DNA of 58,532 nucleotides from positions 1 to 58,532 of IMG/VR virus record IMGVR_UViG_3300028920_000078. One strand, 5' to 3'. The position numbers were made by a program, and so were the translations under genes. The DNA is from a virus. Positions 1 through 58,532 of this stretch are shown here, piece after piece (position 1 is the stretch's first letter; every line of letters starts with the position of its first letter). Under the pieces are notes generated by a model, which saw only the letters and a list, made by a program, of their open reading frames with translations, was not told the DNA's origin and ran no database searches.

Positions 1-2519
1 CCTGTGAAATAGTTGGAATACACGAAGTTGTCGTATGATGCTCCAACAGTGAAATAGTTCCTTGATGAAAAGTCGTTTCCTGTTGTGGCTAAAGTGGTGT
101 ATGCGTCTATGCTTCCGTCTCTGTATATGCTGTAGTTCGTTCCGTCTTTTACCATTGTGACCTGTGTCCATGTGCCAGAAGTCAAAGCCTTGTTTCCATT
201 CATGTAGTACGTTCCACCTGTTTCGTTTCTGATAAACCATCTTATTCTACTGCTCTGTATCTGTGCGTAAGACTCAACTTCATATCCGCTTTTGTTGGAA
301 ACATAACCGAAAGGCACTTGACCATTACCCAATGACATGGGCTTTATCCAAGCTGACATAGTGTAATCGTCCACGTTATCTCTAGGAACATAAGTTGGGC
401 TGAACTTCTTGGCTATTGTCGAGCCGTTGAAATAAAGCGAATAGTCTCCTACAACATAGTCAGTTGAGTATGACGCTCCTACAATGGTTAGGTCGTCATC
501 GTTTCCTGAAATGTCTTCTGCTACAGAGCCGCTACCTTCCTCGAATCCGTAATTGAGCAGGGTATCATCAAGGTTATATATTTCCTTTGATGTTACTAAG
601 TACATCTCTTTTATTTCATCTGCTGTAAGGCTTCTGTTAATTACCATAGGTGATTCTATTGTGCCATTCCAAAATAGAGTATCAGTAGTCGTGTAAGTTG
701 CACCTATAAATGAAGTATTTGTCTCTATGTCTGTGTCGCTTGTTTGTGATGAATTGCTTGCTAATAATAAACCATCGTAGTACAAGAATGACCCTGATGA
801 TGATTTAACTCCTACTATATGATGCCATGTATCTTTTTCGAAGTTGCTTGGGTGTGATGCTACAATGGATTTTATTGCGCCAGATTCAAACCATGTGAAC
901 TGCAACTCGTCTGATAAATCCCTTGAGTACAATGTTTTCCTTGTGCTTGCTATGGGTACTGACATAATCATCATATTGTTTCCGTTTCCTGCTGTGGAAG
1001 GGTCTACAGCAGGCTTGACCCATGCTGAAAATGTATAATTATTAACAAGATTGCTTATAGATACATCAGCAGGTATTTCAACTTTGTTAGACCCATCAAA
1101 GCTCAATGCGTAATTGCCAAGCTTTGCGTCTGTAGTTCGTGTCGCACCTGTAATTGTTCCATCGTTTTCGTATTTGCTTTCATCGTATGCTGTGCTTCCT
1201 GCGCCTTCCTCGAATCTCCATAGTCCTACTGTGTCTTCGTCTGGTGCAAAGTCTATGTAGGAGCTTAAAGTGGTGTTTATTCCTGTTACTGAGTCATTAT
1301 ACCTATCCCAAGGCTTTGCGTTGAAAAAGTCTCCAGAAGTGGTGTAATTAAGCCTTATAGCATTGTCTGAGGGGCTTGCGGCTGTGTTCGAGTAGTTATA
1401 AGGTTCTGTTCCGTTTATCTCAAGGTAATCCCATGTCGGGTCGAATGTAGATACGAAAAGGCAGGTGTCGTTCTCTATGCAGTCGCAGTTGGGTACTGTA
1501 GTTCCCCAGTAGACTAAATCCCATTTACCGAATGACTCGTTTATGTCTGGCTTGACCCATAGCTTGTATTCGTGGCTTTCGTATGCATCGAACTGAAGAC
1601 CTATATCTGACTTGTACCATTTCTTTCCATTCTTGTTTATCTTGGTGAAGTAGTCTGAATAGTCTGTCCAGTTGCCGTCATCGTCCTGAATCCACAATTT
1701 CCCTGCTCTTATGTTGTTGTCGAAAGCGTAAGCCATGCAAAGCCTTCCTGTTGCTCCTTTGTTGTTGTCTATCTTGAAATCGTACTTTAGCCAGTTGTCA
1801 GACCAATCTGAGATATGGTAAGGCTTTACAGTCATGTCTATCCATGAATCTTCGTAATAACCAACATTGTCTGTTACGTTCCATGTTGGGTCTGGGTCGA
1901 ACATCCTGAAGTTATATACTTCATAATCACTATCAATTAAATATTGAGCAGATATAGAATCTTCACCATAAGGCCATCCTGCTTTCGCCCAGATATATCC
2001 TTTATTTAATACCACTTTTAATTTTCCAAACTGAATCTCTAATTCTCCATTTAAGTCATATCTACCTGTATTAACATAAATATCATCAATTGTATATCTG
2101 TATCTAGTAGCACCTGAACTATATCCATTTATAATTTCAACCTTGTGTCTATAAGGGAACCAAACTTTATCTTTGATATCACCACTAAAAAATATTGTAT
2201 CTATTATTGTAGCTCCCCTTTGATAAGGTGTTACTCTCATAACTACAAAATCATCTTCAACATCCAAATTATTTTCGTTTGTTTCAATATATATTCCTGT
2301 TCTATCTCTATTCATTAAACTAGAACCATCATAAAGTCTATTATATTCTCTTCCAGCAACTATCCACCTGCTTGTATCTTCATTCATGATATACAATGTA
2401 TTTTTATCATTATCTATTCTAAATTTGACATTTTCTCCTTGTAAATTAACATATACAACTCCAGAAGAAAGTATTAATACTGTCAAAAATCCTATAATAA
2501 ATCTTTTATCTATCTTCAT
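1..2519 (-). CDS. LamG-domain tail fibre/adhesin (N-terminal ~840 residues, runs off the window start)
   Basis: The ATG at 2519 overlaps the stop of the upstream gene (ATGA). The frame stays open to base 1 and continues in the same frame from 58532 down to 58145 if the ends are joined, giving about 968 residues. It starts with a hydrophobic signal/anchor at residues ~5-25, then a beta-rich region, then two LamG (concanavalin-like) domains at about residues 428-640 and 650-840, recognised by FEEG.GS starts, FDGS/FNGS and AW.KP cores, and SLTADEI after the first. Such domains bind glycans or proteins, so this is probably a receptor-binding tail or surface protein. From about base 1920 downward codons shift to C/G-ending forms, unlike the 5' part and neighbours. 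The second LamG lacks its usual last ~25 residues exactly at the window end. Confidence 0.75.
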   Translation of the reverse strand, partial: MKIDKRFIIGFLTVLILSSGVVYVNLQGENVKFRIDNDKNTLYIMNEDTSRWIVAGREYNRLYDGSSLMNRDRTGIYIETNENNLDVEDDFVVMRVTPYQRGATIIDTIFFSGDIKDKVWFPYRHKVEIINGYSSGATRYRYTIDDIYVNTGRYDLNGELEIQFGKLKVVLNKGYIWAKAGWPYGEDSISAQYLIDSDYEVYNFRMFDPDPTWNVTDNVGYYEDSWIDMTVKPYHISDWSDNWLKYDFKIDNNKGATGRLCMAYAFDNNIRAGKLWIQDDDGNWTDYSDYFTKINKNGKKWYKSDIGLQFDAYESHEYKLWVKPDINESFGKWDLVYWGTTVPNCDCIENDTCLFVSTFDPTWDYLEINGTEPYNYSNTAASPSDNAIRLNYTTSGDFFNAKPWDRYNDSVTGINTTLSSYIDFAPDEDTVGLWRFEEGAGSTAYDESKYENDGTITGATRTTDAKLGNYALSFDGSNKVEIPADVSISNLVNNYTFSAWVKPAVDPSTAGNGNNMMIMSVPIASTRKTLYSRDLSDELQFTWFESGAIKSIVASHPSNFEKDTWHHIVGVKSSSGSFLYYDGLLLASNSSQTSDTDIETNTSFIGATYTTTDTLFWNGTIESPMVINRSLTADEIKEMYLVTSKEIYNLDDTLLNYGFEEGSGSVAEDISGNDDDLTIVGASYSTDYVVGDYSLYFNGSTIAKKFSPTYVPRDNVDDYTMSAWIKPMSLGNGQVPFGYVSNKSGYEVESYAQIQSSRIRWFIRNETGGTYYMNGNKALTSGTWTQVTMVKDGTNYSIYRDGSIDAYTTLATTGNDFSSRNYFTVGASYDNFVYSNYFT

Positions 2520-2869
2520 ACGTCCTCAACCTCGAAGCTTATATTAGAATTAACTACTCCTCCGCCAAATCCATGTTCAGTTATTCTTATAGAATTAGGA
2601 TCAAATGGTGCCAAGCTTGTGTTCAAACCAATTTGCTGTAATTCTTCCGTGAAATTAATAGTGGCAGATATCACAGAATCTGTCAGATTTGTTGAACCAT
2701 TATTATAGATTTTTACCTGTATTCTATAATGAAAATCGCTCATATTCTTATCCCAATGAGGAATTATTCCTATCTCCTTTTTGGGGATAATTATATTACC
2801 TTTAACCATTACAATAATTACAGAACTGGATATCAATAAAATCAAAAATACTATTATTAAGCTTTTCAT
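2516..2869 (-). CDS. Small secreted/membrane-anchored beta-sandwich-like protein
   Basis: 117 residues. A strongly hydrophobic N-terminal segment (about residues 3-22) is followed by a polar domain with N-glycosylation-type sequons and alternating hydrophobic strands, resembling small Ig/CARDB-like extracellular domains. It ends with an ATGA overlap with the LamG fibre, so the two are probably translated together and may act together at the virion or cell surface. The start has a GGAG ribosome site within a hairpin-rich leader (2875-2908). No family was firmly recognised. Confidence 0.6.
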   Translation of the reverse strand: MKSLIIVFLILLISSSVIIVMVKGNIIIPKKEIGIIPHWDKNMSDFHYRIQVKIYNNGSTNLTDSVISATINFTEELQQIGLNTSLAPFDPNSIRITEHGFGGGVVNSNISFEVEDV

Positions 2870-2874
2870 ATTCT

Positions 2875-2908
2875 CCTCCTATTAGGATAAATCCTCCAAT
2901 CAGGATTT
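2875..2908 (-). promoter_or_regulatory. Intercistronic hairpin plus ribosome-site-sequestering stem
   Basis: Read on the minus strand, AAATCC and GGATTT pair around TGATTGGA, and next to it TCCTAATAGGA is a second small stem that contains part of the GGAGG ribosome site of the gene starting at 2869. The same design appears before the tail chaperone gene (55198-55232). It may tune translation between late genes; this is inferred from sequence only. Confidence 0.4.
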
Positions 2909-3311
2909 AAGCAACATCAATATATACAACATTCATATTAAGCTTAGAACCTACATTGGCTCCAAGACTAGCATATATTTGGAGTTTCTTTGTGCTTTCT
3001 AAATATAGACATCTTACCTTATTATTAGCTCCAAGATATGATTCTCCTATCCATACTCCGGCACTATCAGCATGAGTTATATCTCTCTCATTAGCTGACA
3101 TGGCAGAATCCTTTCTACCAAGGATGACATAATTATTATCGTCTCCTGCTGGATAATAACAATCTGCCCACAGAATTACTGGTGTCGTACCTTTAGCCAA
3201 TGTCACATTATAACTTCCAGCACCTGTATAACTAATGCTAGCTTTCTGTTGATATATTTTGACGTTACCCTTCATTATCCTATCCAATAATTGAATTTCC
3301 GTTAATGCCAT
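2907..3311 (-). CDS. Hypothetical late structural protein
   Basis: 134 residues, no membrane segment, predicted beta-rich with Gly/Ala/Thr/Ser-rich strands, as in small virion proteins. A GGTGAAATT leader precedes the ATG at 3311. It lies between the holin-like gene and the membrane-anchored gene at 2516, in the block that follows the major capsid gene. It could be a capsid decoration or spike protein, but no motif decides this. Confidence 0.5.
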   Translation of the reverse strand: MALTEIQLLDRIMKGNVKIYQQKASISYTGAGSYNVTLAKGTTPVILWADCYYPAGDDNNYVILGRKDSAMSANERDITHADSAGVWIGESYLGANNKVRCLYLESTKKLQIYASLGANVGSKLNMNVVYIDVA

Positions 3312-3320
3312 AATTTCACC

Positions 3321-3611
3321 TTAACATATTAACATATTATCTAATATTCCTCTACATTTGTCACCTAACGATTGTAGGTTATCACATCTAACCATTTTTG
3401 AAAGTATTTTCTTGTTTTTATTTTCTTCATCACATTCTCTTGTAATTTCACGAAAAAATGATAATCCACCTTGTATTCCTGAAACTATAACCGCCGCATA
3501 AAATAATAAATCAAGAGGGATTGACTGTGTTAATCCTTGCAGAGTTATCAATCCCCCAAGAGTACTAAAAAAGGCTGTGCCAGTCACGCCTAAAACTTTG
3601 ATCCATTTCAT
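3321..3611 (-). CDS. Small membrane protein, holin-like
   Basis: 96 residues with two hydrophobic helices (about 5-27 and 31-50) joined by a short polar turn, then a charged Cys-containing tail. Size, topology and place among late genes fit a holin, but holins share little sequence and no lysis enzyme was recognised nearby, so the role is inferred. A second small membrane protein lies at the far end of the late block (45442-45735). Confidence 0.45.
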   Translation of the reverse strand: MKWIKVLGVTGTAFFSTLGGLITLQGLTQSIPLDLLFYAAVIVSGIQGGLSFFREITRECDEENKNKKILSKMVRCDNLQSLGDKCRGILDNMLIC

Positions 3612-3626
3612 CGTATTTCACCGCGA

Positions 3627-4094
3627 CTAAGCTTGGGCCCTATTCTTTAGGTCTGTCAACTCGTAGACAACCTTTATAAGAGAATGTCCAAATGCTACTC
3701 CAGTGCCTCCGCTTATTGTGGCTACTGTGACAACATCACCTGCTGTCAAATATTTATGTGTGGAATTGAGAGCGGTTGCCGCCGTATCAAATCCTACCAT
3801 ATCTATTTCTTTGTAAGCACCAAGAACAGTTCCTCCTGAAATTGTATTTCCTGTCGTACCAGATATGATTACATTGGAATCTGTCCCAGCCGAGCCCTTG
3901 TCATAAAAATATATTTGTTCATAGTTTGTGTCGCTTCTAGCTATGGCTGTATCTGTGGCAAAAGATATCTTTCTAATTACACAATTGGCTGGTGCTATAA
4001 ATACAGGAACCTGTATATTGGCACTACCAATGGCTTTATCTTTCAGGTAGAACAACGATTCTCTTGTCTGATCTCCTTGCTTTATCTTATACAT
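3627..4094 (-). CDS. Hypothetical virion protein downstream of the major capsid protein
   Basis: 155 residues, soluble, beta-rich. It contains a hydrophobic strand pattern of the kind seen in capsid accessory or head-fibre proteins (IQVPVFIAPANCVIRKISF is part of it). The start at 4094 follows an AGGTGA ribosome site. It sits directly after the major capsid gene in transcription order, which suggests a head decoration or fibre role. No family is named with confidence. Confidence 0.5.
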   Translation of the reverse strand: MYKIKQGDQTRESLFYLKDKAIGSANIQVPVFIAPANCVIRKISFATDTAIARSDTNYEQIYFYDKGSAGTDSNVIISGTTGNTISGGTVLGAYKEIDMVGFDTAATALNSTHKYLTAGDVVTVATISGGTGVAFGHSLIKVVYELTDLKNRAQA

Positions 4095-4135
4095 ATTTCA
4101 TATCACCTCAAATAAATAAAATAAGGGAGTGACCC

Positions 4136-5095
4136 TTAGGTCACATCCGTTATCTTATATATTCTATGCGTCAAGGGAGTTGTTTCGCTGTATGTGTTGA
4201 TTCCATCCCAAGTCACCAGAGCACCAGTTGCCATTTTCTGTGTGTACATATCTCCACGACCGTGTAGTCTGCTGTGTTCAACTAGTTGCACCTGCCTTCT
4301 TGTCGCTTCTGCGGTACTGAAATCTAGTCCCTTACAAGTTCCCTTACCCTGCACGAAAACCAAACAGTCATCTTCTAGACCATTTAGGTATGCTGTTCCA
4401 TTTTCGTCTACTGGAGGTCTATAAGCAAAGAATCCCAGATTGAAACTCTTTCCTAGATAGTCCCCAAGCGTTCGCTGTACATTCTGTATCAGGGTTAGTT
4501 TTTGCAATTCAAAAGCGACGTCTGCTGGCATAACACAAGACATTTTCTCGGTGAATTCACCATCTGCATTAGCTTTGACGTTTGAATTCGCCATTATTGT
4601 ACTAAGTGCTGTGGTTATATCACCTTCTATATCTGCGTTATTTGCATCCCAATTGGCTGTGGCTGCCGCTGATGTGCCCATACCATTCATCAATGCACTT
4701 AACACTCTATAATCTCTCACCGCCGCAAAGTACTCAGATGCTGAACTAACCGCATCTTTCCAAAGCGTAGAGGGATCTCTAGACTGCAATTTTGCACCTT
4801 CTGTTATGAGATATGGATATATGCTCCATTTAAGATTTGTTTTCATCTGCCTATATCTTATTCTGGTTGGATCAAATCCACCGTCAACTTGGACGTCATC
4901 CTCTCCCTGTCTTCCTCGTGTTACATCTTCCTTATACATCAAATCGTTGATTGTCATGGTCGGAATACCGGCCATTGATGTGACTGCCATAAGCTTTGAC
5001 GCCTGATATATTATATCCTGCGCCTGAACGGCCTTCTTAGGCACAATCGTCCTCGAGTAGTCTCCGTATCTTTCTAGTCCTGCCATATTAAACAC
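4136..5095 (-). CDS. Major capsid protein (HK97 fold)
   Basis: 319 residues. Length, position after decoration and protease genes, and pattern fit an HK97-fold major capsid protein: a helical N-terminus, an E-loop-like region around residues 55-95, a long central helix around 115-135 (SASEYFAAVRDYRVLSALM), and a C-terminal part with beta strands ending near YSETTPLTHRIYKI. Codons are more GC-rich and uniform than in most neighbours, as expected for a very abundant product. It is 2 bases from the decoration-like gene upstream in the operon. The fold assignment rests on pattern and gene order, not on a search. Confidence 0.8.
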   Translation of the reverse strand: MFNMAGLERYGDYSRTIVPKKAVQAQDIIYQASKLMAVTSMAGIPTMTINDLMYKEDVTRGRQGEDDVQVDGGFDPTRIRYRQMKTNLKWSIYPYLITEGAKLQSRDPSTLWKDAVSSASEYFAAVRDYRVLSALMNGMGTSAAATANWDANNADIEGDITTALSTIMANSNVKANADGEFTEKMSCVMPADVAFELQKLTLIQNVQRTLGDYLGKSFNLGFFAYRPPVDENGTAYLNGLEDDCLVFVQGKGTCKGLDFSTAEATRRQVQLVEHSRLHGRGDMYTQKMATGALVTWDGINTYSETTPLTHRIYKITDVT

Positions 5096-5097
5096 CT

Positions 5098-5550
5098 CTA
5101 ACTGTTACCTGCTCCTTTTGCTGTTCCTTGATGGGTATCAAGTAAGACAGTAACCAAATCACCTGCTGTTGCTGTTACGTCAGCGTCTTCCATGTATGTT
5201 CCAATAACCTTGGCACCATTTCCGGCACCACCATTGTCCATACAGTATCCCGCTGTATTTCCTACATGAACTCTTTCGTTCATGGCTGTATAGGTGACTG
5301 CTGTTGACTTAACTCGGACCATATGCCCACTACCTAGAAGATGTACACCTATCTTTTCTCCACTTCTAGTACTTCTTGCTGTTCCTTCATCATCTACAAC
5401 TGCATCATCTGCAATCGCTACGGCTGTATCACCAGATGCTGATGTTGGAGTCAAGTAAGCACCAGATGCCTTCAAGATAGTACCCTCATAGATAGTTTGA
5501 CCTGCATAAACAGGCCTATTTATTGGTACTGAGTTATCTACTGATGTCAT
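5098..5550 (-). CDS. Capsid decoration protein (DUF2190-like)
   Basis: 150 residues rich in Gly, Ala, Thr and Val. The pattern 'YAGQTIYEGTILK', an 'AVAIADDAV' stretch and a C-terminal AGDLVTVLL strand is typical of small beta-barrel capsid stabilisation proteins encoded between the prohead protease and the major capsid gene. It overlaps the protease gene's stop by 4 bases (ATGA) and is followed 2 bases later by the capsid gene, consistent with equimolar expression on the capsid surface. Confidence 0.7.
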   Translation of the reverse strand: MTSVDNSVPINRPVYAGQTIYEGTILKASGAYLTPTSASGDTAVAIADDAVVDDEGTARSTRSGEKIGVHLLGSGHMVRVKSTAVTYTAMNERVHVGNTAGYCMDNGGAGNGAKVIGTYMEDADVTATAGDLVTVLLDTHQGTAKGAGNS

Positions 5551-6716
5551 TTATTAACACCCTGCTTTACTATTGATGCTACAAAATCTTCCTTGGAACT
5601 TCCCCAAAGAGATTCAAACGACCCTTTATCGCTATTGTTGTCGTCAGCTGGTAGTGAACCACTACCCTCATTAGAGGCTGAAAACTGCTTTACGGCCTTC
5701 AACTCAAGGAGTTTTCTGTCAAAATTCTTTGCTGACAAATTCTCTTCTAGTATGGAAGCTATAAGATCCTTGTGTTCTTCTTTGTCGAACACATCTTCAA
5801 GCTTTGCTTTTCTTTCTGCTTTCACATACTCCTGTAGCCTCGCTTCTGTCTTTTCAAGCTTCTCTTCTGTTTCCTGTACTTTCTTCTCTGCTTCCTGAAG
5901 CTTCTCTTTTGTTTCCTCTTCCTCCGGCGACTTGGTTTGGGTTTCTTCGCCTTCTGAAGGAGGTTTATCAGACAGCTCACTAACTTTGTCATTTAGATCT
6001 TCTATCTCGCCGTCTTTCTCTGCGATGACTTTGTCTTTCTGTGTTATCTCCTCGGTCTTGGCTTCTAATTCCTTCTCTTTGCTAGCCAGTTTTTCCTCCG
6101 ATTCCTTTATTTTTGCTTCAAATTCTTTTTTCTCCTTCATGTCCATTTTACCACCTTGTATAGCCGCCATCAGAACGTTGTTTATGTTACCTGCACCTAC
6201 TTCTCCATAAGCTGGCTCTGATGTCAGCGAGTGTTCCCGTAATTTGGAACCATAACAAGTAACCCTGCAGACTTCTCCTTCATACTTCTTTCCTACTAAG
6301 TGTTCACATTCTCTTATATCCTTTCCACAAACACTACATTCTGCTTTTTCGTAGGTTACTTTTGGACTAACTCCCATATTCTCTGCCGTCCATTCACCAT
6401 TCTCGAACTTTTCTATAACTTTTGGATTTGAACTTTCCGACTTATAATTTAAATCATCGGTGTTAGTATCATAAAAAGCTTCTAACCCTTGTCCTACAAC
6501 ATTAAAGTCATCATCAGAATGTTGCATCTTCAAAGGATTTCCTTTAAATTTAGAAGCCATCTTCTGTAAATCTTCCGAAACACTTCTCCAATTATTTTCG
6601 TTATACTTAGAATTCATTAATGTTCCCATTATAATAGCTTTTTTCTTTCCATCTTTCCCTGCTATAACTTCTATTTTCGGTTTACTTGCCATAAATTCTA
6701 ACTGTAAAGGTTTCAT
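5547..6716 (-). CDS. Prohead maturation protease fused to a scaffold coiled coil, with an internal zinc-type motif
   Basis: 389 residues. The N-terminal ~180 residues look like a serine prohead protease: candidate catalytic His66 (KMQHSDDD) and Ser163 in REHSLTSEPAY, the usual E-x-S...PA arrangement. Inserted between them is a Cys/His cluster (C127, C130, C137, H139, C150, C154) that could bind zinc. Residues ~205-300 are a Lys/Glu heptad-rich coiled coil, as in scaffold domains that the protease removes during head maturation. The C-terminal ~80 residues are charged and would contact the capsid shell. Gene order supports this role. Confidence 0.75.
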   Translation of the reverse strand: MKPLQLEFMASKPKIEVIAGKDGKKKAIIMGTLMNSKYNENNWRSVSEDLQKMASKFKGNPLKMQHSDDDFNVVGQGLEAFYDTNTDDLNYKSESSNPKVIEKFENGEWTAENMGVSPKVTYEKAECSVCGKDIRECEHLVGKKYEGEVCRVTCYGSKLREHSLTSEPAYGEVGAGNINNVLMAAIQGGKMDMKEKKEFEAKIKESEEKLASKEKELEAKTEEITQKDKVIAEKDGEIEDLNDKVSELSDKPPSEGEETQTKSPEEEETKEKLQEAEKKVQETEEKLEKTEARLQEYVKAERKAKLEDVFDKEEHKDLIASILEENLSAKNFDRKLLELKAVKQFSASNEGSGSLPADDNNSDKGSFESLWGSSKEDFVASIVKQGVNK

Positions 6717-7315
6717 TTGCCTGTCTCCTTTCTTAATATATTTTGTAATTCTTTCCTCGTCTTACTTTTCATTTCTGCTGACATAGAAACGGGTTTTCCT
6801 TTCTCCAATCTAGCTATTGCATTCCTCAAATGTGGAATATCAACATTTCCTTCTAAATCTTTATAAGTCAAATGTCTTTTCGCTCTAGGAGTAGTTTTTC
6901 CTTCTTTATCTTTCTTTCCGCCTGTTTCTATCCAAGCAAATGCGCTATCTGGCAAATTATTAATATATGCTCTAGACCAGGTAACGTCATTTAATGAAGC
7001 AGAAGGCTTAGGAACTTGTCCTCTTCGTTTAATAGACTCCTTGTGAATCATGTCTTTCTGTTCATCAGTCAGCTCATTAAACATCTTCTTAAATAGTTCC
7101 TTCGCCAACTTGTCCCGAAACCTAACAGGTTCTGTGTACGCCTTCATACTCATAATCTCCGCCTTGGCAGATGCTGTAATTTTTTCTGGCATTGGCTTGG
7201 TGTCATCTAGCTTATATTTGTTGAGCCAACTAAAATAGTAAGAATCGCCTTTCTCTTTACCATATCTACGAATAAAAGAATCATATATTTTTTGGAAATC
7301 TTTATGTTTTGGCAT
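6713..7315 (-). CDS. Head morphogenesis-associated protein
   Basis: About 200 residues. The C-terminal half holds RHLTYKDLEGNVDIPHLRNA, a module I recall from phage head proteins near prohead proteases; the N-terminal half has a YYFSWLNKYKLDDTKP stretch. The ATG at 7315 is preferred because an archaeal TATA-like element (7345-7360) lies about 40 bases upstream and would give a near-leaderless mRNA; an in-frame TTG at 7333 is an alternative. It overlaps the protease gene by 4 bases. Function unknown, probably in head assembly. Confidence 0.6.
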   Translation of the reverse strand: MPKHKDFQKIYDSFIRRYGKEKGDSYYFSWLNKYKLDDTKPMPEKITASAKAEIMSMKAYTEPVRFRDKLAKELFKKMFNELTDEQKDMIHKESIKRRGQVPKPSASLNDVTWSRAYINNLPDSAFAWIETGGKKDKEGKTTPRAKRHLTYKDLEGNVDIPHLRNAIARLEKGKPVSMSAEMKSKTRKELQNILRKETGK

Positions 7316-7344
7316 ATACCATCTACTCTTCAATTGTGACTTGA

Positions 7345-7360
7345 CATTTAAATATATACA
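7345..7360 (-). promoter_or_regulatory. Archaeal TATA-like promoter for the head gene block
   Basis: The minus strand reads TGTATATATTTAAATG in the only clear gap (7316-7405) of this part of the late block. Its distance to the ATG at 7315 (about 30-40 bases) fits an archaeal TATA box giving a short-leader transcript for protease, decoration and capsid genes. Confidence 0.45.
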
Positions 7361-7405
7361 GTATTAAGAATTAAAGATTGATTAATATTTTGTTTGAATT
7401 ATGAA

Positions 7406-7600
7406 TTATTTTTCCTTTAACACAACAAATTTCTCTCCGCCACGTACTCGAACACACATTTTATTTCTAAGCTTTACCAAACTTATGCTTGCAGAATATT
7501 CTGCCTCTTTATCTATCAACTTAGAATATTCGTGAGGTAGGACCACGGCTAATCTCCCATTAGAAACTCTTGTCAACTTTCCATAAATACAAACCTTCAT
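7406..7600 (-). CDS. Small hypothetical protein
   Basis: 64 residues, basic, predicted as a small beta barrel with a repeated V-x-L/V-x-V pattern. It overlaps the stop of the gp10-like gene (ATGA at 7597-7600) and is the last gene before the promoter gap. No family recognised; SpoVT/AbrB-like or head-tail accessory proteins of this size are possible. Confidence 0.45.
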   Translation of the reverse strand: MKVCIYGKLTRVSNGRLAVVLPHEYSKLIDKEAEYSASISLVKLRNKMCVRVRGGEKFVVLKEK

Positions 7601-8052
7601 AAGAACATTCTCCCGGCCACCTTTCCCATGTATTTATTTACCTGTATGGCACCATACTCCACAAAGAACTTACCTCTTACAGGAGGATGTTTAACCTTTT
7701 TAAAGTATGCCACTCTATCCAATTTATCCCAATGAAATCTCATAGCCTTTGTATTTTTTGGTTGTATGGTATAATAATGTCTTATTCCTCTATTCACATA
7801 AGCCGCATATTCTAAATCAGAACCTACTTGCAATAAAAGATTATCTGCAGATGTAATTAGATTGTATACTCCATTAGCACTAGGATTTCCAATACTATCC
7901 CACAACTTTCCTCTAGGAATCTCTCTTCTCATGGAATCTATCGCTACATCACCAATCTCCATCATTAATTTGACTTTATTCAGCTTTACATTTCCTTTTA
8001 TTCTGTCAATCAAATTCATCCATGGTGTTAAATCTAATCTTAAATTTACCAT
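7597..8052 (-). CDS. HK97 gp10-like head-tail/tail completion protein
   Basis: 151 residues with the usual features of the HK97-gp10 family: an N-terminal helix, a central 'RREIPRGKLWDSIG' region, 'DLEYAAYVNRG' (typical Y-A-x-Y-V-x-x-G), and a C-terminal FF-x-x-x-x-I helix. Members cap the tail or join it to the head. It follows the portal gene closely, whereas the other connector genes are at 56.97-57.85 kb. Confidence 0.7.
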   Translation of the reverse strand: MVNLRLDLTPWMNLIDRIKGNVKLNKVKLMMEIGDVAIDSMRREIPRGKLWDSIGNPSANGVYNLITSADNLLLQVGSDLEYAAYVNRGIRHYYTIQPKNTKAMRFHWDKLDRVAYFKKVKHPPVRGKFFVEYGAIQVNKYMGKVAGRMFL

Positions 8053-8053
8053 A

Positions 8054-9616
8054 TTATCTACTTGTTTGTTCTATTGGACCAGGAGAACCTTTTGGAATGG
8101 GTTTTCCTATTTCCGGATGTTGTCTGTCTTTAGACATTATTTTCTCTTCTTTACCTAAATCCTTCAAATCGAATCCCCATTCCTCCACCAATTTGGGAGG
8201 AAGTTTTGTATAACCGCTCCTGGCATAGTTGAATATCGTTGCACTCTTCATTCTCTCAACTTCTACATTTCTCTCTATCTCTAACCTATCTAGAGGCTTT
8301 CCTTCAATTCTCAAAATATTTTCCGAATATCCCCCTTGCTTCAATAGTGGTTTTATTAATTCATTATTAAATACAGAAAAGTCGTTATCCCTGATTAGCG
8401 CCAAACTGTCTTCTAAATCTCTTGGAAGCCTTTCTAACATCTTTGAGCTGGTAACGTCTATTCTTCCTGGAAAATCAAGACCGAATATTCCATTCTTTAT
8501 GAAATCCGAATACATTTGTATAAATTCTATATATTTGGGAAGATTGGCGCTAGGATTAATTACTTTCACATCCAAACCATACTCTGCTAACATTGCCAAT
8601 GTTTCACCTGTTGACCATTTCGTAACCAACGTATTAAGATTTGAGAAGATATCTTTTCTATATAATTCTCTAGCCTTCTCTGCTGTACCATCTCCACCTC
8701 CTTCAGATCGGAAATATTTCTGCGGAATTTGAGCCGTAGCCAAATTAACATTCTCGTTTCCTACTACAACCCAAACCTGTGGTCCGTATCTTCTACAAAC
8801 CAGTTCAACAATATTTTCTATCGTTTTCTTTGCTTCAATTAATCTTAATGCTCTCTTCACAGGAGATACACATTTAAATTTTCCTCTCTCTCCTAGAGTG
8901 AAAAACATCACCTCTTCTCTGGTAAAGTAAAACCAGTTATTAGTATATGAAGGATTTCCTTGTTGGTCATATTGTACAATATTTCCTTGCTGTACTAAAG
9001 ATATTTCTGCATTCTTTCTTTTCGGATCTAATCCCTTTCCAAGCTTTCCTCCTAACTCGCCTGTGGAAAGATTTCTTATTGGATTACAATCTTTTGGATC
9101 TAACTCAACCAGTCCAACAATATTTCCATGTTTATTAAGAACCTTTTTAACTGGAGACCATCCAAGAATGGCCCTATTCATTATTATAGAGTTATATTTC
9201 CTCCTAAAATCAAGCTTATTCAATTTAGAAATCATATATTCTTTGGCTTTCTCAGCCTGTTTATTTTCTTTATCACAAATGATTTCATATCCATTATTCA
9301 ATATTGAACACAATCTCATCACGTTTCTATAAACTACAATATCATTCTCAAACGCCCATAGACATCCTTCATCATCTCTGTCAATATGTATTCTAACAGA
9401 CCTATCATCTTCTGTTTCTTCCATAGATGCGGAATCATCTATTGGCTGACTGCCATGAGTATCTTTACTTGTTACCTTTCCAGGCATATCCCCCACTATT
9501 GTACTTGCGGCCACAAAATATGTGGCTCCCTGTTTATCTGTTCCGGCTACTTTAAGGTTTCCATCCGCTACTCCTTGAATAACGTCATCTTCATTTTTAT
9601 ATTCCTTATCAGCCAT
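8054..9616 (-). CDS. Portal protein
   Basis: About 520 residues, the size of phage portal proteins, placed between the large terminase and the prohead protease. The central part has portal-like features: a long helix-rich region with EKAKEYMISKLNKLDFRRKY, WSPVKKV, a 'FYFTREEVMFF' strand and a DFPGRIDVTSSKML segment. The C-terminal ~40 residues are disordered and proline-rich. The ATG at 9616 follows an AGGAGGTG site at the right distance; an upstream ATG at 9634 would include that site in the coding region and is less likely. The dodecamer would form the DNA gate of the head. Confidence 0.8.
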   Translation of the reverse strand: MADKEYKNEDDVIQGVADGNLKVAGTDKQGATYFVAASTIVGDMPGKVTSKDTHGSQPIDDSASMEETEDDRSVRIHIDRDDEGCLWAFENDIVVYRNVMRLCSILNNGYEIICDKENKQAEKAKEYMISKLNKLDFRRKYNSIIMNRAILGWSPVKKVLNKHGNIVGLVELDPKDCNPIRNLSTGELGGKLGKGLDPKRKNAEISLVQQGNIVQYDQQGNPSYTNNWFYFTREEVMFFTLGERGKFKCVSPVKRALRLIEAKKTIENIVELVCRRYGPQVWVVVGNENVNLATAQIPQKYFRSEGGGDGTAEKARELYRKDIFSNLNTLVTKWSTGETLAMLAEYGLDVKVINPSANLPKYIEFIQMYSDFIKNGIFGLDFPGRIDVTSSKMLERLPRDLEDSLALIRDNDFSVFNNELIKPLLKQGGYSENILRIEGKPLDRLEIERNVEVERMKSATIFNYARSGYTKLPPKLVEEWGFDLKDLGKEEKIMSKDRQHPEIGKPIPKGSPGPIEQTSR

Positions 9617-9627
9617 TTTAACACCTC

Positions 9628-11304
9628 CTACCATGTCAAAACATTATCATGTCCTCTAATCGGAACACCACCAAACACTCTACCCGTAGATACAGGTAAA
9701 GCTGTCTTTCCTCTCTCATCAAATGATGTGGCAGAGAAAGAAGGTTTAGAATACTTAAACCCAAAATCTGCCGCCAATAAACATTTAGACCAAAAATGGT
9801 CGTCTCTTTTCGCTTCACCCTGTTTTCCGCTATATCTTATCTGCTTGCTAGATGTTTCTAATCTCTGTATTCCCAAAACATGATGAAGAGCATAAGGATG
9901 ATCCACCAAAAAGTAATTATTCTTAATTAAAGACTCTTTGAAATTCATCGCCAGGTATTCTGTCATTCTCATTCTCTTATCCTCTAATTCAATAGTAGAA
10001 GCAAATTCCACTCTAGTTACAGGAACTCCCTTTCTTGAAAGTATATCAGCCAATCCCCTGCCAATACCAGTATTATCTATCCTAACCTCAATTGGCTTAA
10101 ACCTTTTACATATATTTTCATAAATTTTTTCTCCCTGAATCGTGTAATCATCCTGCATCTCTTCAATAAACCTTTCCCACACTTTTCCATCTGCATCTAC
10201 CTCTCCTACTGTAATTGCACTCATATCTCTTTCCTGACCTACATCAATTCCTACTTTATATATTTTTCCTCTTTCCGCATAAGTCCTTTCTTCGCTCTTT
10301 ACTCTAGGATACAATAATTCAGGACTTATAAACCTAAACTGCACATCATAAGGTATACCAAGACACCATTGTTTAAAGTAATCCAGATCTCCAGACCTTT
10401 TCTGCTCTAAAATACCTATATCCCACCAGAAGTATGGTATTTTCATATCTTGCATCCATACTTTTTCTTTTTTCTTTTCATTAATCTTTATGTTTTGTTT
10501 TTCTACATACCATTTTCTATCTTTGACAGGTATTTTTTCATACTCTAAATAATATAGTGGTATTCTCAAATTAATATCTCTCCAGTTCTCTATTATGGGA
10601 AAATGGAAGGCAATTGCACCAAATCTTTGAGGTTCTGAATATATTTTCCAGAACAAATCACTCTTTACCTGCGGAACACCTTGCATGGTAAGTTGTCCTC
10701 CCTGTGACAGGAAGTAAGTAACAGCATCATATGTATCTCTCTGTTGATTTTGTCGCTGACACATCAAAGGCATCTCATCCATAACAACATTCAATGCCAT
10801 CGGTCCCTGAACACTTTCAGGAGAAGCGGATAATCCTGTAATATAAGAATATTCTATTTCTTTTCTAGCACTTTTTGGGAAATGTCTAAGTAACTTCTGC
10901 AACTGACTACTTTTCAAGGAGTCCAAATCTATAAATCGTGAACCGTCAAAATTGAGACGGGCATCTTTAGCCAGCTTTTCCACTCTATCCCGCAACCAAT
11001 CTTTTGCTTGTCCTTCCTTTGTCGCTATATAATACTGGTGTGTATTAGGCATTAGCTGTGCTATTGCCAAACATTCCACGGCTATAAAATTGGAAAATCC
11101 TTCTTGGCGACCTTTTGATACAGCTCTAGTTAAAATAGATTTATCGCCTAATAATCCTGATTTAATCAACTTCTTGTGCGGATCCACTAATTTGTAATCA
11201 TTCAGCTGTCCTTTATTATCTCTAACTCTAAATACTGCTTCTATCAATTTGCAGATATCATTATTTATCTGCTTTTTCATTTCCTGTATTTTGTTCTTGT
11301 CCAT
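9628..11304 (-). CDS. terL: Terminase large subunit (packaging ATPase/nuclease)
   Basis: About 560 residues. The ATPase part has a deviant Walker A, SKGRQEGFS (residue numbers here count from the TTG at 11313: 66-74), with lysine at the start of the loop as in lambda gpA KSARVGYS, and a Walker B VVMDEM (176-181). The RNase H-like nuclease shows GIDVG (Asp357), RIDNTG (Asp413) and a late RDDHFWS acidic pair. It would cut and pump concatemeric DNA into the prohead. It overlaps the putative small subunit gene by about 44 bases. ATG 11304 is preferred over the in-frame TTG at 11313. Confidence 0.88.
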   Translation of the reverse strand: MDKNKIQEMKKQINNDICKLIEAVFRVRDNKGQLNDYKLVDPHKKLIKSGLLGDKSILTRAVSKGRQEGFSNFIAVECLAIAQLMPNTHQYYIATKEGQAKDWLRDRVEKLAKDARLNFDGSRFIDLDSLKSSQLQKLLRHFPKSARKEIEYSYITGLSASPESVQGPMALNVVMDEMPLMCQRQNQQRDTYDAVTYFLSQGGQLTMQGVPQVKSDLFWKIYSEPQRFGAIAFHFPIIENWRDINLRIPLYYLEYEKIPVKDRKWYVEKQNIKINEKKKEKVWMQDMKIPYFWWDIGILEQKRSGDLDYFKQWCLGIPYDVQFRFISPELLYPRVKSEERTYAERGKIYKVGIDVGQERDMSAITVGEVDADGKVWERFIEEMQDDYTIQGEKIYENICKRFKPIEVRIDNTGIGRGLADILSRKGVPVTRVEFASTIELEDKRMRMTEYLAMNFKESLIKNNYFLVDHPYALHHVLGIQRLETSSKQIRYSGKQGEAKRDDHFWSKCLLAADFGFKYSKPSFSATSFDERGKTALPVSTGRVFGGVPIRGHDNVLTW

Positions 11305-11851
11305 GAATATCAAGTTTTATTAAATCCTTCAAATCTATCTTGGTGGATTCCTCTGGAAGTTCTTTCTTTAATTTTAACTTCATCTCAACATACTTTCTCA
11401 ATTCCTCGCAGGTAGCAAGATATTCCGATCCTAGCTTTCCTTCTTTCTCTAACAACAACTTCCTTCCATAAAGAGAACGTATAACAGAATCCATCGCCTT
11501 TTTCTCATCCACCTTGCTATTATCTGGATCGCTCAATATAAGGTGAAAATCAGAAGCGGCTTTCTTTCTAACTTCTTCATCGCTTAGATGATGAACTATA
11601 ATATGATTCTTATGCTCCTCTAAACAATCTTCGTCTATTATCATCTTAAAATTTCTGTGAACCATGGATGATAATACATCATAAGGTACATCTGCGGTCA
11701 AATACGGCGATAACCAATCACATAAGGCATCTTCCTGGCATATAGGACAATTATCTCTCTTTATCACCTTATATTCGGCATTCCGACATATATTGTAATT
11801 CCATCTAAGCTTTTCTTCGTCTTTTTCCAACATTCTATCATCTAGTTGCAT
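11261..11851 (-). CDS. Candidate terminase small subunit
   Basis: 196 residues, highly charged and helical, directly upstream of and overlapping terL. An N-terminal CPICQ...C motif (residues 35-44) followed by histidines could bind zinc. The C-terminal region (about 120-180) is Lys/Glu-rich with helix pattern as in small terminases that oligomerise. Position is the main argument; the sequence does not match a small terminase by eye. Confidence 0.5.
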   Translation of the reverse strand: MQLDDRMLEKDEEKLRWNYNICRNAEYKVIKRDNCPICQEDALCDWLSPYLTADVPYDVLSSMVHRNFKMIIDEDCLEEHKNHIIVHHLSDEEVRKKAASDFHLILSDPDNSKVDEKKAMDSVIRSLYGRKLLLEKEGKLGSEYLATCEELRKYVEMKLKLKKELPEESTKIDLKDLIKLDIHGQEQNTGNEKADK

Positions 11852-11862
11852 TATTATTAGCA

Positions 11863-11880
11863 GAAAGCTTTAAAAAAGCT
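11863..11880 (-). promoter_or_regulatory. TATA-like promoter upstream of the terminase genes
   Basis: The minus strand reads AGCTTTTTTAAAGCTTTC, matching the CTTTTTAAA core seen before other genes here (14719-14733, 22412, 29161). It lies in the 56-base gap before the ATG at 11851 and could start a separate packaging transcript. Confidence 0.45.
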
Positions 11881-11907
11881 GTTGATTTTTGTTGAATTTT
11901 TAAGATT

Positions 11908-13167
11908 TTACTTTAAAATTATTATCTTCCTGTTTTTATCGCCAGAAACTTCGTGAATAGTTTTGTCTTTAACCATATTCTCTATAAGAGTCAATGTCCT
12001 ATTTATACCTAATTCCCATTGTCCTTCCTCGTATAATTCATGAAGTTTTTCTTTTAACTCTCTTTTATCTATCTTTCCTCCGGCTCCGGATATGATATTT
12101 ATTATAGAACGCCTTCTTTGTTGGTCAACACTTATCTTGACTTCGCGTCCCATTATGTCAAATATTCTAAGAACACTATCAAGATGCCACCTATTTCTGT
12201 CTATAGAATATATTATATCTTCATATCCTACTGTAAGTCTGTTATTTACCAAGGCCCTTTGCGCCGCCACCTTGTCTATAAGTAAATGAAACCTGTTGAA
12301 GAAGGTTTCCAAGATATCCTGCTTTAATCCCGTATAGTTGCCTTCAATATATTCGCGATATATCTGTTCCATTATAATATTGTATTGCTCTATTGCCTCC
12401 CTCTCGAAAGTTATCCATTTATTCGTGGGCAAATTATTACAGAACTTTTTGAGGGCTTCAATAAGATCCTCAACCCTCTGCGCACTGGTATTCATCTTTA
12501 GCATACCAATACCTATTCTAATATTCTTTAATTCCTGCGCGGAGAAAGTTTTATAAGATATGCCCATCCTTTGAAGCAAACCTTTTTCCAATAAACCCTT
12601 CTTTAGTTCTGGAACCTTGTATGTTCCTGCCATAATAGAAGCATTAGAAGGATATCCCACAGTTCCGAGCCTCATACCTTTACTAATCCAACCGGGCTCG
12701 TCCATTACACCCATAAAGTCTTCTTGTAATTCGCTCATGTAAGAACCGGGTTCTACGAGTAATCCTCCCTCATCCCAATAATAAGCAAAAAGATGGCTCA
12801 AAACACCTTTTCTTATTTGTACTTTATTTTCCACCTTCTTTCCTGTCTGCACTCTATCCATATAAACCGTTCCGGAAGCACAAGCTTCATTATCCTTCAT
12901 TGTGTATCTGCTAGGAATAGCTAGAGCCTGTAGAAGCTTATTTGCCGCCTTCATAGTCTCTCCTTTCCCTGTTCCAGATTTCTGGAAACTGAAAACATGG
13001 TAGCGAGTGGACATCTTCCGGGCAGATTCTATATAGCCATTATTTCTGACGGTAAGAAGTATCCCTATTATGTTATTAAATACCATTTCTTTTAATTCTT
13101 TATTACCAACAACATAGTAGTCTATATATCTTCTCCATAATATCCTAAAATCTTCCATTTTATCCAT
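11908..13167 (-). CDS. P-loop AAA-type ATPase with C-terminal winged helix (candidate helicase)
   Basis: 419 residues. Walker A KSGTGKGE at 63-70, Walker B-like YYWDEGG at 130-135, a MAGT sensor-like strand near residue 190 and LLEKGLLQRM, which may hold the arginine finger. The last ~70 residues form a probable winged helix. The layout resembles MCM/DUF3987-type viral ATPases, so a replicative helicase is a reasonable guess, since no other hexameric helicase is seen. It lies in the late-strand block just before terminase, so a packaging or morphogenesis role cannot be excluded. Confidence 0.6.
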   Translation of the reverse strand: MDKMEDFRILWRRYIDYYVVGNKELKEMVFNNIIGILLTVRNNGYIESARKMSTRYHVFSFQKSGTGKGETMKAANKLLQALAIPSRYTMKDNEACASGTVYMDRVQTGKKVENKVQIRKGVLSHLFAYYWDEGGLLVEPGSYMSELQEDFMGVMDEPGWISKGMRLGTVGYPSNASIMAGTYKVPELKKGLLEKGLLQRMGISYKTFSAQELKNIRIGIGMLKMNTSAQRVEDLIEALKKFCNNLPTNKWITFEREAIEQYNIIMEQIYREYIEGNYTGLKQDILETFFNRFHLLIDKVAAQRALVNNRLTVGYEDIIYSIDRNRWHLDSVLRIFDIMGREVKISVDQQRRRSIINIISGAGGKIDKRELKEKLHELYEEGQWELGINRTLTLIENMVKDKTIHEVSGDKNRKIIILK

Positions 13168-13168
13168 A

Positions 13169-13468
13169 TCACTTTCCTCTAATTCTTTGTGCCATCATTA
13201 GTGCCACTAAAATCATGTCTAAAAGCTCATCATAACATTTATCTGAGAATATATTCTCATTCATAAACTCGTGGTATTCTTCTTCTATCTTCTCCCTTAA
13301 GAAAAACAAATCGCAGGTTTTCCAGCTTTCTCCTTTCTTGGGAAGATGTTTTTCATACTTTTTAATAGCATCACATATTATCTCCGAGAAAGGATTCTCT
13401 TCTATAATATTAACATTTCCAAAATTTCCATGGAATGCTACATTCTCAATCGCTCTTGCCACGCTCAT
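13169..13468 (-). CDS. MazG-like nucleotide pyrophosphohydrolase
   Basis: 99 residues. The C-terminal half carries the MazG/all-alpha NTP pyrophosphatase signature: E63-E64-x-x-E67 followed by E81-x-x-D84 (KIEEEYHEF and DELLDMILVA), which bind magnesium. Viral MazG-like enzymes remove nucleotides or alter alarmone levels. The gene ends one base before the ATPase start and overlaps the upstream membrane gene by 4 bases. Shorter than many members, so perhaps a minimal domain. Confidence 0.65.
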   Translation of the reverse strand: MSVARAIENVAFHGNFGNVNIIEENPFSEIICDAIKKYEKHLPKKGESWKTCDLFFLREKIEEEYHEFMNENIFSDKCYDELLDMILVALMMAQRIRGK

Positions 13469-13683
13469 TTCTTTCTCCCCCAGGGTAATGTCTTCGACCA
13501 GACAAATGTGTTATATACTGCATAACTGACAAAAAAGCCAACCAGAGAAAGGACGTTTGCCCATATCCATGCCGGCAGGCCCAAAACATCATATATCATT
13601 ATCTCCCAGAACAGATAGAAGAAATGCATGAAGATGCAAGCCAAGCCAAATCGCCTAGAAGGGATTAGTTTTCGTCTCGCCAT
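13465..13683 (-). CDS. Small two-helix membrane protein (GtrA-like half)
   Basis: 72 residues with two hydrophobic helices (about 12-32 and 37-60). The second, with FVSYAVYNTFVW, resembles the last helix of GtrA-like proteins. It overlaps both neighbours (ATGA-type and 29 bases), so it is cotranslated with them. Function unknown. Confidence 0.5.
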   Translation of the reverse strand: MARRKLIPSRRFGLACIFMHFFYLFWEIMIYDVLGLPAWIWANVLSLVGFFVSYAVYNTFVWSKTLPWGRKK

Positions 13684-13981
13684 TTAAAACCTCCACATTC
13701 TTTATACAAACATATTCTCTATCATTTTCGCAATTCCATAAAGATAAACCACACCCATTTGTTCTGTGTCCAGAACAGGTAACAGTTGTATCATCAAATC
13801 GAAACGTGACGGGATCATTCGTTTGTGACCAATGTGATTCGTGAAAAATCACTAATGAGCATATCAACAGAGCAAATATGACAACCATCATAATAGTCCA
13901 TCCATATTCTTTTAACCATTTCCAAGAAGGATTGGAATCTCGTGTTGTCATGTATTTGTACATGTCACCATCATTTGCCAT
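13655..13981 (-). CDS. Single-pass membrane protein with Cys-rich outer domain
   Basis: 108 residues. A hydrophobic segment at about 26-48 is preceded by a charged N-terminus and followed by a domain with four cysteines (TCSGHRTNGCGLSLWNC and one more) that could be disulfide-linked outside the cell. Not recognised. It overlaps the next gene by 29 bases. Confidence 0.45.
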   Translation of the reverse strand: MANDGDMYKYMTTRDSNPSWKWLKEYGWTIMMVVIFALLICSLVIFHESHWSQTNDPVTFRFDDTTVTCSGHRTNGCGLSLWNCENDREYVCIKNVEVLNGETKTNPF

Positions 13982-14246
13982 GTTTTTCCTCCTCCTTTCT
14001 CCTGGCTATCGTTTCTTCCATTGTTTCTTGGTCAGTAATGCCTATAGTTCTCATCACGTCATTCAAATAAAATTGTGTGCTACCGCTACAGGTCCATACC
14101 GCTTTTCCCACCCTCTTGCTTTCCTTTATTAGTTTTCTCAGCAAGGATTCAGGAGGTAACTCAATACCAATACTAGGACTTCTAAATCCACAGCACGGAC
14201 AAATTCCCGTCTTCCTATATTTTATTATATCAGTTATGCTAGGCAT
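13971..14246 (-). CDS. Small zinc-ribbon-like protein
   Basis: 91 residues with CPCC near residue 17 and a single further Cys (WTCSG) at about 53, a possible incomplete zinc site, and a charged helical C-terminus. It overlaps genes on both sides. No function recognised; it is one of many small Cys-rich proteins in this genome. Confidence 0.45.
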   Translation of the reverse strand: MPSITDIIKYRKTGICPCCGFRSPSIGIELPPESLLRKLIKESKRVGKAVWTCSGSTQFYLNDVMRTIGITDQETMEETIARRKEEEKHGK

Positions 14247-14664
14247 GATAACCTCCTTTATATATCATCATTCCTTCTTGAAGTAATTTTTCACCACATT
14301 TATTACAAATTCTGTCTCCATTATCTTTCTCTTTGTAGTCAAAACATAATCCACAGCTACATACTCCTCCTGGACATCCTGGAATATTGCTCATTCTAGC
14401 ACCAGAATAACCGAGAGCCTCAGAAATTTTATTTTGAATTTCATCAGGATTTAATCCTTTATCTTTTCCATAAAATAAGAGGTCCTCCAAATTCCGCTCT
14501 TCCATTCTCTTTATGGAAGCGAGCGGCACACTTTCAACCCGCAGGTCGTGTATCGGGTTGTAGAACCATAGAAGGTGGTCGTCTTTGTCTTTGTAAACAA
14601 TCCACTTTCTGCGGGATATGTCGCGGTCATCTTCGTATGTCAATAGGAATATCTTGCCTTCCAT
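14239..14664 (-). CDS. Zinc-ribbon protein, first gene of the leftward block
   Basis: 141 residues. The N-terminal ~60 residues are a beta-rich domain (KIFLLTYEDDRDISRRKW region); the C-terminal part has CPGGVCSCGLC...CNKCGEKLL, a classic paired CxxC zinc ribbon. It is the first gene after a strong TATA-like element (14719-14733) with a leader of about 36 bases, so it should be transcribed first in the leftward block and may be regulatory. Confidence 0.55.
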   Translation of the reverse strand: MEGKIFLLTYEDDRDISRRKWIVYKDKDDHLLWFYNPIHDLRVESVPLASIKRMEERNLEDLLFYGKDKGLNPDEIQNKISEALGYSGARMSNIPGCPGGVCSCGLCFDYKEKDNGDRICNKCGEKLLQEGMMIYKGGYHA

Positions 14665-14718
14665 AAAAACCTTTTTCCATCTTCCATTTGCTTGTGTTAT
14701 ACTTGCATATATGTGATA

Positions 14719-14733
14719 GAGTATTTAAAAAGT
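14719..14733 (-). promoter_or_regulatory. TATA-like promoter of the leftward block
   Basis: The minus strand reads ACTTTTTAAATACTC, nearly the same as CTTTTTAAATACTG before the plus-strand gene at 29193. Expected transcription start is near 14700, about 36 bases before the first leftward gene. Confidence 0.6.
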
Positions 14734-14751
14734 TTTGCGTGGGTGAATAAT

Positions 14752-15098
14752 ATGGATAGTGTGAATATGGATTTGAAAATTGACATATTGAAAATCATGT
14801 ACCTGCCCATTATACACAGCGAGGGTGCGACGATTTAAAACGGCTGAATTCGGTTATTTACTGGCAAGTAGTAAAAGAAACATTGGAAAAAGGTGCATTG
14901 GAAAACGGGGGTATGGGTATTGGAAAAAAGAAAAACGAGAAAAAAGAAAAACGAGAAAAAAGGAGCTTTGGAAAAGGAGCTTTGGAAAAAGAAGCTTTGG
15001 AAAAAGAGGACATGGGCGCATTGGAATTGTTACTATATAGTACTAACACAAATATTATTTGGAATTGTTTGGAATTGTTTGAAATTGTTACTATATAG
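14752..15098 (+). pseudogene. Frameshifted small winged-helix regulator with repeat expansion
   Basis: The ATG at 14752 opens a 28-codon frame (MDLKIDILKIMYLPIIHSEG) that stops at 14838. The overlapping +2 frame continues as DDLKRLNSVIYWQVVKETLEK, so both pieces together read like a winged-helix domain broken by one indel near 14830. The rest is low-complexity Lys/Glu/Gly sequence from 15-base tandem repeats (14962-15009). It may be a decayed gene, a programmed frameshift or a sequencing error. Confidence 0.35.
14962..15009 (+). repeat. Tandem 15-base repeat, about three copies
   Basis: Copies of GGAGCTTTGGAAAAA (last one GAAGCTTTGGAAAAA, first one base shorter) follow each other. Just upstream two AAAAACGAGAAAAA-type units are repeated as well. 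The array lies at the 3' end of the broken winged-helix frame. Confidence 0.7.
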
Positions 15099-15107
15099 TA
15101 CTAATAC
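15024..15107. repeat. Two direct copies of a palindrome-centred operator-like repeat
   Basis: GAATTGTTACTATATAGTAC with following TAACAC (15024) and GAAATTGTTACTATATAGTA with following CTAATAC (15082) are near-identical about 58 bases apart. Each is centred on the perfect palindrome TACTATATAGTA (15031-15042 and 15089-15100). This is the usual look of tandem operators. Confidence 0.6.
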
Positions 15108-15202
15108 AAGAAACATAAGTTAATACTACGAAAAACGCAAATACAAACACAAATACACGACACACGCAAGAAATACACTATTTTTGACAAGATTTTTTGT
15201 TG

Positions 15203-15220
15203 TTAGTATATTTATACTAA
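15203..15220. promoter_or_regulatory. Inverted repeat TTAGTATA-TT-TATACTAA
   Basis: Eight-base arms TTAGTATA and TATACTAA around TT. It shares the TAGTA/TACTA half-site with the palindromes at 15031, 15089 and 15587, so the set may be recognised by one dimeric regulator. Confidence 0.5.
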
Positions 15221-15318
15221 TTTTAAAAGAATGCGCTTAAAACGTAAAATATGCGGTCGACAGAATTGCTTATAGTTACTACTATTTAGTAAAAAAAAAA
15301 GAAATAGTTTTGCGCTGT

Positions 15319-15347
15319 ATATTGTTACTACTTTTTAGTAGCAATAT
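15319..15347 (-). terminator. Stem-loop overlapping the stop codon of the minus-strand regulator
   Basis: Arms ATATTGTTACTA (15319-15330) and TAGTAGCAATAT (15336-15347) pair with one mismatch around a T-rich spacer. It covers the stop codon (15328-15330) of the minus-strand gene and may end its transcript, or be another copy of the half-site family. Confidence 0.4.
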
Positions 15348-15561
15348 AATAATTTTTTATGTTAGTACTGCGCAGTAGTTTAAGCTTATGCATACGCTTT
15401 ATCGAGTTATATGCTTGATTATAGTTGTTAAAAAACAACTGTTTTAATATATTTGTTGTAATATACATTTTCCAGTTGCTTAAGTATTTGTTACATATAA
15501 GTTGTAAATACTCGTCGCGCTTACCTGTATATTGCATATATGCTGTATTAACACTAAACAC
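15328..15561 (-). CDS. Small winged-helix regulator encoded inside the hub
   Basis: 77 residues from GTG at 15561. Support for a real gene: a strong AAAGGAGG ribosome site 8 bases upstream and a sensible protein, helix-turn-helix plus wing ending KLKLLRSTNIKNYYIATKK. A perfect 16-base palindrome (15587-15602) sits just upstream where a repressor could control its own promoter. It runs opposite to the rightward block. Alternatives are a phase-overlapping start at GTG 15570 or no gene at all. Confidence 0.5.
   Translation of the reverse strand: MFSVNTAYMQYTGKRDEYLQLICNKYLSNWKMYITTNILKQLFFNNYNQAYNSIKRMHKLKLLRSTNIKNYYIATKK
15366..15377. promoter_or_regulatory. Palindrome TACTGCGCAGTA
   Basis: Perfect 12-base palindrome with the TACT/AGTA arms of the other hub palindromes. 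It lies inside the coding region of the minus-strand regulator. Confidence 0.4.
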
Positions 15562-15586
15562 ACAAAACACCTCCTTTTTTGTTATA

Positions 15587-15602
15587 CATAGTATATACTA
15601 TG
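15587..15602. promoter_or_regulatory. Palindrome CATAGTATATACTATG, likely operator
   Basis: Perfect 16-base palindrome immediately upstream of the minus-strand regulator's ribosome site. The left 12 bases recur at 15821-15832. Confidence 0.5.
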
Positions 15603-15854
15603 CATAATCATACATATAAGCTTTAAACAGCGCAAAATCACGCTTTCCTCTTGCTTCTTGTATAGTCAAATATACACATTTTAAATCACATATTACATAA
15701 TATACATTCAAATATAACCATTGCATTGTGTAACTACTCCTCAGTAATCACACACAAGCAAACATTTATATATAACCGTACGTTTTTGCTCAAAACCGAT
15801 AGCAGTTAGCTTATTGCTTACATAGTATATACAGTAAACAGCATTACAGCAATA

Positions 15855-15871
15855 GTGCAGTACTACTGCAC
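15855..15871. promoter_or_regulatory. Inverted repeat GTGCAGTACTACTGCAC
   Basis: Two perfect 8-base arms (GTGCAGTA and TACTGCAC) around one C. It lies in non-coding sequence between the divergent blocks and again contains AGTA/TACT half-sites. Confidence 0.5.
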
Positions 15872-16316
15872 AAGCATAAGCTTGTAGTAAAACAGCACAA
15901 AACAGCGCATTTTTTGCGCAAACACAGCATTAAACTGTTTAACTTGCTTACATGAGCATTTTATGCTACTTGCTTATAGTAACAATGTCCTAAGCACATT
16001 AAGTGCGTAAGCAAAAACAACAGCTAACTAAACATTAGCATAGTAACGTCTAGCAATTAAAATTAAAATTGCGCATTGTATTTATTTACCAGTAGTAACA
16101 ATAAGCTAAATCTTTTTTACTGCGTAAAGTAATTAAAGTGTTACTTATGTGTAACAAAATCATAAAATATCACTCATATAACGCAATTACTCGCAAAATT
16201 ACAACTAAACGTCTATGTATGTGCGAGTACCTGCAATTAATTAGCAAACCGCGTAAATCAACAGTATTAAGCGAGTTTGTTTAATACTTTTTTTATTATT
16301 TAGTAGTAAAAAAGAA

Positions 16317-16341
16317 GCTAAAATTAGTTTACTGCTCAAAT
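16317..16341 (+). promoter_or_regulatory. Leader repeat upstream of the first rightward gene
   Basis: AGCTAAAATTAGTTTACTGC followed by TCAAA precedes the GGGAGG ribosome site of the gene at 16358. The same 20 bases recur at 16686-16705 before the next gene. Together they look like a shared 5' leader or regulator site. Confidence 0.5.
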
Positions 16342-16357
16342 TAAAGGGAGGATTAAC

Positions 16358-16654
16358 ATGAAGAAATTAAGAAAGGGAAGTTTGGCATACAACATTATAA
16401 AACAATTAAAAACTGAAGGCTGGTTTTACAGACGACAAGCGACTAAAATTGCAATTAAGCTTGATGTTTTTAAATACGGTTTTGTAAGCACAGACACAAA
16501 AAGAGAGCTTGACAGACTATGTGAAAGAGGCTTATTAAAAAGTAAAGTAGTAAAACGTGGATGGAATTTTGGACGTAGCTCAAAAATACCGGTTTTGTGT
16601 ATGTATGCAGTAACACAAGAAGGAATAAAAGCATTAGAAGAAATAAAAAATTAA
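16358..16654 (+). CDS. Winged-helix DNA-binding protein (first rightward gene)
   Basis: 98 residues, basic. Helices at about 7-18, 22-33 and 44-60 (TKRELDRLCERGLLKSKVV) followed by a wing around GWNFGRSSKIPVLCMYAVT and a last helix EGIKALEEIKN: a PadR/MarR-like winged helix. The ATG at 16358 has a GGGAGG site 8 bases upstream. As first gene next to the palindromic hub it is a candidate early transcription regulator. Confidence 0.65.
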   Translation: MKKLRKGSLAYNIIKQLKTEGWFYRRQATKIAIKLDVFKYGFVSTDTKRELDRLCERGLLKSKVVKRGWNFGRSSKIPVLCMYAVTQEGIKALEEIKN

Positions 16655-16669
16655 TTTACTCTTTATTGA

Positions 16670-16710
16670 ACAGCGGTAAGCTGATAGCTAAAATTAGTTT
16701 ACTGCTTAAA
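16670..16710 (+). promoter_or_regulatory. Second copy of the leader repeat
   Basis: ACAGCGGTAAGCTGATAGCT (16670-16689) continues into AGCTAAAATTAGTTTACTGC (16686-16705) ahead of the gene at 16729. The first part recurs with one change at 16969-16991, and the second part matches 16317-16336. Confidence 0.5.
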
Positions 16711-16728
16711 ATAGGGAGGAATAATATT

Positions 16729-16959
16729 ATGTGCATACAATACAATAAACTAACGGAAAAACAGAAGAAACTCTTTAAAAATACGACAGTTAAATTAGGA
16801 AGCGCAACAATTAGCTTTTATAAGCGCAATAGTGAGGAGTGTAGCATTTTTTTGGAGGGAGAATTAGACGACACGATTGTAGATATGAACTCTCTTAAAA
16901 AATTAGAAAATGCTATAAAATGCGTGAAGAAGCAAGACTTTTATAGCGTTTATTTTTAA
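16729..16959 (+). CDS. Small hypothetical protein
   Basis: 76 residues, with a strong AGGGAGGA ribosome site. Alternating strands (TVKLGSATISFYKR, CSIFLEGELDDT) then a C-terminal helix suggest a compact alpha/beta fold. Not recognised. It is flanked by the duplicated leader sequence on both sides. Confidence 0.5.
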   Translation: MCIQYNKLTEKQKKLFKNTTVKLGSATISFYKRNSEECSIFLEGELDDTIVDMNSLKKLENAIKCVKKQDFYSVYF

Positions 16960-16968
16960 CTATTTTAA

Positions 16969-17022
16969 ACAGCGGTAAACTGATAGCTAAAGGTTTTTAC
17001 TACTGAAAGCAAGTAAAAAACC
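16969..17022 (+). repeat. Third partial leader repeat followed by a stem-loop
   Basis: ACAGCGGTAAACTGATAGCT plus AAA (16969-16991) copies 16670-16692 with one change. Directly after it GGTTTTTAC (16992-17000) pairs with GTAAAAAACC (17013-17022), a hairpin that may end the transcript of the gene at 16729. Confidence 0.45.
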
Positions 17023-17043
17023 GCCTCAATAACTCATTTACAA

Positions 17044-17093
17044 AAGGGGCGGAGGCTGGTTGGCGACAATTAGTTTCCGCCTCTCATTTATGG
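17044..17093 (+). promoter_or_regulatory. Possible 5' leader stem-loop of the first winged-helix paralog
   Basis: AGGGGCGGA (from about 17044) can pair with TCCGCCTCT (about 17085-17093), with one G-T pair, in a GC-rich patch just upstream of the highly expressed-looking gene at 17142. Could be an RNA leader or transcription attenuator; positions of the arms are approximate. Confidence 0.35.
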
Positions 17094-17141
17094 TAATCCG
17101 AGCGTTACGACGTGATGAAATTACAAAAGGAGGTGTTGGCT

Positions 17142-17450
17142 ATGCCAATATCAGAGAAAGAATTTGCGGAACTCAAAGGAGCTCCGTCAAGAGTCGGGGG
17201 TGTCAATCCAAACTCAATGGCACAGAGGATATTAAAAATCCTTCCTGCCAAGGGCGGAATGACAGCGGAAGAAGTAATTTCCGAAGTCAGGGAAGACGGC
17301 GACGACGAAAAGAAACTGAAGCAGGCGCTTGACGCCCACACCTACGACAAAGTAAAAAACGCAAAGGGTGAAAGAACCACGAAAGCAGTTAAGAAGTACA
17401 ACGGCGAAGGAATTGCTTTCTACAAGAAAAATCCCGAGTATTTCAATTGA
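17142..17450 (+). CDS. Winged-helix-type protein, paralog A
   Basis: About 102 residues from the ATG at 17142, which has AAAGGAGGTG 7 bases upstream (an in-frame start at 17112 lacks one). It begins MPISEKEFAEL and shares its layout with the gene at 22706: N/DPNS..QR..., LP..GG.TA.EVI, a D.KK.K.AL helix, VKKY and a terminal Y-K-x-NPEY. The middle (residues ~30-90) looks like a winged helix. Codon use is GC-richer than neighbours and like that of the capsid gene, suggesting abundance. A DNA-coating or regulatory role is possible; the family is not recognised. Confidence 0.6.
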   Translation: MPISEKEFAELKGAPSRVGGVNPNSMAQRILKILPAKGGMTAEEVISEVREDGDDEKKLKQALDAHTYDKVKNAKGERTTKAVKKYNGEGIAFYKKNPEYFN

Positions 17451-17451
17451 G

Positions 17452-17473
17452 CGGGGTTATTCCCCGTTCTTTA
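17452..17473 (+). terminator. GC hairpin plus T-rich run
   Basis: CGGGG-TTATT-CCCCG (17452-17466) followed by TTCTTTAT directly after paralog A's stop codon. The same design (AGGGG-TAAAT-CCCCT then TTCCTTT) follows the gene ending at 30758. Confidence 0.5.
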
Positions 17474-17500
17474 TATTTCATTAATTTTGGAGGTGAAAAC

Positions 17501-17659
17501 ATGAAGAAAATATTAATTACAAAGACTGAAATAAACAAAATAAGAGAATTGATGGCGAGAGAAAAGTTAGATGCCATATTTTTAGACATGAACAAAGGAC
17601 ATTTTTGCCATAATATTGATTTTGAAGAATTACTGAACCGTTTTCATGAAAAAGATTAA
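17501..17659 (+). CDS. Small hypothetical protein
   Basis: 52 residues from the ATG at 17501, preceded by TTTGGAGGTGAAAAC. Helical and charged (TEINKIRELMAREKLDAIFL); no motif. It is one of a run of very small genes each with a strong GGAGGTG site. Confidence 0.5.
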   Translation: MKKILITKTEINKIRELMAREKLDAIFLDMNKGHFCHNIDFEELLNRFHEKD

Positions 17660-17672
17660 GGAGGTGAAAGGC

Positions 17673-17774
17673 ATTACAATAGAAGATTTGAAATTCTGGA
17701 ACAAGGTTTTTGACAGGGCGTACACATTAGACCAGGTATATGAAATGAGGGCATGGCAACAGTATGCCTATTAA
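17673..17774 (+). CDS. Tiny ORF with possible AUU start
   Basis: An AAGGAGGTG site lies 6-7 bases before ATT at 17673, which opens a 33-codon frame (ITIEDLKFWNKVFDRAYTLD...). No ATG, GTG or TTG sits at the right distance except a GTG inside the ribosome site itself. Coding is suggested by a helical, non-random protein, but remains weak. Confidence 0.35.
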   Translation: MTIEDLKFWNKVFDRAYTLDQVYEMRAWQQYAY

Positions 17775-17860
17775 TTATGTCCTGTCAAGGAGGTAGGAAG
17801 TTCTGCTCCAATAAATTATGTAAGTGGAATGTTCAAGGAGTATGCTTCAAGTAAATCCTG

Positions 17861-18030
17861 CAATCAACGACGGTGATTTAGGAAACATTAGGTGAAGGGG
17901 TACAGCGCCAGTCTAGCCGAGGCCCGTTCCACCGACTATCTAATGTCATTGAATGGCATTAGACGTCAGGAATAAGCCTAATGTGGTTTGCAGTATTAAC
18001 CTTAAACTGCCGTGCACCGTCGTTGGCAGA
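17861..18030 (+). ncRNA. Candidate structured RNA 1 (multi-helix)
   Basis: A GC-rich stretch without a gene in AT-rich surroundings. CAACGACGGTG (17865-17875) pairs perfectly with CACCGTCGTTG (18015-18025), closing the whole element. Inside, ACATTAGG (17885-17892) pairs with CCTAATGT (17977-17984); CTAATGTCA/TGGCATTAG (17940-17962) forms a hairpin with one G-T pair; and GCAGT/ACTGC (17990-18010) forms another. This is a four-helix design, not a tRNA, and I recognise no known class. It ends a few bases before the ribosome site of the gene at 18043, so a cis-acting leader is the alternative to an independent RNA. Confidence 0.55.
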
Positions 18031-18042
18031 CGGAGGTGAATT

Positions 18043-18258
18043 ATGGAAGAGAAAATTAACATTCTCCATAAATTTGATGAAGCCAAGAAAAGACAACTTA
18101 TTAAATTCTTGGCTAAAGTAGATAATGCGATTAATTATGTATGTGAATCTATGGAGATGTTGAATCAAGATAATCCGAAGCAGGAAAGAATCTGCAACAG
18201 ATTAAGAGCGGTACACATTCAATTAAATTCTATCTATAAAGACATACAGGAGGATTAA
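18043..18258 (+). CDS. Small helical hypothetical protein
   Basis: 71 residues, almost entirely helical with Lys/Glu/Leu patterning, and a GACGGAGGTGAATT ribosome site. The closing stem of the candidate RNA ends 17 bases upstream of the start. No family recognised. Confidence 0.5.
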   Translation: MEEKINILHKFDEAKKRQLIKFLAKVDNAINYVCESMEMLNQDNPKQERICNRLRAVHIQLNSIYKDIQED

Positions 18259-18259
18259 A

Positions 18260-18343
18260 ATGAAAGGCAAAATTACCTTTTATGGTGGCGCTCTGACTAT
18301 GGATCAGGAACTATTTGAGCGCCTCATAAGAATAAGAGATTAG
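18260..18343 (+). CDS. Tiny ORF of 27 codons
   Basis: The ATG at 18260 starts right after the previous stop and has GGAGG 5 bases upstream (AGGAGGATTAAA). The peptide (KGKITFYGGALTMDQELFER) resembles the C-terminus of a small folded protein. Coupled translation is likely if it is real. Confidence 0.35.
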   Translation: MKGKITFYGGALTMDQELFERLIRIRD

Positions 18344-18528
18344 CGATTTTTGGAGCGATTGTAAAGGCCACCTTGAGTGTGAATAAATCACATTAAAACA
18401 GACACACCCGCTCCTAATTATATTCTCATAATACCGCGCATTATATTCCAAATCTATGGCGCATGAAATTAAGACAGAAAGGCGCGGTCACAATTAGAAA
18501 CTTGGGTTCAAAAACCTCAGTTTTAATT

Positions 18529-18672
18529 AGTTTTACGCTAGATTCACAGTTTACACGGCTGTTTTTATGCGGGCGAAATCGTGTGAAAATTAGCCGCTTG
18601 CTATCGGTTTTATAGATTTACTGTTTACACGGCGCGACAACCGCGCTTGCTACTGTATTTTAGTTTTCACGG
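18529..18672 (+). repeat. Short spaced repeats around GTTTACACGG
   Basis: GTTTTACGCTAGATTCACAG before TTTACACGGC and GTTTTATAGATTTACTG before TTTACACGGC are two related ~28-base copies; a shorter third has GTTTTCACGG. Starts of the core are 18549, 18623 and 18663. Confidence 0.45.
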
Positions 18673-18944
18673 TTTTTAGTACCCCCATTTTTACAAATTT
18701 AAATTTTTGGATATTTAAGGGTGTATATGGAACGATGGAGAGCCTGGCGCATATATGTCATTACATATTTATATATATAACAATTAGAGTTTGGATAGTT
18801 ATACGACTATTGTTGATTAGTTTAACCAATTAATTATTATTATATATCAAGATATACAACTAAATAACTGAATCAGGCTATCCATTAACCTTTATCCTTT
18901 ATTCTGTATCTCTAAATCTATATGTTAAAATGACGCTGTTAAAA

Positions 18945-19080
18945 ACCATTAAAACTAAAAAACAGCAACAAGCGAGGCTATGAGGCCATTAAAACTGTAA
19001 AACTACAAAACCCGCAATAAGCGGCGCAATTCCCGGCTTTTCCTCGTGCATAACAACAGCCATTAAAACTGTAAAACTGC
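18945..19080 (+). repeat. Three direct repeats CCATTAAAACT...
   Basis: GCCATTAAAACTGTAAAACT occurs at 18985 and 19059, and a diverged copy ACCATTAAAACTAAAAAACA at 18945. They lie immediately upstream of a TATA-like promoter and resemble iterons or activator sites. Confidence 0.55.
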
Positions 19081-19087
19081 CATAAAG

Positions 19088-19100
19088 CTTTTAAATACTG
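19088..19100 (+). promoter_or_regulatory. TATA-box promoter for a leaderless transcript
   Basis: CTTTTAAATACTG lies 29 bases before the ATG at 19117, the spacing at which archaeal transcription would begin at or near the start codon. AAAG just upstream could be the B recognition element. Confidence 0.6.
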
Positions 19101-19116
19101 CCGTTAATACTGTATT

Positions 19117-19419
19117 ATGATAACCAAACTAAAGCGCCAATTGAAGGAACTGAACAAAACAATATCTAAGATTATATTAGACCTCGATGACGACAAAGAA
19201 TTGAACATTATCCTCGAGGTGGTTAGTGCCTACAGAGAAATAAGCGGCACTACACTAACAAACGAACTATTATCAATGAGAAAAACACATCTTTGGAACA
19301 GCGGAATTAACAAAACCCGGCAAATGATCCAAAAAGCGGTAGAATACGGATTAATTACAAAAATGGTTTTGCCGCATAATAGATTTGTTTATAAGGTCAA
19401 GGAGAAATTAAATGTATAA
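19117..19419 (+). CDS. Winged-helix regulator
   Basis: 100 residues. A helical N-terminus (LKRQLKELNKTISKI) leads to a probable winged helix (LEVVSAYREISGTTLTNELL, then NKTRQMIQKAVEYGLI and a wing LPHNRFVYKV). Predicted leaderless from the promoter at 19088 and probably the first gene of the next rightward transcript. Overlaps the following gene by 8 bases. Confidence 0.6.
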   Translation: MITKLKRQLKELNKTISKIILDLDDDKELNIILEVVSAYREISGTTLTNELLSMRKTHLWNSGINKTRQMIQKAVEYGLITKMVLPHNRFVYKVKEKLNV

Positions 19420-19615
19420 AACTTTCTTATGCGGTTTGTTGGTAGGCCTGCTATTAGTGGTCGCAATAGCATACATTACAGAATTATCTGCGAAGTCTCA
19501 TCTGACTATAGAAACACAGATGAAATGCGAAAACGGAACCTGCTGTGACTATTATGTTATAGTGGAGCCATGTCATTATACCATACCGCGCGGTTTTGAT
19601 TGTATAGGAGGTTAA
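19412..19615 (+). CDS. Small membrane protein with Cys-rich outer domain
   Basis: 67 residues. A hydrophobic N-terminal helix (about 4-25) is followed by a short domain with five cysteines (CENGTCCDYY, then C and C), suited to disulfides outside the membrane. Not recognised. Confidence 0.5.
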   Translation: MYKTFLCGLLVGLLLVVAIAYITELSAKSHLTIETQMKCENGTCCDYYVIVEPCHYTIPRGFDCIGG

Positions 19616-19617
19616 AC

Positions 19618-19794
19618 ATGAAACCCAAACTAAAGTTGGTGGGCGAAGATTGTAATGCTTTTGCGATTCTCGGCCGTGCCAGAAAAGTAGCAATAAAAAA
19701 TAAGATGGACTGGGACAAAATAAGAAAAGAGGCGACAGAAAAAGATTACAACCATCTACTATTGACCATAGCGAAATACTTTAAGGTTTATTAG
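19618..19794 (+). CDS. Small hypothetical protein
   Basis: 58 residues from the ATG at 19618 (AGGAGGTTAAAC upstream). Helical and basic, with LGRARKVAIKNKMDWDKIRKE as a clear amphipathic part; the pattern resembles small nucleic-acid-binding proteins but no family is identified. Confidence 0.5.
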   Translation: MKPKLKLVGEDCNAFAILGRARKVAIKNKMDWDKIRKEATEKDYNHLLLTIAKYFKVY

Positions 19795-19805
19795 AGGAGG
19801 GTCTT

Positions 19806-19973
19806 ATGAAAGGATTTATTGTCCGCCTAAACATACAGCGGCAAGCGACCGGTGTGGTTTATGCGAACAGCAAGATAGAAGCAAGAGAAATGGCAATGTA
19901 TCTGCGAAATGTAGAACAACTAGAAACTGAAGAAGAACAAATAACAGACGCAACAGTGGAAGGCGAAGCATGA
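19806..19973 (+). CDS. Small hypothetical protein
   Basis: 55 residues, AGGAGGG site before the ATG at 19806. A beta strand (FIVRLNI), a helix with AREMAMYLRNVEQ and an acidic tail. It ends in an ATGA overlap with the next gene, which supports it as a real gene. Confidence 0.5.
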   Translation: MKGFIVRLNIQRQATGVVYANSKIEAREMAMYLRNVEQLETEEEQITDATVEGEA

Positions 19974-20278
19974 ACACACAAGAAAAAAAGATATTGGTTT
20001 TCATCATCATGTGCTGTTCGATATTATTGATATACCCGATGGTGCACGAAGACATACATATGCAGATATATAAACATTATAAAATACCTGCGAAGGTGGT
20101 GGTGGAGTTGCCATTCACAATATATACACAAGCTGACATAACGAATGTGTCACTTGAAGATTACAACGAAGCGCGAAGATTAAATATGCAGGCAGAAATT
20201 GTTGGTTACAACATTGGATGGCTGGGCCTGTTAATCTTCGCTGTCGGTATGACGAAAGTAATCATGAGTGAGGAATAA
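19970..20278 (+). CDS. Two-helix membrane protein
   Basis: 102 residues. Hydrophobic helices at about 8-25 and 78-97 flank a polar loop of ~50 residues, probably outside the cell. The start overlaps the previous stop (ATGA). Topology recalls spanin- or holin-accessory-type proteins, but it is not in the late block; role unknown. Confidence 0.5.
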   Translation: MNTQEKKILVFIIMCCSILLIYPMVHEDIHMQIYKHYKIPAKVVVELPFTIYTQADITNVSLEDYNEARRLNMQAEIVGYNIGWLGLLIFAVGMTKVIMSEE

Positions 20279-20279
20279 A

Positions 20280-20441
20280 ATGAAAAAATTAAAGATATGC
20301 TATTATCTGCTCCTCATAAAGAAGAACCACATTTCATGGTGGCTATACGACAATGTACTGGTTAATCTTTATAAGACAATGGATAAAATGGATGAAATGT
20401 ATTGGAATATCTTTATAAGAGTATTCCTAAGGAGAGAATAA
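20280..20441 (+). CDS. Small hypothetical protein
   Basis: 53 residues; ATG at 20280, one base after the previous stop codon. Aromatic- and Lys-rich helices (KICYYLLLIKKN, WNIFIRVFLRR), perhaps membrane-associated. Supported by tight spacing only. Confidence 0.4.
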   Translation: MKKLKICYYLLLIKKNHISWWLYDNVLVNLYKTMDKMDEMYWNIFIRVFLRRE

Positions 20442-20442
20442 T

Positions 20443-20865
20443 ATGAGAATAAAATTAGTATCAGCCGGTTATGTGATATTACAGAAGGGAAAGAAAGGAA
20501 TCAAGTTCTTTCCGATAAAAGATGGTAAGATTGAATATGAAAATCCTCTTTATTTCTCGGCCAGAGGAAATTACTATCCTGTTGGTCAGGTAGTAAGTGT
20601 GAACCAAATAAATGAAAGAAGTTTCAGGAATTGGAAACTGGAAAATGATTCTTGTGACATTATTCCCGAAGAATCTCTTGAACGATACAAAGTAGAAAGC
20701 GAGCTGAATCGAGAAGAATGTAACATAATGATGCTTCAAAGAAGGGCAGCCAGAATGGAAAAAGATTTCGGAAAAATGACAATAAAAGAGATAAAAGAGT
20801 TCATCCGGAAACACCCACACAAAAGGCATGAGGTTGTCTATTATATTATGAAGAGGTTATATTAA
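20443..20865 (+). CDS. Hypothetical protein
   Basis: 140 residues, good ribosome site (AAGGAGAG). An N-terminal beta-rich domain (IKLVSAGYVILQKGKKGIKF) is followed by a helical basic C-terminus with repeated REEC/MLQRRAARMEK. No family recognised; the shape suggests a small DNA-related accessory factor. Confidence 0.5.
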   Translation: MRIKLVSAGYVILQKGKKGIKFFPIKDGKIEYENPLYFSARGNYYPVGQVVSVNQINERSFRNWKLENDSCDIIPEESLERYKVESELNREECNIMMLQRRAARMEKDFGKMTIKEIKEFIRKHPHKRHEVVYYIMKRLY

Positions 20866-20875
20866 GGAGGTAATT

Positions 20876-21028
20876 ATGGAAGTATATACTCTAAAGGCTT
20901 CGGACATTGTGTCCGGACAAGACTTTATAAAAGAAACCAGACAACTAATAAAACAAAGGAGGTTGGCGGAAGCATCAAGAAATTTAACCAAGATTAATGA
21001 TATTTTCTTGGACGCCAAAAGAATATGA
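20876..21028 (+). CDS. Small helical protein
   Basis: 50 residues, AAGGAGGTAATT before the ATG at 20876. Two helices with KETRQLIKQRRLAEASRN. It ends in ATGA overlap with the next gene. Confidence 0.45.
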   Translation: MEVYTLKASDIVSGQDFIKETRQLIKQRRLAEASRNLTKINDIFLDAKRI

Positions 21029-21162
21029 GAATACCAAGACAACTAGATAAGAAATTTAGAAAGGCTTCGAGATGCGTGATATGTGGTCAGCCCACGAAGT
21101 ATCACCATCTTTATTGTCCTAAACATCATCCGAAACATAAAAGGAAATTTAAAAGGAGGTAA
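21025..21162 (+). CDS. Tiny zinc-finger-like protein
   Basis: 45 residues, very basic. CVIC (residues 17-20) plus HHLYCPKHH gives a C-x-x-C...H/C set for one zinc ion. Short basic zinc proteins of this kind usually bind nucleic acid. The start overlaps the preceding stop codon. Confidence 0.5.
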   Translation: MRIPRQLDKKFRKASRCVICGQPTKYHHLYCPKHHPKHKRKFKRR

Positions 21163-21166
21163 GAAA

Positions 21167-21430
21167 ATGACAGAAAGAGTCAGTAAAAGAGGATTGCCGA
21201 TGGTATTTAGCGTCAGAAGAATAGAGCAGATGGATATCTCGGAACTAGATAGAGAGGAGAAAATAAAAGAATACAACAAAATAGCGAACGACGATAACAA
21301 GGATTGTTCGTTCGACAATGAATTTATCCATGAATCCAGCAATATAATAGTAAGACATGGAGAATGGATAGAAGTAGATCCAAAGGAGGAGAAAGAATGG
21401 ATGAGCAAGAAACTTACTCAAGACAATTAG
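21167..21430 (+). CDS. Hypothetical acidic protein
   Basis: 87 residues from the ATG at 21167 (AGGAGGTAAGAAA upstream). Highly charged and mostly helical with no motif. Overlaps the following gene by 34 bases in another frame. Confidence 0.45.
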   Translation: MTERVSKRGLPMVFSVRRIEQMDISELDREEKIKEYNKIANDDNKDCSFDNEFIHESSNIIVRHGEWIEVDPKEEKEWMSKKLTQDN

Positions 21431-21693
21431 CCTCGGCGGCTAGAGGAAGGGCGATCCATGCGACAATAGCACTAAAAGGTATGTCGCAGGAAGAGATAGA
21501 TTTAGGAATTGCCAAACTATCTAAAATCGCCCTGAAAAAGAATTGGAATAAGCGACCAGAGATATTCAGACAGATTTGTCCTATATGTGAAAATCTGGTC
21601 AAACATGACAGACAGCCGATAATTTATGGAGTGCATAACGACTGCCTGTTAAAAATAATAAGGGAAGAACAAAATGAGACAAGAGACAGGTGA
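21397..21693 (+). CDS. Small protein with CxxC motif
   Basis: 98 residues from the ATG at 21397. A helical N-terminal part (QLASAARGRAIHATIALKG) followed by CPICENLVKHD with a later His/Cys pair, a probable zinc site. Overlaps neighbours on both sides. Confidence 0.5.
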   Translation: MDEQETYSRQLASAARGRAIHATIALKGMSQEEIDLGIAKLSKIALKKNWNKRPEIFRQICPICENLVKHDRQPIIYGVHNDCLLKIIREEQNETRDR

Positions 21694-21913
21694 TCCGGAA
21701 CCGATATGTAGTGTGATAACACACCTTAGAGATATCAAAGAAGAAAAAATCCCGGTTGTTTGCGGAGAGAAAACTTCTTGGTATTGTGACGAGTGTGGAC
21801 AAGGGTGTTGTCATGACCATTTCGTGACTATGGGTGGAGGAAGAAGAATAATATGTAAAGAATGTCTACCTAATTTAATCAAGAAGTCACAAGAAAGACT
21901 TGAAAGTATATAA
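21674..21913 (+). CDS. B-box-like zinc protein
   Basis: 79 residues. The pattern C..WYCDECGQGCCHDHF...CKECL (about residues 12-66) has paired Cys and Cys/His ligands as in B-box or similar double zinc fingers. Possible protein-protein adaptor. It overlaps the upstream gene by 20 bases. Confidence 0.5.
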   Translation: MRQETGDPEPICSVITHLRDIKEEKIPVVCGEKTSWYCDECGQGCCHDHFVTMGGGRRIICKECLPNLIKKSQERLESI

Positions 21914-21924
21914 GGAGGGATAAT

Positions 21925-22071
21925 ATGTTGACAAACAGATGTATTAAGATGGTAATACTGAAGTTTGCGAAACGAGAATCAGAAAGGCGCCTTCGTGTAT
22001 TGAAAAAATATAAGGTTGCGCCTTTGGTGAATGGAAATATTCCAAAAGGGAGGAATGAGGTAATATGTTAG
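21925..22071 (+). CDS. Small basic protein
   Basis: 48 residues, AAGGAGGGATAAT before the ATG at 21925. Basic helix (KFAKRESERRLRVLKKYK), likely nucleic-acid or membrane associated. Ends in a 7-base overlap with the next gene. Confidence 0.4.
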   Translation: MLTNRCIKMVILKFAKRESERRLRVLKKYKVAPLVNGNIPKGRNEVIC

Positions 22072-22235
22072 AATTTATTATAATGGTAATTGAACTTTCC
22101 ATTATAATAACCTTCTTTTTGTGGTTAAGAAGAAAGATAAGACAAGAACTAGAAAAATTCAAGTGGTGGTGTTATAGATACGAGAAGAGAACAAAACCTC
22201 TATTTGAAAAATATAAGAAGTTTATGGAGGACTAA
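22065..22235 (+). CDS. Small single-pass membrane protein
   Basis: 56 residues: hydrophobic helix at about 2-20 followed by a basic amphipathic cytoplasmic tail (WLRRKIRQELEKFKWW). The start lies inside the previous gene's last codons. Function unknown. Confidence 0.5.
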   Translation: MLEFIIMVIELSIIITFFLWLRRKIRQELEKFKWWCYRYEKRTKPLFEKYKKFMED

Positions 22236-22349
22236 ATGCAAAAATTTAATTGCACGGTTTGTGGGGCAAGATTTAGAATACAAAGACAAAATATATCAAT
22301 AAAGTATTGTCCATTCTGTCGTGCAACAAACTTGGAGGAGGAGAAATAG
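22236..22349 (+). CDS. Minimal zinc ribbon
   Basis: 37 residues with two CxxC pairs (CTVCG and CPFCR) 18 residues apart, a complete rubredoxin-like zinc ribbon and little else. It starts directly after the previous stop codon. Confidence 0.55.
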   Translation: MQKFNCTVCGARFRIQRQNISIKYCPFCRATNLEEEK

Positions 22350-22411
22350 TCGTATAAAATCAAAAGTTTATCTAACAAAAACCAAGCTAAACACCGTCTT
22401 AATAGGATAAG

Positions 22412-22426
22412 CTTTTTAAAGTATAC
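22412..22426 (+). promoter_or_regulatory. TATA-like promoter
   Basis: CTTTTTAAAGTATAC in the 119-base gap after 22349. Transcription would start near 22440, shortly before the dual-start gene at 22469. Confidence 0.55.
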
Positions 22427-22468
22427 TACTAACTATAAGCATCCGAGAAGTATTATGCCAGAAAGGAG

Positions 22469-23047
22469 ATGGAAAAGTTGTTAAGGACTATGGAAGAATG
22501 CGAGAAAATGCCGGAGTGGCAACATAGATGGAAATCTGTTATTATAAAAGATATGTATCCTCAAGAAGAAAGAGAAAAATGTTTAGAATGTAAACAGACA
22601 TTCGGTAGTAGGGTACCACATTTCCCATGCGATTGGGTTCATGGTGATGTAGCGGCATCTAGTGATGCAACTACGTCCAATAAAATAAAAGGAGAGGTGA
22701 ATGAAATGCCAATATCAGAAAAAGAATTCCAGGACCTCGCAGGAAAGCCCAAGGGCGGTTTTGGGGCAGACCCCAACAGCCTATCACAGAGGACTTTCCG
22801 AGCCTTGCCAACCGAAGGTGGCGTAACAGCAGACGAAGTAATAGAGACAGTAGGAGAAGACGCAAAGAAAGTGAAGAACGCTCTGAATGCTCTCTGTTAT
22901 GACGGAAAGATAAAGAAGGTCGTGAAGAAATACGATGAGAACGGAGAGGCCTACTACAAGCAGAATCCGGAATACGTCCAGAAGCAGGAAGGCAGCGGTG
23001 CTGAGGAAGAGACTGCATCCGAAGAGGATGTTGATGCTGAGGAATAA
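22469..23047 (+). CDS. Winged-helix-type protein, paralog B, with optional Cys-rich N-terminal extension
   Basis: Open frame of 192 residues. Residues 1-79 form an extension with CLEC and a later His/Cys (possible zinc site). Met80 (ATG 22706) has its own AAAGGAGAGGTG site, and from there MPISEKEFQDL starts a protein matching paralog A (17142) over its whole length, with the same N/DPNS, LP..GG.TA.EVI and NPEY landmarks, plus an acidic tail. So either a fusion or two products from one frame. The part after 22706 is GC-richer, as in paralog A. The first ATG follows GGAG too closely; TTG at 22478 is an alternative. Confidence 0.6.
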   Translation: MEKLLRTMEECEKMPEWQHRWKSVIIKDMYPQEEREKCLECKQTFGSRVPHFPCDWVHGDVAASSDATTSNKIKGEVNEMPISEKEFQDLAGKPKGGFGADPNSLSQRTFRALPTEGGVTADEVIETVGEDAKKVKNALNALCYDGKIKKVVKKYDENGEAYYKQNPEYVQKQEGSGAEEETASEEDVDAEE

Positions 23048-23059
23048 GTCCTCAGAAAC

Positions 23060-23262
23060 CTAACAGGTTCGGCGGGCCTTGTAAGCCCCCGAACTCATAC
23101 CCACGAGAATACACAATCCCCGGTTAGTGGTGGCTCGAAACCCCACTAACCCATTGGCTTCCGAAGTCCGGAATACTTGAACCACCAAGTTGCGTGAGAA
23201 GCCGAATAGGGAACGGAATGTGGTCGACTGCTGGTAACAGCAACTTGTTCTATTCCCATAAC
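23060..23262 (+). ncRNA. Candidate structured RNA 2 (five helices)
   Basis: GC-rich stretch without a gene just after paralog B. Helices: GTTCGG-c-GGGC with GCCC-CCGAAC (23067-23094); GTTAGTGG (23123-23130) with CCACTAAC (23143-23150), extended by GG/CC past a bulged T; GGCTTC (23156-23161) with GAAGCC (23198-23203), enclosing ACTTG/CAAGT; GAATAG (23204-23209) with CTATTC (23250-23255), extended by AAC/GTT; and TGCTG-GTAA-CAGCA (23229-23242), a GNRA tetraloop. No tRNA, RNase P or other class could be recognised by eye. A stable RNA processed from the paralog B mRNA or made separately is likely. Confidence 0.6.
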
Positions 23263-23556
23263 TATATGGAATGATGGATATGTTTTATAGAAAGGATAAG
23301 AAAAGTTCGTTTGTTGAACAATACTGGAGTTTTTTAAATAGGGTATATTATAAGCAACAACACCAGTCCTGTTCAACAGGTTCTCCATTCATGCTTCATA
23401 TTTTAAAGAAAGGCATGATTTCAGCTCGAAAAAATTTAAACATACAAATACACACAAAACTTAATACCGTTTCAAAATCACGCCAAATAATGCAAATTCC
23501 AACGGAAGAAAAATCGCAGTCAAACGCATTTAACAACATGAGGAAGGAGATACAAA
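23263..23556 (+). other. Spacer with promoter and palindrome; the ORF here is probably spurious
   Basis: A 97-codon open frame (23271-23564) covers this stretch but lacks a ribosome site and contains a TATA-like element and an operator-like palindrome, so I treat it as non-coding. Nothing else was seen apart from these two sites. Confidence 0.45.
23329..23380 (+). promoter_or_regulatory. TATA-like promoter with palindrome at the start site
   Basis: GTTTTTTAAATAGGG (23329-23343) followed 25 bases later by CCTGTT-C-AACAGG (23368-23380). The palindrome lies where transcription would start, a good place for a repressor. The transcript would cover the small genes from 23557 on. Confidence 0.45.
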
Positions 23557-23757
23557 ATGGCTAATGCAGGAGCTGTTGCCGCTGTTGCTGGTGGCACCCT
23601 CTTAATACAAAGAGGACATGAGATTAATGAAAGTGTAAGGAAAGTTACTATTGATGAAGAAATGCCATTAATTTTCTTATTGATTCTGTTGTTTATAGGG
23701 ATTATGATTGTCTTAATTGCAAAACTGATATTATCAAGAAAAAAGGAGGCGGTCTGA
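23557..23757 (+). CDS. Small membrane protein
   Basis: 66 residues with a Gly/Ala-rich N-terminus and one long hydrophobic helix (about 36-58) before a basic end. AGGAAGGAG site 7 bases upstream. The predicted tail-anchored shape would suit a membrane-disturbing or adaptor role; no family known. Confidence 0.5.
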   Translation: MANAGAVAAVAGGTLLIQRGHEINESVRKVTIDEEMPLIFLLILLFIGIMIVLIAKLILSRKKEAV

Positions 23758-24009
23758 ATGAAGAAGATTATAGAATATCAGTTGAATCATGAAGACAAGA
23801 ACGGAGATATACAAGACTGTGACCATCGTGAAACCTTAGAAGAAGCACTAAAAGAATTTGAATCAAACAATTATTGGACTTCAATAGAAAAAGTTACAGA
23901 CTACTGGGAAGGAGACGACCTTAAATATAGATTTCATGAAACAGTAAGAAATAAGGAGGTGGAAGGAAATGAAAAGAGAAAAAGCAGAACACGAAATGAA
24001 CTTCCATAG
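23758..24009 (+). CDS. Small acidic hypothetical protein
   Basis: 83 residues starting right after the previous stop codon, with AAAGGAGGCGG upstream. An alpha/beta pattern (IIEYQLNHED, EEALKEFESNN, YRFHETV). Not recognised. Confidence 0.45.
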   Translation: MKKIIEYQLNHEDKNGDIQDCDHRETLEEALKEFESNNYWTSIEKVTDYWEGDDLKYRFHETVRNKEVEGNEKRKSRTRNELP

Positions 24010-24106
24010 GTATATGTCAGAGTGGCACAAACAGAAAATGTACGAGTGCAAGGACAGGCTGAAGATGCTCAGAAACGAGAAGGAAGACGTAGAGGTGATG
24101 GAATGA
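23969..24106 (+). CDS. Small coiled helical protein
   Basis: 45 residues from the ATG at 23969, 41 bases inside the previous gene, with AAGGAGGTGGAAGGAA upstream. Charged helix rich in Lys, Glu and Met. It ends in an ATGA overlap with the next gene. Confidence 0.4.
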   Translation: MKREKAEHEMNFHRYMSEWHKQKMYECKDRLKMLRNEKEDVEVME

Positions 24107-24207
24107 TTAGAAAACCGACAAAAAAAGAATTGTCCACAGATGAAACAATAAGCAGTTTACTATCTGAAATCAAAGGCGATTTAGTCTGGTGGAGGTTGCC
24201 TGAATGA
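24103..24207 (+). CDS. Tiny hypothetical protein
   Basis: 34 residues; starts in an ATGA overlap and ends in another with the next gene, which is the main support for coding. Confidence 0.35.
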   Translation: MIRKPTKKELSTDETISSLLSEIKGDLVWWRLPE

Positions 24208-24320
24208 ACTACAGAAACAAGCAGATAGACAAGTTAAAACCACAAGTCAAACACCCAAAGCAGGAAACGTACAGAAGGCATTACCTGTATAACGTATATC
24301 GTCATGGGGGGAAGAAGTAA
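24204..24320 (+). CDS. Tiny basic protein
   Basis: 38 residues, Lys/Arg/Tyr-rich (KQIDKLKPQVKHPKQETYRR). A GTGGAGG site lies upstream and the stop overlaps the following ATG by one base. Possibly nucleic-acid binding. Confidence 0.35.
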   Translation: MNYRNKQIDKLKPQVKHPKQETYRRHYLYNVYRHGGKK

Positions 24321-24577
24321 TGAAGCCAAAAAACTTGAAGGATTTGAAAAAGTATTTGCTAGAATTCAAAATGCCTGTAGATATGGTCACAGGAATTGTT
24401 CATACATTTGATGAAACAGATTCCCTCATAAAGGACAGGATAAAGGAACTGGAGAAGGAAATGAACGACCTATTCATGGATGGAAACATAATTACTATGG
24501 GAGAAACGAGACTGTTCCGATTCTTAAAGGCACATGCGGTAATCAAAGAACTAAAAAGACTTTTAGGAGATGAATAG
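24320..24577 (+). CDS. Helical hypothetical protein
   Basis: 85 residues with long amphipathic helices (DRIKELEKEMNDLF) and a GGGGGGAAG leader. Likely a dimeric coiled protein; not recognised. Confidence 0.45.
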   Translation: MKPKNLKDLKKYLLEFKMPVDMVTGIVHTFDETDSLIKDRIKELEKEMNDLFMDGNIITMGETRLFRFLKAHAVIKELKRLLGDE

Positions 24578-24733
24578 ATGACTGAATTAAGCTGTAACAA
24601 ATGCATGACGTTCTACAGCGTCAAAAAAGACCGAAAAGGGAACAGTTCAGACTTACCTATATATTGTCCCTATTGTGGTGAGAAAGTGGCTACAATACAC
24701 AATAATTACTTCAAGAAGAGGTTAGAGCCATGA
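24578..24733 (+). CDS. Zinc-ribbon protein
   Basis: 51 residues: CNKC near the start and CPYCG at about residue 30 form a complete zinc ribbon. The end overlaps the ligase start (ATGA), so they are probably cotranslated. Confidence 0.5.
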   Translation: MTELSCNKCMTFYSVKKDRKGNSSDLPIYCPYCGEKVATIHNNYFKKRLEP

Positions 24734-25665
24734 TTGAAGTAATGTTGGCTAAAAGAGCGGAGAAAGATTGTCCGGAATTAGATAGTAAGGAATGGGTGGC
24801 AGAGAGAAAATTCGACGGCACAAGAGCCATAATGATGAAACTCGGTAGAGAAATAGAATTCTGGACGAGAAGCTGGAAAACAGAATTAAGTCAAAGTTAT
24901 CCTGATATAATAATGGAAGCACATAAAAGTCTAGATATATCAGGTTCTTTCATTATTGACGGAGAAATTGTCGCTTATGATAAAAAAGGAAATGAGAAAT
25001 TTATTACAGCCAGAATGACACCAGAAACAAGGCAGAACTATAAGATAGTCTATCACGTTTTTGATATTATATTACTAAACGGTGAATATATAACAAAACT
25101 ACCTTATCTACGAAGAAAAGAGATGTTGATAAAATTAATAGAAAAAAATGAAATAATAAAGACTACGAAGATATGGCAAAACAAAAGAAAATTATTGCAG
25201 GAAGTGAATTCTGCAGGTGGAGAAGGAATCATACTCAAACATAGAGATTCCGTTTATGAAATAGGTAAGAGAAGTAAATATTGGCTTAAGGTAAAGAATG
25301 AAAAGACAGCCGACTTAATTGTGAAAAGATGGCTTCCTCCCTCGGAAGATTTGAAAACTGATAAAAGGAAAGGAAAGTTTGGAGCATTGGTATGCTATCA
25401 ATACGATAAAGAAGGAATACTATTAGAAGTCTGTAATGTAGGCGGAGGATTTACAGATGCAGACTTAAAGATGATAACTGATAAATATCTTCTACCAGGA
25501 GGAAAAGTAAAAGAAGAATTCATTATTGAAGCAAAATATTTGAATATAACAGAAGATGGTCATTATAGAATGCCTACCTTTATGAGATTGAGAGATGATA
25601 AACTTCCAAGACATTGTATTATGGAAAGAGATATCAAGAGAGGAGGATTGGAAAAATGGTTTTAA
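24730..25665 (+). CDS. lig: ATP-dependent DNA ligase (minimal)
   Basis: 311 residues. The nucleotidyl-transfer motif I is ERKFDGTR with adenylated Lys27, followed by motif III VYHVFDIIL, motif IV EGIILK and motif V YWLKVK; the C-terminal ~90 residues form the OB domain (KFGALVCYQYDKEG). The N-terminal DNA-binding domain of cellular archaeal ligases is absent, as is usual for viral minimal ligases. It would seal nicks during replication and repair and belongs with the clamp and polymerase genes further right. Confidence 0.85.
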   Translation: MIEVMLAKRAEKDCPELDSKEWVAERKFDGTRAIMMKLGREIEFWTRSWKTELSQSYPDIIMEAHKSLDISGSFIIDGEIVAYDKKGNEKFITARMTPETRQNYKIVYHVFDIILLNGEYITKLPYLRRKEMLIKLIEKNEIIKTTKIWQNKRKLLQEVNSAGGEGIILKHRDSVYEIGKRSKYWLKVKNEKTADLIVKRWLPPSEDLKTDKRKGKFGALVCYQYDKEGILLEVCNVGGGFTDADLKMITDKYLLPGGKVKEEFIIEAKYLNITEDGHYRMPTFMRLRDDKLPRHCIMERDIKRGGLEKWF

Positions 25666-25868
25666 ATATATTTAGAAGAAAGAAAGAACCAAGCGAACAG
25701 GAAGTGATAACATATAAGATGTTATTATTAATAGAGAAGTTCATTAAATTGATAGAGACAATGGAGCAACAACAAGAAGAAATAAAAGAAATGATGGAAT
25801 TTAATCAACAGATGGTTGCTTCGATGTCTGCACAAACGGGAGTTAATATGGCTCCAATGGGTGGTTAA
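25656..25868 (+). CDS. Small coiled-coil protein
   Basis: 70 residues from the ATG at 25656, preceded by AGAGGAGGATTGG and overlapping the ligase end by 10 bases. Middle part (MLLLIEKFIKLIETMEQQQE) is a leucine-rich coiled coil, the tail is Met/Ala-rich. Could oligomerise; no known family. Confidence 0.45.
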   Translation: MVLNIFRRKKEPSEQEVITYKMLLLIEKFIKLIETMEQQQEEIKEMMEFNQQMVASMSAQTGVNMAPMGG

Positions 25869-26102
25869 ATGAAATGTTATTTTTGTGATAAAGAAGCCTG
25901 TTGCAAGGTAGGAAACAGTAAAGGAAATATACTCAGAGCCCTATTAGGTGGAAAGTGTTGGGAGAAGACAGAATGGTATCTTTGTAATAGGTGTCACGAA
26001 ATTTATAAAAGAATAAGATCCCGTACAAACAACTTTCATAAAATAGAAGAAGATTTGATGTTATTTAGAAATCAAGAATTAAGAAAACATAAGCGGATGT
26101 AG
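25869..26102 (+). CDS. Cys-rich zinc-binding protein overlapping the tRNA gene
   Basis: 77 residues with CYFCDKEACC near the N-terminus and CNRCH at about residue 39: a probable zinc finger with a helical basic tail. Its stop codon (26100-26102) lies within the first 10 bases of tRNA-Leu, so tRNA processing would cut this mRNA. Confidence 0.5.
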   Translation: MKCYFCDKEACCKVGNSKGNILRALLGGKCWEKTEWYLCNRCHEIYKRIRSRTNNFHKIEEDLMLFRNQELRKHKRM

Positions 26103-26214
26103 CCGACTGGGAAAGGCAACAGGCTTAGGCTGTGAAGGCGGCTAAAGGTTGAAGCTCAAGAACATGAGATACCTGTTCTTAGTGATATTGGAGGTTCAAT
26201 TCCTCCCTTCCGCA
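26093..26214 (+). tRNA. tRNA-Leu(UAG) with 41-base archaeal intron
   Basis: Acceptor GCGGATG (26093-26099) pairs with CTTCCGC (26207-26213; one T-T mismatch); U8/A9; D-stem GCC/GGC with GG in the loop; anticodon stem ACAGG (26119-26123) with CCTGT (26172-26176); loop CUUAGG then A gives anticodon UAG (26126-26128); 13-base class II variable region; T arm GGAGG-TTCAATT-CCTCC (26190-26206). The 41-base intron (26130-26170) sits after position 37. Its ends form a bulge-helix-bulge: CTTA pairs with TGAG, with 3-base bulges GGC and ATA, and cuts after the second base give exact exons. CCA is not encoded. Mature length 81. Confidence 0.88.
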
Positions 26215-26227
26215 TGGAGGTGAAAGC

Positions 26228-26536
26228 ATGACACCAGAAGAATGTGAAGAAAATGGCGGCCTTGGTAAATTCGCAATAGAAATTTGTAAATACTGCACAG
26301 ATTCAAAAGATTGCGAGATAGCAAGAGAAGGATTTGAAAAATTAGAAGAAAAAAGACAAAAGGAAAAAGAAGAGAAAAAGAGACTGGCAATAAAAAGGCT
26401 TGGAGGAAGAGCAATCACAAAGAAAGATTTGATTTGTATGTACTGTCAAAGAAATGCACTGAAATGTAAATGCAAGAACAAATCAGAAGCTAGATTCAAT
26501 TTGAGATTAAGAAATGAGACGAGGAAGTTTTTCTAA
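26228..26536 (+). CDS. Cys-rich charged protein
   Basis: 102 residues. An N-terminal CKYCTDSKDC cluster and a later CMYCQRN...CKC cluster are separated by a long Glu/Lys helix (EKLEEKRQKEKEEKKR). Two possible zinc sites; not recognised. Starts 14 bases after the tRNA, with ATGGAGG upstream, so it is probably on the same transcript. Confidence 0.5.
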   Translation: MTPEECEENGGLGKFAIEICKYCTDSKDCEIAREGFEKLEEKRQKEKEEKKRLAIKRLGGRAITKKDLICMYCQRNALKCKCKNKSEARFNLRLRNETRKFF

Positions 26537-26766
26537 TGGGCAGCAGATATTGGATTACAGGGGCACAGCTTGGTATTCTCCAAGAAATGACAAAGGAAAA
26601 AAGAGAAAAGTTAATAGAAGAAATTATAGATAATCAATTTATAGGAAATGTTAGTACATATGAAGAAAGATTGGAATTCAAAAAAGCTGTCCAATCATTA
26701 GAAGGAAATATCAAAATATTTCTAGCAGTTAGAAGAATGAAAGAAAAAGAAATTTTGAGGGATTAA
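26536..26766 (+). CDS. Small helical protein
   Basis: 76 residues. Overlaps the upstream stop by one base and is helical throughout (KEKREKLIEEIIDNQFIG). No motif recognised. Confidence 0.45.
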   Translation: MGSRYWITGAQLGILQEMTKEKREKLIEEIIDNQFIGNVSTYEERLEFKKAVQSLEGNIKIFLAVRRMKEKEILRD

Positions 26767-26767
26767 G

Positions 26768-26905
26768 ATGCCAATATGGTATTGTAGATGTTGCAATAAA
26801 AATTTCATTGCGGCAAATTGGGTAAAGTCATGGAAGGTAAGGTGTCCTCATTGTAAGAGTAATGAAAGTATAGAATTAAAAGGAGAGATGAAGAAAAGAT
26901 GGTAG
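26768..26905 (+). CDS. Minimal zinc ribbon
   Basis: 45 residues: CRCC near residue 6 and CPHCKSN at about 26 make a zinc ribbon. The end overlaps the next gene by 7 bases. Confidence 0.5.
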   Translation: MPIWYCRCCNKNFIAANWVKSWKVRCPHCKSNESIELKGEMKKRW

Positions 26906-27318
26906 AGCCGAAAGTAAATCAGAGAAAGAGAATATATTCATGGACAGAATTTGATATTGATATTAAGAAATTAGCTGAGAAAATCAAGAAAAAGTATCCT
27001 AACCTAACTCATGTCTATGGAATAGGGAGGGGTGGACAAGTCGCCGCGGTAGCGATTAGTCATCTATTGGATTTAATTTATACACATGATAAAGATTTAT
27101 GTTATAGATTTTCTAATGTAATGAAAGATGCAGAGGATAGTATGATAATAGTTGACGATATATGTGATAGCGGATCTACAATGTGTCTATTTGGGCATAG
27201 AAAAACCGCGACCCTCTTATTAAGAAGAGGAAGTTTACATAAACCAAAGATTCATGTTAAATTAATCAAGAACGACGATTGGATAATCTTTCCGTGGGAA
27301 TATGATGAGACCTTGTAA
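26899..27318 (+). CDS. Phosphoribosyltransferase, type I (purine-type)
   Basis: 139 residues. The PRPP-binding loop IIVDDICDSGST (about 83-94) is diagnostic, and GIGRGGQVAAVAISHLL (about 42-58) is the conserved N-terminal loop of hypoxanthine/xanthine-guanine-type enzymes. It would make a nucleoside monophosphate from a free base and PRPP in the cytoplasm. A salvage role fits a virus with high guanine demand; substrate is not predictable. Slightly short for the family. Confidence 0.7.
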   Translation: MVEPKVNQRKRIYSWTEFDIDIKKLAEKIKKKYPNLTHVYGIGRGGQVAAVAISHLLDLIYTHDKDLCYRFSNVMKDAEDSMIIVDDICDSGSTMCLFGHRKTATLLLRRGSLHKPKIHVKLIKNDDWIIFPWEYDETL

Positions 27319-27499
27319 GTTTAACAGATATCATATGTGTAACACTCCGTGTGGATCAGAGATAACTGCGCCTCCGCATTGGTGTAAAGGATGGAAGAAT
27401 ATGGATGTTACTAAAAAGCAGTATGAAGAAAGGGGCTACAAGAAAATATATGACAAAATGAAAATTGGAAAAGGCAAAGACTTGACAGGAGCAAAGTAG
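27305..27499 (+). CDS. Small Cys-rich protein
   Basis: 64 residues starting inside the last codons of the phosphoribosyltransferase gene. Four cysteines (CKF, CNTPCG, WCKGW) in the N-terminal half suggest a zinc or Fe-S site. Function unknown. Confidence 0.45.
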   Translation: MRPCKFNRYHMCNTPCGSEITAPPHWCKGWKNMDVTKKQYEERGYKKIYDKMKIGKGKDLTGAK

Positions 27500-27500
27500 T

Positions 27501-29159
27501 ATGGAAATATGGATTGAAGGAAATAAGATTGGTATAAAATTTCAATATGACATTGAAACAATAAAGAAAATAAAATCAATACCTGGAAGAGAATGGAATC
27601 CGCTATATAAAAGATGGGAATTACCTAATACAGCTCAAACATTGGAAGAACTAAGACAACAAGGATTTGATATTTCTAATGTTGAAATACAAAAGGAAGA
27701 AGCTAACAAGAATATAAAGAAAGTATTTTCTGAAATGAAAGCGAAAATAAAAGAGACATATCCCTTCCTTTTTGATTTCCAAACAGAAGCGGTTGCTAAA
27801 GGATATTTGAATAATAGATTTCTAAACTTAGACTTAATGGGATTAGGAAAAACATTGGAAGGATTTGCTCCAATGGATAGATGGATGCAAAAAGGAAAGA
27901 TAGATAGGATAGTCATATTCTGTCCTGCTACAATTAAATGGCAGTGGAAAAGAAAAATATTGGAGTTCTTTAATCGAGTTTCTATTGTTATTGAAGGAAC
28001 TCCAGAGAAAAGAAAGAAGCTTTATGCTTCCAAGCCGAATATAATGATTCTAAATTATGAACTACTTCTTAAAGATTTTTTAGACATATTTGATTTATCG
28101 ACAAATCAGGGTATTATTTTAGACGAAATTACCTATGTGAAGAATCCAGATGCAAAAAGAACTTTTTATGTTAAGAATTTAAAACCAAAGTATATGTTTG
28201 GATTAACAGGAACATTGGTAGAGAATAAGCTAATTGACGCCTTTCATATAGGAAACTTAATTCATCCGGGTTGGATGACAAAATCAGAATTTTATAATTA
28301 TTGTATTTTTGAGGAGAAATTTGGATATTCAAGTCTGGCGGGATATAGAAATCTAGATATGTTTATGGAAAGACTCATGGAAATTTCTATAAGAAGAACG
28401 TGGGAAGATGTAGATATGGAAATGCCTAAGAAAATTGTTGAAGAAAGAAACATACCCATGTCTTCCTACCAAAAAAAGATAAGCCAGATTTTGATAGACA
28501 AGCTAGATGACGATTTGCATTCAGACGAGAAGGTTGGAGCTACATTAAAGAAGTTTGTGATATTGCCGATGCTAGAGGACAGCACGCAATTATTGAATAT
28601 GAGCTCCGCACCTACTTTAAGAAGTATGAACGAACTTAATGTATCACATCCTAAGATAGATGATTTAATGAATATTCTAGAAGAATCTTCAGACAAGAAA
28701 ATAATAATATTCACCAGGTTCGCTAGAATGGCACAAATTATTTTTGAAAAATTGAATGAAAAACACAAAACACTATTGATTACAGGAAGCACATCCAATA
28801 AACAAAGAGAAAATATTATACAAAAGTTTAGTGAAGGTGATGAAAGAATAATGGTATCCACAGATGCGATGTCACACGGAGTCGACTTTCCTTTTGTATC
28901 TCTATGTATTAACTATGATATTCCTTGGAAACCATCAACTTTATATCAGAGAATACATAGATGTTATAGGGCGAACAGTCAATATAATAGACTGCTAGTT
29001 ATAAACATGGTATCTGACGGGTTAGAAAGTTATATTTATGATGTAATGAATGCCAAGGATGCTCTATTCAAGAAAGTCACCAGTTTTGATGTAAATCGTC
29101 AATTATTATCATATATTCACAAATTCACTAGCCATAAGCTTTCAAACTTAAAACCATAA
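27501..29159 (+). CDS. SNF2-family DNA helicase/translocase with HARP-like N-terminus
   Basis: 552 residues. The N-terminal ~60 residues (GREWNPLYKRWELP) resemble the HARP domain of SMARCAL1-type annealing helicases. Then SF2 motifs: Walker A MGLGKT (113-118), DEIT box (208-211), FGLTGT (motif III), and in the second lobe a FTRFA strand, a STDAMSHGVDF strand and YQRIHRCYRA (motif VI). It probably remodels or anneals DNA at stalled forks and follows small genes on the same transcript; the next gene has its own promoter. Confidence 0.8.
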   Translation: MEIWIEGNKIGIKFQYDIETIKKIKSIPGREWNPLYKRWELPNTAQTLEELRQQGFDISNVEIQKEEANKNIKKVFSEMKAKIKETYPFLFDFQTEAVAKGYLNNRFLNLDLMGLGKTLEGFAPMDRWMQKGKIDRIVIFCPATIKWQWKRKILEFFNRVSIVIEGTPEKRKKLYASKPNIMILNYELLLKDFLDIFDLSTNQGIILDEITYVKNPDAKRTFYVKNLKPKYMFGLTGTLVENKLIDAFHIGNLIHPGWMTKSEFYNYCIFEEKFGYSSLAGYRNLDMFMERLMEISIRRTWEDVDMEMPKKIVEERNIPMSSYQKKISQILIDKLDDDLHSDEKVGATLKKFVILPMLEDSTQLLNMSSAPTLRSMNELNVSHPKIDDLMNILEESSDKKIIIFTRFARMAQIIFEKLNEKHKTLLITGSTSNKQRENIIQKFSEGDERIMVSTDAMSHGVDFPFVSLCINYDIPWKPSTLYQRIHRCYRANSQYNRLLVINMVSDGLESYIYDVMNAKDALFKKVTSFDVNRQLLSYIHKFTSHKLSNLKP

Positions 29160-29160
29160 G

Positions 29161-29174
29161 CTTTTTAAATACTG
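29161..29174 (+). promoter_or_regulatory. TATA-box promoter for a leaderless transcript
   Basis: CTTTTTAAATACTG, immediately after the helicase stop codon. The centre lies about 27 bases before the ATG at 29193, so the mRNA probably begins at that codon and runs into the replication genes. Confidence 0.65.
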
Positions 29175-29192
29175 TAAATAAGTTATACATAG

Positions 29193-29618
29193 ATGGTTAT
29201 GTTGCTAGTATGTCTAAACCCAAAATGTGGATGGCGATGGGATTATAAAGGGCAGAAAAAAGTGGGTGAATATACTAGCTGTCCTGGATGTCATTCGTCG
29301 GTTAAAGTGACAGACAGATGGGAAAAATCAATTTCACAAATCGTATCAAAAGGAGGTACTAATATGCCAAAACCAAGATATACACAAATTCCAGACAATA
29401 AAGTTGTCGGCGATAAAACTGTAATAGATGATATTGCTGACATTCTAAATGAACATGGACGATTTTCAGTCGTCAGAGATTCTCTAGTAATTACAATAAT
29501 AGAGAATCCTGCATGGGAGAACAAGTCTATAAAGAAAGAATTCAGAGCTCCTTCCATGAAGGAAGTAACAAAACTAGAAACTAATGATAGAGGACAGATA
29601 AAGGTCCCTAAATCTTAA
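29193..29618 (+). CDS. Zinc-ribbon protein with internal second start
   Basis: 141-codon frame. Residues 1-57 contain CLNPKCG and CPGCH, a zinc ribbon, and would be made from the leaderless mRNA. Met58 (ATG 29364) has an AAAAGGAGGTACTAAT site and could start a separate protein of 84 residues with an alpha/beta pattern (TVIDDIADILNEHGRFSVV). The same arrangement is seen at 22469/22706. Function unknown, but expression with the ssDNA-binding gene suggests replication or transcription. Confidence 0.5.
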   Translation: MVMLLVCLNPKCGWRWDYKGQKKVGEYTSCPGCHSSVKVTDRWEKSISQIVSKGGTNMPKPRYTQIPDNKVVGDKTVIDDIADILNEHGRFSVVRDSLVITIIENPAWENKSIKKEFRAPSMKEVTKLETNDRGQIKVPKS

Positions 29619-29636
29619 TTATGGAGGTAGATAATA

Positions 29637-30758
29637 GTGACAGGACTAATAGAACAAATTTCCAAAAAAATTGGAAAAAATGAAGAAGAAGTTAAGAAAG
29701 AACTAAATGAGATATATGCAGACTTGAAAGGTAAAGTATATCCTGACCAAAAAGAACTCAATGAAGACCAGAAAAAACAAATAAAAGTGATGTCTGTTGG
29801 TAGAATAAGGTCGCTTTATAGAAAGCAATTGGCATCAAATGCCCAGACTTTTGAAAATGTTATTTTCATAGGGGCAACAGAAGCAAGAGATATAATTGCA
29901 AAAAAGAGGGCAAAGGCAATAGAAGAATATAACAAAAATCCGGAAGAAGCAGTAAATGAAGAGATAGTGGCGAAAGAAGGAGATAAAATAATACCTCTTT
30001 ATTGGTCACCTCCGGAGGAAGCAGAGAAACTACCTAAATTTATGAAAGATAGATTAGGAAAGCCTTTACCAGAACAAAAGATTGAGAGATATGTCTCTGG
30101 TGTTATAGAGCAAAATGGAAAGTGGGTGGACCTTTTCTTCAAGGTCAGAGGAGATAATACACAAAAACCAATACCCAGATTTTCAGTAGTGAAAGTGAAT
30201 GGACTGAAAACAAATGCATCTACTGATACTCTAGTTAAGATAAACGATTCTGGAGAGCTAAACATAGAAGTACAGAAGAAGCTTTCAGAAAAGGAAGCAA
30301 TAGAACTATTGACAGTAGCATTGAAAAGTCACAACATTCAGCTAAATGAAATAGAGACATTCGTGAGCGAACATCAGGAATTCGAGAGATTTTCAATATC
30401 AAAGGTATTCGTATCTGAGATATTACCAGAAATTACCACATCAGCTGGAAAACCATTACAAATGATAACAGTAGAAGATGAGTCAATGGGATTTTTGGAT
30501 AATCAAGAAAATGCAGTGAAACCAATAACTTGTTTCGTGCCAATAAAAGAAAAGATAAACTTTCCGGAAGGAAGCATGATATATGTTATAGGACAACCAG
30601 GCGTATCAGAAAGAGGAAATACCATAAGTGTTATGGGATTTTATGTGCCTGAATACTGCAGAAATACAATACCAAAAAAGAAGGATATACAGAGCGAAGG
30701 AAAAGAAAGTATTCCTAAGCCCAAATCACAAGTTCCTGTACCTGAAGAGGATTGGTAG
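29637..30758 (+). CDS. Candidate single-stranded DNA-binding (RPA-like, OB-fold) protein
   Basis: 373 residues from GTG at 29637, with ATGGAGG upstream. A helical, charged N-terminus (about 1-110) is followed by beta-rich sections around 150-200 and 250-340 (KVFVSEILPEITT, SMIYVIGQPGVSERGNTISV) that read like OB folds, and a disordered acidic tail ending PEEDW, typical of ssDNA-binding proteins whose tip recruits partners. Position ahead of recombinase, clamp and clamp loader supports this. No zinc finger is present. Confidence 0.6.
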   Translation: MTGLIEQISKKIGKNEEEVKKELNEIYADLKGKVYPDQKELNEDQKKQIKVMSVGRIRSLYRKQLASNAQTFENVIFIGATEARDIIAKKRAKAIEEYNKNPEEAVNEEIVAKEGDKIIPLYWSPPEEAEKLPKFMKDRLGKPLPEQKIERYVSGVIEQNGKWVDLFFKVRGDNTQKPIPRFSVVKVNGLKTNASTDTLVKINDSGELNIEVQKKLSEKEAIELLTVALKSHNIQLNEIETFVSEHQEFERFSISKVFVSEILPEITTSAGKPLQMITVEDESMGFLDNQENAVKPITCFVPIKEKINFPEGSMIYVIGQPGVSERGNTISVMGFYVPEYCRNTIPKKKDIQSEGKESIPKPKSQVPVPEEDW

Positions 30759-30776
30759 GGGTAAATCCCCTTCCTT
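30757..30776 (+). terminator. GC hairpin plus T-rich run
   Basis: AGGGG-TAAAT-CCCCT (30757-30771) followed by TCCTTTATT. It begins at the stop codon and lies before the ribosome site of the next gene; it may reduce transcription past the abundant ssDNA-binding gene. Confidence 0.5.
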
Positions 30777-30803
30777 TATTATTATTTAAGTATGGAGGTT
30801 AAT

Positions 30804-31706
30804 ATGTCAGAAGAGATAAGTTTTGGATCAATTACAGAGGATACAAAGAAAAAGGTTGAAACAACAAAAGGACCAATACCGCAAGAACCTAAAAAGAATG
30901 ATGGTATAGCATTACTACCAACAAAACAAATAGAAAATATGATAAAGAATTCTATTGGTAATGTTGATAAAATAGAAAGGGGTCTTAATTGCGCTATTTT
31001 CGGAAAAGATGGAACAGGAAAAACAGGAATCTGTATAGATTATTTGGAAACACTTTCGAAGAAATCTTTAATAGTGGATCTTGATGGAAGTGCTAGAAAA
31101 CTAGTAATGGTATATCACAAGGAATCCTTCAATAGTGGTAAAATAATACCTCTAAATCCTATAGAAATGACAGAGAATGCAGAAACAGGAGATGTAGTTA
31201 TAGACTATGTGAAAACATTCCATAAAATAAAGGCTATGATTAAGTATGTAAGTGATAACAGAGAACAATTTTCTGCTATTGTATTAGACGGTATATCTGA
31301 CCTATTGAAGTATGCAGAAAATCAGATGAGATTGGAGAAAAACATTAATGCAGATGGCGGTGTAAATTATCAATATTGGAAAAACAGGAATCAGAGATTT
31401 GCAGAGGTATTAGAAGGAATGAGACACATTTCAGGTGTTGATAAGTTTTATATAGGACATGAAGACTTTATAATAGGAGAGGATTCTGCGTCCGTTAGAG
31501 TGAAAACAAATCAAATGATGCAACAAAGAATTTTGTGCAGGAGAAAAGAAACCAAGAAGACAGAAGGCGGAAACATAGTAGAATTTGTGGCTAAGATTGA
31601 CAAGAGCAAATATAATATATCTCTTGAAGGAAAAGAAATAGTATTCGGTTCCATAAAAGAAGGACAATATACCTGGGACACAAAAGAAATATTTAAAGAC
31701 CTTTAA
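30804..31706 (+). CDS. RecA-fold ATPase, Sak4-like recombinase
   Basis: 300 residues from the ATG at 30804 (TATGGAGGTTAAT upstream). Walker A GKDGTGKT at 67-74, Walker B FSAIVLDGISD near 150, and a QYWKNRNQRF segment; length and layout fit Sak4/AAA_24-type phage single-strand annealing recombinases. It would pair DNA strands during recombination-dependent replication with the ssDNA-binding protein encoded just before it. Confidence 0.7.
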   Translation: MSEEISFGSITEDTKKKVETTKGPIPQEPKKNDGIALLPTKQIENMIKNSIGNVDKIERGLNCAIFGKDGTGKTGICIDYLETLSKKSLIVDLDGSARKLVMVYHKESFNSGKIIPLNPIEMTENAETGDVVIDYVKTFHKIKAMIKYVSDNREQFSAIVLDGISDLLKYAENQMRLEKNINADGGVNYQYWKNRNQRFAEVLEGMRHISGVDKFYIGHEDFIIGEDSASVRVKTNQMMQQRILCRRKETKKTEGGNIVEFVAKIDKSKYNISLEGKEIVFGSIKEGQYTWDTKEIFKDL

Positions 31707-31796
31707 TGGAAAGTTCATAATATGGAGAGAATGAATCAGGCCGTGTGTCGTGTTTCCTCCACTCTCGATATCTGAACCCATAATAAGGAGTATAAT

Positions 31797-32546
31797 ATGA
31801 AAGTAGATAAGAATTTGTTTTTACAATTCCTAAACAAACTATCAATAGATGGAAGAATAGAAAGTTGCGTATTGAATTTTAAAGAAGAAGGAATATTTGC
31901 CAGAACATCAGACAAGAATAAATATTTTTTCATGTCGTCGAATATAGATGCCAGCTTTATTGAAGAATATAAAGCAATAGGAGAAATAGGCATCAAGGAT
32001 ATAAAGAAACTATCTAGCATGGCGGCGGCATTCAAAGCATATTTCTATATGAATATAGATAAAAATATGATAACGCTGAGATCCATAGGTGGAAATAAGA
32101 AGATACAAACTACATTGGCAGACAAATCTTTTATTGGTATAACAGGAAAACCAAATATACCTTATGAAAATAGTTTATTTCACTTGAAAACAAATGAACT
32201 AAAAGAAATAAAAACGGATGCACAATCCATATTTGGAAAGTCAGATAAAGATTCATCAACAAAAAGTATTATTACCTTTTTGTGTGAAAAAGAAGGTGAA
32301 TTGTGCATAAATATAGATTCTGGAACAAATAAGATACAGAAAAGAATAGTCGTTAGTGAATTAAAGCATAAATTTAAGGTGAGTTTTGGAGATAGAATAT
32401 TTTCGAATATGGTAAATTGCCTTAGTGCGGAGAACGTATCTATAACAGCGCAAACAAACTTTCCTATGAAGATAGCAGAGAATGATAGAATAAAGTCAAT
32501 ATTTTATATAGCACCAAGAATAATGGAAGAAGGCGAAGAAGAATGA
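31797..32546 (+). CDS. pcn: PCNA-like sliding clamp
   Basis: 249 residues, the usual length of PCNA. It begins with a two-domain pattern (FLQFLNKLSIDGRI..., GIFARTSDKN) and has the interdomain region and a second domain ending SIFYIAPRI. Identification is by length, pattern and position next to the RFC-like gene rather than by single motifs. It would tether polymerase B, ligase and nuclease to DNA. An AAGGAG site lies upstream, and the 90-base leader has a GAGAG/CTCTC pair. Confidence 0.75.
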   Translation: MKVDKNLFLQFLNKLSIDGRIESCVLNFKEEGIFARTSDKNKYFFMSSNIDASFIEEYKAIGEIGIKDIKKLSSMAAAFKAYFYMNIDKNMITLRSIGGNKKIQTTLADKSFIGITGKPNIPYENSLFHLKTNELKEIKTDAQSIFGKSDKDSSTKSIITFLCEKEGELCINIDSGTNKIQKRIVVSELKHKFKVSFGDRIFSNMVNCLSAENVSITAQTNFPMKIAENDRIKSIFYIAPRIMEEGEEE

Positions 32547-32755
32547 AGATAGAGGTAGAAATTCCGACAATAGAACAAGATATAGTAAATAGAACAGAGG
32601 TACTTTGTAATAAATGTGAAATTGACATGAAAGAATATGTGTCACAAGGAATAGATGAGACTATGTGGACAAAATATACTTGTCCAAAATGTGGAAATTC
32701 AATATCCATTAGAGATGAAGTGACAAGAACAATTCAAAGGGTGAAATCAGAATGA
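32543..32755 (+). CDS. Zinc-ribbon protein
   Basis: 70 residues with CNKC (about 22-25) and CPKCG (about 47-51). Overlaps the clamp gene and the clamp-loader gene by 4 bases each, so all three are translationally coupled. A TFIIS/TFB-like ribbon or replication adaptor is possible. Confidence 0.55.
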   Translation: MKIEVEIPTIEQDIVNRTEVLCNKCEIDMKEYVSQGIDETMWTKYTCPKCGNSISIRDEVTRTIQRVKSE

Positions 32756-33696
32756 AGGATTTAGTTTGGACTGAAAAATACAGACCAAAAAATCTGGACG
32801 ACTATATATGTTCGGATTCTAGAAAGGAGAAGATAAGAAATCTCATAAAGAATCCGAAATCTATGCCTAGTTTTCTATTTTATAGCAAGTCTCCTGGTAC
32901 AGGCAAGACCTCTCTAGCTTATGTGATTAAGAAAGAGATAGGTTGTTCCAATTCTGATTTCTTGATACTAAATTCTTCTGACGAAAGAAAGATAGAGACA
33001 ATAAGAGGAACGGTAAAAGATTTCGCTATGACTTTAAGTACGAAAAAGGGAATACCTAGAATAGTATTATTAGATGAATTTGATGGGATGTTGTCCTCTT
33101 CTCAAGAAGCACTAAGATTTATAATGGAAAGATATTCTTCTAATTGTAAGTTCATATTTACCGCCAATGATATAACAAAGGTGATAGAACCCATAGTTAG
33201 TAGATGTACTCCTATAGAGATAAGAGAAACTCCAAAAGAGAAGATAAAAGAAAAGTTAAATCAAATAATGAATGAAGAAAATATAAATAAAATAGGAGAT
33301 ACGCCAAAAGCCATAACTAAACTGATTGATATTTATTATCCGGATATGAGGAGCATGATTAATAAGATACAAGAGTTGGCTCCAGATATAACTCCGGAAA
33401 AGATAAAAGCTCCACAAACCTTAGAGTTAGAAGTTTGGAAATTGCTAAAAGAGAGAGATCCATTCGAGGCTAGGAGATTCTTCCTGCAAAATGGAATGAA
33501 TGGTAGAGACCTGCTAAAATATTTATGGCAGAAAATGTTGAAAGATGATGAATTAAAACAATTTGATGGTTACAAGGATAGGCTAAAAGAGGTACTTTGG
33601 TATGCGGCTGAGATAGAGTATCGCATGAGAATTGGAGCTGATGAGGATATTCAGCTTCTTTCCTGGATGTTAAAATTCCTACATATTTGGAGGTAA
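32752..33696 (+). CDS. rfcS: Clamp loader ATPase, RFC small-subunit type
   Basis: 314 residues. W-T-E-K-Y-R-P-K near the start (the RFC box), Walker A SPGTGKTS (47-54), Walker B VLLDEFDG (105-112) and the SRC motif (150-152) with sensor 1 FTAND; the C-terminal helical collar follows. It would open and load the PCNA-like clamp. Only one RFC-like gene is present, so a homomeric loader or use of host large subunit is implied. Confidence 0.88.
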   Translation: MKDLVWTEKYRPKNLDDYICSDSRKEKIRNLIKNPKSMPSFLFYSKSPGTGKTSLAYVIKKEIGCSNSDFLILNSSDERKIETIRGTVKDFAMTLSTKKGIPRIVLLDEFDGMLSSSQEALRFIMERYSSNCKFIFTANDITKVIEPIVSRCTPIEIRETPKEKIKEKLNQIMNEENINKIGDTPKAITKLIDIYYPDMRSMINKIQELAPDITPEKIKAPQTLELEVWKLLKERDPFEARRFFLQNGMNGRDLLKYLWQKMLKDDELKQFDGYKDRLKEVLWYAAEIEYRMRIGADEDIQLLSWMLKFLHIWR

Positions 33697-33702
33697 AATC
33701 TC

Positions 33703-33797
33703 TAAGATTCCAACCATACAGACTTCGTAACAAAAAAAGCTGTTAATATACCCTATTTGAGGGTTGATGTAACGAAGAATGTAAGGTTGGAATCTTA
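33703..33797 (+). ncRNA. Long imperfect hairpin between rfcS and the next gene
   Basis: TAAGATTCCAACC (33703-33715) pairs perfectly with GGTTGGAATCTTA (33785-33797). Inside, CTTCGTAAC (33723-33731) pairs with GTAACGAAG (33769-33777) with one mismatch, and ACCCT/AGGGT (33750-33764) forms the tip. It may be a stable RNA, an attenuator, or a DNA cruciform. Confidence 0.5.
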
Positions 33798-33824
33798 CGG
33801 GTTAAAAAATAAAGGAGAAAAAAT

Positions 33825-34304
33825 ATGGCAAATCCATTCGAGGACATTAAGGTTTTATTTACAAAAAACGGAGAGCTGGACAAGACTACCCAGCCTTATA
33901 TTTTAAATCGCTTCTTGTCTTTCAATAAATCAACATTCGGAATATCTAATAAGTTGAATAAATATATATTCTGGATAGATAAAGAATTGTCCATTTCTAT
34001 AATGGATTGTTGCATACCTAAACAGAGGACACCCTTCTTCCAATATGTCAAAAAGCAGAAGAATTTAATAGACGAAGAATTTAATTTCATATTAACACCA
34101 ATGAAGAAATACTTCAATTGGACAGAGGAAGAATTTAAGGCTATGTATCCCTTATTGAAAGTGAAATTCAAAGATAAAGACTTTCTTTATAAGTGTATGT
34201 GTTTTGTAGGATGTGGACAACATCTTTTCAAAAAACAAGGATTTGAATTTAAAGAAAAAGAGGTGATAGAATGTCAGAAGAGTCTGAGCCGATGGGAAAA
34301 TTAG
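33825..34304 (+). CDS. Hypothetical protein (possible clamp-loader-type accessory)
   Basis: 159 residues, aromatic- and Lys-rich, mostly helical (FFQYVKKQKNLIDEEFNFIL, YPLLKVKFKDKDFLYKCMCF). I recall similar-looking proteins beside T4 clamp-loader genes (gp62-like) but cannot verify. AAAGGAG upstream. Overlaps the next gene by 34 bases. Confidence 0.45.
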   Translation: MANPFEDIKVLFTKNGELDKTTQPYILNRFLSFNKSTFGISNKLNKYIFWIDKELSISIMDCCIPKQRTPFFQYVKKQKNLIDEEFNFILTPMKKYFNWTEEEFKAMYPLLKVKFKDKDFLYKCMCFVGCGQHLFKKQGFEFKEKEVIECQKSLSRWEN

Positions 34305-34468
34305 ATAATAGAATAAGAATAAAGTCGGGAAGTATAGAAGTTGAAGTAGAAAGTAAAGAAAAGAATTTAATGCATTGTTTGGCCATAGCAGAAGGTCTTG
34401 TGTGTAGTTTTGTTGAAAAAGATGGACACATATATTATGAAAAAGGATTAGGATTTAAAGGTAAGTAA
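34271..34468 (+). CDS. Small hypothetical protein
   Basis: 65 residues in another frame, starting in the end of the previous gene with GGTGATAG upstream. Beta-rich (RIRIKSGSIEVEVES), compact. Its stop is one base from the queD start. Unknown function. Confidence 0.4.
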   Translation: MSEESEPMGKLDNRIRIKSGSIEVEVESKEKNLMHCLAIAEGLVCSFVEKDGHIYYEKGLGFKGK

Positions 34469-34469
34469 T

Positions 34470-34949
34470 ATGAATATAGGAAAAGATGAAATAATAGGAT
34501 TTGAATCTGCGCATTTTCTTACAGATTATAAAGGAAAGTGCAGAAAGCTTCATGGTCATAGTTACCATGGAAAGATTTCCATCACTGGAATAAAAATAAT
34601 AAATGGATTATTGGAAGGAATAGATTTTGGTGATATTAAAAATGTGGTACATAATACCTGCAAACATTTGGATCATAAGATATTAGTTCCAGATGAATCT
34701 ATTGATGTAAATATAGAAACAGATCCTACAGGATTCAAAGTAACATGGAGAGATTGTCATGGAAAAACAAGAAGTTGTGAAGGACCCGTAGGAGATTTCG
34801 CTTTTCTTCCTTTAAAATATACTACTGTTGAAAGTATAGCGAAATACCTTAAATCTGTACTAAAGAGAGAAATTGAATTCAAAATCAAGAGAAAAATAAA
34901 GGTAAAATTAAAACTTTATGAAACAAAGACAAGTTTTGTGGAGGTATAA
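34470..34949 (+). CDS. queD: 6-carboxytetrahydropterin synthase QueD
   Basis: 159 residues. The QueD/PTPS zinc ligands are His15 (FESAHFL), His28 and His30 in CRKLHGHSY with catalytic Cys24; a later HLDHKIL and a C-terminal acidic part bind the pterin. It turns dihydroneopterin triphosphate, made by FolE, into 6-carboxytetrahydropterin, the second step toward preQ0. First gene of the 7-deazaguanine block; queE follows one base after its stop. Confidence 0.9.
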   Translation: MNIGKDEIIGFESAHFLTDYKGKCRKLHGHSYHGKISITGIKIINGLLEGIDFGDIKNVVHNTCKHLDHKILVPDESIDVNIETDPTGFKVTWRDCHGKTRSCEGPVGDFAFLPLKYTTVESIAKYLKSVLKREIEFKIKRKIKVKLKLYETKTSFVEV

Positions 34950-34950
34950 G

Positions 34951-35622
34951 ATGTTAGAAGTTAATGAGATATTTCAGACAATCCAGGGAGAAGGTCCCAA
35001 TATGGGTAAACCTGCTATATTTCTAAGATTAGCAGGATGCAATTTAAGGTGTGATTTTTGCGACACAAAATATTCCTGGAAACATGGAAAGAAAATGAAC
35101 AATGAGCAAATAATAGAACTATTTAAAAAGGTGTCTCCATGTAGATTATTGGTTGTAACAGGAGGCGAGCCAATGTTACAGCAAGGAAAGATGGGAGAAC
35201 AGCTTGTAGGATTTCTTCATGAAGTTAGAGAGAGAGAAGATTTGTGTATTGAAGATATAGAAGTAGAAACAAATGGAACATTGCTTCCAAATCAAGATAT
35301 GTATTGGAATACTGATAGTCTTGTAATTAGCCCAAAAATATTTACAGAAGATTCTGCAAAATTATTTGATAGAATATGGAATGAATGTCCTGATATAATT
35401 TCTGTAAAATTAGTTATAGGAACAAAGAAGGAATTTCAAGAACAAATTAATTGGATAGGAAAAATGGTAAAAGCACCAATAATATCACAAGATATATTTG
35501 TTATGCCGAAAGGAACAGATAATAGAACTTTGAAGAAAAAAGCAAAATGGATTATACCTATATGCATACAACAAGGATTTAGATTTAGTCCGAGATTGCA
35601 ATATTGGGTGGGAATAAAATGA
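34951..35622 (+). CDS. queE: 7-carboxy-7-deazaguanine synthase QueE
   Basis: 223 residues from the ATG at 34951. Starts FQTIQGEGPNMG and has the radical-SAM cluster C30-x3-C34-x2-C37 (CNLRCDFC), then VTGGEPML for SAM binding. It makes the ring-contracted 7-carboxy-7-deazaguanine. The chosen start is next to the queD stop; an upstream in-frame ATG (34918) overlaps queD and is less likely. The end overlaps folE by 4 bases. Confidence 0.9.
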   Translation: MLEVNEIFQTIQGEGPNMGKPAIFLRLAGCNLRCDFCDTKYSWKHGKKMNNEQIIELFKKVSPCRLLVVTGGEPMLQQGKMGEQLVGFLHEVREREDLCIEDIEVETNGTLLPNQDMYWNTDSLVISPKIFTEDSAKLFDRIWNECPDIISVKLVIGTKKEFQEQINWIGKMVKAPIISQDIFVMPKGTDNRTLKKKAKWIIPICIQQGFRFSPRLQYWVGIK

Positions 35623-36191
35623 AAGAACAAATAGAAAAATCGACATTAGATAGTTTAATAGCATTGGGAGAAAATCCCCAAAGAGATGGTCTTATAGAAA
35701 CACCTAAAAGAGTAGCTAGGGCATATGAGGAATGGTTTAGTGGATATAAAGTAAAGAATCCAGAAAAGATTCTAGAAAAGGAATTTAAGCTAGAATATGA
35801 CACTTCCGGAATGGTGACAATTGAAGGAATAGAATTTCATAGTTTTTGTGAACATCATATGGCGCCATTTTTTGGGCAGGTATATATTGGATATATTCCT
35901 AAAGGAAATGTTGTTAAAGGATTAAGTAAATTTGTCCGTCTTGTAGATGTATTTGCACGAAGACTACAGACACAGGAAAGAATGACAGAACAGATTGCAG
36001 ACACAATACAGAAAGCATTACAACCATTAGGAGTTATTGTGGTATGTAAAGCCAAACATCTATGTGTATGCAGTCGCGGAGCAAAGAAAAATATAAATAT
36101 GGGATATTCTGCACTTCGTGGAGTTTACCATAAAGAACAGGTGGCAAGAATGGAATTTTTTGAAACTTTAAAAGTAAAGGGGGCAGATTAA
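35619..36191 (+). CDS. folE: GTP cyclohydrolase I, FolE
   Basis: 190 residues. Zinc ligands Cys77 and His80 in HSFCEHHMAPF and Cys149 in KHLCVCSRG; the GLSKFVRLVDVFARRLQ segment holds the substrate pocket and EQIA follows. It opens GTP to dihydroneopterin triphosphate, the first step of preQ0 synthesis, so the virus does not depend on a host enzyme (many archaea use a different one, MptA). Translational overlap with queE. Confidence 0.92.
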   Translation: MKEQIEKSTLDSLIALGENPQRDGLIETPKRVARAYEEWFSGYKVKNPEKILEKEFKLEYDTSGMVTIEGIEFHSFCEHHMAPFFGQVYIGYIPKGNVVKGLSKFVRLVDVFARRLQTQERMTEQIADTIQKALQPLGVIVVCKAKHLCVCSRGAKKNINMGYSALRGVYHKEQVARMEFFETLKVKGAD

Positions 36192-36590
36192 ATGCATTCA
36201 TATATCATGACTAGAGGAATAAAGAGAGAAGTAGAAACTTTTATAGATGACCTACAAGCACAATGGACAAAATATAATATGCATGGTAAATCTCATATAC
36301 TGAAAGTAGGAGTAAGACCTATTCAATTATGGGAAATAGTTTATCCAGAACAATGTCAAGATGATGTAATGAAGATGCTAATGCCATATGGACATTACAA
36401 AACAGAGGCCATAGGTAAGGGGCTATATTTTGTTCTAATGCCCTTTATGAAAGCATTGGGTATAATGAAGAATAAAATAAAGTCTATTGGTAAATATCAT
36501 AACTATAAAGTATATCATCCATTCGTTGATGTTGTTGTGTTAGGACACAAGAAAGACAGGATTGATCCTGATGGTACAGAAAAAATTTAA
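36192..36590 (+). CDS. Hypothetical protein inside the queuosine-like operon
   Basis: 132 residues, one base from folE. A mixed alpha/beta protein with LKVGVRPIQLWEIVYPEQ and KGLYFVLMPFMKALGI. Not recognised. Its place between folE and queC suggests a role in pathway support, DNA modification or simply cotranscription. Confidence 0.45.
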   Translation: MHSYIMTRGIKREVETFIDDLQAQWTKYNMHGKSHILKVGVRPIQLWEIVYPEQCQDDVMKMLMPYGHYKTEAIGKGLYFVLMPFMKALGIMKNKIKSIGKYHNYKVYHPFVDVVVLGHKKDRIDPDGTEKI

Positions 36591-36936
36591 GACTCCAGAA
36601 TATGTATTTAAACAGATTTATTATAATGCAAAATGGAGAGATAAGGATAAAATACTGCCAGAATTAGTGAAAAGTATTCATATATTGAATAAAAATAAGT
36701 ACTCTTATTTAGAATTGGAGACAATTCAAATAATGAAAGAATTCAAAAGATGGCTCTCACAACTTTCATATAAAGACGAAATCAAAGATGATTTAATTCA
36801 TATATGGAGAGTTATGATAACATATTTGTCTTTTGGTTTGCATTTTAAAGGAGACGGATTTGATTCTATTCAAAAAAGATGGGGATGGAGCAAATGGAAG
36901 AAAGAAATAATAGAGACAAAAGTAAAGCGATTGTGA
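36562..36936 (+). CDS. Hypothetical protein
   Basis: 124 residues, helical with many Trp and aromatic residues in the C-terminal half (FDSIQKRWGWSKWKKE). Overlaps the upstream gene by 29 bases and queC by 58. Not recognised. Confidence 0.4.
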   Translation: MILMVQKKFKTPEYVFKQIYYNAKWRDKDKILPELVKSIHILNKNKYSYLELETIQIMKEFKRWLSQLSYKDEIKDDLIHIWRVMITYLSFGLHFKGDGFDSIQKRWGWSKWKKEIIETKVKRL

Positions 36937-37577
36937 TTTTGAGCGGAGGAATGGATAGTACCACACTTCTATACTATATGAATAGAAAATACGATGTTCA
37001 AGCAATAACATTTAATTATGGACAAAGACACAAGAAAGAAATAGAATGTGCTAGAAAGACTTGCGAAGTTTTGGGTGTTAAACACACAATAGTAGATATT
37101 TCTAAAATGGCAGGACAACTAATGAAAGGTTCGTCTTTAACAGATAATATAGACGTTCCAGAAGGTCATTATGAAGATGATACTATGAAACTTACTGTTG
37201 TACCAAATAGAAACTCTATAATGCTGAATTTAGCTATGGCCAAAGCAATTAGTGAACATATACAAATAGTGGCTTATGCCGCTCATAGTGGAGATCATGC
37301 TATTTATCCTGATTGCAGACCAGAGTTTATAGAAGCCATTAAAAACTTGGCGAAAGTTGTTGATTATGAATCAATTAAAATAATGGCTCCATTCAAGAAC
37401 TTTGATAAAGGGCAGATTGCAGTTCTTGGAGATAGTTTAGGTGTTGATTTTAGTTTGACATGGACCTGCTATAAAGGACAAGATAAACCATGTGGAAAAT
37501 GTGGTGCTTGTGTAGAAAGAGCAGAAGCATTTCAAACATATAAATTAAAAGACCCACTTTTAAATAAGGAGGAATAA
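36879..37577 (+). CDS. queC: 7-cyano-7-deazaguanine synthase QueC
   Basis: 232 residues. PP-loop motif ILSGGMDSTTLL (SGGMDS at 22-27), the NYGQRH and PNRNS motifs and the four-Cys zinc site (CYKGQDKPCGKCGAC) near the C-terminus are all present. It converts carboxydeazaguanine to preQ0 with ATP and ammonia. The start could also be at 36885 or 36894 because of closely spaced ATGs; the SD-like GGATGGAG favours 36894. Confidence 0.9.
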   Translation: MGMEQMEERNNRDKSKAIVILSGGMDSTTLLYYMNRKYDVQAITFNYGQRHKKEIECARKTCEVLGVKHTIVDISKMAGQLMKGSSLTDNIDVPEGHYEDDTMKLTVVPNRNSIMLNLAMAKAISEHIQIVAYAAHSGDHAIYPDCRPEFIEAIKNLAKVVDYESIKIMAPFKNFDKGQIAVLGDSLGVDFSLTWTCYKGQDKPCGKCGACVERAEAFQTYKLKDPLLNKEE

Positions 37578-37579
37578 AT

Positions 37580-38032
37580 ATGGGAGATTCGTACTATGAA
37601 CAGGCACAAAAACCGTCAAAAGAAATAAAGTTACCTGAATTGGATACAGTAACTTATCAATATCCCGCAAATCCAACTGTGGTAGAGCATACATATCCAG
37701 AATTTACTTGTGTATGTCCGAAAACAGGACTACCTGATTTCGCAAATGTTACCATAAAATATATACCAACCAATAAAATAATAGAATTGAAATCATTCAA
37801 ACTATACATGGTAGCATTTAGAAACATTGGAATTTTTCACGAACATTTCACAAACAGGATATTGGATGACTTTATAAAAGTAACAAAACCTCTATGTGCA
37901 GAGATTATAGTGAATGTGGCGAATAGAGGTGGAGTATATACCACAGTTCAAAGAGAATATAAATCAAAAGACTTTATTGAATTAGGACCAACATCTCAAA
38001 TATTCCATCAATGGATGGAAAGGAGGATTTAA
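37580..38032 (+). CDS. queF: preQ0 reductase QueF (type I)
   Basis: 150 residues. Catalytic Cys46 in CPKTGLPDFA, Asp53, the NADPH-side motif ELKSFK (69-74) and the FHEHF segment with His87-Glu88 match unimodular QueF. The NADPH motif is intact, unlike the archaeal QueF-like amidotransferases that make archaeosine, so reduction of preQ0 to preQ1 is the likely reaction. AAGGAGG before the ATG. Confidence 0.82.
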   Translation: MGDSYYEQAQKPSKEIKLPELDTVTYQYPANPTVVEHTYPEFTCVCPKTGLPDFANVTIKYIPTNKIIELKSFKLYMVAFRNIGIFHEHFTNRILDDFIKVTKPLCAEIIVNVANRGGVYTTVQREYKSKDFIELGPTSQIFHQWMERRI

Positions 38033-38224
38033 ATGGAAAATAAAATGGAAACACTATATAGAATAATGCCAATAATACATAAAAAAAGAAAGCGCGGTTA
38101 TTCATATAGAGACCTTGAATCTTGGTATGGAGGCAAATGGCATCATACAACAATAAGAAAACATTACAGAATATGGCTATCAAATAAAAACATACTTTGG
38201 AAGATAAGAGAAAGATTCTTTTAG
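38033..38224 (+). CDS. Small basic helix-turn-helix-like protein
   Basis: 63 residues between queF and dpdA: a helix, a KRKRGYSYRDLESWYGGKW turn and a recognition-like helix TTIRKHYRIWLS. Probably binds DNA. It starts right after the queF stop (AAGGAGG in the queF end). Confidence 0.5.
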   Translation: MENKMETLYRIMPIIHKKRKRGYSYRDLESWYGGKWHHTTIRKHYRIWLSNKNILWKIRERFF

Positions 38225-38233
38225 GTAGATATA

Positions 38234-39451
38234 ATGAATAATGCGATATTTATTCCAGCCATTGGAATTCAATTCACTAATTACTGGCACTACAATAGGA
38301 CCCTGTTACATAATGGGATAGACTTGAAATTTTTCTCTCCCAAATCTGCCTTCCAATATCCATATATGCTCATAACCGCATTTTATGGAATGGACTATAA
38401 AGATAATAACTTTCGTGAAGAAATCGGATATCCAAAAAAGAATAAATTAATGGGAGATAGTGGAGGATTTGAGGCGGCTACAAAAGGAGTTAGACCAAAT
38501 CCAGAAGCTGTTCTCAAATGGTTGGAAGCAAATACGGATTATGCAATGAATTTAGATATACCATATGAGCAGGCCTCAAAAAGATTACCTACTAGAAAGG
38601 AATTCGATTTTTCCTTAAAAGAAAGTGCCAGTAATTTTGAATATTTTGAGAAGCATAGAAAAAATTATGATACTAAATTCTATAATGTTCTGCATGGAGA
38701 ATCTTGGAAATACATGAACGAATGGTATGACAAAGTGAAGCATCATAATTTTGAAAGTTGGGCTATAGGATTAAAACCTCCAGAAGATATATATACTCAG
38801 ATTCTCGGATTTTCTTACCTTTATGAAAAGGGAGCATTGGAGAATTCTGATGGTCTGCATTTTTTTGGAATGAGCGGAACAAAAATTACGCCTGTTATTG
38901 CATATTTAACCAGGAAATATCTCAAAAAAACCACAGTAACGTTCGATAGTTCATCTTACAATGTAGGTGCAATATATAGAGCATATTTTTGCCCGTTCAA
39001 ATCCCCCGGCTTACGCAGATTATTCTTTGGAGAGAAATTTAAAGATGAAAATCCATATATGAAGACACTTCCATGCTTCTGTCCTGTCTGCTCTAAATGT
39101 TCTGTTGAAGACTATATGGCATCTGGAGATTATAGAGGATGTTTAATATCATTGCACAATTTATGGTTAACTATACATTATACAAAATGGGTTAATAGCA
39201 TGATTGGAGACGAATCCAATTTTTCCGAGGATCTTCAAAGAGCCTTTGAATTTGCAGATTTCTGTGTCGAGAAAGGAACAAAGGCGGGATTTGAACACAA
39301 AAAGCCAGAGATTAAACAAGGAAAAAATGCCAATATATTTTCTTTTGATAAAGGGACACCAAAAATATCTGAATTAATGAATGACATGAATAAGGAAAAA
39401 GAAAAGGATTTAGAAAAATTACAAGAGTTAGATATGTGGAATGATATTTAA
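38234..39451 (+). CDS. dpdA: DNA 7-deazaguanine transglycosylase DpdA
   Basis: 405 residues of the TGT superfamily: general acid-base Asp75 in GDSGGF, nucleophile Asp238 in TFDSSSYN, and zinc ligands C281, C283, C286 and H308 (CFCPVC...H). The tRNA-binding PUA extension of archaeal TGT is absent, and the N-terminus (IFIPAIGIQFTNYW) resembles DpdA of archaeal viruses as I recall it. It would swap guanine in viral DNA for preQ0 or preQ1. The end overlaps polB by one base. Confidence 0.85.
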   Translation: MNNAIFIPAIGIQFTNYWHYNRTLLHNGIDLKFFSPKSAFQYPYMLITAFYGMDYKDNNFREEIGYPKKNKLMGDSGGFEAATKGVRPNPEAVLKWLEANTDYAMNLDIPYEQASKRLPTRKEFDFSLKESASNFEYFEKHRKNYDTKFYNVLHGESWKYMNEWYDKVKHHNFESWAIGLKPPEDIYTQILGFSYLYEKGALENSDGLHFFGMSGTKITPVIAYLTRKYLKKTTVTFDSSSYNVGAIYRAYFCPFKSPGLRRLFFGEKFKDENPYMKTLPCFCPVCSKCSVEDYMASGDYRGCLISLHNLWLTIHYTKWVNSMIGDESNFSEDLQRAFEFADFCVEKGTKAGFEHKKPEIKQGKNANIFSFDKGTPKISELMNDMNKEKEKDLEKLQELDMWNDI

Positions 39452-41697
39452 TGTCGCTAATAATGGAACAAGTCGGACAGAGAAATATTTGGATAAAAAG
39501 CAGAGATAAGGATGGAAATCCTTCTGTCAGGGTTGTGGAAGATTTTATGCCCTATTTTTATGATGATAACAAGAAAAAGATATTTGTGGACAGCCCGGGC
39601 GATATAAAGGAATTAAGAAAAAAATATAAGAAAACGTATGAGGCGGACATAACATACGTCCAAAGATATATTATAGATAGAATGAAGGTTCCATTACCAG
39701 AAGAACCCATTAGAATATGTTATTTTGATATCGAAACAAATAAATGTCTGGATACCAAAGAAACTCCTGAACCTATAATAAGTATCGCATTTTATGATTC
39801 ATTTATGAAAAGATTTGTTGTGTTTGTTTGGAGAGAAGATTTAAAGACTACCAAGGAGAAAATGAAAGTAAAATTTGAGGAATTAGAAATTGATGAAGAT
39901 GTTTCTGTTTACAAATTTAGCACAGAAGAAGATATGTTGAATAAAGTGATAGAGTTTATAGATAGTACAGACCCAGATATTATTGCGGGATGGAATTCAG
40001 GAGGGGAATTTTCGGGCAATCATCCATTTGATTTCCCATACTTATTAAATAGAATGGACAGATTAAATTTGAAGAAGGAGAAATTGAGTCCGCTGAGAAG
40101 AATTAGTATTGAGGAATATTGGAATAGAGTATCTATTAAAGGAAGAATCGCAATAGATTTAAAAGAAGCTTATAAAAAGAGAGAAAGTTCCGTTAGAAAT
40201 TCTCTAGATTTTGTATCAAAAGAAGTATTAGGTAAGAAAAAGTTAGAAATTGAAATGAAAGATATATGGAAAGATATAGACAATCTGGTAAAATATAATA
40301 TTGTAGATGTATATCTAACCAAAGAAATAGATGAAAACAAAAAGCTAATTGAAGGATTTAATAATCTTAGAAGAATTACAGGATGCGTCTGGAGCGGTCT
40401 AGTTCATGAGTCTATGATAACAGATTCTCTAATACTAAAAGAAGCAAAAAGAAAAGGAATGATACTCCCGACAAAAAAGAAAAATGTGAAGAAAAAATAC
40501 AAGGGAGGATTTGTCCATAAAGTTAATCCTGGATTACATAAGAATGTGGTAGTTATGGATTTGAAATCTCTATATCCTAGTCTAATTTGTCAATTTAATA
40601 TATCTTTTGATACAATAAAGAAGGAAGCCGAAGAAGGAGACATAACTCTAGGTAATGGAGCTATATTTAGACAAGATGTAGAAGGATTGGGACCGTCTAT
40701 CTTGAAAAATTTGTTTATATTGAGACAATTATATAAAGATGAAAGAAAGAAGCATAAAAGACACTCTCCGGAATGGGAAACATATGAATCTCTTCAATAT
40801 GCAACAAAAAGAACAGCAAATGCCCTTTATGGTCAGTATGGAAGCGAAAAGTCTAGATACTATGCCAGCGAGGCGGCAGGAAGCATAACATGGTTGGGAA
40901 GAGAAACTATTCTTTGGACTATTAAATTTGTTGAAGAAAAAGGTCTAAAAGTAATATATGCAGATACAGATTCTGTATTTATAGATTTTAACAAAAAACC
41001 ACAGATAGATGATATAAATTTATTATTAAAGCAGATTAATGAAAGTTACTCGAAGTTCGTCCAAAAGTTTGGCATGTCTGTGAATAGTTATTTGCAGTTA
41101 GATTTTGAGGGTATTTATAGTTCTATCTGGTTTACTAATGCAAAAAAGAGATATGTTGGATGGCTAACAAATGATGGAAATAAAGATATAGAAAGAGAGT
41201 TAAAGGTTAAAGGATTTGAAATGAGAAGAAAGGATCAAAGTATGTATGGAAAGAATATACAGAAAGAAATATTTGAAATGTTATTAGATGAGAAGAACAA
41301 GGAAGAAATTGATAGATATGTACTAAAAAAGAGGGCGGAAATGAAGAAATGTTCCATTACACAAATAGCAATAAGTAAGAGAATAACAAAGGAATTAGAT
41401 AAATATACTAGAAAAAATGCTATTCATAAAGGTGCAGAGTTTGCCAATGAATATTTGGGAGAAAATTTTGGAGCCGGAAGCGAGATGTATTTTATTTATT
41501 GTAATGAGGTAAAGGTAGGAAGTAAATGGTGGCCAATAGAAGCGATATGCTTCTCACATAATAATATACCTGAAGTCAAGGTAGATTGGGAAAAAATGGC
41601 TGAATTAAATATAGACAATAAGGTAGAGAAGATTTATGAGTCTGCGGGATGGAATGCAGCCATAGGTAATACTACTATGGATAAGTGGTTACAATGA
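39451..41697 (+). CDS. polB: Family B DNA polymerase
   Basis: 748 residues. Proofreading exonuclease: Exo I YFDIET (Asp93, Glu95), Exo II-type GWN...FDFPYLLNR (180-201) with a short insert after GWN, Exo III YNIVDVYL (Asp286). Polymerase: motif A DLKSLYPS (370-377), motif B KRTANALYGQYG (453-464), motif C YADTDS (503-508). All active-site acids are present. Translation is coupled to dpdA and to the next gene. It is probably the replicative polymerase working with the PCNA-like clamp. Confidence 0.95.
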   Translation: MSLIMEQVGQRNIWIKSRDKDGNPSVRVVEDFMPYFYDDNKKKIFVDSPGDIKELRKKYKKTYEADITYVQRYIIDRMKVPLPEEPIRICYFDIETNKCLDTKETPEPIISIAFYDSFMKRFVVFVWREDLKTTKEKMKVKFEELEIDEDVSVYKFSTEEDMLNKVIEFIDSTDPDIIAGWNSGGEFSGNHPFDFPYLLNRMDRLNLKKEKLSPLRRISIEEYWNRVSIKGRIAIDLKEAYKKRESSVRNSLDFVSKEVLGKKKLEIEMKDIWKDIDNLVKYNIVDVYLTKEIDENKKLIEGFNNLRRITGCVWSGLVHESMITDSLILKEAKRKGMILPTKKKNVKKKYKGGFVHKVNPGLHKNVVVMDLKSLYPSLICQFNISFDTIKKEAEEGDITLGNGAIFRQDVEGLGPSILKNLFILRQLYKDERKKHKRHSPEWETYESLQYATKRTANALYGQYGSEKSRYYASEAAGSITWLGRETILWTIKFVEEKGLKVIYADTDSVFIDFNKKPQIDDINLLLKQINESYSKFVQKFGMSVNSYLQLDFEGIYSSIWFTNAKKRYVGWLTNDGNKDIERELKVKGFEMRRKDQSMYGKNIQKEIFEMLLDEKNKEEIDRYVLKKRAEMKKCSITQIAISKRITKELDKYTRKNAIHKGAEFANEYLGENFGAGSEMYFIYCNEVKVGSKWWPIEAICFSHNNIPEVKVDWEKMAELNIDNKVEKIYESAGWNAAIGNTTMDKWLQ

Positions 41698-42422
41698 AAT
41701 TATCTAAAAGTAAAATGTTGACATATTTGATGTGTCCAAGACAGTTCAAATTTAAATATATACAATATCTTCCACAGAAAAAGAACAAATATATGAAGGC
41801 AGGAATAGAAGTACATGATATATTAGATAAATTTTTCGACAAAATAGATATTTATAAACCTGACTTTTTTGGAACCATGAAAGAAGTGGCAGGAGATATG
41901 TATTTGGAACACCAACAATATTTAGATAATTTCATAAAGTATGAAAGTCAAAGATGGGAATCATTAAAGAATAAAATATGGTACAAGCCTATGAGAAAGG
42001 AGAAAAAGATATTTGAGAAAGATTTCAATGCCATAATAGATAGGGTTGATTATATTCCTGATAATGGATTCTTTTTGATAGATTATAAGACAGGAAACTT
42101 TTACAAGAAGAAATGGGAAGAAGCAAGATTTGAATTGACATTTTATGCATATTTGTTTGCCAGAAAGTATCATAGGCCAATATGGAAAATTGGAATTATG
42201 GCATTAAAGACAGGCAAAATGTTCGAAGAAGAGTTAACCAAGGCTCACTATGATGAAATGTTTAGAATTGTTGAATGGGTGAAAAAAAGAATTGGAAATG
42301 AAGAATATCATCCAAAACCAGGAAGTATGTGTTATTGGTGTGACTATAGAGAAATATGTGAAGAACTCAGAAAAAGTGAAAAGAAAAAAGACTTATTTGA
42401 TGATTGGGAGATAGACAAATGA
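41694..42422 (+). CDS. Cas4/RecB-like exonuclease
   Basis: 242 residues from the ATG at 41694. PD-(D/E)xK nuclease core: His41, DRVDYI then LIDYKTG as the Asp/Lys pair, and the Q/Y-bearing helix. Cys14 plus the C-terminal CYWCDYREIC would hold an Fe-S cluster, the Cas4 hallmark. There are no cas1/cas2 genes, so it acts in DNA replication or recombination. It sits between polymerase and primase, as in other archaeal viruses I recall. Confidence 0.85.
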   Translation: MKLSKSKMLTYLMCPRQFKFKYIQYLPQKKNKYMKAGIEVHDILDKFFDKIDIYKPDFFGTMKEVAGDMYLEHQQYLDNFIKYESQRWESLKNKIWYKPMRKEKKIFEKDFNAIIDRVDYIPDNGFFLIDYKTGNFYKKKWEEARFELTFYAYLFARKYHRPIWKIGIMALKTGKMFEEELTKAHYDEMFRIVEWVKKRIGNEEYHPKPGSMCYWCDYREICEELRKSEKKKDLFDDWEIDK

Positions 42423-43447
42423 TACAGAAGGGAAATGCTACAGAAAAGATATTTGGTACTTTTCCTAGGGAATTTGGAAAGCATAGGTCTTTTATTACCA
42501 ATAAAACAGATTTCTATTATATGGCAAATAAATATAATGGATTTATGAATTTATATGCTTCAATATATTCTATTCCAGAAAAAAGAAATTATCGTGATGC
42601 TATCGTCGATAAATTATACTTTGATTTAGATAATATGCAGATGGTAACATACATCAATCCAAGATGCTGGTTGGCCACCAAACGATTACACTTCTATCTA
42701 AAAGATAAAAAGTTAAAGCATATGGCATTTCTGACTGGAAGGGGATTCAATGTTTTTATATTTACCGAAATTAAAAAATTATATAATCCAAAAGAAGCCA
42801 TCAAGAATGCACAAGAATATATAGCACAAGAATCAGAACTAAAGATAGGAGGATGTCAGAAATCTGATATAGATGAGCATATAATTGGAGATATTGCAAG
42901 AATTACTAGAATTCCAAATACATGGAATTTGAAAGCAAAAAGATTCTGTATTCCTTTAATTGAAGATGACTTCTATAAAAGTTATGATGAGATTTGTATG
43001 ATAGCAGAAAAACAGCGATTCAAATTTGAAGTTTTTGGAAACAAACTATTAGACCTAGCTGGATTTGATTCTTTAAAGTCTAATGAAGAAATAGAATGTT
43101 TAGAAGATTTTGACGTTCCAGAAGGTTGTGATTTTGAGATTTATATAAAAATGTTACCGCCTGTAATACAAAGGCTACTGATTACAACAAAATGCGGATG
43201 GAGAGATAGATATTTAACAATATTGGCTATAAAAGAAATAGGATTACCTAAAAGTCTATGCAATAAAATATGTCAGAAATATTGGACACCACAAAAATAT
43301 AGACACGCCGTAAGAGATGAGCACCAAATTGATTATATTTATAGAAGGGAAAATTTGATGTTTCCAAATTGGAGTACAATAATTCATGAAGGATATGAGG
43401 TAACTAAAAAAGATTTGGAATTCAAATTTTATAAGGATAGAATATGA
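42419..43447 (+). CDS. Archaeo-eukaryotic primase small subunit-like (PriS)
   Basis: 342 residues from the ATG at 42419 (ATGA overlap with the nuclease gene). The AEP catalytic pair FDLD (Asp69, Asp71), the second motif region LTGRGFNVFIF (105-115) and a third region with DIARITRIPNTW (about 157-168) are present; the canonical sxH histidine is replaced by asparagine. The C-terminal ~120 residues are an unassigned helical domain. It would make RNA or DNA primers. Confidence 0.78.
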   Translation: MIQKGNATEKIFGTFPREFGKHRSFITNKTDFYYMANKYNGFMNLYASIYSIPEKRNYRDAIVDKLYFDLDNMQMVTYINPRCWLATKRLHFYLKDKKLKHMAFLTGRGFNVFIFTEIKKLYNPKEAIKNAQEYIAQESELKIGGCQKSDIDEHIIGDIARITRIPNTWNLKAKRFCIPLIEDDFYKSYDEICMIAEKQRFKFEVFGNKLLDLAGFDSLKSNEEIECLEDFDVPEGCDFEIYIKMLPPVIQRLLITTKCGWRDRYLTILAIKEIGLPKSLCNKICQKYWTPQKYRHAVRDEHQIDYIYRRENLMFPNWSTIIHEGYEVTKKDLEFKFYKDRI

Positions 43448-43788
43448 AAAGAGGAAGAAAGCCAACTTGTGATTGTGGTATATGTAAGAAGTGTATTCAA
43501 AGAGAATATTCTAGAAAATACAGAGAAAGACATGAGGTGAAAAAAGAACAAAAATTTGAGAAAAAGAAAGAACCAAAAAAGATAGTCAAAAGACATCAAA
43601 GAGAAATTACAAGAATTTTGGTTATTAATGATATAGGAATTCCCATAAAAACAAATTGCCACATAGAAGGATTTCGTACCGTAATTGTTAATGTAAGTCT
43701 AGGAAGCCCTGATGAACCTTTCGAGAAACAGCAATATCATGACATTAATAAGTTAGATAGAAGAATGGTGAAAAATTTAATATGCTAA
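43444..43788 (+). CDS. Cys-rich basic protein
   Basis: 114 residues. N-terminal CDCGICKKC cluster is a probable zinc finger; a basic helix (REYSRKYRERHEVKKEQK) follows, and the C-terminal 50 residues look beta-rich. Nucleic-acid binding is likely. Overlaps the primase by 4 bases and the next gene by 7. Confidence 0.5.
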   Translation: MKRGRKPTCDCGICKKCIQREYSRKYRERHEVKKEQKFEKKKEPKKIVKRHQREITRILVINDIGIPIKTNCHIEGFRTVIVNVSLGSPDEPFEKQQYHDINKLDRRMVKNLIC

Positions 43789-44210
43789 TATATATAGGAG
43801 GAAGGGGCAAACATGGAAAGTTTGGCGGGAAGTATGGATATATTAAGTATGATAAAAATTTGAAATTGAGCGAACAGAAATATAAGATATTCAAAAATGA
43901 GAACATAAAGAATAATGAAGCAGATTATATGGCATTGATTAAATATTTAGAAACAATGAAAGAAGATGAATCTGCATACATTATGACAAATAATATGTTG
44001 CTGGAGAAACATTTCAATGAGAAATGGAAGATTAAAGAAAAGAGGTTAAGGGATCTATTACAAATGTCTAAATCAATATGTATATTGAAGCGACTGAAAC
44101 TCAATGTTTGTTGGATTCCAAGAAAATATAATAAGATGGTGTTGATACTTGAAAAAGAAAATGATAAAGTTTCATTTAACAGGAAAAAAGAGAACAATAA
44201 TCCAAATTAG
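43782..44210 (+). CDS. RNase H-fold protein, probably lacking catalytic residues
   Basis: 142 residues. The pattern of strand-strand-strand (LIYIGGRG...GYIKYD), NNEADYMALIKYLETM (Glu46 where RNase HI has its Glu) and AYIMTNNMLLEKHFN fits RNase HI. The first catalytic Asp is Gly (YIGG), and the DS position in helix-strand three is TN, so only Glu46 remains. A binding or degenerate role is likelier than cleavage. Confidence 0.5.
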   Translation: MLIYIGGRGKHGKFGGKYGYIKYDKNLKLSEQKYKIFKNENIKNNEADYMALIKYLETMKEDESAYIMTNNMLLEKHFNEKWKIKEKRLRDLLQMSKSICILKRLKLNVCWIPRKYNKMVLILEKENDKVSFNRKKENNNPN

Positions 44211-44589
44211 ACAAATTAGAAAATATTATATTTGGTTACACAAATTAAAGAAGCCTAGAAATTGGACTAACAAATATATACATTTCCAAAGAATATATGG
44301 ATTGGGAGAAGGGCAATTAGGATTCATAAAAAATATAGCGAATATAACAGGAGTAGTAAATATATTGAATTTTGTCAAGCTATATTTTCCTGAATATGCA
44401 AGTAACTTTCTCTCGGTAACTCCGATTATAGTGATATCATATATAGTAATTGGATACATGATGGGAACAATTTTAGATAAGAAACTAAAGATGGTAGATA
44501 AGGTTAGAGGATGGGACAACAAACGAGATCCTGCAACAAGAGAAATATTGCATAGATTGAGAAGACTTGATAGAGGAAAGGTGAATTAA
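44161..44589 (+). CDS. Membrane protein of unknown function
   Basis: 142 residues from the ATG at 44161. Basic N-terminal half, then a hydrophobic helix at about 82-105 (VTPIIVISYIVIGYMMG) and a basic C-terminal tail. Overlaps both neighbours. It might anchor replication proteins, but nothing demonstrates that. Confidence 0.45.
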   Translation: MIKFHLTGKKRTIIQIRQIRKYYIWLHKLKKPRNWTNKYIHFQRIYGLGEGQLGFIKNIANITGVVNILNFVKLYFPEYASNFLSVTPIIVISYIVIGYMMGTILDKKLKMVDKVRGWDNKRDPATREILHRLRRLDRGKVN

Positions 44590-45287
44590 TGTTTTATGTA
44601 GACAGTAGAGAACCCGAACAGATAATAAGAAAAGTCAAAAAGTCTGGTGAAAAGTTTGAAGTTAAATCTTTGCCAGTAGGAGACTTTGTGAAGGGTGATG
44701 TATGTATAGAAAGGAAACATATAGAAGATTTTGTGAATTCTATTCAGAGTGGTCATTTACAGAAGCAACTTCTACAGATGGAAGATAATTTCAAAAGACC
44801 ATATCTTATAATAAGTGGAGATAGAGAGAGTCTTAAATGGAATCTGCATTATAGGAAGTGGACCGTTTCTCATCATAATGGAGCTTTGGCTCATTTAACT
44901 AGATATCCCAAATTAAAAGTGTTCCAGGTTCCCAATGATAACCAATTAGTAGATTTAGTTATTAGAATAATGAAGAAAAGTTTTGACGGTAAGGTAGTTA
45001 GTATTATGGATACAGAACTATTGCGAAATTCAGTTTCATCTGATGATATTAAAACTAGAATGATTTGTGCCATTCCGGGAATTGGATTTGAAAAGGCCAA
45101 ATTATTGAGACAGAGAATAAATATACTTCTATTAAATGAAGAATGTGATATCTGTAAAATTAAAGATATAGCAAGACTTTCCGGATTTGGAGATTCAACA
45201 GCGAAAAAGATATTGAAGATACATCTATTGCTTCCTAAATCAAAACAAGAAATTAGAAAGACTATTGCTAGAAGCATAAAGCTTTAA
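44589..45287 (+). CDS. ERCC4/XPF-Hef-type structure-specific nuclease
   Basis: 232 residues. The ERCC4 nuclease motif is spread over VDSREP (Asp5, Glu8), GDF (Asp32) and ERKHIEDF (41-48). Two helix-hairpin-helix motifs follow: IPGIGFEKAKLL and LSGFGDSTAKKIL. Members cut flaps and forks in recombination and repair. It is the last rightward gene, ending 38 bases before a terminator-like hairpin pair. Confidence 0.85.
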   Translation: MFYVDSREPEQIIRKVKKSGEKFEVKSLPVGDFVKGDVCIERKHIEDFVNSIQSGHLQKQLLQMEDNFKRPYLIISGDRESLKWNLHYRKWTVSHHNGALAHLTRYPKLKVFQVPNDNQLVDLVIRIMKKSFDGKVVSIMDTELLRNSVSSDDIKTRMICAIPGIGFEKAKLLRQRINILLLNEECDICKIKDIARLSGFGDSTAKKILKIHLLLPKSKQEIRKTIARSIKL

Positions 45288-45363
45288 TTTGAGCATATAA
45301 AATCATGCAAAATGCTTTCAAAACCATTAAAAATTTTAATGATTCTTTAATACTGGAGTATTA
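45288..45363. terminator. Convergent terminator region with two hairpins
   Basis: CATTAAAA-A-TTTTAATG (45325-45341) and TAATACT-GG-AGTATTA (45348-45363) lie between the ends of the two opposing gene blocks. Both are symmetrical, so they could stop transcription from either side. Confidence 0.5.
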
Positions 45364-45441
45364 CTACTTAGAAAATTTTGTGCAGTTTTAGAATGTAATT
45401 TCAAATAAATCAAAATGCCTCATATCATCAGCAATCTTAAT

Positions 45442-45735
45442 CTATATAAAATTCAACCATTTAAGGACGCCTTTAATTATATTTGTTCCCCATTCGACAG
45501 CACCAACAGAAGCAAGACTTGCCATTGTGGCATCTATTGACACTTCTGATATTGGCATTCCTGAGTATCCTAAATAAGCTCCAACACATCCCGTGAAGAC
45601 CATCGTAGGTACAGCCTTTTTCCATTCTACCCCTCTCCAATCAACATTTGGCTTATTTTTTATAATTCCTGTAATGGAAGTTACAGCACCAACACCAAAT
45701 CCTATTGCCGCACTAGTTATCACATCTATAATAAT
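45442..45735 (-). CDS. Small membrane protein, holin-like, with possible AUU start
   Basis: About 97 residues with hydrophobic helices at the N-terminus (TSAAIGFGVGAVTSITGI) and centre (PTMVFTGCVGAYLGYSG). The only good ribosome site, AAGGGAGGTG, lies a few bases before ATT at 45735; an in-frame GTG is inside the site and another is at 45723. The last gene of the leftward block, a usual place for lysis genes, so a holin is possible. Confidence 0.45.
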   Translation of the reverse strand: MIIDVITSAAIGFGVGAVTSITGIIKNKPNVDWRGVEWKKAVPTMVFTGCVGAYLGYSGMPISEVSIDATMASLASVGAVEWGTNIIKGVLKWLNFI

Positions 45736-45746
45736 TATCACCTCCC

Positions 45747-47288
45747 TTATTGTCCCTGCTTTTTGTAAAGTATGCTAGCAGATGTTAATTTTGTGGTGAG
45801 ACTAGCAAAATGAAATTTCGCTATTATCACTTTTCCTCTCTTTGATGATGGAATTTCTACCAAGGTGTCAGGTTCAACATCAACATAGTTAGAACCATCT
45901 GTAGTTATCTCACATCTAAACCATGTCTCTCCCTCATCAGACTTAAAATTGTTTCCTGTTACTTTCAATAATACATGGGTTATTTCTGCATCTTCGGATA
46001 AAGTTTTTGTTTGCGCTTCACCACTACTTTCATTTAGTTGCAACATCAAGGTATTATCCCATACCAAAGTCTTTGTCAGAGAATCTAATTGTGCATCATC
46101 ATTTGGATCATCTCCGCTCTCACCATAATCTGTATCATTAAATGTTATATAATGCGTTCTCGTCATCCCATGTAAATTCTTATTTTGTATTCTTTCCTGT
46201 TCTGTCTTTTTACTTTCTATAATCATTTCCATAATACCTTTCTCTTGTTCTTGATAAGAAATAGAGGTAATAAATCCACTGGCATCAAGAGAATGAGATA
46301 CGTCTACAACTGTCTTAAATTCATTTAATTTAAGAAAAGGATTAATAAGTAATATCTCTTCGCCTGGAACCAATGTAGGCAGACCATAAGATTGACAACT
46401 TCCTTTTTGTTCCATTGTGGAACTTACACTATTCAAATTGGAAGATTTGTTAGATACCTGGTCATAATTTATTAAGTTAGTATCCTCCACCATTGTTTCT
46501 CTAATATTATAAGAAGATTGAGATGTAGAATCATCATCCCTATGTATCAATATATTTCCCAATTCACTAGAACCGACTACCCATGTTCTATTCTTCATTG
46601 ATTGTAAATCACCATCAATATTATTACCGCTAATCATATTTCCTTGATAAATAATACCTAATCCACTAACCACAGTTCCTTTTTGTCGAATATGCCATAC
46701 TTTATTTGAATCAATTCTGAAGGTATGATTACCTCCGGATTCTTGTATGCAATCTCTTATTGCCTGTAGTAATGGTCTTCCATTCCAACTTGGAGTAATA
46801 TTTGTTTGTATCGTATCTATATAAGTATTAGAAGAACTATGTCCTGACGCATATTTATCTCTTAAATATTTGATAACCTCCGAGGTAGATGTTGGTGTCG
46901 CAGAGAAATCTTCGAAAACCAATCTATCAGCCTCACACATATAATCTCTTCCTGAAATCTGCAAATATAATGCTCCATTATTCTCCATTATATATTCAGG
47001 AACTTCAAGACGTCCTTCTATCATCGGATCTCCGGTAAATACATTATCATAATTAATCCAAATTTGTACTACGGAATTTTTGGAAAATGTATCAGTATAT
47101 CTACCATTTCCATTATCTAAAAGAACACTAAACGAACCGACCCGATTGGTACTACCTAAATCTACATGAGAAGAAACAACATGACTAGATACATCTGTAC
47201 CTCCTATAGTAACTTTCCTATATACTTTTCTTTTCGCGAAAGCCCTAGTATCATATATCACTCTAGCAATATTTGTCTTTATTGGCAT
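45747..47288 (-). CDS. Baseplate hub/tail protein
   Basis: About 513 residues from the ATG at 47288. The N-terminal half has features of phage baseplate hub proteins (XkdQ/gpD type): GSFSVLLDNGNGRYTDTFSK, IEGRLEVPEY and ISGRDYMCEADRL, then WNGRPLLQAIRDCIQESG. The C-terminal ~120 residues are a separate beta domain rich in T/D/S, perhaps adhesive. It overlaps the large adhesin gene and fits the tail tip. Confidence 0.6.
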   Translation of the reverse strand: MPIKTNIARVIYDTRAFAKRKVYRKVTIGGTDVSSHVVSSHVDLGSTNRVGSFSVLLDNGNGRYTDTFSKNSVVQIWINYDNVFTGDPMIEGRLEVPEYIMENNGALYLQISGRDYMCEADRLVFEDFSATPTSTSEVIKYLRDKYASGHSSSNTYIDTIQTNITPSWNGRPLLQAIRDCIQESGGNHTFRIDSNKVWHIRQKGTVVSGLGIIYQGNMISGNNIDGDLQSMKNRTWVVGSSELGNILIHRDDDSTSQSSYNIRETMVEDTNLINYDQVSNKSSNLNSVSSTMEQKGSCQSYGLPTLVPGEEILLINPFLKLNEFKTVVDVSHSLDASGFITSISYQEQEKGIMEMIIESKKTEQERIQNKNLHGMTRTHYITFNDTDYGESGDDPNDDAQLDSLTKTLVWDNTLMLQLNESSGEAQTKTLSEDAEITHVLLKVTGNNFKSDEGETWFRCEITTDGSNYVDVEPDTLVEIPSSKRGKVIIAKFHFASLTTKLTSASILYKKQGQ

Positions 47289-50200
47289 AATACACACTTG
47301 GATTCCCAAAAATAATAGGGTTCATAATACATATTTGTATCACTACAATTTGTATAATTATTCTTTAACCATATTCCACCACAATATGATTTTTGACCGG
47401 AAGAACAATTATTCAAAATTTTCTGTCTTGTTGTATTTAGTATTATGACACTTTCAAATCCAGAAGTATTGCTAGCCATTTCTACCATACATGAATCCGT
47501 ATTATTTGAACTTAAATATAAATCAAAGTTTTCTATGTTTGTAAATCCGGTTATATTCAATACAGGATATGTTGAATCTTGTCCAAAAGGCTCCACATTC
47601 TTGCTATTATTTGTTCTCGGAACAAAATAAATATCATCAAAGAAATCATATTGTGGTACAATATCATAGCTATAATTGGAATATCTAACAAAAAGATATT
47701 GCCATGTATTATTAGTGCTGACGTTATAGTCTACATCACCATAAAAGTTAGAATATATATTGCTTATTTCAATTTTATTACAATCATCACAGGATATACC
47801 AATGCTGTCAGTATTGTCTATTATATCAATTCTGCTGGAAGTATAATTTTGGTGAGTCAAATTATATGTCAAATTTATTAGGCGTATTTCAACAATTCCA
47901 GAAGTTACAGATTTTATTCCGGTAGATAATACAAACCAATTATCTGTACTACTTTCAATCTCACTTTGAACTTCACTTCTCATGGTTGAATTTCCTATCT
48001 CTATTTCACTATTCAGCACACCTGAAGTCTCGTACTCATAGTCTCCATTAAATCCAACATCTATACTAACATTTTCAGGATATGTCAAATTAACCTTTAC
48101 AGTAATATTGGTATAATCCGTACTAATATAATTGTAATTACAATTATTCAACATTATCCAGGCAAAATTTATCACTCTATATTTTAACCAAGTATTATCT
48201 ATAATATTACTAAATCCTGAATCTATATAAGCTGTAGTTTGACCATTTCCTAGACTACTATCTAAATCATACCAGGAAAAGGTAGTATAATTATATACCT
48301 GGAAAGCTTTTTTGGGAGATTCTAGACCGCAATCTCCACCATACCAATTATACAGAGTTCCATTCCATAAAAATGTGATATTTGATAATGTATCGGGATC
48401 TTCTGAGATTTGAAATCTATATTCCTGTGCGGAACCACCATAGACTGAATGACTACAACCATAATATTGGTTTCCATATTTCCATTGTGTTAGAGCGTTC
48501 ACATTGTCTTCGTACCATAATTTTTCGTATGCCTCATCGGTGAATACTCCGTCAGATGGATTACCACAATTTCCAGATCCTTCTGCATATTTATCTCCCG
48601 TCTGAGAAGTAGCATCCAAAAAATCCTCGCTATATGTATAATTATTAGCATAACTATATCCACTAATAGTCATATTATATTGTTCACAGGTGGTATTTGC
48701 AGGTAGTGTTATATCAAATGAATGAATTCCAGCAGATATAAATGTTAGATTAAATATTTTGTCTCCATCATCAGTTGTATTCACATAAAATTTATTTTGC
48801 TTTAATTTACCCGGAAAATGTAAATCATATTGTCCGTCTTCATCTTTATCTATTGTTATATTTTCCGGATATCCTGACACATCCCATCCATAAATATCAA
48901 AAGAGGTATTCAAATGCTCTTTCTTATCACCAATATATAGACTTGAATCAGTTGTTAAGTTTATAGATAATGAGCCATTATATTCATTACTTTTAGCGAA
49001 AGTATTAAAGTTATATGTCACATTATCCTGAGAGCAATTCATGCTTTCATATCCTGTTAAATTAATTCCAATACATACATATCCATTGGAAATTCCTGTT
49101 AGATATGCCACAGAACCATATTCATAATATGCACTTCCATTGGTTCCGTTCAAACACATAAATTCAGTATTATAAGATTGAGGAAGATAATCTATATTTT
49201 TAGATGATATTGTATATGTAGAATCACATATACCATCCCCATCACAATCTTGACAAATCTGTGAAAATCCATTTCCACTAGAATCATTTATCCACATATT
49301 TCCTTTTTCACTATTATTCCAATAATTTGAATATTCTGTACCTTCAAACCACACAGGTTGTCCAGTATAATTCACATAATTATTATAAAATGTATTATTA
49401 TAAGCATTAGAATATCGAATAGCATACGATAAATTGGTAATTATCGTATTATTCCAATATCTATTATCATGACTTTGGGTAATTATTGCATATTCTTGCC
49501 AATTAAAAGTACAGTTTGATACATTTACATTGGTATTAACTGTCGCCCATACTCCCCAATAATAATCAAAAGTGCTATCTTGCACAATAACATTATTTCC
49601 TCCTGATACATATACTCCTATATCTGTCACATTAATATACACATTTTCAATATTTACATCTGATCCAGAAAATGCCCAAATACCATTATACCAATGAGAT
49701 ATTCCATCACAATTTTTTATTGTTATATTATCACCTTGAGTAATAAAAGCCTTTGTACTTCCTCTTATTCCATCAATCTGATGACCATCACAATCAAAAA
49801 TAACATTACTAGCACTTATAGTAAAGCATACAGAAGAATCATTATTCAAAATATCAGTAGTTAAATTATATCTACCAGATTCATCTATATCTTGACATTT
49901 GGAAACTTGTATTTCTTCAGAAGTACCAACTGTCACATTTTCTCCAAGAAGTCTGTAGCTCATTTCTTGAACCCAAGACTGATTTTTGGCTTCCGAAAAA
50001 TGATAAAGTTCATCTATATAAACGCTGGTTGCTCTAACTCCTGAATCATAATATCCATTTACAGTATTTATTGATCCTCTATTACTACTACCATATTCTC
50101 CACCTGTAGAATTATATTGATAAATTGTTATTGTATCTGTTCCATCCCATACCCAAGTTGCCACAAACCAAGTATTATTATTTGCATCTATATTTGTGGT

Positions 50201-51826
50201 TTTCCAGTCGTTATAATATCCTCCCCATTCCAGTTCACTATTTGCTTTGTCAGGCTTTATTCCACAAAAGAAGGCTGTATCATGAAAATTATTTCCTTGT
50301 ATATTTAAGTCTCCATTTCCTCCCGAACCATTCATATAAACCAGTCCCATTATTGTTCTAGGATTATTGCCTATTATTCTTCCTCCAGAAGTAACCTCAT
50401 AAACTTGGCTTGGACTACCATGAAAATCACTATTTCCATTACCGTGCAAAAAACCGTCCAATTTTCCAGAAGAATTTATTTGTATTGCACCAGGATTATT
50501 TTCAAAATTATTCAAAAGAGTATCATTAAACGAATTATTTATATAATTAAAGTGATGTACTATTACCGCATTCTCGTCTGTCCACATATTTTGGGGATTT
50601 CTTCCTGTTATGGAAGACGCATTTTCATAATTCTTAACTGCTGTTCCGTTTGCTATCTCCACGTCTCCAGAACAATCTTCGCTATCACAATACACATATA
50701 AAGTTTCAGAACCAGTAGCATTTTGTATCCAGAAAATATCATCTCTATTAGGTATTGGAATAGGGAAAAGATTAACATATGCATATTCTGTATTTATTTT
50801 AAATCTATAATAAGATATATTCCACCAATCGTATTCCTTAAATTCGTACCCATACAATACCGGAATATGTTCTATATTTCTTTGTCCTGTCATAACCTTT
50901 AGTTTACCATAAACTCTTGCTAGTCTACACTCACCCGGCTTTGTTTCAGGTATGTCTTGACTCCAGTAGATGTTCTCATATGTTATATTCTTCTTTTCGT
51001 AGACGGGCTCCCATCTGGAAAGGTTGAGGCAAGTCTCGTTCTTTTCTGTTTCATAACATTTGATATCCTTTATCCATTTTCTCCCTTTATACACATTAAC
51101 TTCTTTTATAGCCTGCTCTTTATATTGATATTCAATTTTCCAGTCATCAACATAATCAGATCCCGAAGAAAAATAAGTGTTAAATCCTTTTTGTTCACTA
51201 CTTATAGTTTTATCTGTTGGATTACAATCCCAATATTGTGTCCAAGCATAATCAAGACCTATTTCTCTAGGTAATTCTTTTTCTTTCGGTTGTACTATTC
51301 TGAAATAATCTTCTTTATCATGTTGTCCTAAGACATATGGACAATTTGGAAAAAATTTCAGCTCCAAATCTTCCCATGGTTGTTTTCCTTCTATCTTATA
51401 AAATAAAGTGTAAATATTTCCTTCTCTAAATGCATAAGAATATTTGGCGGTAGCTCCATATTTGCACCAATAACAACCACACCATGAGCCGGTACAATTT
51501 TCTGGTAATTCTCTAACATTATGTATTTCTCCTTGTTCATCAAAATAAGGTTCTCCCCAATTCCTATAGATAGTTATATTTAATCCATACTTATTCTCGA
51601 ACCAAGATTCATTAGAATAATAAGCCCAATCTTGTAAGGTCTTAAAAGTAATATTAATCCAGCATACGTCATCTGTGCAAGTTACATCTGTATTTTCACT
51701 AAGTATCTGTATATATCCTAATTGTGAAAGAAAGAAAGGGAGAGCAAATATTATAGCCGCAACGGGAATAGATCCCGCTACCACATACTTCTTTGTTCTA
51801 TCAAAATTTATACGTTTTAATCCCAT
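47279..51826 (-). CDS. Giant multi-domain adhesin/tail spike (LamG and beta-helix)
   Basis: 1515 residues. A signal/anchor helix at about 16-37 is followed by a Cys-containing module (to ~350), a DUF2341/LamG-like domain (about 355-665: RDDIFWIQNATG, AVIVHHFNY, AKNQSWVQEMSYRLL), a NosD-type right-handed beta helix (about 675-870: repeated N-I-x-I-x-x-C, YGNGIW-like turns) ending CDGDGICDSTYTI, and then Cys-rich beta domains. Dozens of N-x-S/T sequons point to glycosylation outside the cell. Such repeats are common in archaeal surface proteins, so this is the probable receptor-binding spike. Gene order supports a tail location. Confidence 0.7.
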   Translation of the reverse strand: MGLKRINFDRTKKYVVAGSIPVAAIIFALPFFLSQLGYIQILSENTDVTCTDDVCWINITFKTLQDWAYYSNESWFENKYGLNITIYRNWGEPYFDEQGEIHNVRELPENCTGSWCGCYWCKYGATAKYSYAFREGNIYTLFYKIEGKQPWEDLELKFFPNCPYVLGQHDKEDYFRIVQPKEKELPREIGLDYAWTQYWDCNPTDKTISSEQKGFNTYFSSGSDYVDDWKIEYQYKEQAIKEVNVYKGRKWIKDIKCYETEKNETCLNLSRWEPVYEKKNITYENIYWSQDIPETKPGECRLARVYGKLKVMTGQRNIEHIPVLYGYEFKEYDWWNISYYRFKINTEYAYVNLFPIPIPNRDDIFWIQNATGSETLYVYCDSEDCSGDVEIANGTAVKNYENASSITGRNPQNMWTDENAVIVHHFNYINNSFNDTLLNNFENNPGAIQINSSGKLDGFLHGNGNSDFHGSPSQVYEVTSGGRIIGNNPRTIMGLVYMNGSGGNGDLNIQGNNFHDTAFFCGIKPDKANSELEWGGYYNDWKTTNIDANNNTWFVATWVWDGTDTITIYQYNSTGGEYGSSNRGSINTVNGYYDSGVRATSVYIDELYHFSEAKNQSWVQEMSYRLLGENVTVGTSEEIQVSKCQDIDESGRYNLTTDILNNDSSVCFTISASNVIFDCDGHQIDGIRGSTKAFITQGDNITIKNCDGISHWYNGIWAFSGSDVNIENVYINVTDIGVYVSGGNNVIVQDSTFDYYWGVWATVNTNVNVSNCTFNWQEYAIITQSHDNRYWNNTIITNLSYAIRYSNAYNNTFYNNYVNYTGQPVWFEGTEYSNYWNNSEKGNMWINDSSGNGFSQICQDCDGDGICDSTYTISSKNIDYLPQSYNTEFMCLNGTNGSAYYEYGSVAYLTGISNGYVCIGINLTGYESMNCSQDNVTYNFNTFAKSNEYNGSLSINLTTDSSLYIGDKKEHLNTSFDIYGWDVSGYPENITIDKDEDGQYDLHFPGKLKQNKFYVNTTDDGDKIFNLTFISAGIHSFDITLPANTTCEQYNMTISGYSYANNYTYSEDFLDATSQTGDKYAEGSGNCGNPSDGVFTDEAYEKLWYEDNVNALTQWKYGNQYYGCSHSVYGGSAQEYRFQISEDPDTLSNITFLWNGTLYNWYGGDCGLESPKKAFQVYNYTTFSWYDLDSSLGNGQTTAYIDSGFSNIIDNTWLKYRVINFAWIMLNNCNYNYISTDYTNITVKVNLTYPENVSIDVGFNGDYEYETSGVLNSEIEIGNSTMRSEVQSEIESSTDNWFVLSTGIKSVTSGIVEIRLINLTYNLTHQNYTSSRIDIIDNTDSIGISCDDCNKIEISNIYSNFYGDVDYNVSTNNTWQYLFVRYSNYSYDIVPQYDFFDDIYFVPRTNNSKNVEPFGQDSTYPVLNITGFTNIENFDLYLSSNNTDSCMVEMASNTSGFESVIILNTTRQKILNNCSSGQKSYCGGIWLKNNYTNCSDTNMYYEPYYFWESKCVLCQ

Positions 51827-52033
51827 CTAATAACCTCTATCCACTAATTGTTTAACTCTGCCTCTAAATTTAGGACTTTCTGTATCTATTTCTAAAACAA
51901 AATCTTCGCCTGTATATTTCCACATTTGAACATGATTTACATATATCAAGAAAGCGTGCCATCCCTCATTATCCGATGAAATAATACTAGCCTTTCTTCT
52001 TGCATCTTCAATACTCATTCTTGTTCTAAACAT
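51827..52033 (-). CDS. Small tail-associated protein
   Basis: 68 residues between the spike and the tail-tip genes. Helix, then a beta hairpin (FLIYVNHVQMWKYTGEDFVL). It ends one base before the spike start. Not recognised; small tail assembly proteins are common at this spot. Confidence 0.45.
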   Translation of the reverse strand: MFRTRMSIEDARRKASIISSDNEGWHAFLIYVNHVQMWKYTGEDFVLEIDTESPKFRGRVKQLVDRGY

Positions 52034-52038
52034 AGCAA

Positions 52039-52380
52039 TTACTGGTCGTATTCATATCCTCTAATTGAGAAATTATAGTGGTTGGGCTGTCCACCAACAG
52101 TAGGTATAATAACAGCAGATACAATCATGGTGAAATTATTAGTTCCATCATTATATGTTTGTGTTTCTCCTTCGTATCCTTCCAGAGTCGCTTTATCTGT
52201 ATCTTTACTAGCACCTTTTAATATACCTCTTATTTCAACTGTATTACTACTTTTTCCTACAGTTTGAAACACATCACCTTGTCTTCCTGGTATTGGTATT
52301 CTAATAACCCTTGATGCTTGGTGAACATCAACATAATCACAATAAAGAGTTACAGAACCGAGAGTAACTGTAGTTATCAT
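52039..52380 (-). CDS. Distal tail/baseplate wedge-like protein
   Basis: 113 residues, beta-rich. The stretch IPIPGRQGDVFQTVG followed by RGILKG resembles the start of DNA circulation/distal tail proteins that join the tube to the hub. ATGA overlap with the tape measure end places it just after the tape measure in expression order, where distal tail proteins belong. Confidence 0.55.
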   Translation of the reverse strand: MITTVTLGSVTLYCDYVDVHQASRVIRIPIPGRQGDVFQTVGKSSNTVEIRGILKGASKDTDKATLEGYEGETQTYNDGTNNFTMIVSAVIIPTVGGQPNHYNFSIRGYEYDQ

Positions 52381-54572
52381 GACATCGACCTCGCCCTACT
52401 TGCTACCGCTTGTCTTTGTATTTGTTCAAATATCATTCTAGCATCCATATTAGGTGATACTGTAAATGCACCTTGACTGAAATTATAATTATAAGTATTA
52501 GAAGCATTCACTTCTCTAGATGACATTACCGATTCTCCTTCATGAAGCTTATATAAACCAGTTTTTGGTATATAACCTCCTGATGCTCTTCCTGGCGGCA
52601 TATCTATAAGAGATTCTAAACCCTCTTTTGATAATGTCTGTATTCCTTCCCAATTAATATTTATGAATTCTAGTTGGCCTTTAACTTTCTCCAGTTTTTC
52701 TGATAAAATATCGAGAGGTTCTTTCATTTCTTCAATTGCTTCCTTATTATCTTTCATAGCCTCATTTTCTTCCCACATTTTTTCTGTTAAACTAGTTATT
52801 CTACCTTCGAGAATTCCTTTCGCTTCTTCTAGAGCATAAGTTCTTCCGTCTAATTCTATGGTAGTAACAATCTGTCTTTGTAATTCTTCTATCTCCTTCT
52901 TCAACTTTTCAGTCAACTTGCTTTCCTCATCAGCTAATTTAATCTTTTCTCTTTTAGCCAAATCATGTTGTCTTACATATTCCTGATATTGACGAGGTTC
53001 TACTCTTTCAAACATTTTTGCTCTGGTACTCTCTACCTTCTCTTCTGCTTTCTCCAAATCTCGCCTAACATCTTGCAACAAATCTTCTGTCGGCATAAAT
53101 TTTTGAGGATCTAAAACTTTCATTTTGCTTTCTAAATCTCTAACAATATCTGCTTGACTACTCATTACGTCATTTACTAAAGATAATTGATTTCTCAAAT
53201 CATGAAGTTCTCTACTCCATTGTTTTGTTTGTTTTTGAATCTTCTCATTCTCATCCATATATGTTGTCATGGCTTTCTGTGTATCTAACATTTGGTCTTC
53301 TATATTTTTCTGAGCCGAAACATAATCTTCCGCAAGCTTACTATTTGCTATTGTTTCTTGTTGCAAATCAGCAAAATCCTCAATTAACCATTGAATTTGT
53401 TTATCATATGCTGTTGTTTCTCCCTCGGTATATTGCATTATCTTTGCCCAATTAGTCATATAAACAATTCCTTTCTCTGTTTCATTATTCATTCCCGTTG
53501 TGGCAGTCTTTAGTGTTTCTAATAATGCTTCTCTGGTTTTCATATTTCTATCTATTTGAGGCCAATCTTTCTGTTCTCTAATTATGGTTAATCCAAATAA
53601 TCCTTGCTTTGCAGTAGCCTTCTCTAATTCATTACCATATTTCTCTACCGCCGCAGCAGTTTGTGCCATATCTCTAGCTCCAGAAATAAGAGTAGTCATA
53701 AAGTCATATGCTCCCTTAACTAGTTGTGCATCGGAAATATTTTCAACTAACTTCTTCCATTCAGCATTAAGTCCAGCAATAGAACCTTTCGCTGTATCTG
53801 CCTGTTGAGCATACAATCCTGTAAATTTGGCAGTTTGTTCAATTATTTCATTATAAAGAGCTTGGTGTATCTGAGCCTCTGATAGAAGATCTGCCGCCAC
53901 ACCTAATTCATCGGAAGCCTTTCTTCTCAGTCTATTTAAGTTTGTAGTGACACCGATATTGTCAAGAATATTAGCCGTTAACTGCTTATAACCTCTAGCC
54001 AGTAGAGGAAGCTGTTCATCTGCTTGATATCCCATAGCAGCAGAACCATCTTTGACTGCTTGAACAAATTTCTTTATTTGTTCAGTATCTAATTCTGTTG
54101 AAAGCAATCTCAATACACCTGGTGCTAGAGAAGCCTTAGTCATAAATGCATCTGTCTCAGAACTCATTATTTCCATAACAGAAGCATAACTTCTTCCTGT
54201 AGAACGGGCAGTAGATTCTAAAGCCAACATAGAAGCTTCTAGTTCCACATTTCCCATTATTAACTCATTTATTGCACTTGTCACTGTGGTTATAACTCCA
54301 TTCATTGCTTGCCATGCCACGCTCATGACAAAACCTGTCTTGACTAAATTAGTAAAACTTCCTATTGTACCATCAACATTCTTGGATAACGTAGTAACTC
54401 TCCTGCTGGTGGAGGCTGCAGATTTTTCAACATTAGAAAGAGAACTAGAGGCGGTATTGGCAGACTTTCCCATTCTAGCCATTCTAGATTCTATGGTACT
54501 AAGTTGTTTTTCCACATTCTGGAATCCTTGCATCATTAGTTCCAGTATTGCTCTACTTTTTGCATCAGTCAT
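52377..54572 (-). CDS. Tape measure protein
   Basis: 731 residues. Long helical protein with a hydrophobic segment (FTNLVKTGFVMSVAWQAMNG, about 72-91), then coiled-coil stretches in the second half (SLVNDVMSSQADIVRDLESK and more), and a short Gly-rich C-terminus (PPGRASGGYIP) typical for tape measures. It sits directly after the frameshifted chaperone gene. Its length would fix a tail of roughly 100 nm if the usual 0.15 nm per residue holds. The start codon overlaps the frameshift product's stop (ATGA). Confidence 0.82.
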   Translation of the reverse strand: MTDAKSRAILELMMQGFQNVEKQLSTIESRMARMGKSANTASSSLSNVEKSAASTSRRVTTLSKNVDGTIGSFTNLVKTGFVMSVAWQAMNGVITTVTSAINELIMGNVELEASMLALESTARSTGRSYASVMEIMSSETDAFMTKASLAPGVLRLLSTELDTEQIKKFVQAVKDGSAAMGYQADEQLPLLARGYKQLTANILDNIGVTTNLNRLRRKASDELGVAADLLSEAQIHQALYNEIIEQTAKFTGLYAQQADTAKGSIAGLNAEWKKLVENISDAQLVKGAYDFMTTLISGARDMAQTAAAVEKYGNELEKATAKQGLFGLTIIREQKDWPQIDRNMKTREALLETLKTATTGMNNETEKGIVYMTNWAKIMQYTEGETTAYDKQIQWLIEDFADLQQETIANSKLAEDYVSAQKNIEDQMLDTQKAMTTYMDENEKIQKQTKQWSRELHDLRNQLSLVNDVMSSQADIVRDLESKMKVLDPQKFMPTEDLLQDVRRDLEKAEEKVESTRAKMFERVEPRQYQEYVRQHDLAKREKIKLADEESKLTEKLKKEIEELQRQIVTTIELDGRTYALEEAKGILEGRITSLTEKMWEENEAMKDNKEAIEEMKEPLDILSEKLEKVKGQLEFININWEGIQTLSKEGLESLIDMPPGRASGGYIPKTGLYKLHEGESVMSSREVNASNTYNYNFSQGAFTVSPNMDARMIFEQIQRQAVASRARSMS

Positions 54573-55188
54573 GCTCCTTCTCCTTTGTAAACCTTAAATC
54601 CATCCAATACCTGTTTTATTTCTTTGTATGTCAGTTGCCCCATATTAAAATAATTGTAACCTGAATAATGTAGGAACCACTCGACTCCTAATTCACCACT
54701 TACTCTTTTTGCTTCTTTGAAAAGTTTATCCGTTATTTCTATTTGTTCACATTTTTTTTTAAGTCTTGTTCTTGCTTTTCAATAGGTTTTTTATCTTTTC
54801 CTTCTATATCCACACCAGAGATTTTGTATATTACAGTCACAAAAAGATCCCAAGCTTTATAAAATTTGGGTAATCCATCTTTACCCTTGTATCTTATTGT
54901 TTTTACTGCATCACTAAGCAATTCCTCTGACGTAAATAGAGGTTTATCTGTTTTCGGATTTAATATATATTCTGCGGCAAATTCTGCCATTATCCTATCA
55001 TGCTTCTTTTGGTCGTTCTGTTTCATGGCTCTTCCTGCTTCATTAAAAACTCGCAATATCTTTCCTCTTGGAGCAGGCTTTACTAGAAGAACTCTTCCGC
55101 CCAATTCTGGACAAGGATATTCTATTGGCAATAATTGCCCTTTTTCATCTCTTTCATGAAGTAAAAAGTTTTTCTCCAAATAACCCAT
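54569..55188 (-). CDS. Tail assembly chaperone, -1 frameshift product (gpG-T type)
   Basis: Reading on the minus strand, the 0-frame gene ends with CTTAAAAAAAAATGTG and a stop at 54739-54741. A slip of one base back on the nine-A run continues ...KKKCEQIEITDKLFKE... for about 57 codons, ending WFLHYSGYNYFNMGQLTYK... at a TGA that overlaps the tape measure ATG. This position and design match gpG/gpGT-type tail chaperones of phages, where a fraction of ribosomes makes the long form. Confidence 0.72.
54739..55188 (-). CDS. Tail assembly chaperone, short form (gpG type)
   Basis: 149 residues. An N-terminal conserved part (YPCPELGGRVLLVKPAPRGK, with AGRAMKQNDQKKHDRIMAEF) and a helical middle, ending in a Lys-rich tail around the slippery run. 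A GGAGGTGTAATT-type ribosome site sits within a leader hairpin (55198-55232). Located after the tail tube genes and before the tape measure, as in other tailed viruses. Confidence 0.75.
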   Translation of the reverse strand: MGYLEKNFLLHERDEKGQLLPIEYPCPELGGRVLLVKPAPRGKILRVFNEAGRAMKQNDQKKHDRIMAEFAAEYILNPKTDKPLFTSEELLSDAVKTIRYKGKDGLPKFYKAWDLFVTVIYKISGVDIEGKDKKPIEKQEQDLKKNVNK

Positions 55189-55197
55189 CTAATTACA

Positions 55198-55232
55198 CCT
55201 CCTATTAGGTCTAAGACCCCCAATTAGGTCTA
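55198..55232 (-). promoter_or_regulatory. Leader hairpin of the tail chaperone gene
   Basis: On the minus strand AGACC pairs with GGTCT around TAATTGGG, and CCTAATAGG contains part of the GGAGG ribosome site. The organisation is the same as at 2875-2908. Confidence 0.4.
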
Positions 55233-55244
55233 TCATTAAATCAC

Positions 55245-55625
55245 TTATGACCAATTTATGCCCTGGAATGTTATAGATTCCATGAGAACCTCTGTTCCCG
55301 GAGCAATTCTCATATTCCTATCTCCTGCTTTACAATCGCTTATAGTTATCGAACCCCCGCCCGTAACTGTTATAGCAATATCGAACTCATTGTCATTGTC
55401 TACAAGATTTTGGAATAAATCATTTGTGGTCCATCGTCTATTAATTGTTCCTTCTGCTGTTTTCATACCTGTTGCGTGCATTGACACATTAGTGCCTACA
55501 GGATCAAATTTCGCTCTCTGCTTTCCTAGTGTAACATTCGCTTCACCAAGTGTTCCACTTGCTCCTGTAATCGTTGTACCACTAACTGTCAAGCTGGCAA
55601 CGGTTCCCGTTAATGTTGATGCCAT
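55245..55625 (-). CDS. Tail tube protein, copy 1
   Basis: 126 residues, paralog of the gene upstream (55646-56062): the same LTGTVA, GASGTLGEA..TLGKQR.KFDPVGTNVSMH, GMKT.EG, TVTGGGS and AGDRN.R.APGTEV patterns. The beta-rich composition and location just before the chaperone fit a major tail tube protein. GGAGGTAATTAT precedes the ATG. The tandem copy may build a mixed or specialised tube end. Confidence 0.7.
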   Translation of the reverse strand: MASTLTGTVASLTVSGTTITGASGTLGEANVTLGKQRAKFDPVGTNVSMHATGMKTAEGTINRRWTTNDLFQNLVDNDNEFDIAITVTGGGSITISDCKAGDRNMRIAPGTEVLMESITFQGINWS

Positions 55626-55645
55626 ATAATTACCTCCTTTTCAAA

Positions 55646-56062
55646 TTAGGACATTTGTCCCCAATCTAATCCAGTGAATGCTAGTGTTTCATTCATAACC
55701 TCTGTACCTGGTGCTACTCTAATATTTCTATCTCCAGCTATACATCCACTAACAGTAGCTGTTCCCCCTCCAGTCACATTTATTGTCACAGAGAACTCGT
55801 CATCACTATCAGCCAATTGCTGAATTAACTGTGCACTTCCAGATGAAACCTCGTTAGCACTTGCTACCCATCTTTTCGTTATATTACCTTCTACAGTCTT
55901 CATACCAGTTGTATGCATAGAAACATTTGTTCCAACCGGATCAAACTTTCCTCTTTGTTTTCCTAGTGTTATTGTAGCTTCGCCCAATTCACCACTGGAT
56001 CCTGTTATTGTAATTCCGCTAACTTGAACTGCCGCCACTGTTCCTGTTAATACTGAACCCAT
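55646..56062 (-). CDS. Tail tube protein, copy 2
   Basis: 138 residues, 12 longer than copy 1 because of an insertion (ANEVSSGSAQL, about residues 68-78). Overall very similar to its neighbour over the whole length. It overlaps the end of the methyltransferase gene by 44 bases and uses AATGGAGGTAG as ribosome site. A GGAC-AAAT-GTCC hairpin covers its end, which may limit read-through into copy 1. Confidence 0.7.
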   Translation of the reverse strand: MGSVLTGTVAAVQVSGITITGSSGELGEATITLGKQRGKFDPVGTNVSMHTTGMKTVEGNITKRWVASANEVSSGSAQLIQQLADSDDEFSVTINVTGGGTATVSGCIAGDRNIRVAPGTEVMNETLAFTGLDWGQMS

Positions 56063-56714
56063 TCTTATCTACCTCCATTCTTGATTTGGAAGAAGTATTC
56101 TTCCTTATAAATACTTTATATATTTCTGATTTCCCGTTAAATTTTTCAAATTCATATATCTTCTTTATGTCGTGTCTTTCATTTGGAATCTGGCTAAAAA
56201 ATCGCTTAAAATTTTCTACGTTTAAGACTACCTGCTCGGTAGATTGCTTTAAATTTTTGTGCGATTTTGAAAGTATTTTACGTGGTTCTGTCTCGCATTT
56301 TACTCCCTGCTCAAATATCAAAACGACTTTTCTAGCTATCCTCAGACATTCTTGAATTAATTTTACAGGAAAGCCTATATCTTGTATTACATACAACCCA
56401 TAAACTAAATCAAATTCATCATTTTTGAAAGATGTATTCAATGCATTACCAAATTCTACAGGCTCTCCTCTTCCTCTAGCCAATTCTATGGCCTCTTTAT
56501 TTATATCTATTCCTTTTATTTTGAGAGAATTACTATTCCCCATATTATTCCACATTCTTTTTAGAAGCTTAATGACTATTCCCGATCCTGCTCCTATTTC
56601 TAGAATGTTAGGACATTCTTTATTTGTCCTAGCATCATCTATTTCTTCCATTATCGCTTCTAATTCTTTACTTGCTCTATTATTGAAATAATCTTCTCTT
56701 TCTGTATAATACAT
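56019..56714 (-). CDS. Class I SAM-dependent methyltransferase
   Basis: 231 residues. Motif I LEIGAGSG (38-45), an acidic post-I strand IKGIDINKEAIELA (about 66-79), and FDLVYGLYVIQDI (about 101-113) as the usual strand four. The target is unknown: no nucleic-acid specificity motif (NPPY/DPPY) is seen, so DNA N6/N4 methylation is unlikely. It is inserted between connector and tail tube genes, which is unusual. The last ~20 residues are Ser-rich. Confidence 0.65.
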   Translation of the reverse strand: MYYTEREDYFNNRASKELEAIMEEIDDARTNKECPNILEIGAGSGIVIKLLKRMWNNMGNSNSLKIKGIDINKEAIELARGRGEPVEFGNALNTSFKNDEFDLVYGLYVIQDIGFPVKLIQECLRIARKVVLIFEQGVKCETEPRKILSKSHKNLKQSTEQVVLNVENFKRFFSQIPNERHDIKKIYEFEKFNGKSEIYKVFIRKNTSSKSRMEVDKNGFSINRNSGGSSS

Positions 56715-56715
56715 A

Positions 56716-56961
56716 CTATAATACTCCTAATATCTTTTTCTTCTTCTTTCTAGCAGATTTAACAACTTTCTTCTCTATCTGCTTCTCTTCTTTTGGCTTA
56801 ACCACTTCTTTTATAATTCCATCTAAACTGGAATCTGCGGCAACTATATTGTTTCCATCAGTCACTATCTTTCCACTTATACCGATAAAGGTATCATTTG
56901 GATATCCTGATGATGTTACCACTTCTTTTATTTTATTCATTTGCTCGTCTGTCACTCTCAT
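56716..56961 (-). CDS. Small virion-associated protein
   Basis: 81 residues, with AGGAGGTGTATT upstream. A beta-rich N-terminal domain (about 20-45) and a Lys-rich basic tail (KKVVKSARKKKKK). Stop codon is two bases from the methyltransferase start. Might touch DNA at the head-tail joint; not recognised. Confidence 0.45.
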   Translation of the reverse strand: MRVTDEQMNKIKEVVTSSGYPNDTFIGISGKIVTDGNNIVAADSSLDGIIKEVVKPKEEKQIEKKVVKSARKKKKKILGVL

Positions 56962-56971
56962 AATACACCTC

Positions 56972-57436
56972 CTATTGTAATATATATCTCGAAGTAGAAA
57001 TTCTATATAAACCTGTCTTTAAATTTCCCCCAAGAGATATTCTATTTAACCAATTAATTCCTGATATTGATGTAGCATTAGTTAATAGTTGTTTATCTAC
57101 AATCTCTATAATCTTATCTAAAAGGAATGTCCTCTTATATTGAAAATTATTAACAGTACCACAATCATTCATTCTAATCACAACATGAATATCAAATACT
57201 AAATTATCCAATCTCTCTGCCGTTCCAGCAGATTGAAATCCTTCTGACGACGGAACTCTTTCTATAAATATTGATGGTGTCTTTCCTGTCTTAACAGATT
57301 CTAATCCTGATTCTAATGTGTCATAATGTATCCATTGTCCCATTCTTTTTATTGGATCTTCAATATTATCTCTAAGATAATCTCTCAATGCTTCTCCTTT
57401 GGTCTTTAATGGTGTATCTTGTGTCATATCACTCAT
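56972..57436 (-). CDS. Tail completion/terminator-like protein
   Basis: 154 residues from the ATG at 57436. The pattern of a helix (GEALRDYLRDNIED), a beta hairpin, VFDIHVVIRMND and a helix with FLLDKIIEIVDKQL is that of tail completion proteins (gpU/gp17 type), which cap the tube. Located between a connector and the tail genes, as expected. Alternative starts exist in the first ten codons. Confidence 0.5.
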   Translation of the reverse strand: MSDMTQDTPLKTKGEALRDYLRDNIEDPIKRMGQWIHYDTLESGLESVKTGKTPSIFIERVPSSEGFQSAGTAERLDNLVFDIHVVIRMNDCGTVNNFQYKRTFLLDKIIEIVDKQLLTNATSISGINWLNRISLGGNLKTGLYRISTSRYILQ

Positions 57437-57848
57437 CCGGCATATCAGCAACATAGTCTGCAGAATCTTCTTGTGATGTTACAGAACTGGCTCCACCCTG
57501 AAATGCTATACCCTCACTCGTTGATGTGGTACCTTTTGAAACCAATCTTAGTAATCTTTTATACTCTTCATAATATGGAGAAATTCTAGTTTCCTCTCCA
57601 ACTAGTGCCATTTTATGTGTGGCTATCTTATGAGCCGCTAAAAATGCCACGGCCTCCTGTGCAATAGTATAGTCACTATCTGTAGATACGAAAGTTCTTC
57701 CTGCATCTCTAAAAAATTCTATTTGCGCCTTCGTTATAGCATTATTTCTTATTGTTGCGGAATTTGCTTCTTCTCCTACTTCTTCTGCTGATATTCCTGT
57801 CAATTCTAGAAAATCATTTGCATCAATTATATTAACCAATTTCTCCAC
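57429..57848 (-). CDS. Head-tail adaptor (gp6-like)
   Basis: 139 residues, helical: LELTGISAEEV then a repeated helix pattern (NAITKAQIEFFRDAGRTF, AQEAVAFLAAHKIATHKM) like the gp6/gp15 adaptors that bind under the portal. A Ser/Thr-rich tail follows. It overlaps both neighbours. Confidence 0.55.
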   Translation of the reverse strand: MEKLVNIIDANDFLELTGISAEEVGEEANSATIRNNAITKAQIEFFRDAGRTFVSTDSDYTIAQEAVAFLAAHKIATHKMALVGEETRISPYYEEYKRLLRLVSKGTTSTSEGIAFQGGASSVTSQEDSADYVADMPDE

Positions 57849-58143
57849 CTACCCTAACTTCTATATTGACTCCGGTTGTTATTGTTGAACCGGAAACAAC
57901 CTCTACTTCTCCTTTATATATTCCTTCTGTATCAAAATCTCCAGATGAAGGAGTATATGTGCAGGTTCCAGCAGAACCGCTTACTATTACACAAGAACCA
58001 CTAACTTTATGTGTGGCTGTTCCTTCTTTCTTCATTCTAAATGTTAATGTTGATCCTGTTATATCTATAGTATTTCCATCTGCATCTATCGCCGTTAGAC
58101 TTAACGACACTAAATCATTTTTCTGAACTTTAAATATTGCCAT
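57832..58143 (-). CDS. Small beta-domain virion protein (BppU-like)
   Basis: 103 residues with the pattern F-x-V-Q-K-N-D-x-V-S-L...A-x-D-A-D-G-N...D-I-T-G-S-T-L-T-F-x-M, as in Ig-like or BppU N-terminal domains of phage baseplates. In transcription order it directly follows the LamG fibre, one base after its stop, so it may form part of the same fibre or collar. Confidence 0.5.
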   Translation of the reverse strand: MAIFKVQKNDLVSLSLTAIDADGNTIDITGSTLTFRMKKEGTATHKVSGSCVIVSGSAGTCTYTPSSGDFDTEGIYKGEVEVVSGSTITTGVNIEVRVGGEIG

Positions 58144-58144
58144 A

Positions 58145-58532
58145 TTATCTTTTCCAATAATTATTAACTTCCCACCACAATTCTGTCCAAGAAGCTACAA
58201 CTTCATATAATCCTGTTATTTCACTTCCTTGACTAGAACCACTTCTTTCAGGTTTCTTTTCGCTTTCACTTCCATTATAATAGTCATAATATATAGCAAA
58301 ATATCTAGATGTATTAATTTCCGTAATTCCGCTCATTGTCCACTTTATGTCGCAATATCCGCTTGTGCATACTGTGGTTTCTGAGGACGAATCTCCAAAC
58401 CATTCTGTTAGGTTGTAAACGTAATCTGAATATAACTCGTCATCTGATGTCATGTTGACTTTGGTCTGGAAGAACCTTCCGCTTGCGCTATCAACGTCTC
58501 CCCAGTCTCCGTAATCCAGTGCAGATGTTTCA
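58145..58532 (-). CDS. LamG fibre, C-terminal part (continues from base 1)
   Basis: From 58532 downward the frame is open (ETSALDYGDWGDVDSAS...) and ends at 58145. It lines up in the same codon phase with the fibre gene reaching base 1. The part near 58532 uses GC-rich codons like bases 1-1900, while the last ~270 bases are AT-rich again. The protein ends with a Cys-containing beta domain (TVCTSGYCDIKW) and WELWWEVNNY-like aromatic residues (WTELWWEVNNYW). A start inside this part (ATG 58453) has no ribosome site. Confidence 0.65.
   Translation of the reverse strand, partial: ETSALDYGDWGDVDSASGRFFQTKVNMTSDDELYSDYVYNLTEWFGDSSSETTVCTSGYCDIKWTMSGITEINTSRYFAIYYDYYNGSESEKKPERSGSSQGSEITGLYEVVASWTELWWEVNNYWKR

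Follow-up and report, generated by a model that had tools for sequence, protein, structure and literature searches.

The region around 23 kb of this viral genome probably gives rise to a functional RNA, as judged from a well-defined predicted fold of positions 23062-23260, a clear preference for the plus strand and the presence of two twin hairpins. Our tentative interpretation, held with some reserve, is that this is a genuine plus-strand structured RNA that forms the 3' part of the transcript of a winged-helix gene (paralog B) and would bind protein via the twin hairpins P1 and P2, acting as a regulator or decoy. The RNA is of the broad known kind of structured non-coding RNAs but has no family under which it could be filed, and claiming a new class would be premature.

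The window analysed here is the entire record of an uncultivated virus, 58.5 kb long. It encodes PolB, a clamp-loader-like AAA protein, GTP cyclohydrolase I, QueC, a PTPS (QueD-like) and a radical-SAM (QueE-like) protein, an ATP-dependent DNA ligase and a SNF2 helicase. Because this gene set and the similarity of PolB to that of haloarchaeal tailed viruses point in this direction, the virus appears to be an archaeal tailed virus. When IMG/VR was scanned with the proteins of the window (winged-helix B, ligase, helicase, MCP, TGT-like protein, terminase, PolB and primase), this identified three syntenic relatives (G001, G002 and G011), with PolB and terminase 39-42% and 44-47% identical to those of the window, as well as more distant PolB-bearing relatives; scans of genome contigs gave no match. 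An AT-rich, repeat-rich and gene-poor region between divergent gene blocks (14720-16330) is by eye the best candidate for a replication origin.

The RNA and its surroundings comprise the following features:

22413-22441, plus strand: TATA-like and initiator-like module (TTTTTAAA...ATAAGCA), recognised by pattern, likely promoter of the winged-helix unit
22478-23047, plus strand: winged-helix paralog B open reading frame; the winged-helix part starts at 22706 and has its own ribosome-binding site
23037-23055, plus strand: 7-bp hairpin CUGAGGA-AUAAG-UCCUCAG over the winged-helix stop codon, read from the sequence and formed in the fold of 23030-23270
23066-23095, plus strand: P1, pair probabilities 0.96-1.0 (terminal pair 0.77)
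23096-23121, plus strand: C/A-rich linker, unpaired in the minimum free energy (MFE) and centroid folds
23122-23151, plus strand: P2, predicted twin of P1
23154-23205, plus strand: P3, compound hairpin whose internal loops are asymmetric, with an apical ACUUG/CAAGU helix, pair probabilities 0.73-0.99
23209-23257, plus strand: P4, long irregular hairpin capped by a GUAA tetraloop at 23234-23237, pair probabilities 0.84-1.0
23312-23378, plus strand: P5, imperfect inverted repeat with 23-nt arms, fold of -19.6 kcal/mol
23331-23356, plus strand: second TATA-like and initiator-like module, recognised by pattern, likely promoter for the unit that follows (gene at 23557)

P1 to P4 are predicted to form four stacked domains, or five helices when P3 is taken as two stacked ones, with pair probabilities that are nearly all between 0.8 and 1.0 (minimum 0.73) and with 5 G-U pairs among 57. 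This bears out the first-pass annotation of the region, which had described five helices, among them two hairpins with bulges, and a GNRA tetraloop, the latter being the GUAA of P4. The MFE of -70.0 compares with -53.8 ± 4.45 in dinucleotide shuffles (z -3.64) and the ensemble diversity of 12.1 with 43.6; values as low occurred in 2 and 1 of 1000 shuffles, respectively, and the region is thus more stable and better defined than its shuffles, as a structured non-coding RNA should be. A z-score of about -3.6 is not unique in this genome, where 9 of 292 windows of 200 nt, some of them coding, reach -3.5 or less; more weight as evidence attaches to the twin hairpins and the narrowness of the ensemble than to the folding z-score. 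On the minus strand, the energy is slightly lower (-75.2) but the ensemble diversity rises to 46.4. The far better definition of the plus strand is expected of an RNA that is co-directional with the genes, and the structure is therefore most likely an RNA read along the direction of the surrounding genes. A kissing interaction between the P3 loop (ACCAC) and GUGGU of P4 is possible, yet expected by chance, and was not retained; kink-turn and H/ACA readings were sought by eye and were not convincing.

P1 (GGUUCGG-c-GGGC[CUUGUAA]GCCC-CCGAACU) and P2 (GGUUAGUGG-u-GG[CUCGAAA]CC-CCACUAACC) are structural twins: both have 11 bp, a single 1-nt bulge on the 5' side (C23073 and U23131, respectively) and a 7-nt loop of the form CUYGNAA. 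Scanning the window and the three relatives (243 kb, both strands) for hairpins of this grade, i.e., at least 10 bp, one 5' bulge, at least six G-C pairs and any 7-nt loop, returned only P1 and P2. When the region was shuffled 20,000 times, 105 shuffles contained one such hairpin and none contained two, although the resulting p-values, like those for the promoter pattern described below, are somewhat flattering and only indicative because the motifs were noticed before they were counted. With this proviso, the counts are an indication of selection that comes from the sequence itself and is independent of homologues.

That the region contains no gene, as had been noted, agrees with the presence of stop codons in all three of its plus frames and the lack of a credible protein frame. 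The sole sizeable frame (23146-23388, 80 amino acids) is antisense to a gene block that is entirely on the plus strand and has no Pfam match; neither an open frame with a ribosome-binding site nor a protein family match was found in the region. The RNA resembles the structured RNAs of Rfam (RNase P, tmRNA, group I/II introns, SRP, GOLLD-like phage RNAs) in being multi-helical, GC-rich, non-coding and equipped with a GNRA loop, but it reaches the gathering score of no covariance model of Rfam release 15; the best match scores 15.7 bits, where 65 would be required, and the best permissive matches (E ~1) look like chance. Neither Rfam nor ARAGORN with introns allowed detects a tRNA with a 7-bp acceptor and T-arm cloverleaf at 22.9-23.6 kb, whereas the latter does find the tRNA-Leu at 26093, and no tmRNA with a tRNA-like domain and a tag reading frame was found in the region. 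The earlier failure to match the RNA to RNase P, tmRNA, group I/II introns or tRNA is therefore upheld by the Rfam (RNase P and intron models included), tRNA and tmRNA searches, and neither a known class nor a conserved frame, both named beforehand as outcomes that would refute a new RNA, was encountered.

The search for homologues covered IMG/VR relatives, phages and plasmids, so that close relatives are visible only if present in IMG/VR. Within this scope, small-word BLAST gave at most short chance matches and no homologue in the three syntenic relatives, the more distant PolB records, phages or plasmids. A covariance model based on this one sequence recovered only the sequence itself across 545 kb and nothing in 11 whole records, and the sequence that follows winged-helix genes in the relatives differs from the RNA at 23 kb. 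Pairing of the loops and linkers with viral start regions was no better than that of shuffled sequence, which makes a simple antisense action on viral genes unlikely.

The position of the RNA relative to promoter-like modules suggests how it is produced. The pattern TTTTTAAAN{8,22}ATAAGCA has exactly two sites in the window, against 0.05 expected and no shuffle with two sites among 100, counts that are again only indicative. The TATA-like element and ATAAGCA are 11-14 bases apart in both modules, and the first module is located just ahead of the paralog B frame, while the second follows the RNA. Since the modules bracket gene and RNA, both seem to belong to one unit. The RNA would thus form the 3' end of the winged-helix unit and does not appear to be a gene with a promoter of its own. 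P5 overlaps the second module and may be an operator, a terminator or an additional RNA domain. The suggestion of a possible new viral non-coding RNA is partly supported: it agrees with the well-defined fold on one strand and the lack of an assignable family or protein frame, but the RNA seems to be part of the winged-helix unit. Similarly, the base composition had been described as unlike the neighbourhood, which is correct in comparison with the window (52% GC in the RNA region, 34% in the window) but not with the preceding winged-helix gene (49%). The GC-rich islet extends from about 22.6 to 23.28 kb and is wider than the RNA; because it takes in the winged-helix gene, the GC contrast is not private to the RNA.

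Paralog B is 51% identical to the paralog at 17142-17450, and at least nine related winged-helix genes, whose products start with M-x-I-x-x-E-E-F, are present in the four viruses. A profile of eight family members matches winged-helix domains of known structure, best that of Hop2 (E 9e-6), with a weaker match to BlaI/MecI repressors. The paralog B frame upstream of the winged-helix part (22478-22705) is free of stops and encodes a Cys/His-rich segment (CLEC...HFPCDWVH), which could reflect a fusion or two overlapping translation starts. ORF-free sequence of at least 250 nt follows seven of nine winged-helix genes versus 44 of 310 other genes (14%; p 5e-5), counts that rest on a crude gene caller and four viruses. 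As winged-helix genes usually adjoin ORF-free sequence, they show where similar RNAs could be sought, and part of the pattern may arise because these genes simply end transcription units. In the relatives, several winged-helix genes have strong hairpins no more than tens of bases downstream, and the sequences of these hairpins are unrelated. In G011, the two ends of the corresponding stretch match each other in a long closing stem (TGACCCAT/ATGGGTCA plus TTAATTAG/CTAATTAG), although the stretch as a whole folds at a z-score of only -1.4. These observations point to an arrangement that recurs rather than to a common RNA family.

In the proposed mechanism, the transcript would start near 22440 and end before about 23330. 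Beyond the hairpin at the stop codon, the RNA would fold into four independent domains, of which P1 and P2 would most likely serve as sites for two copies of a single protein. This may be the winged-helix protein of the virus or a protein of the host that binds or modifies RNA. The RNA could thereby act as a protein-binding regulator or decoy, whether it stays part of the mRNA or is processed from it. Transcription, processing and protein binding of the RNA are what we infer, and the twin hairpins provide a concrete binding hypothesis. An unlikely extension would be a new class of regulatory RNAs in tailed archaeal viruses, derived from the 3' ends of winged-helix transcripts, in which twin bulged hairpins would use their anticodon-like CUYGNAA loops to capture a protein, viral or from the host, that binds RNA or modifies tRNA.

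The main rival, which has to be taken seriously even if we consider it somewhat unlikely, is a purely cis-acting 3' untranslated region, in which the hairpin stack blocks 3' exonucleases and aids termination of an abundant winged-helix mRNA; there would be no function in trans and any stable fold would suffice. The lack of sequence conservation fits this explanation, as do the unrelated strong hairpins that closely follow several of the relatives' winged-helix genes and the tendency of these genes to end units. Such a stabiliser would, however, not need anything as elaborate as four domains with twin bulges and 7-nt loops, and paralog A is followed by just one short hairpin, with the next gene 50 nt away. 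Chance folding of a GC-rich, non-functional intergenic sequence is the least probable reading and unlikely: the 9 of 292 windows with comparable z-scores speak for it, but the dinucleotide-controlled energy and ensemble tests and the twin-hairpin test speak against it.

Less likely than the cis-acting region is also an element that works at the level of DNA (replication origin, cruciform, operator or packaging site), the palindromes of which would only resemble RNA hairpins. The adjoining inverted repeat at 23312-23378, in an ORF-free stretch beside the gene of a DNA-binding protein, would suit this improbable alternative, but fold definition is strongly strand-asymmetric and 5 of 57 pairs are G-U, where DNA palindromes would be symmetric; moreover, 23060-23260 lacks iterons and the divergent AT-rich, repeat-rich region at 14.7-16.3 kb is a better origin candidate. 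We rate as comparably improbable a decaying insertion, i.e., what is left of a mobile element or of a non-coding RNA of the host that was brought in with the GC-rich winged-helix gene. The GC-rich islet in an AT-rich genome and the absence of the RNA from the corresponding place in the relatives would be explained in this way, yet winged-helix genes are GC peaks in the related viruses too, so that composition does not mark an import, and the fold is intact and has no Rfam, phage or plasmid match.

P1 and P2 can be compared with known systems. In the coat-protein operator hairpins of RNA phages (MS2, PP7), one unpaired nucleotide is located on the 5' side a few base pairs below the loop. P1 and P2 likewise have one unpaired base on the 5' side, which is an analogy and not a membership; unlike the operators, they carry 7-nt loops instead of loops of 4-6 nt, occur as two in tandem and belong to a DNA virus, and their binding is hypothetical. 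Their loops are also similar to that of a tRNA anticodon arm in having 7 nt of the form C-U-N-N-N-A-A with U at the second place, but their stems are bulged and 11 bp long, and no acceptor or T-arm arrangement is present. GC-rich islands in AT-rich genomes have also been used for RNA-gene finding in the case of archaeal intergenic small RNAs (PMC3432209), which are cellular, whereas the RNA described here is located in a virus. A search of the open literature turned up no account of such a structured non-coding RNA from tailed archaeal viruses. If expressed, it would be a specific and testable structured non-coding RNA in such a virus, with a linked winged-helix protein family.

Several other structured stretches were observed in the window and its relatives. 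A second multi-branched, ORF-free stretch at 17865-18025 (plus strand; flanks 17770-18045) is closed by a perfect 11-bp helix (CAACGACGGTG/CACCGTCGTTG; z -3.3), extends to the ribosome-binding site of the gene that follows and has no similarity to the RNA at 23 kb. A string shared between the 17.8-18.0 kb and G011 stretches (CAUUAGGYGAARGG) was dropped because the helix partners differ. A long, near-perfect hairpin (33697-33805, plus strand; z -6.8) occupies the gap after the clamp-loader-like gene. Strong multi-helix, ORF-free stretches are also found on the minus strand of G001 (L004:10460-10800 and L004:13380-13560), with z-scores of -5.4 and of -2.3 to -3.1, and the former has no match in Rfam. 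The tRNA-Leu (UAG) of the window (26093-26214, plus strand) contains a 41-nt intron-like insert after the anticodon and is thus a viral intron-containing tRNA, which is missed by default ARAGORN and detected by Rfam and by ARAGORN with introns. In G002, a possible tRNA with a large insert (L026 ~5400-5550, minus strand) shows 9-bp ends (TTGGTGTGG/CCACACCAA) and a perfect T-arm (GGAAG-TTCGATT-CTTTC); it overlaps the 3' end of an ORF and is not called by Rfam or ARAGORN. The same L026 carries two similar intergenic mini-helices between small genes (~7150-7230 and 7590-7660, minus strand), each with a 6-bp outer stem around a 5-bp hairpin with a 7-nt loop.
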